A stretch of 22,256 nucleotides of DNA from a virus, in IMG/VR virus record IMGVR_UViG_3300000101_000206, positions 1 to 22,256 of that record; one strand, given 5' to 3'. This document shows positions 1 to 22,256 of this stretch, piece by piece (within the stretch, counting starts at the first letter, position 1; each line of letters starts with the position of its first letter). Both the position numbers and the translations under genes were made by a program. The notes beneath the pieces were generated by a model that was given only the letters and a program-made list of their open reading frames with translations, ran no database searches and was not told where the DNA came from.

Positions 1-1076
1 CCGTTGACGACAATCTTCAGCGTGCCTGCTGTCACCTTGTCGCCAGCGCGCTTGGCCGTGATGCGGCGGTCAACGATGCTCTGATAGACGTGCGTAAACA
101 CATCGCCCATGTTTTCCGGCACGATGCCCTGCTGCAAGATGATGTTGGGGTAATACGACGCCACGTCAAAGTCGGCCAGCATGTAACCCGACCCGGCGTA
201 GACGCTCTGGCCCTTCTCGCAGGAATGCAGACCCCCCACACCCATCTGATACTCACTCTCACCGATCTTGATGCGCGTCTCTTTGAGCCAGTCAGGCATC
301 TTGATCGAGCCGTTACCCTTTACCTGAAAGCGCTCATCCACGACGCGCGCGAGGATGTCGTTGATCTCTTCCGACTCAAAAGACACGATTTTGGGGTCAA
401 CGTAGCGGAACGTCTGGTCATCGTCGTATTTCGTCGGGCGCAATCGCTTGTCCGTCACACCCTCAACTTCTGACCGCAGCACCGTCTCGGCAATCTGCGC
501 ATCGCTTTTGGACCGCAAGTCTACGCCATGCTCTTCCCCCATCTCTTTGCGCAGCGCGATCTGACTCTCCACCGCGCAATACAGCGCGTCGGTGACACGC
601 AAGTCGTTTGCACAATACCTGCGGAGCAGTTCCCGCTCGCCGGGTGAGATGCTGGCACTAGGCTCAATGGGAAGGTCTTGCAGCTTCGGGTATCCCAGCC
701 GCCCCGCGTAAACCTTCAAGCTGGCCCGACCCGGCACCACGTCAATGATGTCGATATGGTCCCACTGCTGGGGTATGTTTATTTTTTCTTCATTACACAC
801 CATCCACGACGGCTTGCCGCTGGTGATGATCTTATCACTGAGCGCCTTGAGTTCGCCGCAGTCGCGGTTCTCTAACGCCGCCGCGATCATCGGCAGGTCA
901 TAATGATTTCCGTTAAAGCTGATCGTCAGGTGGCTGCGCATCAGGTTCGCTGCCTTCGCGACGTTCAGCGGCTTTCCGTCATACATCTCAAAAGACGCGA
1001 CCTTGCCGTTTTTGCGATCAAGAAAGCAGATCAGGAAATAGTCTTTGTAACATTCAACGTCGAGTATCAGTGCCAT
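1..1076 (-). CDS. Family B DNA polymerase, N-terminal part (cut by left edge)
   Basis: Replicative phage DNA polymerase with proofreading. The 358 complete residues visible hold the 3'-5' exonuclease: Exo I D6/E8 (LILDVECY), Exo II ending at D60 (FNGNHYD), and Exo III Y154xxxD158 (YCAND). Polymerase motif A lies at about 301-313 (DFDVASYYPNII, catalytic D304). The read ends at N358 in what looks like motif B (LKIVVN). The DxxSxYPxII form of motif A marks family B rather than family A. The start ATG (1076-1074) has GGAGG nine bases upstream on the minus strand. The C-terminal palm motif C and the thumb lie outside the window. It is the last visible gene of the minus-strand replication operon, separated from the ssDNA-binding protein gene by a UUCG hairpin. 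No defect is seen in the visible part. Confidence 0.9.
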   Translation of the reverse strand, partial: MALILDVECYKDYFLICFLDRKNGKVASFEMYDGKPLNVAKAANLMRSHLTISFNGNHYDLPMIAAALENRDCGELKALSDKIITSGKPSWMVCNEEKINIPQQWDHIDIIDVVPGRASLKVYAGRLGYPKLQDLPIEPSASISPGERELLRRYCANDLRVTDALYCAVESQIALRKEMGEEHGVDLRSKSDAQIAETVLRSEVEGVTDKRLRPTKYDDDQTFRYVDPKIVSFESEEINDILARVVDERFQVKGNGSIKMPDWLKETRIKIGESEYQMGVGGLHSCEKGQSVYAGSGYMLADFDVASYYPNIILQQGIVPENMGDVFTHVYQSIVDRRITAKRAGDKVTAGTLKIVVN

Positions 1077-1112
1077 GAGGGGTAGCCTCCATATGCGGCG
1101 GGAAAAGGTGGT

Positions 1113-1132
1113 GGGGCGACCGAAGCCGCCCC
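1113..1132 (-). terminator. UUCG tetraloop hairpin between SSB and polymerase genes
   Basis: On the minus strand the sequence folds as GGGGCGGC-TTCG-GTCGCCCC: an 8-bp stem including one G-U pair, closed by the very stable C(UUCG)G tetraloop. It is followed by ACCACCTTTTCCC, so the U-run is short and displaced. It lies between the stop of the DUF2815 gene and the start of the polymerase gene. It could be a partial terminator/attenuator that lowers polymerase expression relative to the binding protein, or an mRNA-stabilising 3' end. The hairpin is seen; its function is inferred. Confidence 0.6.
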
Positions 1133-1141
1133 GACCGATCT

Positions 1142-1669
1142 TTACATAAAGTCGTCGTCATCCACGTCATCGAAGGCGTCAAAGTCATCAACGCTGGCCG
1201 AGACACCATCGGCGAAGGGTTCGCCGTCCTTCACGAACTGCACACCGAGCAGGTTCGCGTTGATGCGCTTCCCATACTGATTGTTTTGCGCCCACAGTTC
1301 GATGATGGCGTTGACGTAGCAGCCCGCATAGATTTTGCCATCCTCTTCGGTCAGTGGCGAGCGGTCGCGCCCCAAAACCAGCGGACGCCTAGCCGATGAC
1401 GCCTTGATCGACATGTTGCCAGCGTATCCCGCGTAGTCGATGTCGTCGCCGTCTTTGAGACAAACCTTGTCAGCCTTCAGCTTGATGCCCTTCAGCTTTT
1501 CCTTCAGCAGCGCGTCGATCTTGCCTTCGATCCCCGCGATCTGGTCAGCCTGATCCTCTTTGTCCATCAGGAAGGTGGCCTCAAACTTCGTTTCCTCGCC
1601 GGAAAACGTCGCCTTACGGAACACCGAGGGGAACGAAATGCGGACGTTTTTGAGTGTTATTTTTGACAT
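1142..1669 (-). CDS. DUF2815 family phage single-stranded DNA-binding protein
   Basis: A 175-residue protein whose start (MSKITLKNVRISFPSVF) and overall layout match the DUF2815 family, found in phage replication modules and thought to bind single-stranded DNA. The C-terminus is strongly acidic (about 161-175, DDFDAFDDVDDDDFM), the kind of tail through which SSBs recruit partner proteins. Central segments such as YAGCYVNAIIELWAQNN fit a beta-rich OB-like fold, but that fold is inferred. AAAGG lies upstream of the ATG. It sits between a DUF2800 nuclease and a DNA polymerase on the same strand, a combination common in phage and prophage replication modules, which supports a role in protecting ssDNA during replication or recombination. 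Confidence 0.85.
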   Translation of the reverse strand: MSKITLKNVRISFPSVFRKATFSGEETKFEATFLMDKEDQADQIAGIEGKIDALLKEKLKGIKLKADKVCLKDGDDIDYAGYAGNMSIKASSARRPLVLGRDRSPLTEEDGKIYAGCYVNAIIELWAQNNQYGKRINANLLGVQFVKDGEPFADGVSASVDDFDAFDDVDDDDFM

Positions 1670-1710
1670 TTTATTAACCTTTCAGTTTTCTGTGCAGCAC
1701 CACGCTGCGG

Positions 1711-2826
1711 TTATTCGGTGAGATCACCGAAATCCGTTTCCGACACGCCGATGGCGGGTCGCTTATCACTCTCTGGGGCCAGCGTGGGTGCGCCTTGCGG
1801 CTTAACGATCAGGTCTCTGATCTCCACAGCCCGCGTCTTGCCCAGCGCCTTCTCGGCCTGCGCAGGCGAGATGATCTTGGGCTTGGTAAAAGCCTTGTCG
1901 TTCAGCATGGCGATCAGTTTAGCCTCAGCCTCGCGCTCGTCGGCCCACTTGCGGTTGCTGCGCCCCTCAACCAGCTTGTAGCCGGGGAACTCGTCGCCGT
2001 CGTCAAGGCTATCCCGCACCAACTTCTCAATCGCACCCAACCACCCTTCAATCAGGGGCTTGGCGTCCAGCGCAACGCGCATCTGCTGTTCGGTTAGCGT
2101 GTTGGCCTTCGGCATGTTGTCGAGGTCATCGAACCTAGTCAGCAGCGCCTCTTCGGTGTGCTTTAACAGCGCCTCGCAGGTCGCTTTGGCTTTACAGAAG
2201 CGGCATTGCTTCTCGCCCGGTAGACGCGGTGCGTCGGGTTCTAGCGTGGCTTCGGCGCGCTGCTTGGCTAACTCGGCCCACTTGAGCAGGGCGCGGGTGT
2301 TGATCTTCCACTCGCTGATGTGGTCAAGCCGGGGCTGCACGATGCTGATGACCACATCCTCAATGTCAGTGACCATTGAATACATCGCGTAGGCACCCAG
2401 CGCGTAGAGCATGCCTTGGGGGTTCTCTTCCGCATCCACCCGCACACCCATGCCATACTTCAGGTCAATGACGTGCAGCGTCTGGCCTCGCAGAACAATG
2501 GCGTCGGCTGTGCCAAAGCCACCCGGCACCCAATCGCTATAGTCTACGCGCTGTTCAACGGCGAAGTCGTCACAGTAGTCGGCCCACTGCTTGACGTAAT
2601 CAACATAGACGCGAACAAACTCGGCCATTTCGCTGTTCGGGTAGGTGTCGAGAACACCGCAATCACCCAGTGCCTTCTCGCCCAGATCGTGCGCCTCAGT
2701 GCCTTCCAGCGCAAAGGGGCTACTCTGATCGGGTAGGCCATCTTCGGCAGCGACGCTACCGGGACAGGCCATCCAGCGGTGCGCGTTGGACGCGCCCAGT
2801 TTGGCGTGTGCAATATCACCCATCAT
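1711..2826 (-). CDS. DUF2800 family PD-(D/E)XK (RecB/Cas4-like) nuclease
   Basis: A 371-residue protein of the DUF2800 family, related to RecB/Cas4 nucleases. Visible motifs in order: the opening HAKLGASNAHRWMACPGS with C21; a GTEAH motif with H46; GTAD with D108; IDLKYG with D121 and K123; QxxxY (Q137, Y141); and a C-terminal CRFCKAKATC with C208, C211 and C217. The split 1+3 cysteine arrangement is that of iron-sulphur Cas4/AddB nucleases, so a 4Fe-4S cluster is likely. All catalytic positions appear intact. It probably processes DNA ends during phage replication or recombination alongside the DUF2815 protein. Two ATGs are adjacent (2826 and 2823); GGAG at 2834-2831 is four bases from the first and seven from the second, so the second may be used. 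It overlaps the upstream gene by 11 bases. Confidence 0.87.
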   Translation of the reverse strand: MMGDIAHAKLGASNAHRWMACPGSVAAEDGLPDQSSPFALEGTEAHDLGEKALGDCGVLDTYPNSEMAEFVRVYVDYVKQWADYCDDFAVEQRVDYSDWVPGGFGTADAIVLRGQTLHVIDLKYGMGVRVDAEENPQGMLYALGAYAMYSMVTDIEDVVISIVQPRLDHISEWKINTRALLKWAELAKQRAEATLEPDAPRLPGEKQCRFCKAKATCEALLKHTEEALLTRFDDLDNMPKANTLTEQQMRVALDAKPLIEGWLGAIEKLVRDSLDDGDEFPGYKLVEGRSNRKWADEREAEAKLIAMLNDKAFTKPKIISPAQAEKALGKTRAVEIRDLIVKPQGAPTLAPESDKRPAIGVSETDFGDLTE

Positions 2827-3142
2827 TTTTCTCCAGCGTGTTGAGCCAAGACAGAAAATCTTGGGCCTGTTCCGCCGTCAGGTCGTGCACATTCTTTACC
2901 CCGTACCGATACAACTTTTTGCGCATCGTCTCTTTGTGGCCAGCCCGTGACATTCTCAGCGCCAAGGGCTTTATGTCTTCGGTGGGTATGTCGTCTGCTT
3001 GCGGCTTGGCCGCTGCGGGGGTTGCGGCAGGCGCGGGCACGGCTGCACCAGACTGCGCTTTAAGCGCTGCTGTCAGCTTCTCAATCTCCTTGCGGAGTTC
3101 GTCGGTCGCCTCAGCGAGGTCTTTGATGACTTCTTCAAGCAT
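2816..3142 (-). CDS. Small coiled-coil protein, first gene of the replication operon
   Basis: A 108-residue protein I cannot assign to a named family. Residues about 1-30 (EEVIKDLAEATDELRKEIEKL) have a heptad pattern typical of a coiled coil. An Ala/Pro-rich linker (about 31-48) follows, then a basic C-terminal helical domain with ALRMSRAGHKETMRKKLY and DLTAEQAQDFLSWL. This layout suggests an oligomerising accessory or DNA-binding factor, but function is unknown. The stop overlaps the DUF2800 start by 11 bases, indicating translational coupling. As the promoter-proximal gene it would be made first in the early operon. The upstream ribosome binding site is weak (GGAAAA). Confidence 0.75.
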   Translation of the reverse strand: MLEEVIKDLAEATDELRKEIEKLTAALKAQSGAAVPAPAATPAAAKPQADDIPTEDIKPLALRMSRAGHKETMRKKLYRYGVKNVHDLTAEQAQDFLSWLNTLEKNDG

Positions 3143-3156
3143 TTTATGTTTTCCAT

Positions 3157-3211
3157 TTTGTGTTGCAGTGGACGTGACCCTAGTCTACGTTTCAGCACGA
3201 TGCAACACAAA
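3157..3211. promoter_or_regulatory. Divergent control region with an 11-bp inverted repeat (candidate operator pair)
   Basis: TTTGTGTTGCA at 3157-3167 is repeated as its exact reverse complement TGCAACACAAA at 3201-3211. The half-sites are 44 bases apart start to start, about four helical turns, so a bound protein could face the same side of the DNA. The region separates the minus-strand replication operon from the plus-strand DNA-binding protein and primase genes, and the right half-site abuts the ribosome binding site of the DNA-binding protein gene. Autoregulation by that protein, possibly with looping, is a reasonable inference. No convincing -10/-35 pair was found in either direction. 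Confidence 0.5.
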
Positions 3212-3222
3212 GGTGAACAAAA

Positions 3223-3402
3223 ATGCTACGCTCTAGCCAACTCGCGAAAAAACTAGGTCTTTCCAAGCAGAAGGTTGTGCAGCTTGCCAACGCTGGCGAA
3301 ATCCCATCTCTCCGTCTGCCGGGGGGCCATTACCGCTTCGACTTCAACGAAGTGGTGGAGGCGCTGCGGACGGGTGAGGTGCGTGATGATGATGAGCGTT
3401 AA
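3223..3402 (+). CDS. Excisionase/MerR-like helix-turn-helix DNA-binding protein
   Basis: A 59-residue protein beginning MLRSSQLAKKLGLSKQKVV. The winged helix-turn-helix of the HTH_17/excisionase type is clear: helices at about 4-11 and 15-24, then the wing motif LPGGHYRF at 32-39 and a final helix (NEVVEALR). The LPGGHYRF wing is a hallmark of the MerR-like/excisionase family. No integrase is present in the window, so a regulator or replication-initiation role seems likelier than excision. AAAGGTG about nine bases upstream of the ATG serves as ribosome binding site. The coding 3' end overlaps the start of the primase-helicase gene by 17 bases, so the two are likely co-translated. The inverted repeat just upstream is a plausible binding site. 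Confidence 0.82.
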   Translation: MLRSSQLAKKLGLSKQKVVQLANAGEIPSLRLPGGHYRFDFNEVVEALRTGEVRDDDER

Positions 3403-5911
3403 GTTCACATACTGTAAGAACTTCGCCAGCGCAGAAACCCGCGAGATGCGCTGGGACAAGTTCTGCCACCAGATCACGCACTCGGTGGCCTACGGCACCA
3501 AGGAAGAGAGCATCAGGCGTTCCGCTATCGTCGGTGGGCTGCGCGCCGATGAGACTGCTGGCCGTGCCGAGAACATCGCGGCCCGCACCATCGCCACGCT
3601 GGATTATGACGACTTCCCCGCAGGCACGACGCTCGACGACATCGAACTCGCCTTGTCGCTCAACTTGCACTGCTCGTTCAGCGTCTACACGACGTTCCGC
3701 CACACCCCCGACGCCCCTCGCGTCCGCGTCATGGTCCCCCTGTCTCGGTCAGTCACCCCCGAAGAATACCCGGCTGTCGTTGACGAGATCACTCAGACCA
3801 TCGGCCTCGACGGCCTCGACGAGTGTTCTTACAAGGTCAACCAGATCATGTTCCTCGCGTCACACCGCGACGGCATTGAGCCGTGGTCTATGGTCCAAGA
3901 CGGCGACCCGTGGCAAGTCCCGGACGAAATTTCGCCACAGCAGCGCGGGGGCATTGTAAAGACTGCCGACGCCTTCGCCGATCAGGCCGACGAATTTTCG
4001 TTGGCGATCCTCTCCCAGCCGCTCGACATCACCCCCGATCAAGTAGACGCGATCCTCGCAAACTACCCGGCAGAGGCTCTGGACTACGAGCAGTGGTTCC
4101 GCGTCGGCATGGCGCTGTCCCACCAGTTCGAGGGGTCGGACGAGGGCTTTGAGCGCTGGGATCGTTGGTCTGCGCTTGACACCGAGCGCTACAACCGTCG
4201 CGAGATGAAAACCAAGTGGCGCAGCTTCCGCAGGCGCGATGGCTCTTTAATGACGCAAGCACCAGTTACGATGGCGTCCGTCATTAAGGCAGCAGGCGGT
4301 CTCACGTCAAGCAGTGAGGTTTCGCCCGACAGCCCCGTCGCCCTGTCGCTCGAAGATGAGGCCACCGAGGTCAACGACCGCGCGTCCTACGCCGCTTTCA
4401 AGAAGCGCGTCCAAGCGCTTAACGAGGTGCAGCTATCCCCCGACATCCGCAGCCTGCTCGCCAAGACCGTTCACGAGGTCTACGCCAAAGACGCTGGCAT
4501 GGGCCTGCGCGAGGTCAAGGCGTCGTTCAAGCCCCTGAAGCGCCGGGGTCGGGCTGGTGGGGATGATGCCGATGACAGCGCGCAGGAGATGCCCCCGTGG
4601 CTTGAGGGGTGGGTTTACGGTGAGGCCGATTGTGTTTTCATCAACACAAAAATGTCCGACTACGCGATCAGGCGCGAGGCTTTTCGGGCCAAGTTTGATC
4701 GGATACCCGATGTCGTCGCAGCCGAGACGGACGCCGCCACCTATGCGTTGCAGATGGTCCAAATACCCACCGTCCTGCGCGGTTTATACTGGCCCGGCCA
4801 GCCCTCCATGTTCAGCGGTGACGATGGGAAGGATTACGTCAACCTTTACCACCCCAGCGGAACCAAGCCCTGCGCCTCGCTGGATCAGGACGATGACGGT
4901 CAGGCTGTGGTTGATCTCTTCGTCCAGCACGTCCGCAACACCATCGTAGATCGGCGCGAAGGCGATCTGCTCATGGATTTTCTCGCCTACGTCTACGCCA
5001 ACCCCGGCAAGCGTGTGCGCTGGGGCATGTTGCTCTGGGGTATCGAAGGTAACGGCAAGACCTACTTCTACCACGTCATGCAGAACCTGCTGGGCCGCAA
5101 CGCGACGGTCATCAACACCAGCATGGTCGAGCGACCGTTCAACGATTGGGCGGTTGGATCAAGGCTTATCGGCATTGAGGAAATAAGGATCAGCGGCACA
5201 AACAAGTGGCGCGTCTTGGACCAACTCAAGCCGATGATCTCCAACGACACCATCGCCGTCGAGCCGAAGGGGGCAGCGCGATACCACGCGCCTAACTTTG
5301 CAAGCTACCTTATGACAACCAACCACCAAGACGCCGTGCCGATCAGCGATAATGACAGACGTTACTGTGTTATCTTCACCCGTCATTACGAGCAGTCAGA
5401 CCTGTTCGAGCAGCACGGTGGGCGCGAAGAAACAGGGCGATACTTTGATCGCCTGTTTTCGGAAAGCAATCGGCGGGTAGACGCCATCGGGCGCTTTCTC
5501 TTGGATAGGGCCAAGTCGCTGTCGGCAGACTTCGATCCGCACGGGCGAGCACCCATCACCGCTGGCCTCAAAGAAATGCGCAGCGCGAATATCTCCGACG
5601 ACCGTCAGGCCGTCGAGGAGGCGCTTGAGGAATACGCCTGCGAAATCATCAGCGACAAAGTGGTGGATGTCACGCACCTGAACAGTTGTGTGCTCATGGA
5701 CGGTGGGTCGCTTCCCCAGAACAGGGTCATGGCAAACATCTTGCGGGACTTGGGGTATCGGCAGACGGCCAGAAAGCGGGTCAAGATTAAGGGCAAATTG
5801 CACCGGGTTTGGTTCCGTGGTGGAGGTGCCCAGTGCGACGGAGATGAGGCGGTTGAGGCGGTGAAGGCTTGGCACGATGGGGCGGGCGATTTTCATGACG
5901 TACCATTTTGA
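3386..5911 (+). CDS. Replicative primase-helicase: AEP-type primase, PriCT-2, SF3 helicase
   Basis: An 841-residue fusion that would prime and unwind phage DNA. N-terminal archaeo-eukaryotic primase-like domain: metal motif LDYDD with D73 and D75; a later HTPDAPRVRVMVPL segment with H106 as likely motif II; and NQIMFLAS. A PriCT-2-like domain lies at about 217-285 (DYEQWFRVGMALSHQF, GFERWDRWSA, KWRSFRRR). The C-terminal SF3/D5-like helicase has Walker A GIEGNGKT at 552-559, Walker B RLIGIEEI ending E598/E599, and the MTTNHQDAVPISDNDRRY sensor/arginine-finger region. The open frame extends upstream to 3275, but the product there lies inside the HTH gene and looks non-coding. Three ATGs occur in tandem (3386, 3389, 3392) with GAGG at 3376-3379; the first two have proper spacing. 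No other helicase or primase is visible in the window. Confidence 0.88.
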   Translation: MMMSVKFTYCKNFASAETREMRWDKFCHQITHSVAYGTKEESIRRSAIVGGLRADETAGRAENIAARTIATLDYDDFPAGTTLDDIELALSLNLHCSFSVYTTFRHTPDAPRVRVMVPLSRSVTPEEYPAVVDEITQTIGLDGLDECSYKVNQIMFLASHRDGIEPWSMVQDGDPWQVPDEISPQQRGGIVKTADAFADQADEFSLAILSQPLDITPDQVDAILANYPAEALDYEQWFRVGMALSHQFEGSDEGFERWDRWSALDTERYNRREMKTKWRSFRRRDGSLMTQAPVTMASVIKAAGGLTSSSEVSPDSPVALSLEDEATEVNDRASYAAFKKRVQALNEVQLSPDIRSLLAKTVHEVYAKDAGMGLREVKASFKPLKRRGRAGGDDADDSAQEMPPWLEGWVYGEADCVFINTKMSDYAIRREAFRAKFDRIPDVVAAETDAATYALQMVQIPTVLRGLYWPGQPSMFSGDDGKDYVNLYHPSGTKPCASLDQDDDGQAVVDLFVQHVRNTIVDRREGDLLMDFLAYVYANPGKRVRWGMLLWGIEGNGKTYFYHVMQNLLGRNATVINTSMVERPFNDWAVGSRLIGIEEIRISGTNKWRVLDQLKPMISNDTIAVEPKGAARYHAPNFASYLMTTNHQDAVPISDNDRRYCVIFTRHYEQSDLFEQHGGREETGRYFDRLFSESNRRVDAIGRFLLDRAKSLSADFDPHGRAPITAGLKEMRSANISDDRQAVEEALEEYACEIISDKVVDVTHLNSCVLMDGGSLPQNRVMANILRDLGYRQTARKRVKIKGKLHRVWFRGGGAQCDGDEAVEAVKAWHDGAGDFHDVPF

Positions 5912-5917
5912 CGGGGA

Positions 5918-5959
5918 AGTGCGGTGCTCAGTGGTGTTTTTGGCACTGAGCACCGCACT
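5918..5959 (+). other. 16-bp perfect inverted repeat after the primase-helicase gene
   Basis: AGTGCGGTGCTCAGTG at 5918-5933 pairs exactly with CACTGAGCACCGCACT at 5944-5959 around a 10-base loop, beginning six bases after the primase-helicase stop. The arms contain copies of the TGAGCAC repeat. There is no U-run directly after it (TTTTT lies in the loop), so it is not a classical intrinsic terminator. A cruciform or hairpin at an origin, or a paired operator, is possible. Confidence 0.6.
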
Positions 5960-6159
5960 GAGCACCGCCACTGAGCACCTCGCTAACCCCTTTATTTTCT
6001 TTTCTTTTTCTTCTAAAAAGAGATAAAAAGTGCTCAGTGCTCAGTAAAATGGTAATCCACATGGGTCGAGTTGAGTATGTAAAATAAATACCAAAAATGA
6101 AGTTTACACACATCCGCCGTAAAGGAGTTGAAACTACTGAGCACCGAGCACCTGAGCAC
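5924..6159. repeat. Cluster of about nine TGAGCAC/GTGCTCA iterons around a pyrimidine-rich tract (candidate origin)
   Basis: Noncoding block between the primase-helicase and DUF6378 genes. The 7-base core TGAGCAC or its complement GTGCTCA is at 5924-5930, 5947-5953, 5959-5965, 5972-5978, 6030-6036, 6037-6043, 6138-6144 and 6153-6159, with a one-mismatch copy (CGAGCAC) at 6145-6151. Several belong to a longer CACTGAGCAC unit spaced 12-13 bases apart. Between the left and middle groups lies a pyrimidine-rich tract (about 5980-6014) followed by an AT-rich purine run (6015-6030). Iterons beside an easily melted tract next to the replicative primase gene resemble a replication origin. An operator array for an early regulator is the main alternative. 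Confidence 0.6.
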
Positions 6160-6198
6160 TTTGGGCGGTGTCAAACACTCACTGGAAGGAGGGCCGAG

Positions 6199-6480
6199 AT
6201 GGTCATGTTTGAGGAAGGTAATGTGAGGTCGAAAACACTGGCCGAGGCCAGCGATCTCATCAATGGGGATCGGCAGGCTGAGTATGGCCCACCGCGACAG
6301 AACTTTGATCGCATCGCAGCGATGTGGTCAGCGTATCTGAACTACAAGGTCGATGGGCATGACGTGGCCGTGTGCATGGCCCTGCTGAAGATCGCGCGCA
6401 TCACGTCAGGTGCGCCACGGCATGATACATATGTGGATGCGTCAGCTTACATGGCGCTGGCGAATGAACTGAAGGATTGA
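6199..6480 (+). CDS. DUF6378 domain protein
   Basis: A 93-residue protein matching the DUF6378 pattern found in many phages: ASDLINGDRQAEYGPP, then FDRIAAMWSAYLNYKVDGHDVAVCMALLKIAR, then DTYVDASAYMALANEL. The conserved GDRQxxYG and DxYxDxxxYxAL motifs are complete and the length is normal for the family. Its biochemical role is not established. The open frame extends upstream to 6097, but that segment crosses the iterons and looks non-coding. GGAGGG at 6188-6193 lies five bases before the ATG at 6199, which decides the start. A second in-frame ATG at 6205 is possible. It is followed four bases later by the small terminase gene, with which it probably shares a transcript. Confidence 0.8.
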   Translation: MVMFEEGNVRSKTLAEASDLINGDRQAEYGPPRQNFDRIAAMWSAYLNYKVDGHDVAVCMALLKIARITSGAPRHDTYVDASAYMALANELKD

Positions 6481-6484
6481 GGCA

Positions 6485-6967
6485 ATGGGAAAGATTACAC
6501 AGGCGCGGATTAAACAACTCAACGAGATTGGGGAGGATGTGATTTTCGAGCGGATACTGGCCGGGAACACGGTCAAGTCGCTGCTGGCCGGATGGGGCAT
6601 GGGCTGGGGTACTTGGTATAAGTGGCTCGACAGCGAGGACGGGCGCAAAGACCGATACGATGAGGTATTGCGCAATGCGGGCCATGCCTACGCGCAACGG
6701 GCCGTGGAGACTGCGCAGAACGCGACCAACGAGAACGTCACCGTCGCAAGGCTACAGGTCGATACGGATAAGTGGATCGCCTCAAAGCTGAACAGCGCCT
6801 ACGACGTGCGCCACAAGGAGACGACCGTCACCCTGCGGGTTGAAGACCTACACAGCCAAGCGGCGGCGCTGATTAGCCAAGAGGCCGAAAGATCGGTCAT
6901 GGAGGCTGTGATCGACGCCGAGGCTGTCGAGGTTGATTCTGAGGGTGACGGGGCCGAAGAGGAGTGA
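6485..6967 (+). CDS. terS: Terminase small subunit (Sf6/HTH type)
   Basis: A 160-residue DNA-recognition subunit of the packaging motor. The N-terminal helix-turn-helix is at about 20-50 (FERILAGNTVKSLLAG, WGTWYKWLDSE). The central oligomerisation helices include YAQRAVETAQNATNENVTVARL. The typical small-terminase motif VDTDKWIASKLNSAYDVRHK is at about 92-111. The C-terminus is acidic (VEVDSEGDGAEEE), the end that usually contacts the large subunit or portal. Length and layout fit the family found in Sf6-like phages. The gene precedes the large terminase gene but is separated from it by a 414-base noncoding stretch that could contain the packaging start site. Confidence 0.82.
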   Translation: MGKITQARIKQLNEIGEDVIFERILAGNTVKSLLAGWGMGWGTWYKWLDSEDGRKDRYDEVLRNAGHAYAQRAVETAQNATNENVTVARLQVDTDKWIASKLNSAYDVRHKETTVTLRVEDLHSQAAALISQEAERSVMEAVIDAEAVEVDSEGDGAEEE

Positions 6968-7047
6968 AGGGGCTGTGGGTGGCCTCTCAGCGGCTGTGAG
7001 GGGCGAAATCGCACACACCGACGGCGTCGCGCCCGCGCGCGTGAGAA

Positions 7048-7067
7048 GTAGTGCGATATCGCACTAC
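7048..7067. promoter_or_regulatory. Perfect 20-bp palindrome, operator-like
   Basis: GTAGTGCGATATCGCACTAC is perfectly symmetric, and two further flanking pairs exist after one mismatch (G7045-C7070, A7046-T7069). A half-site copy, ATCGCAC, occurs at 7007-7013 in the same interval. It lies 78 bases upstream of the promoter-like site. Size and symmetry suit a dimeric regulator, a packaging protein site or a methylated/cruciform site. The palindrome is seen; binding is inferred. Confidence 0.55.
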
Positions 7068-7145
7068 CTCTTCGCCGCAACGCAGCAAAACCCGTGCAAG
7101 AATGCAGGATAAGTGCAAGTTCGCGCCCCGCAAAAAGCTAAGTGT

Positions 7146-7174
7146 TTGAAAATAAACGATTCTACATTTAACAT
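7146..7174 (+). promoter_or_regulatory. Sigma70-like promoter candidate for the packaging/late genes
   Basis: TTGAAA at 7146-7151 and TAACAT at 7169-7174 are separated by 17 bases, in a local AT-rich island within otherwise GC-rich noncoding DNA. Each hexamer deviates from consensus (about 5/6 and 4/6). It would start a transcript about 200 bases ahead of the large terminase gene. Confidence 0.4.
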
Positions 7175-7320
7175 AATGCGTATTATTGGACAAACAGGCC
7201 GTTTTCGCATCGCTCAAGGCAATGCGCGATGCGCTATGTGCCAGCGCCTGCCCAAAAATGGCCCCCCTTGATCGCAGCGGGCCGGGTCATTGCTCAGGCA
7301 CTATTCGCGCACACCCGACA

Positions 7321-7360
7321 CCCCACCCCCACAAAAATTTTTTGCATACCCCCCACCCCC
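7321..7360. repeat. CCCCACCCCC direct repeat flanking an A5T6 tract
   Basis: CCCCACCCCC occurs at 7321-7330 and again at 7351-7360, exactly 30 bases apart, on either side of AAAAATTTTTT (7333-7343). The minus strand therefore carries several G-runs that could form a G-quadruplex. It lies 21 bases before the large terminase start, where the ribosome binding site is poor. Function is unknown. Confidence 0.45.
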
Positions 7361-7381
7361 TTGGTGTGGTAAAAGCCCCGC

Positions 7382-7897
7382 ATGGAGAGATCAGCTACAA
7401 GCGCAGCGGAAAATCCGTTCTTCGCAATGGCGAAGCGTTACGGCAATGACCCGGTGCTATTCGCCCGTGAGGTTTTGGGTGTTGACCCTGACCCGTGGCA
7501 GGATGAGTTCCTCAATATCGTTGCCAACCCGAAAGAGCGGCGGATTTCTGTGCGCTCTGGCCACGGTGTGGGGAAATCGACTGCCGTCGCTATGGCCGCG
7601 ATCTGGCACCTTGCGTGGAGGGTTCCCGGCAAGGTGGTGATGACTGCCCCTACGAGTGCGCAGTTGTTCGATGCGTTGTTCGCGGAGGTTAAGCGCCTGT
7701 GCCGGGATATTAAGCCGCCGTTTCATGAGTTGTTTGAGGTCAAGGGTGATCGCATTGAGTTGCGGGGTCGCGCGGCTGATAGTTTTATCTTGCCGGACGA
7801 GCCGTGCGGAACAGCCGGAAGCGTTGGCGGGTGTTCACTCGCCGCATGTGTTGTTGATTGCGGACGAGGCGAGTGGTGTGCCGGAAGCGGTTTTTGA
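7382..7897 (+). CDS. terL: Terminase large subunit, N-terminal ATPase part (frameshifted)
   Basis: N-terminal part of the packaging motor ATPase. Residues 55-67 carry Walker A (ISVRSGHGVGKST), preceded by the adenine-binding region DPWQDEFLNIV and followed by VVMTAPTSAQLFDALFAEV. Homology-like sequence continues to about residue 137 (RGRAADSFIL). Beyond about 7793 the frame gives a poor sequence and stops at 7897, while the expected continuation (RTSRAEQPEALAG) lies in the next frame. The intact family protein would join the two, giving about 474 residues. The break needs one extra base or a +1 ribosomal shift. The ATG at 7382 has a weak ribosome binding site; a second ATG at 7427 is possible. 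Sequencing error, mutation and programmed frameshifting cannot be separated from one sequence. Confidence 0.75.
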   Translation: MERSATSAAENPFFAMAKRYGNDPVLFAREVLGVDPDPWQDEFLNIVANPKERRISVRSGHGVGKSTAVAMAAIWHLAWRVPGKVVMTAPTSAQLFDALFAEVKRLCRDIKPPFHELFEVKGDRIELRGRAADSFILPDEPCGTAGSVGGCSLAACVVDCGRGEWCAGSGF

Positions 7898-8804
7898 GTC
7901 TGCGGCGGGTTCGATGTCGGGTCATAGTGCTACGACGATCTTGACGGGGAACCCGACGCGGAACACGGGATTGTTTTACGAGACGCACAATCGGTTGTCG
8001 GATCAGTGGCGCACGATGCATGTGAGTTGCATTGATAGCCCTCGCGTGTCGGCTGATTTCGTTGATGAGATGAAGCTGCGGTATGGTGAGAATAGTCCGG
8101 CGTATCATGTGCGTGTCTTGGGTAATTTCCCCCCTGCCGAGGATGATACGGTTATTCCTGTGCATTTACTGGAGTATGCGATGGGGAATGCTGTTGAGAT
8201 TGACGAGCATACGACACCGATCTGGGGGTTGGATGTGGCCCGTCACGGGAATGACAGTAGTGTTTTGTGCAAGCGGCAGGGTCCAGTGGTGCATCCGTTG
8301 CGGACGTGGCAGGGTTTGGACTTGATGCAGTTGGTTGGGGCGGTGAAGATTGAGTATGACACGTCGCCGCCGAGCAAGCGCCCTGCGGAGATTATCGTGG
8401 ATAGTATTGGCTTGGGTGCGGGGGTGCTGGATCGCCTGCGCGAGTTGGGGATGCCTGCGCGTGGTTTGAATGTGTCTGAGCGCCCGTCGAGTCCGACGTA
8501 TCAGAATTTGCGGGCAGAGTTGTGGTTTAAGGCGAAGGAGTGGTTGGAGAACCGCGACGTGTCTTTGCCGAGGGACGATCAGCTTTACGCTGAGTTGGCT
8601 GCGCCGAGGTATAATTTTACGGCGAGCGGGAAGATTCAGGTCGAGTCGAAGGATTCGATGAAAAGGCGTGGGATGAAGTCGCCCGACCGGGCCGACGCGG
8701 TGTGTTTGAGCCTTGCGACTGACCACACGACGATGGCTTACGGCACGTCGTTTACGGGTGGCTGGAAAAAACCTTTGCGGCGCGGAATACGGGGGGTTGT
8801 GTGA
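7794..8804 (+). CDS. terL: Terminase large subunit, C-terminal ATPase/nuclease part (frameshifted)
   Basis: Continuation of the large terminase in the frame one base ahead. It begins with RTSRAEQPEALAGVHSPHV, a conserved segment just before Walker B (VLLIADEAS). A coupling motif follows (TTILTGNPTRNTG), then the RNase H-like nuclease domain: WGLDVARHGNDSSV (first Asp), EIIVDSIGLGAGVLDRL (second Asp) and SPDRADAVCLSLA (third Asp). All catalytic motifs look intact, which argues against long-term decay. No good start codon or ribosome binding site precedes this segment, so it should be translated only as part of the joined protein. Its coding strand is G+T-rich, with many TTG, GTT and GGT codons, compared with the C-rich codon use of the primase and capsid genes. 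Confidence 0.78.
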   Translation, partial: RTSRAEQPEALAGVHSPHVLLIADEASGVPEAVFESAAGSMSGHSATTILTGNPTRNTGLFYETHNRLSDQWRTMHVSCIDSPRVSADFVDEMKLRYGENSPAYHVRVLGNFPPAEDDTVIPVHLLEYAMGNAVEIDEHTTPIWGLDVARHGNDSSVLCKRQGPVVHPLRTWQGLDLMQLVGAVKIEYDTSPPSKRPAEIIVDSIGLGAGVLDRLRELGMPARGLNVSERPSSPTYQNLRAELWFKAKEWLENRDVSLPRDDQLYAELAAPRYNFTASGKIQVESKDSMKRRGMKSPDRADAVCLSLATDHTTMAYGTSFTGGWKKPLRRGIRGVV

Positions 8805-8855
8805 CGCGCGGGTTTGTCTTAGGCTGTGTTTGTGCATTGTTTTCTCCTCCCTACT

Positions 8856-8897
8856 AAGGCCGTGTGACCCCTCCCTGTCACACGGCCTTTCTTTTTT
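8856..8897 (+). terminator. Strong intrinsic terminator after the terminase gene
   Basis: AAGGCCGTGTGAC (8856-8868) pairs perfectly over 13 bp with GTCACACGGCCTT (8877-8889) around an 8-base loop, followed by TCTTTTTT. It is the clearest Rho-independent terminator in the window and ends the terminase transcription unit, so the virion genes downstream need their own promoter. Confidence 0.9.
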
Positions 8898-8908
8898 GCC
8901 TGATGCGC

Positions 8909-8925
8909 GGTATTATGATACCTCA
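8909..8925 (+). promoter_or_regulatory. Conserved leader element GGTATTATGATACCTCA (copy 1)
   Basis: This 17-base element lies directly after the terminator and before the first virion-block gene. It matches 21016-21032 at 14 of 17 positions (consensus GGTATTATGRYACCWCA). It contains a TATTAT that could serve as a -10 box, though a matching -35 is weak, and a GGTAT-TATG-ATACC dyad. A phage-specific promoter or leader is inferred. Confidence 0.45.
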
Positions 8926-8942
8926 ACAACATGGAGGTTTTC

Positions 8943-8987
8943 ATGGGTTGTTCGCCTAAGAAGCGCAAAAGGGGTGGTCGGAAATGA
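8943..8987 (+). CDS. 14-residue basic peptide (MGCSPKKRKRGGRK)
   Basis: A tiny open frame preceded by GGAGG (8933-8937) at good spacing from the ATG, placed right after the terminator and leader element. The product has one Cys and nine Lys/Arg in 14 residues. The stop overlaps the next start as ATGA. It may be a true micropeptide, a basic DNA-binding or packaging tag, or a leader peptide that couples translation to the next gene. Nothing beyond the good ribosome binding site and the coupling supports it. Confidence 0.45.
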   Translation: MGCSPKKRKRGGRK

Positions 8988-9088
8988 AGCAGTATGGCAC
9001 GACGACGAAACGTTTTACGCCTTGTGGTGGTTGCAAGTCCCGTAGCGCCTGCATGGCCGCTGGGCGTTGCCTCAAGGGTGGTCGCTGA
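8984..9088 (+). CDS. Cysteine-rich 34-residue protein
   Basis: A small protein beginning MKQYGTTTKRFTPCGGCKSR with four cysteines (C14, C17, C23, C29), so a CxxC followed by two more Cys: a possible zinc knuckle. It is basic overall (six or more Lys/Arg). It is coupled by ATGA to the preceding peptide and by TGATG to the next gene. I cannot assign a family. The cysteine spacing and the tight coupling argue for a real gene. A role in virion assembly or as a DNA- or RNA-binding factor is possible. Confidence 0.55.
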   Translation: MKQYGTTTKRFTPCGGCKSRSACMAAGRCLKGGR

Positions 9089-9318
9089 TGGCTACTTACA
9101 CGGTTCGGATGCCGGATGGGTCGGAAAGCACTCACCGCAGCTTGAGTGGCGCGCAGGGCGCTGTTCGCAGTGGTGGTTTTGATAGTTACACCGTTGATGA
9201 TCGAACCTCGCGGGGGCTTCTCGGTGGGGGCGCTGGATCGTCTGCGCGAGTTGGGGACGGCGCGCGGCGGCGGGGGGTTAATGCCCAACCGTCGCTTGGG
9301 TATCAGGGTATTTACTGA
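9088..9318 (+). CDS. Small Gly/Ser-rich hypothetical protein
   Basis: A 76-residue protein starting MATYTVRMPDGSESTHRSLS; the start is at the TGATG overlap with the preceding gene. Residues 1-40 look like a small beta-strand domain (TYTVRMPDG, FDSYTVDD). The rest is Gly/Arg-rich and low in complexity. Its 3' half (9226-9257) is nearly identical to a 32-base stretch of the terminase gene at 8420-8451, but is read here in a different frame. The function is not recognised. The 3' half could be a recent insertion or duplication that replaced the original C-terminus. Confidence 0.55.
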   Translation: MATYTVRMPDGSESTHRSLSGAQGAVRSGGFDSYTVDDRTSRGLLGGGAGSSARVGDGARRRGVNAQPSLGYQGIY

Positions 9319-9348
9319 TGGCGAAGGTCAGAAGAGCGTAGGATAGAA

Positions 9349-11028
9349 ATGGTTGATCTCGTCCAAACACCCGGTTACGCGCGCCCCGCTAGCGCGGCCC
9401 CTCGCGATGCGATTGTTGGCTATGACGAACTTGGTCGCCAGATACGCCAAACGGTGCTTGGCGTCCAATACGCGGCGACTGACGTGGCTCCTGTGGCCAC
9501 GGGCGGTGCGGGTGATCGCGGGATGTTCTACAACCTGCTCGACAATATCATTGGCTACGACGACGGCGTAATGACGCCGGGTGAGAACCTCGGCGCGGGT
9601 GCGCGGGACTTTGTCAGCGGCTTGCTGTCTGACCCCCTTGGCACGGGCGCTGACATCGCGCGCGGCGCTTATGAGACGATTGAGGGGTCGATGGCCCCCG
9701 GCGCAACGCCGATGGATGTGATGGGCGCTGCTGGCTACGCTATGGGCGCTGGGGGGTTGTTGGGCCGCCCTGAGGGCAGTGTCGGGATGGGTGGGCGTGT
9801 GTCACCCACGCTTCAGGATGTGTATGCGGCAAGGGCCGATCAGATGGCGCTACCTCCTGCCCAGCGAGTGCAGCCGAGTGCTGATCGCCCCCGGTTTGTT
9901 GACAGCGACTACCTGACGCCGCCGGGGCAGACTATTTTCAGCGACAACCTCGCTGAGTTATACCCAAGAAATCCCGACCCGGAGGCCCGACTGCCGCTTC
10001 AAGATCGTGGCCGGGAACTGGTCAATCGGCGCGAAGACATCGCGCAGGCACTGGCTAATCGGATTGAAGCGTCTGGTGTCGGCGGGACGAATGTTCAGTA
10101 TTTTTACCACAGCGACGGGCCGCTCTATCGGGCAGCAATAGAAGCTGGACTGTCGCCCGACGAGGCGGCGGCGTATCTGCGTGATTTTTCTAATTTTTAC
10201 GCGGCGACTAGCCCCAGAACCAACACGACGCAAAATTTGCTAAACGCATCTAACGTCATGGCCAAAGAGGCCAGCGGTGTGCCATTCAGGACGCTAATCG
10301 GACCCGGTTCTGGTGGAATCAATGAAAGCGGCTATCCAATGATGATGGGGCCAAGCGGGATTCACGGCCTCCTGCTTGACGATGTCTTGCAGAGGGGGGG
10401 AATCAATACCAATACCAACCCAAAGCCTGCGACATTCGGCGGTAATATGGCGGGCAACCGCAGCGGCGCGACGATGGATACTCACGCGATTCGTGGCACA
10501 CTAATGACGCTGAACGATATGGACCCCGGTTCTGTGCCGCTGGGATACATTGCCCCCGATCGCCGGGATGCCTACGCGGCAGACCCAAGCGTTCTGGCGC
10601 CGGATATGATCCTCGACACGCTGGGCGCGCAGAAAATCGGCGGTCAGAGCATGCAGACCGAATACCCTGTTTTTGCTGACATTTGGCACAGTGCCGCCGA
10701 TAGGTTGGGTGTATCACCTGCCGAAACCCAGTCAATGGGTTGGTTCGGGATGGGTGACAAGACCAACCTCGGATCGGCGCACAATACGGTGGCCGAATTG
10801 TTTGATGAGCGCTTAGATGTGACGGCCAGAAATCTCGGCATTTCGACTGAGGAGGCGGCGCGTTTGGTATTTGGCCGTCAAATCCCACTGATGGCCAACA
10901 GCTCCACCACCACTGGCCTTCTTGCCGCGTCTGCCGCAGACACCCCCGCCGCGCAGGCTGGTGGGGAGGAAGACCCACTCGCCAACCTTCGTGATTACGT
11001 CGCGCGCTATAGTTTGCTCGCGCAATAG
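9349..11028 (+). CDS. Large virion-associated protein with DUF7178-like C-terminal domain
   Basis: A 559-residue protein between the packaging and portal genes. The N-terminal 220 residues are Gly/Ala/Pro-rich and probably flexible. From about 245 to 400 there is a conserved-looking domain: YRAAIEAGLSPDEAAAYLRDF, FYAATSPRTNTTQNLLNAS, KPATFGGNMAGNRSG, and ATMDTHAIRGTLM. This pattern (ATSPRT, NLLNA, K..FGGN, DTHAxR) recalls domains annotated DUF7178 in phages; I make that match from memory with moderate confidence. The C-terminus is Ala-rich. Position before the portal gene suggests an internal or minor head protein, possibly ejected with the DNA. Start supported by AGGATAG just upstream. Confidence 0.6.
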   Translation: MVDLVQTPGYARPASAAPRDAIVGYDELGRQIRQTVLGVQYAATDVAPVATGGAGDRGMFYNLLDNIIGYDDGVMTPGENLGAGARDFVSGLLSDPLGTGADIARGAYETIEGSMAPGATPMDVMGAAGYAMGAGGLLGRPEGSVGMGGRVSPTLQDVYAARADQMALPPAQRVQPSADRPRFVDSDYLTPPGQTIFSDNLAELYPRNPDPEARLPLQDRGRELVNRREDIAQALANRIEASGVGGTNVQYFYHSDGPLYRAAIEAGLSPDEAAAYLRDFSNFYAATSPRTNTTQNLLNASNVMAKEASGVPFRTLIGPGSGGINESGYPMMMGPSGIHGLLLDDVLQRGGINTNTNPKPATFGGNMAGNRSGATMDTHAIRGTLMTLNDMDPGSVPLGYIAPDRRDAYAADPSVLAPDMILDTLGAQKIGGQSMQTEYPVFADIWHSAADRLGVSPAETQSMGWFGMGDKTNLGSAHNTVAELFDERLDVTARNLGISTEEAARLVFGRQIPLMANSSTTTGLLAASAADTPAAQAGGEEDPLANLRDYVARYSLLAQ

Positions 11029-11039
11029 GAGCCGCACAC

Positions 11040-13241
11040 ATGGACCCCGAAAACAACGACATCACGAATGAAGTGCAGGCGCTCATAAATCCCGATTATA
11101 TGTCGGACGACGAGTTGCAGGGCATTGTTGGCAAGGAAATCGACGACGCCGAGGACTTCATCGACAACACCGTTTCGCCTATTCGTGCGAAGGCGACAGA
11201 GTATTACCGTGGCGAGCCTTACGGCGATGAGGAAGAGGGTCGCAGCCAAGTTGTCAGCATGGATGTGCGCGACACGGTTCAGGCGATCATGCCCTCGCTG
11301 ATGCGGGTGTTCACGTCGGGGGACAAGGTTGTCGAGTTCGTGCCACGCGGCCCCGAAGATGTGGCGATGGCAAAGCAGGCTACCGAATACGTCAACTATG
11401 TGTTCCAGAAGGATAACCCCGGTTTTCTGACGCTGCACAGCGCCTTCAAGGACGCGCTGGTGCGCAAGGTGGGGGTGATTAAGTTCTATTGGGACACGTC
11501 CTACCGGGTTGAGGTGTCGGACATGACGGGTCTGGACGATGCCGCACTGGCGTCGTTGAACTCTGACCCCAACGTAAACATTGACGTGCAGGCGTCCTAC
11601 CAAGCGCCCATGCCACCTATTGACCCGATGCAAGCGCAGATGATGGCGCAAATGGGGATGGAACCCCCACCACCCCCTATGCTTCACGATGTTCGCGTGA
11701 CGCACCGCAAGCCCGATGGGCGGGTGAAGGTCGAGGCGCTACCCCCAGAGGAATTTCTGATCGACCGCAGGGCCACGTCTATTGATGACGCTGAGTTCGT
11801 TGCCCACCGCCGCGTGATGACGGTGAGCGACCTTGTGGCGATGGGTTATGAATACGACGACGTGATTGATCTGGCGTCAAGCACTGACGAGATGGACACC
11901 AATGTCGAGCGCTACACGCGCAACCCGGCGCTGACCTCGCGCAACACTGACCGCAGCGACCCAGCCTCGCGGAAGGTGACTTACACCGAGTGCTACATCA
12001 AGGTGGACCGCGACGGTGATGGCATCGCTGAGTTACGGCGCGTCTGCGTGGCGGGTGTCGGCAATACCCTGCTCGACGATCAGCCAACTGACATGATTCC
12101 GTTTGCGGCGTTCTGCCCTGACCCAGAGCCGCACGACTTCTTCGGTATGAGCATTGCCGACATCGTGATGGACATCCAGCGCATCAAGTCTGTCCTCATG
12201 CGCAACACGCTAGACAGCTTGGCCATGTCGATCCACCCGCGCGTAGCTGTGACCGAGGGTCAGGTGAACATCGAAGATGTGATGAACACCGAGACGGGTG
12301 CGATCATCCGGCAGCGCTCGCCGGGGCAGGTGCAGCCGTTGACCATGCCCTTCGTGGGCAAAGAGGCTTTCCCGGTTCTGACCTACATGGACGACGTGCG
12401 TCAGACGCGCACGGGGATCAGCAAAGCCGCCGCTGGGCTTGACGCCGATGCGCTGCAATCCTCAACGGCTGGGGCTGTTGCCGCGACGGTCAACGCCGCG
12501 CAGCAGCACATTGAGATGATTGCCCGCATCTTTGCCGAGACGGGCATGAAAACGCTGTTTAGGGGTATCTTGCGCCTGATCGCCCAAAACCAAGACGCCA
12601 TGCGTATGGTGCGTCTCACCAACGAGTTTGTGCCGATTGACCCGCGTGGCTGGGACGCTTCGATGGATTGTGTCGCCACGGTGGCTTTGGGCAACGGCTC
12701 TGACACTGAGCGCATGATGATGCTGAAGCAGCTTGGCGAGATGCAGAAAGAGGCGATGGCCACACTGGGGCCGATTAACCCGCTGACCGATCTGACGAAG
12801 CTGTATAACACGCTGGCCGAGATGACCTCGCTGGCGGGCTTCAAGGACACCTCGCGGTTCTGGAACGACCCTGCGAACTTCCAGCCGCCACCCCCGCAGC
12901 CCAAAGAGCCTGACGTGAACGAGCAGCTTGTGCAGGCGCAGATCATGCAGATTCAAGCTGATGTGACCACTAAGCGCGAAGAGATGCAGCGCAAGCGCGA
13001 GGAAAGCGCGCGTGACGAGGAACTGAAGCGCGATGAGATGGAGATCGACGTTTACATGAAGGCCGCAGAACTTGAGGCCAAGTACGGGGCGCAACTGTCT
13101 GCCGAGCAGATCAAGAAATCCGCAACGATAGCGCGTGAAGTGATGCGCGCGCAGGCTGACATGGTGAAAGGGATCGTAAATGGCGAAGAAAACCAAGGAA
13201 GAAATCCTGCGACACGCGAGAGAGGCCAAACGCCTACTTGA
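11040..13241 (+). CDS. Portal protein (SU10-like podovirus type)
   Basis: A 733-residue portal, forming the dodecameric DNA channel at one capsid vertex. The N-terminal segment (YMSDDELQGIVGKEIDDAEDF, SPIRAKATEYYRGEPYGDEE, VRDTVQAIMPSLMRVF) is typical of long podovirus portals. The middle carries the PDPEPHDFFGMSIADIVMDIQ and MSIHPRVAVTEGQVN segments often seen in this family. Residues about 640-715 form a long charged helix, the likely barrel/crown region. AGGAG precedes the ATG. The 3' end overlaps the next gene by 62 bases. Size and order relative to scaffold and coat genes support the call. No truncation is seen. Confidence 0.87.
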   Translation: MDPENNDITNEVQALINPDYMSDDELQGIVGKEIDDAEDFIDNTVSPIRAKATEYYRGEPYGDEEEGRSQVVSMDVRDTVQAIMPSLMRVFTSGDKVVEFVPRGPEDVAMAKQATEYVNYVFQKDNPGFLTLHSAFKDALVRKVGVIKFYWDTSYRVEVSDMTGLDDAALASLNSDPNVNIDVQASYQAPMPPIDPMQAQMMAQMGMEPPPPPMLHDVRVTHRKPDGRVKVEALPPEEFLIDRRATSIDDAEFVAHRRVMTVSDLVAMGYEYDDVIDLASSTDEMDTNVERYTRNPALTSRNTDRSDPASRKVTYTECYIKVDRDGDGIAELRRVCVAGVGNTLLDDQPTDMIPFAAFCPDPEPHDFFGMSIADIVMDIQRIKSVLMRNTLDSLAMSIHPRVAVTEGQVNIEDVMNTETGAIIRQRSPGQVQPLTMPFVGKEAFPVLTYMDDVRQTRTGISKAAAGLDADALQSSTAGAVAATVNAAQQHIEMIARIFAETGMKTLFRGILRLIAQNQDAMRMVRLTNEFVPIDPRGWDASMDCVATVALGNGSDTERMMMLKQLGEMQKEAMATLGPINPLTDLTKLYNTLAEMTSLAGFKDTSRFWNDPANFQPPPPQPKEPDVNEQLVQAQIMQIQADVTTKREEMQRKREESARDEELKRDEMEIDVYMKAAELEAKYGAQLSAEQIKKSATIAREVMRAQADMVKGIVNGEENQGRNPATRERGQTPT

Positions 13242-13431
13242 AGATGAGGGGCTTGCTTTCGTTATTGAGCAAATTCAGCAGGAAATCTTTGATGATTTTC
13301 GCAGCATTGAATTGGGCGACACAGATGAATTGTTCGCCGTTCAAGCGCGACAGGTCGGCGTAGACGCAGTGCGGCGTCGTCTACGAATCCTCGTTGAAAG
13401 CGGGGTAGTTGCAGAAAAGGCCGCGAAGTGA
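13180..13431 (+). CDS. Small conserved helical protein overlapping the portal gene
   Basis: An 83-residue, mostly helical protein: MAKKTKEEILRHAREAKRLL, then IEQIQQEIFDDFRSIELGD, then LFAVQARQVGVDAVRRRLRI. Small proteins of this kind between portal and scaffold are frequent in podovirus-like phages, but the function is not known to me. The start lies 62 bases inside the portal gene in another frame, with AAGGGA eight bases ahead of the ATG. The long overlap is unusual, but the downstream part has no other gene to explain it. Translational coupling with the portal is likely. Confidence 0.7.
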   Translation: MAKKTKEEILRHAREAKRLLEDEGLAFVIEQIQQEIFDDFRSIELGDTDELFAVQARQVGVDAVRRRLRILVESGVVAEKAAK

Positions 13432-13449
13432 CATAATGGAGTGAGCGAA

Positions 13450-14427
13450 ATGGCAGATACCGCTAAGGGCGACCTGCAAACCGCACAAGATGCAGTCAAA
13501 GCTATGATGGCCCCCCTTGAGGACACGGCGTCGAGCGATGATGCGCCGGGTGAACAGCCCGAAGGCGAATATGAGGGCGCGCAAGTTGAGTCCGAATATG
13601 AGCCGACCGACGACAGCGAAGAAGCTGGAGAAGGTGATTACGAAGAGCAACCCGACGAAGACCCTCGCTACACCGTCAAGGTGAACGGCGAGGAGGTTGA
13701 GGTCACGCTCGACGAATTGCTTTCAGGCTATTCGAGGCAGTCGGACTACACAAGGAAGTCTCAAGAACTAGCCGAGCAGCGTAAATCTGTGCAGGCGTTG
13801 GAACAGGAGATTTCCGCAGAACGTGAGCAGTATGCTCAACTCTTGCCTGCCATGCGGCAGCAGCTAGAGCAGCAAATGCAAGCGGAACCCGACTGGGACA
13901 GTCTTTATGAAAAGAATCCCATCGAAGCGACGAAGCTAGAGCGCCAGTGGCGCAAAGGCAAAGAGCAGCGTGAGGCTCAAATTCGGGCTGTCGAAGCGGA
14001 ACAACAGCGCCTAGCGCAAGTTCGGCAACGCCAGTTGGATGAGCAGGTTCAGAAAAAAGTTCAAACTGAACAGGCCCGTTTGCCCGAAATGATCCCTGAG
14101 TGGCGCAACGCTGATGTTGCGCGGCGAGAGGAAAAGGAAATCCGTGATTTTCTTCTCTCCAAGGGGTTCAGTGAGCAGGATGTCAACGGCATCACCCACG
14201 CTGGGGTAGTCGCAATGGCGCGCAACGCCATGCTTTTTGAGCGCGGTAAGCAGAAGATTTCGCAGGCCCAGAAGGGTGAGCGAAAGCAAAGCGGCCCGAA
14301 GCCCATGAAAGCAGGTTCCAAGGGGACACAGACCCGCAAGCGTTCTGATGTGGAGAAGGCGCAAAACCGTCTCCGTCAATCTGGTCGCGTCGCTGACGCG
14401 GCTTCCGTCATCAAGAATCTGCTTTAA
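13450..14427 (+). CDS. Capsid scaffolding protein
   Basis: A 325-residue scaffold that guides procapsid assembly. The N-terminal 70 residues are highly acidic (EGEYEGAQVESEYEPTDDSE). A conserved module follows, YTVKVNGEEVEVTLDELLSG with YSRQSDYTRKSQELAEQRK, seen in many phage scaffolds next to DUF5309 coats. Long coiled-coil segments run from about 100 to 215 (AEQRKSVQALEQEISAEREQ, Gln-rich helices). The C-terminus is basic and helical (KRSDVEKAQNRLRQSG, AASVIKNLL), the usual coat-binding end. The frame opens with a GTG at 13441, but GGAG at 13438-13441 sits eight bases before the ATG at 13450, which I choose as the start. It lies directly before the major capsid gene. Confidence 0.83.
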   Translation: MADTAKGDLQTAQDAVKAMMAPLEDTASSDDAPGEQPEGEYEGAQVESEYEPTDDSEEAGEGDYEEQPDEDPRYTVKVNGEEVEVTLDELLSGYSRQSDYTRKSQELAEQRKSVQALEQEISAEREQYAQLLPAMRQQLEQQMQAEPDWDSLYEKNPIEATKLERQWRKGKEQREAQIRAVEAEQQRLAQVRQRQLDEQVQKKVQTEQARLPEMIPEWRNADVARREEKEIRDFLLSKGFSEQDVNGITHAGVVAMARNAMLFERGKQKISQAQKGERKQSGPKPMKAGSKGTQTRKRSDVEKAQNRLRQSGRVADAASVIKNLL

Positions 14428-14438
14428 GGAGCAACCAA

Positions 14439-15392
14439 ATGGCTATCGTATCCAATACCTTCACCACCTTCGACGCGAAGGGTATCCGTGAAGAACTGGC
14501 GAACACCATCGCCAACATCTCGCCCGAAGAGACGCCGTTCCAGTCGAACGTCGGATCCGAGTCCGTGTCCAACACGTTCTTCGAGTGGCAGACTGACTCG
14601 TTGGCTTCCACCTCGACCACGGCTGTCATCAATGGTGACGACGTTGCTTCTTTTGACGCAACTTCGGCAACCACCCGCCTCGGCAACTACACTCACATTC
14701 GTCGGCGCACCTACATCATTGCCGACAACCTTGAGTTTGTTGACAAGGCTGGCCGTGCCAACGAAGTCGCCTACCAAGTCGCCAAGCGCGGCAAGGAGCT
14801 GAAGCGCGACGTTGAGGCAACATTGCTTGCTAACAACGCTCGCGTTGCTGGCAACACCTCGACCGCACCAGAGACCGCTGGTCTTCCTTCGTGGGTTGCA
14901 TCGAACATCAGCGAAGCTGGTGACGCGACTGCGGCCACGGGTGATGGCACCGACGCTCGCACTGACGGCACGGCCCGCGCCTTCACCGAGGCGATGCTGA
15001 AGGACGTAATGCAGCAGACGTGGACCGCTGGCGGCAACCCGTCGATCCTCATGGTTGGTGCGTTCAACAAGCAAGCGGTCTCGGCATTTGCTGGTATTGC
15101 GGCACAGCGTTACATGGCACCCTCGGACAGCCCCACCACCATCATCGGTGCGGCAGACGTGTATATGTCCGACTTCGGCACCCTGACCGTGGTTCCCAAC
15201 CGCTTCCAGCGCGCCTCGGATGCCTTTGTGCTTGATCCTGAGTATGCGTCGGTCTGCTACCTGCGTCCGATCCAGCAGGTGGAACTCGCCAAGACGGGTG
15301 ACGCAGAGAAGGGCATGATGCTCGCAGAGTTCGGCCTGAAGGTGTCGAATGAAGAGGCTCACGGCGCGGTCTACGACCTCACCTCGTCGTAA
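14439..15392 (+). CDS. Major capsid protein (DUF5309 / SU10 family)
   Basis: A 317-residue coat protein of HK97-fold type. The N-terminus TTFDAKGIREELANTIANIS, then PEETPFQSNVGSESV and FEWQTDSL, is the DUF5309/SU10 major capsid signature. A mid-region YTHIRRRTYIIADNLEFVDK corresponds to the spine-helix region. The C-terminal part includes MSDFGTLTVVPNRF and VCYLRPIQQVELAKTGDAEK. Codon use is C-ending (GAC, AAC, ACC, TCG) more than in neighbours, as expected for the most highly expressed gene. AGGAG lies upstream of the ATG. A UUCG hairpin follows the stop. Confidence 0.9.
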   Translation: MAIVSNTFTTFDAKGIREELANTIANISPEETPFQSNVGSESVSNTFFEWQTDSLASTSTTAVINGDDVASFDATSATTRLGNYTHIRRRTYIIADNLEFVDKAGRANEVAYQVAKRGKELKRDVEATLLANNARVAGNTSTAPETAGLPSWVASNISEAGDATAATGDGTDARTDGTARAFTEAMLKDVMQQTWTAGGNPSILMVGAFNKQAVSAFAGIAAQRYMAPSDSPTTIIGAADVYMSDFGTLTVVPNRFQRASDAFVLDPEYASVCYLRPIQQVELAKTGDAEKGMMLAEFGLKVSNEEAHGAVYDLTSS

Positions 15393-15400
15393 TCCCATAT

Positions 15401-15424
15401 GGGGGCGGGCTTCGGTTCGCCCCC
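15401..15424 (+). terminator. UUCG tetraloop hairpin after the major capsid gene
   Basis: The stem GGGGGCGGGC / GTTCGCCCCC (10 bp including two G-U pairs) closes a TTCG loop with a C-G pair, giving the C(UUCG)G tetraloop. It is followed by TGTCTTCCTC, a weak U-tract. A perfect CCCATATGGG palindrome overlaps its left edge (15394-15403). The position just after the coat gene fits partial termination or mRNA protection that keeps coat expression above that of downstream genes. The same kind of hairpin occurs at 1113-1132. Confidence 0.7.
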
Positions 15425-15445
15425 TGTCTTCCTCTGGGGGGTAGT

Positions 15446-15751
15446 ATGAGCAAACGCTTTTTCGACGCTGATTCGGCCACAGGCATTACGCGCTACTGGC
15501 ACGTCAAAGACAACGGTGAGTATGTCATTGAGACTGAGCAGCGTCTCGACGTTGACGAGAGCAACACCCGCCAGCGGAACATGACCGATAAACACACCAA
15601 GTGGGGCGATGTGAATAAAGTCGCATCTATTCCGCTTTCGGTGTATTATCGCCTGAAGCGAGAAGGCATTGCGGACGATCCTGCTGCCCTAAAGAAATGG
15701 CTTAACAACTCGGACAACCGGGTTTTTAGAACGCGCGAAGGAACGCTGTAA
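15446..15751 (+). CDS. Conserved small virion-module protein
   Basis: A 101-residue protein, sequence start MSKRFFDADSATGITRYWHV. The C-terminal half (VASIPLSVYYRLKREGIADD, LKKWLNNSDNRVFRTREG) is a pattern I recognise as common directly after the coat gene in many Proteobacteria-infecting podovirus-like phages. No enzymatic motif is visible and its role (minor head, decoration, or non-structural) is unknown to me. A G-rich ribosome binding site (GGGGGG) precedes the ATG. The stop TAA adjoins the next gene's ATG with no gap. Confidence 0.7.
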   Translation: MSKRFFDADSATGITRYWHVKDNGEYVIETEQRLDVDESNTRQRNMTDKHTKWGDVNKVASIPLSVYYRLKREGIADDPAALKKWLNNSDNRVFRTREGTL

Positions 15752-16372
15752 ATGGCGATCACGACTTACAGCGAGTTGCAGGCAGCGATTGCCGATTGGC
15801 TGCTGCGGGATGACCTGACAGCGGTCATCCCTTCTTTTGTTGATCTCGCTGAAGCCAAGTTCAACCGTCGTATCCGCGATTATCGGATGGTGAAGCGCGC
15901 AACTGCGGACGTGAGCGAGGGCTATTTTGCCGTCCCCGGTTCTTGGCTTCAAAACATTCGGATGCAACTGAACACAACCCCGATCACGACGCTTGAGTTT
16001 GTAACCGCAGATCAGATCGCTGAAGAGCAGGTTGTATTTAGCGGGGCTGGGCGACCTAAATTCTTCAGCATGGTCGCTGGTGAGTTTCAAGTGATACCGT
16101 CGCCAGATACGACGTATGAGGCAGAACTGACGTATTACAGCAAAATTCCTGCGCTGAGTGATAGTAACACGTCAAACTGGCTGCTGTCTGCCGCACCAGA
16201 CATCTACCTATACGGCGCACTCATGGAGGCTGCGCCGTATTTAGATGACGACGCGCGTGTTCAAACTTGGGGCGGTCTTTTGGAACAATCGCTTGAGGCG
16301 ATTAAAATTGAAAACGACCGCTCACGCATTGGGTCGTCGTCAATCCGTATGCGCGCAAAGCCTATGGCATAG
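15752..16372 (+). CDS. Head-tail adaptor protein
   Basis: A 206-residue protein that probably connects the portal to the tail (adaptor, gp4-like role). Recognisable features are the helical N-terminus TTYSELQAAIADWLLRDDL, the FVDLAEAKFNRRIRDYRM segment, a beta-rich middle (LEFVTADQIAEEQV, FQVIPSPDTTYEAELTYYSK), and a helical end with PDIYLYGALMEAAPYLDDD. This organisation is typical of podovirus adaptor proteins in phages with DUF5309 coats. No gap separates it from the preceding gene; AAGGAA serves as a ribosome binding site inside that gene's end. Confidence 0.78.
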   Translation: MAITTYSELQAAIADWLLRDDLTAVIPSFVDLAEAKFNRRIRDYRMVKRATADVSEGYFAVPGSWLQNIRMQLNTTPITTLEFVTADQIAEEQVVFSGAGRPKFFSMVAGEFQVIPSPDTTYEAELTYYSKIPALSDSNTSNWLLSAAPDIYLYGALMEAAPYLDDDARVQTWGGLLEQSLEAIKIENDRSRIGSSSIRMRAKPMA

Positions 16373-16384
16373 GAGAAGAAAGAA

Positions 16385-16807
16385 ATGGCAATCACCACAG
16401 CCATGTGTTCAAGTTTCAAAAAAGAACTTTTTGAGGGTGTGCATGACTTTACCGCGCACACGTTCAAGATGGCACTTTACACAAGTTCTGCCACTCTTGG
16501 TGCGGCGACAACGGCCTACAGCGCTACAAACGAGGTAAGCGGCACAGGCTATACCGCCGGGGGGCAGGCTTTGGACAACCCCACGGTGACACTCAGCGGC
16601 ACCACGGCCTTTATCGACTTTGACGATGAGACTTGGACCAACGCCACGATCACCGCGCGCGGCGCACTAATCTACAACGACACTGTTGCAGGCGATCCTG
16701 CTGTCGCCGTGTTCGACTTTGGTTCGGACAAGACCTCGACCGCAGGCGACTTTGTTGTGCAGTTCCCAACAGCAGATTCGAGCAACGCGATTGTTCGCAT
16801 CGCATAA
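16385..16807 (+). CDS. Conserved phage structural protein
   Basis: A 140-residue protein with the pattern TFKMALYTSSATLGAATTAY, then NEVSGTGYTAGGQAL, then ARGALIYNDTVAGDPAVAVF and DFVVQFPTAD. This composition (Thr/Ala-rich beta sandwich) is repeatedly seen in marine phage virion modules, usually annotated only as hypothetical or structural. Position after the adaptor suggests a tail or head-completion component. AGGAGAAG lies upstream of the ATG. The exact role is unknown to me. Confidence 0.68.
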   Translation: MAITTAMCSSFKKELFEGVHDFTAHTFKMALYTSSATLGAATTAYSATNEVSGTGYTAGGQALDNPTVTLSGTTAFIDFDDETWTNATITARGALIYNDTVAGDPAVAVFDFGSDKTSTAGDFVVQFPTADSSNAIVRIA

Positions 16808-16815
16808 GGTGACTC

Positions 16816-17991
16816 ATGGTTGTTCTAGCTAACCGCGTCAAAGTAAACACCGCAACGACTGGAACCGGGACGATCACTCTCGGCTCTGCTGTTTCTGGTT
16901 ATCAGACATTTACCAATGGCGGCATTACTGACGGTCAAACGGTTAGCTATGCCATTGAAGATGGCAACAACTGGGAGATTGGAACTGGCACCTACACTGC
17001 TAGCGGCACCACTCTCTCTCGCACTGTGTCCGAAAGCAGCAACGCTGATGCTGCGATTAACCTAAGCGGCTCTGCCGTTGTGTTTGTCACTGCGCTTGCC
17101 GCCGACATTCAACAGCCACCTTCTGAAGGTGCGTTTGTCGATGGCGACAAGACCAAGCTGGACGGTATTGAGGCTGGCGCGACTGCTGACCAGACTGCGG
17201 GGGAAATCAAGGCATCCTACGAAAGTAATGCTGACACCAACGCCTTTACTGATGCGCTTCTCAGCAAGCTAAACGGCATCGAAGCTGGCGCAGATGTAAC
17301 TGACACTGCGAACGTCACCGCCGCAGGCGCGCTCATGGACAGCGAGGTGACGAACCTCGCTGCGGTCAAAGCATTTGACCCTTCGGACTATGAGCCAGCC
17401 GACGCGACAATCCTTAAAGACGCTGACATCGGTGTCACCGTGCAAGGCTACAGCGCTGTGCTTGCCGCCACGACTGCGAGCTTCACGACAGCCGAGGAGA
17501 CGAAGCTGACCGGGGTTGAGGCTAGCGCGGATGTGACCGACACGGCCAATGTCACGGCTGCTGGTGCGTTGATGGACAGCGAGTTGACCGACCTTGCTGG
17601 GGTCAAAGCGTTGGATACGTCTACGCTCGCCACCCTGACGGGTACACAAGCGCTGACCAACAAAACCCTGACTGCCCCGGTCATCACTGGGACGATCTTG
17701 GAAGATATTTATGCGGTTAGCGGCACCACCCCAGCTATTGAACCGGGAAACGGCTCTATTCAAACTTGGACACTTAGCGGTAACTCCACCCCTACTGACA
17801 GTCTCGCTGCTGGTGAAGCCGTTACGCTGATGATAGATGATGGAACCGCGTACACTATAACATGGACCAGCCTTGTTGATCAGTGGGTCGGAGGTTCAGC
17901 GCCTACGTTGGCCACTACCGGGTACAGCGTAGTGGTGCTTTGGAAGGTGTCCACAACGGTTTACGGAAATGCTATAGGAGATTTGTCATGA
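16816..17991 (+). CDS. Tail fibre-like protein with internal repeats
   Basis: A 391-residue fibrous protein. The N-terminal 95 residues form a domain ([40 protein letters not shown]) often found on marine phage fibres and probably used for virion attachment. The middle contains repeats of the type [28 protein letters not shown], two copies 79 residues apart plus a partial earlier copy. The C-terminal region (about 300-391) ends in a [16 protein letters not shown] segment. The repeats suggest a trimeric shaft. It is coupled to the next gene by an ATGA overlap. No endosialidase or lyase motif is recognised. Confidence 0.72.
17269..17617 (+). repeat. Two-copy shaft repeat in the tail fibre-like gene
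   Basis: A module of about 37 codons at 17269-17380 and 17506-17617, 237 bases apart, encoding [20 protein letters not shown] followed by ALMDSEVT. Many synonymous differences separate the copies, so the duplication is old or kept at protein level. A related partial copy ([11 protein letters not shown]) begins near 17164. Confidence 0.7.
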
Positions 17992-18461
17992 GCTATCTTT
18001 TGAGCAATGACGGTGTATCCGTTGACGAATACCCTTATGGGTTCGCGCAACTGCGAAGAGACCACCCGGACACATCATTCCCGCGCGACCCCCGCGCGGC
18101 CAAACTCCGTGAGTGGGATGTGTATCTGGTCAACCAGACGGCAAAACCCGCCTATGATCTGACGAAGAATATCGTCGAAGGGACACCCGTTTTTGTCAAT
18201 GATGTGTGGCTGCAAATGTGGGTTGAAGAACCTGCGACAGCAGAGCAGATCGCGCAGCGTCAGGCGAGGGCCAAGACCGTAGCAGAGCGGGATGAGTTGA
18301 AGCAGGATGCGTGGATTGACAACTTCATTGGCATGTCCCCGGCACAGGTCTCAACGTACATTGACAAGCAGGTCACTGATCTGGCGTCAGCCAAGACGGT
18401 CCTCAACAAGCTGGCGCGGATGGTATTGCTACTCGCCCGCCGTGAGTTCGGAGACGACTGA
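17988..18461 (+). CDS. Small tail-module protein, possibly a fibre assembly factor
   Basis: A 157-residue protein starting [20 protein letters not shown]. The N-terminal half has [20 protein letters not shown] and [19 protein letters not shown]; the C-terminal half is helical ([40 protein letters not shown]). The WDVYLV and VAERDELK style resembles proteins annotated as tail fibre assembly or hypothetical in marine phages. The open frame extends upstream, but AGGAG at 17976-17980 sits seven bases before the ATG at 17988, which overlaps the fibre stop as ATGA. A chaperone or minor tail role is inferred. Confidence 0.65.
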
Positions 18462-19129
18462 TGCCGCTTTGGAATAAGGTGCTGAGTGGTGGTGGTGGTG
18501 GTGCTGCAAGCATCTCTGAGTCGTCTTACACTGGTAACGCCATACATGATGGGTCAAGCCAGGATGACTTTTCCGAAAGCGTTGCAATCGGGGCGGCGGA
18601 TGCGAACCGCCTAGTGGTGTTAGGTATAGGGTTGTCCGGCACTAACGGTGATCTTGAGGACCCGTCCACTTGGGGAATGACCATTGGCGGTGTTAGCCCC
18701 ACATTCCATGTTGAGCATTCATTTAGTGATGGCTCCGAGTATTATGCCTCGTGTATTTGCTCTGCGGCGGTCCCGACTGGAACAACGGCAACCGTCGCTG
18801 GTACTACCAGCTCATCCGACCATAAACAAGTTGCCATTGGTGCCATTCGTATTGTGCATGACGGAACTCTGTCGGTCACAACTGATTTCGCTGATGACGG
18901 CTCAGGCTCGCTGTCTCACACTGAGGGAACCGTCAGTGTTGCTATAGGTCAGTCATCTATTACCTCCAGAAACATCGTCTTCGCTAATGCCACTGAGGAA
19001 TTTGAGGACGACAACGGGCGTGGCACAAATTTGGGGTTCTCGCGTCGCCTGCATGATGAGGTTGGAGATGTCACCATTACTGATAGCTATTCTGACCCGG
19101 CGCTGATCGCTAATTTCTCGGTGAGTTAA
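18461..19129 (+). CDS. Beta-rich structural protein with N-terminal poly-Gly
   Basis: A 222-residue protein, [20 protein letters not shown], starting at the TGATG overlap with the preceding gene. The body is Ser/Thr/Gly-rich and beta-like (WGMTIGGVSPTFHVEHSF, GTTATVAGTTSSSDHK, LSVTTDFADDGSG), consistent with a fibre or appendage domain. Five consecutive GGT codons (18488-18502) encode the Gly run, a simple repeat that can gain or lose units. No catalytic motif is recognised. Confidence 0.65.
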   Translation: MPLWNKVLSGGGGGAASISESSYTGNAIHDGSSQDDFSESVAIGAADANRLVVLGIGLSGTNGDLEDPSTWGMTIGGVSPTFHVEHSFSDGSEYYASCICSAAVPTGTTATVAGTTSSSDHKQVAIGAIRIVHDGTLSVTTDFADDGSGSLSHTEGTVSVAIGQSSITSRNIVFANATEEFEDDNGRGTNLGFSRRLHDEVGDVTITDSYSDPALIANFSVS

Positions 19130-19168
19130 CACGGCGATCCTCGAGACTAGCAAATAAAAAGGGTGTAG

Positions 19169-19270
19169 ATGATGACCAGCGAACTGACCGAGGATGAGGT
19201 GAAGGCTTTGCGCGACATCCCCGCACAGGCGGGTTTTCCGCACGCAGTGACGTGGCCGCAGGAGCCGTAA
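19169..19270 (+). CDS. 33-residue hypothetical protein
   Basis: A short frame starting MMTSELTEDEVKALRDIPAQ that fills an otherwise empty 144-base gap between two structural genes. Two ATGs are adjacent (19169, 19172) with AAGGG upstream, a modest ribosome binding site. The AGGAG of the next gene is inside its 3' end (19260-19264), suggesting coupling. The N-terminal half is a likely helix. No family is recognised; the tight fit in an otherwise gapless cluster is the main support. Confidence 0.5.
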   Translation: MMTSELTEDEVKALRDIPAQAGFPHAVTWPQEP

Positions 19271-19273
19271 CTA

Positions 19274-19702
19274 ATGCTTGGGTTTGCGCCATTAGCCGGA
19301 ACGCCCCTAGCCGCCCTTGACGAAGAGGCTGGTGTAAGTGTTGTTGTCAGCCTCACCGGGACTCAAGCTGCGGGGGCCACTGGGACACTTGGTATTTTGG
19401 CTGACGCCAACCTTTCCCTCACGGGCGTATTTGCCACAGGCGCAGTCGGCACTGTCGCAGAGAGTGATATTGCAAGAGTCACCCTAGCGGATGTGTATGC
19501 CTCTGGCTTTGTCGGAACTCTAGACCCAGCGGCCTCTGCGTCTATGCGTTTGGGTGGGTTGGCCCTGATTCCCAGTTTGGGTAAAGTCAGTGTGTGGGGC
19601 GTGTTGGACAATAGCCCCCAAGTGTGGACTGAGGAAAGCGCCGCAACGGGCATCTGGACCGACGCGCAAAGCGCAACTGAAATATGGACTGAGGTGGCCT
19701 AA
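19274..19702 (+). CDS. Structural protein with beta and Trp repeats
   Basis: A 142-residue protein beginning MLGFAPLAGTPLAALDEEAG. Three imperfect repeats of about 30 residues share the pattern xLxGxxAxGxxGTL (SLTGTQAAGATGTL, SLTGVFATGAVGTV, TLADVYASGFVGTL). The C-terminus has a Trp repeat (VWTEESA, IWTDAQSA, IWTEV). Both features are common in small marine phage virion proteins of unknown role. AGGAG lies upstream of the ATG. It overlaps the next gene by one base. Confidence 0.65.
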   Translation: MLGFAPLAGTPLAALDEEAGVSVVVSLTGTQAAGATGTLGILADANLSLTGVFATGAVGTVAESDIARVTLADVYASGFVGTLDPAASASMRLGGLALIPSLGKVSVWGVLDNSPQVWTEESAATGIWTDAQSATEIWTEVA

Positions 19703-19935
19703 TGGACTTGCTCATTCAATTCTGGCCAATCGTTCTCGGCTTTGTTGCGCTGATTGTGTGGCTTGTCCGATTGGAGGCGCGCGCAATGGATAACACGAAA
19801 GAGATCAAACGGCTGTGGAACCAGCGCCGCGAGGACTTAGAGGCATCCAAGGAAGCCCGCGATGATACCAACAAAATGCTGGCCGAGATGCGCGACGACA
19901 TAAAGTCATTGCTCGTAGCGATAGGGTCTAAGTAA
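19702..19935 (+). CDS. One-TM membrane protein with coiled coil (lysis module)
   Basis: A 77-residue protein with one N-terminal membrane segment (about 3-22: LLIQFWPIVLGFVALIVWLV) and a charged helical C-terminal part (NTKEIKRLWNQRREDLEASK) likely to form a coiled coil. It lies directly before the endolysin gene and overlaps it by one base. The order suggests a holin or accessory membrane protein, but a spanin-like or tail-related role cannot be excluded. Start at the TAATG junction with the preceding gene. Confidence 0.65.
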   Translation: MDLLIQFWPIVLGFVALIVWLVRLEARAMDNTKEIKRLWNQRREDLEASKEARDDTNKMLAEMRDDIKSLLVAIGSK

Positions 19936-20471
19936 TGAAAATGGATCGCAGACAGAAGGCCGCATATGCGGCGGCATCCGAAGATGTTGGGATGCAAGAG
20001 TTTGTCGGGCCTGCGGACAACGCAGAAATCATCCAAATGTTTGCCGACGTGGGGCATTCGTGGGTAGAGGATGATTCCGTTGCGTGGTGCGCTGCGTTTG
20101 TGGGGTCGCATCTCAAGCGCGCAGGCTTGCCGCACACAGGCAAGCTGACCGCGCGCAGCTATCTCGATTGGGGACAGCCTGTAAACGATCCTGAGCCGGG
20201 CGACATCGTTGTATTCTGGCGCGGTAGCCGCGACGGATGGCAAGGCCACGTTGGATTCTACGTCAGCGAGACCGACAAAAGCATCAACGTTTTGGGGGGC
20301 AATCAAGGCAACGCTGTGAGCGTCAAAGCGTACTCCAAAGATCGGCTTCTTGGCTATCGTCGGATGCCCGGTGCGTTGCTGCACCCCGATCCGCAAGAAC
20401 AAGCGCTTGGCGGCCTTGCTGGCCTTCTCACGCGCCTGTTCTCTTTCCTAAGCAAAGGTGGCCCCGCATGA
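19935..20471 (+). CDS. Endolysin, CHAP/NlpC-type cysteine peptidase or amidase
   Basis: A 178-residue cell-wall hydrolase of the CHAP/NlpC-P60 type (TIGR02594-like). The catalytic Cys52 is in SVAWCAAFVGSHL, His105 in GHVGFYV and the third polar residue is likely Asn123 in LGGNQGNAVSV; PGDIVVFWRG precedes the His strand as is usual. The enzyme would cut peptide bonds in peptidoglycan. There is no signal peptide, so release depends on a holin. The hydrophobic C-terminal helix (LAGLLTRLFSFLSK) may aid membrane or outer-membrane contact. It is coupled at both ends to neighbouring lysis genes. Confidence 0.87.
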   Translation: MKMDRRQKAAYAAASEDVGMQEFVGPADNAEIIQMFADVGHSWVEDDSVAWCAAFVGSHLKRAGLPHTGKLTARSYLDWGQPVNDPEPGDIVVFWRGSRDGWQGHVGFYVSETDKSINVLGGNQGNAVSVKAYSKDRLLGYRRMPGALLHPDPQEQALGGLAGLLTRLFSFLSKGGPA

Positions 20472-20662
20472 AGGGATGGCGCACAATCGCATGGAACGTG
20501 CTGAACGCTGTTGTGTTGGCTATGGATCAGGTTATGTCTGTGAGCGGGACGGGCTACTCTATACCTAACGAATGGATGCCTTACTGGATGATGGTCTATG
20601 CGCTGGTGAATGTTGTGCTGCGCTACAAGACAACGACACCTGTGGGCAGGGCTAATGACTGA
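20468..20662 (+). CDS. Holin-like small membrane protein
   Basis: A 64-residue protein, MKGWRTIAWNVLNAVVLAMD, with two hydrophobic segments (about 7-24 and 37-52: WMPYWMMVYALVNVVL) and a polar C-terminus ending RYKTTTPVGRAND. The NxxLRYKTTTPVG-style end is common in small phage membrane proteins placed after endolysins. Two membrane segments and the position suggest a holin. The frame is open further upstream, but the ATG at 20468 overlaps the endolysin stop as ATGA and the upstream translation is not protein-like. Confidence 0.68.
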   Translation: MKGWRTIAWNVLNAVVLAMDQVMSVSGTGYSIPNEWMPYWMMVYALVNVVLRYKTTTPVGRAND

Positions 20663-20870
20663 GGTGCTTGTTGGCATTGCTGCTGTGCTTGCTGCGCTTC
20701 TAGGCTTCCTTATCGGTAGGCCGCTTGGTCGGCAGCAAGGCAAACGAGAGGAGCAACAAGCTAATGCAGAGCGCACACTCAACGACTTCATGGATGGGCA
20801 GGATGCCCTTCGTAATTCTAGTGGCACTCCCGATGACAGGGTGCGGGCTAATGACGGGCGGTGGCAGTGA
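20655..20870 (+). CDS. i-spanin (Rz-like) inner-membrane protein
   Basis: A 71-residue protein with an N-terminal membrane anchor (about 3-21: EVLVGIAAVLAALLGFLIG) followed by a charged periplasmic helix (GRQQGKREEQQANAERTLND). This is the layout of a short Rz-type i-spanin. It begins within the end of the holin-like gene (8-base overlap) and contains most of the lipoprotein gene in another frame, the typical nested spanin arrangement. Short for the family, but the partner lipoprotein strengthens the call. Confidence 0.7.
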   Translation: MTEVLVGIAAVLAALLGFLIGRPLGRQQGKREEQQANAERTLNDFMDGQDALRNSSGTPDDRVRANDGRWQ

Positions 20871-20988
20871 TGCCGGGTGCCTGACGTATGAAGTTGCGCG
20901 CCCATCAATGCCGAGGCCGCTGCCGGATACGCCGCTTGGGGAATGGGTGGCGAATGTTGACGTAAGCCTGACTGGGGCTTGCACTTAA
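20764..20988 (+). CDS. o-spanin (Rz1-like) outer-membrane lipoprotein, overlapping out of frame
   Basis: A 74-residue protein with a signal peptide and lipobox: basic R13, hydrophobic core MPFVILVALPM, then TGC with lipidated Cys27. The mature part is short and proline-rich (RPSMPRPLPDTPLGEW), as in Rz1 o-spanins. It starts inside the i-spanin gene and extends 118 bases beyond it, so the pair would form the envelope-spanning complex that fuses the two membranes at lysis. AGAGGAG at 20747-20753 lies ten bases ahead of the ATG at 20764; ATGs at 20794 and 20803 are alternative starts. The lipobox -3 residue is Met, slightly off consensus. The presence of spanins implies a Gram-negative host. Confidence 0.75.
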   Translation: MQSAHSTTSWMGRMPFVILVALPMTGCGLMTGGGSDAGCLTYEVARPSMPRPLPDTPLGEWVANVDVSLTGACT

Positions 20989-21015
20989 CCCTGATTTACT
21001 TGACCCCTCCTGTGG

Positions 21016-21032
21016 GGTATTATGGCACCACA
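21016..21032 (+). promoter_or_regulatory. Conserved leader element GGTATTATGGCACCACA (copy 2)
   Basis: Matches 8909-8925 at 14 of 17 positions. Here TATTAT (21018-21023) is preceded by TTTACT (20995-21000) at a 17-base spacing, giving a reasonable sigma70-like promoter. TGACCCCTCC also precedes it (21001-21010), as it does within the terminator upstream of copy 1. It lies just ahead of the fibre gene at 21045. Confidence 0.45.
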
Positions 21033-21044
21033 AGGAGATGACTT

Positions 21045-22121
21045 ATGCCCGGTAGCACGACAAACTATAGTTGGAACCTCCCCACGGTCGGCGGCGACGA
21101 GGATGCGTGGGGTGGATACCTCAGCAGCAACTGGTCCGACCTCGACACGCTTCTGGGTGGCACCAATGCGACCGAGTTCGCCATTCTTGATGGGGCGACA
21201 GTCACTACGGCTGAGTTGAACCTGCTTGATGGCGTGACGTGGACGCTGACGGATTTTAACGGGCTGACATCAACCGTCGCCGAGTTGAACCTGCTCGACG
21301 GTGTGACATGGACGCTGACGGATTTTAACGGGCTGACATCAACCGTCGCCGAGTTGAACATCCTCGACGGGGCAACGGTCACGGTCGCCGAGGTCAACAT
21401 CCTTGATGGTGACACCGCTGCTACTGCGACGACTTTGGTTGACGGTGATCGCCTTGTTGCCAACGACGATGGCACGATGGTTCAGATCGCCATGACTGAC
21501 GTGCGCGACTACTTGATTCTTGATGAAGATGACATGGCGTCAGACAGCGCCACAGAAGCGCCCTCGCAGCAAAGCGTGAAAGCGTATGTCGATGCTTCGC
21601 AATCTGGTATGGTTCGCCTTGCCACCAAGGTCGCAAGCGCAAGTGCATCGTTAAACTTCACTGAGTTTGATGCCTCGCTTTACAGTCAATATGTGTTTAC
21701 GATTAGCGCCATTAGGCCAACTGTAGATGGCGCATCTATTTTTGCTCGCTTTTCTTCGAATGGTGGTTCTACGTTTATTAGCGCTAGTGATTACGACTAT
21801 TCATTGGCGGGCGGCAGAACAAACCTTGGTGATTTTAGCGAAAACGCAACAAACGATACTAAACTTATGATTGCAAACGGCGTGGACTCTGACACTGACA
21901 AGTTAGGTTTGTCTGCTACGTTAAACTTATATGAGCCAAGCCTGTCGGCTTCCACTATTCTTGGCGGCACGGCCATGTGGGAGAGCAATGGTGGCAGCCG
22001 ATACAGTGCGGTAGTTCACGGTTATTACGAAGCCGCAAGGGTTGTTGACGCGATTCAATTCTTTGCAGAGTCAGGCACTTTGGCCTCTGGAACGATTACG
22101 ATGTATGGATTGTTAAAGTAA
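21045..22121 (+). CDS. Tail fibre / receptor-binding protein with tandem repeats
   Basis: A 358-residue fibre. The N-terminal 45 residues (MPGSTTNYSWNLPTVGGDED, AWGGYLSSNWSDLDTLLGG) are a typical marine phage fibre head. Residues 45-130 are tandem repeats of AELNLLDGVTWTLTDFNGLT type, a shaft. A linker with SATEAPSQQSVKAYVDA follows, common before fibre tips. The last 165 residues (ASASLNFTEFDASLYSQYVF to GTITMYGLLK) form a beta-rich tip, probably the receptor-binding domain. AGGAG precedes the start. The window's codon bias changes at the tip (more TTA, AAT, TCT), hinting that this domain was acquired by exchange. Confidence 0.75.
   Translation: MPGSTTNYSWNLPTVGGDEDAWGGYLSSNWSDLDTLLGGTNATEFAILDGATVTTAELNLLDGVTWTLTDFNGLTSTVAELNLLDGVTWTLTDFNGLTSTVAELNILDGATVTVAEVNILDGDTAATATTLVDGDRLVANDDGTMVQIAMTDVRDYLILDEDDMASDSATEAPSQQSVKAYVDASQSGMVRLATKVASASASLNFTEFDASLYSQYVFTISAIRPTVDGASIFARFSSNGGSTFISASDYDYSLAGGRTNLGDFSENATNDTKLMIANGVDSDTDKLGLSATLNLYEPSLSASTILGGTAMWESNGGSRYSAVVHGYYEAARVVDAIQFFAESGTLASGTITMYGLLK
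21210..21347 (+). repeat. 69-bp tandem repeat in the tail fibre gene
   Basis: Two nearly identical 69-base units (21210-21278 and 21279-21347) encode a 23-residue shaft module, AELNLLDGVTWTLTDFNGLT plus STV. A degenerate third unit follows to about 21416. The few differences between the first two units suggest recent duplication or conversion, so copy number may vary between relatives. Confidence 0.85.
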
Positions 22122-22256
22122 ATGCCCCTAATCTCGCTGGACATTCCCCCCGGCTTCTTTCGCAACGGCACCGCCCTTGAGGGCGCGGGACGTTGGCGAG
22201 ACGGTAGCTTGGTTCGTTGGCGTGAGGGCAGCTTGCGACCCGTCGGCGGGGGGCGC
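22122..22256 (+). CDS. Structural protein, N-terminal 45 residues (cut by right edge)
   Basis: The start MPLISLDIPPGFFRNGTALE followed by GAGRWRDGSLVRWREGSLRP resembles a family of large virion proteins in marine podovirus-like phages, possibly tail nozzle or tail tube components. Only the first 45 codons are in the window. The ATG follows the fibre stop with no gap. The match is from pattern memory, so the exact role is uncertain. Confidence 0.6.
   Translation, partial: MPLISLDIPPGFFRNGTALEGAGRWRDGSLVRWREGSLRPVGGGR

Follow-up and report, generated by a model that had tools for sequence, protein, structure and literature searches.

A candidate replication origin of iterons beside a phage primase-helicase gene and the predicted winged helix that may read it

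The primase-helicase locus

The DNA analyzed here, termed the window, is the whole 22,256-nucleotide stretch of the viral record IMGVR_UViG_3300000101_000206. A primase-helicase of 840 amino acids is encoded on its plus strand at 3389-5911, with the start codon inferred. Pfam places PriCT_2 (PriCT-2) and DUF5906 domains in the protein, and PHROG classes it as a DNA primase. The motifs D72xD74 and S158-H159 are invariant, and the SF3-type DUF5906 helicase carries the Walker A motif GIEGNGKT. The N-terminal domain is assigned as a putative AEP on the strength of the first two motifs, which are typical of this type, and no TOPRIM match was found in the protein. The helicase part matches the structure of the NrS-1 primase-helicase (PDB 6k9c, E=1e-12).

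The full-length AlphaFold model of the primase-helicase, with a mean pLDDT of 48, was unusable. The model of the C-terminal domain (CTD; residues 735-812, nucleotides 5591-5824, plus strand) is a winged helix with a mean pLDDT of 92-96 over most of the segment, in which the predicted recognition helix spans residues ~776-786 and the predicted wing residues 791-810 (nucleotides 5759-5818). A Foldseek search of the CTD against the PDB gave no match with E<=0.001; the top matches, all non-significant, were mostly winged-helix regulators, ORC/Cdc6 among them. A profile search of the CTD gave no match to a solved origin-binding domain.

Upstream of the primase, a small HTH_17/MerR-like protein (Pfam HTH_17, E=3.6e-10) is encoded at 3223-3402 on the plus strand, and this gene adjoins the primase in 31 of the 37 loci that have upstream flank. 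It overlaps the start of the primase gene, an arrangement that recalls orf56 and orf904 of pRN1. The same gene cluster holds an Enc34-type SSB and a DUF2800 nuclease. The window further encodes an Sf6-type small terminase (6485-6967, less than 350 bp after the iteron array described below), a large terminase, and a portal and capsid of SU10 type. Since it carries packaging and capsid genes of its own, the window is phage DNA rather than a satellite. We also note that the large terminase (7382-8804) is split over two frames, in ORFs 7382-7897 and 7656-8804 with the break near 7790, and that the corresponding parts share one frame in the relatives L021, L007, L087, and L011; the window contig may contain a sequencing error here, or the frameshift may be genuine.

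The iteron array of the window

The array begins 7 bp past the primase-helicase stop codon. TGAGCAC or its complement GTGCTCA occurs in eight exact copies within 236 bp (5924-6159), and one near copy, CGAGCAC at 6145-6151 on the plus strand, differs by one mismatch. These counts, and likewise the 16-bp perfect inverted repeat, the 12-13 base spacing, and the pyrimidine-rich and AT-rich tract discussed below, are as an earlier sequence-only reading had claimed. The copies are not spread evenly over the window: eight of its nine exact copies lie in the array, the sole other one being at 5690-5696 within the primase gene. Dinucleotide shuffles gave an expectation of 4.0 copies for the whole 22,256 bp and ~0.04 for 236 bp. 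The best-scoring repeated word in the 420 bp after the primase stop is CTGAGCAC/GTGCTCAG, with a score of 47.7 against 12.4 for the best of 20 shuffles. The longer unit CACTGAGCAC occurs five times in the record, every time inside the array, while its reversed control word does not occur at all. An early shuffle test of maximal 7-mer clustering, in which repeated words went unchecked and 2 of 60 shuffles reached 7-8 copies, was dropped; the dinucleotide tests and the relatives took its place.

The copies are arranged in three blocks. Block A (5918-5978, both strands) has iterons at 5924-5930 on the minus strand and at 5947-5953, 5959-5965, and 5972-5978 on the plus strand. Its position is kept in relatives, and it contains the 16-bp inverted repeat (5918-5933/5944-5959) and CACTGAGCAC units that start at 5944, 5956, and 5969 with a spacing of 12-13 bp. 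The TAACCCCTTTATTTT junction and the pyrimidine-rich tract follow at 5984-6014 on the plus strand, the tract itself covering ~5987-6014, and the AT-rich, putative melting region begins here; from 5975 to 6124, most steps of 50 bases have a GC content of only 28-34%. Block B (6030-6043) consists of two tandem minus-strand iterons (6030-6036 and 6037-6043) that are 7 bp apart, both in the opposite orientation. An AT-rich spacer at 6044-6134 separates it from block C; the spacer holds a weak dyad, GTATGTAAA/TTTACACAC, which is not significant in the window, and one sigma70-like match (6056-6085). Block C (6138-6159) has plus-strand iterons at 6138-6144, 6145-6151 (the near copy), and 6153-6159. 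A GA(G/C)TTGAAA(A) element just ahead of block C (6120-6136) is conserved in closer relatives. The array stops short of a DUF6378 gene, which likely starts at ATG 6200 with GGAGG before it. The array interval is non-coding if DUF6378 starts at this codon; a longer ORF from 6097 would cross block C.

Conservation and covariation in relatives

Relatives were gathered by primase homology and the DNA 3' of the stop codon was compared; a search of bacterial genome contigs for primase relatives returned none. A de novo word search after the stop codon found an array that beats all shuffles in most loci. Of 52 non-redundant loci, 44 have an array that outscores 95% of 3,368 control windows taken from the same contigs, and 14 have one that outscores 99%. 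In 29 of the 52 the array outscores every other window of the locus, and several loci hold other, unrelated repeats. Over the 52 loci, the iteron word reaches 18.0 per kb within the 303 bp that follow the stop, versus 0.19 per kb elsewhere. No convincing array was found directly 3' of the primase in relatives L079, L155, and L121. The cultured phages AH2, BcepNazgul, LP.1, phiAxp-2, PCA1, JS26, SS2019XI, SPN19, and Vibrio 1.017.O have similar arrays after the primase gene; FoX4, Carli, and Suzuki, also cultured, have none directly downstream of it. Among contigs matched by the CACTGAGCAC pair pattern, those inspected carried sparse or simple tandem repeats and were set aside, except for the true relatives L006-L008, L028, L049, and L051.

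The three-block geometry recurs in the pooled relatives. Block A lies 1-75 nt after the stop and reads minus then plus, with convergent iteron pairs in most relatives; block B is a minus-strand cluster at 91-130 nt and block C a plus-strand cluster at 205-260 nt. Orientation was fixed by block C, which leaves the relative orientations of A and B as the independent findings. Average AT content is 57-80% from ~70 to 215 nt after the stop and 57-77% in the B-C spacer. Blocks A and C flank ~140 bp of AT-rich DNA, within which block B lies. Within one phage the iteron word is shared by all three blocks, and it differs between lineages, the lineage-specific words including TGAGCACC, TGGGCACC, TGCGCACC, TTGCGCCCC, TTCGGGGCC, CTGTCCC, GGTCTCA, AGGGCC, TGGTCTCA, and TAGGGACT, among others.

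Further elements recur beside the iterons. A CTAACC(C/T)TTTATTTT-like junction after the last block A iteron (5980-6014 in the window) is found in many lineages, even with a different word, and is possibly where melting or first priming takes place. Relatives L009, L019, L102, and L104 carry, ~130-215 nt after the stop in the AT-rich spacer, an extra dyad of the CTGTAGACT/AGTCTACAG type, which is not significant in the window and may perhaps be the site of a second protein; the inner B-C dyad is strong in L009, L019, and L102. In the close relative L021/L028 (94% primase identity), the sequence that separates the array from the DUF6378 gene is a different one, so that it is the primase, and not the downstream gene, that the array accompanies.

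The protein that tracks the iteron word was sought by relating inter-locus iteron similarity to protein identity over 42 loci, corrected for identity of the helicase core (residues 490-720). When 165 segments along the primase-helicase were scanned (mean partial r 0.006, sd 0.164), the best three, with partial r of 0.44-0.48, overlapped residues 786-810, the predicted wing. The partial r was 0.482 for the CTD (735-812) and 0.455 for the wing (791-810), with 0/2000 permutations in each case. The word is not tracked by the AEP part (1-200; partial r -0.15), PriCT (-0.04), or the C-tail (813-840; -0.10). On the DNA the C-tail is nearer than the wing to the iterons and yet does not track the word, which makes physical linkage alone a poor explanation. 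Shared ancestry makes partial Mantel tests liberal, and the comparison was therefore repeated on 21 non-overlapping pairs, where p fell below 0.05 for the CTD and the wing (partial r 0.41, p about 0.02) and for no other segment. A stretch between PriCT and the helicase core, residues 385-489 (4541-4855 in the window), gave a partial r of 0.315 in the full set; residues 401-489 gave 0.13 in the independent pairs, which is not significant.

This covariation suggests that the primase-helicase reads its own probable origin through the C-terminal winged helix. The sequence-only reading had named two possible initiators, the small HTH protein and the PriCT/AEP protein. The latter is favoured, as its C-terminal winged helix covaries with the word; the HTH_17 protein shows no covariation (partial r -0.06), was rejected as the iteron reader, and is probably a regulator.

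Origin reading and its alternatives

In our judgment the interval 5918-6159 is best read as a replication origin recognised by the adjacent primase-helicase, with a probability of about 0.82. The layout of an origin had been proposed from the window alone; the clustering of the copies and the conservation of the layout 3' of the primase in 44 of 52 related loci support this proposal of an origin function. As a proposed initiator, the primase-helicase would bind the TGAGCAC iterons of all three blocks by its C-terminal winged helix, the proposed iteron-binding domain, and much of the sequence specificity would come from the wing. The ~140 bp AT-rich region would then be distorted and melted by oligomers assembled on the arrays of opposite orientation. 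The SF3 (DUF5906) ring could load onto the opened strands, where the AEP/PriCT domain would lay the first primers, and as the forks leave, the Enc34-type SSB and the DUF2800 nuclease would be likely helpers. The binding, melting, and helicase loading steps are modelled on precedents in other replicons.

Two indicators of origins were dropped. Cumulative GC skew is uninformative: its minimum in the window, at ~4.5-5.5 kb, is confounded by a switch of gene direction at 3.1-3.2 kb, and in three long relatives no extremum falls consistently at the array. A DnaA-dependent origin was rejected, as boxes are at chance level (3 with a single mismatch in the window versus 2.8 expected). One of the single-mismatch boxes is at 6053 and, by eye, is not evident there in most relatives. 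A literature search of limited coverage, and hence no proof of absence, found no published Casjensviridae origin.

An array of early-gene operators had been offered as the alternative from the start. The repeats would then be sites of the HTH_17 protein, or of the primase-helicase acting as a repressor, and control the downstream gene or early transcription. Operators can be short tandem and inverted repeats, the sigma70-like match lies between blocks B and C, and the gene downstream shares the strand in the window and, judging from a crude ORF count, at most loci. BcepNazgul and AH2 weaken this reading, as their arrays have the primase on one side and a convergent gene on the other, spanning the genome ends or next to cos, where no promoter is expected and no gene stands to be controlled. 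Furthermore, the iteron word does not covary with the HTH_17 protein sequence; it is absent from the divergent promoter region (3142-3223) and nearly absent elsewhere, and the downstream gene varies among relatives while the array remains beside the primase. Operators are kept as a rival, though an unlikely one.

Still less probable, in our estimation, are two further readings. The small terminase or another partner might bind the iterons and mark the DNA for packaging or partition, and the proximity of the small terminase gene in the window, as well as the position of the array within about 1 kb of a genome end or cos in several Casjensviridae, would fit such a site. Other genes follow the array in other loci, however; the neighbour that does not change is the primase, whose CTD the word tracks. 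The repeats might instead act as stems, in a terminator, an RNA element, or a cruciform origin as proposed for pRN1, and not as protein sites. The array strand does fold unusually well (DNA fold z -5.5), and both the 16-bp perfect inverted repeat and the convergent block A pairs of most relatives could form such stems. Against this, nothing terminator-like was found when an intrinsic terminator was sought at the array, and Rfam returned no family at gathering score, the sub-gathering matches being mostly animal miRNA families. Plus and minus copies are unequal in number, the unpaired copies of blocks A and C vary together with those that are paired, and base pairing would not tie the iteron word to a protein wing. 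Both readings are judged very improbable.

Comparison with known replicons

The origin reading has close precedents. In SaPI/PICI elements and SCCmec Cch2, iterons lie directly 3' of the initiator gene and are bound by the C-terminal domain of the initiator; in SaPI/PICI origins two iteron sets flank an AT-rich stretch, and the words are element-specific (PMC6092414, PMC7581432). The candidate origin described here is similar in that it lies immediately 3' of the proposed initiator gene, as with SaPI5 Rep and others of this type, also in 44 of the 52 relatives, and in that blocks A and C flank an AT-rich stretch (~140 bp, 57-80% AT). The counterpart of C-terminal iteron recognition would be the predicted winged helix that covaries with the word. 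In contrast to the helper-dependent SaPI/PICI satellites, the window phage has its own terminase, portal, and capsid genes; it also differs in its three conserved blocks, in the convergent pair of block A, and in a protein that combines AEP, PriCT-2, and DUF5906.

In P4 alpha, a single protein with a TOPRIM primase recognises repeats by a winged helix, unwinds, and primes (PMC4234260). The modelled C-terminal winged helix here may be the counterpart of the P4 one; the primase appears to be of the AEP rather than the TOPRIM type. ORF904 of pRN1 unites AEP, SF3 helicase, and winged helix, and an essential origin element is located directly 3' of its gene; a small DNA-binding protein is encoded upstream, and the 100-nt stem-loop is reported to be free of iterons, its binding motifs not having been identified (PMC4234260). 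The same three parts would be joined in one protein here, the AEP judged by motifs and the C-terminal winged helix by modelling. Unlike the stem-loop origin of pRN1, the array has explicit iterons, and its clear hairpin is the inverted pair of block A. The system would work like these and be a phage variant of the SaPI/pRN1 type, and it does not belong to the satellite class.

Two other phages bear on the comparison. A proposal for Bordetella phage BPP-1/BIP-1 has been grouped with the pRN1-type replicon (PMC4234260); no comparable array adjoins the primase stop of BPP-1. NrS-1 encodes a phage PrimPol with a hexameric SF3-type ring and a Tail domain characterized as a novel fold (PMC7102993), with no iteron array reported in the parts consulted; its helicase part (6k9c) is the homologous one. 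The NrS-1 priming motif TTTGGTTA has no exact copy in the window, and its one-mismatch copies are at chance level.

The analysis supplies a specific candidate for the origin and for its initiator in a broad group of uncultured marine phages, and likewise in cultured Casjensviridae. The organisation of PICI origins was stated to occur in no other known bacterial replicon (PMC6092414); the iteron-flanked, initiator-adjacent layout, described as unique to phage-inducible islands, is seen here in capsid-encoding phages, which bears on the source of satellite replicons. More speculatively, and at odds we would set well short of even, SU10-like marine phages and Casjensviridae may share one primase-helicase family and one origin blueprint with a changing spelling, in which iterons and wing change together and yield mutually unreadable origins. 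If true, this would amount to an exclusion or arms-race system at the origin, directed at satellites, at other phages infecting the same cell, or at nucleases that attack origins, such as Odn (PMC8263062). Origin-directed attack has been shown for the Vibrio satellite PLE (PMC8263062) and is one candidate for the driver of iteron word diversification.

Because the word varies widely within one geometry, the relatives form a natural experiment on DNA choice by a winged helix, and would, if the speculation holds, be a natural series for reading the wing-to-base recognition code. Among the wing and word pairings observed, K-R versus R-R in the wing goes with GCACC versus GCCCC in the iteron, and K-W/Y-Y/W-R goes with GGGGCC.
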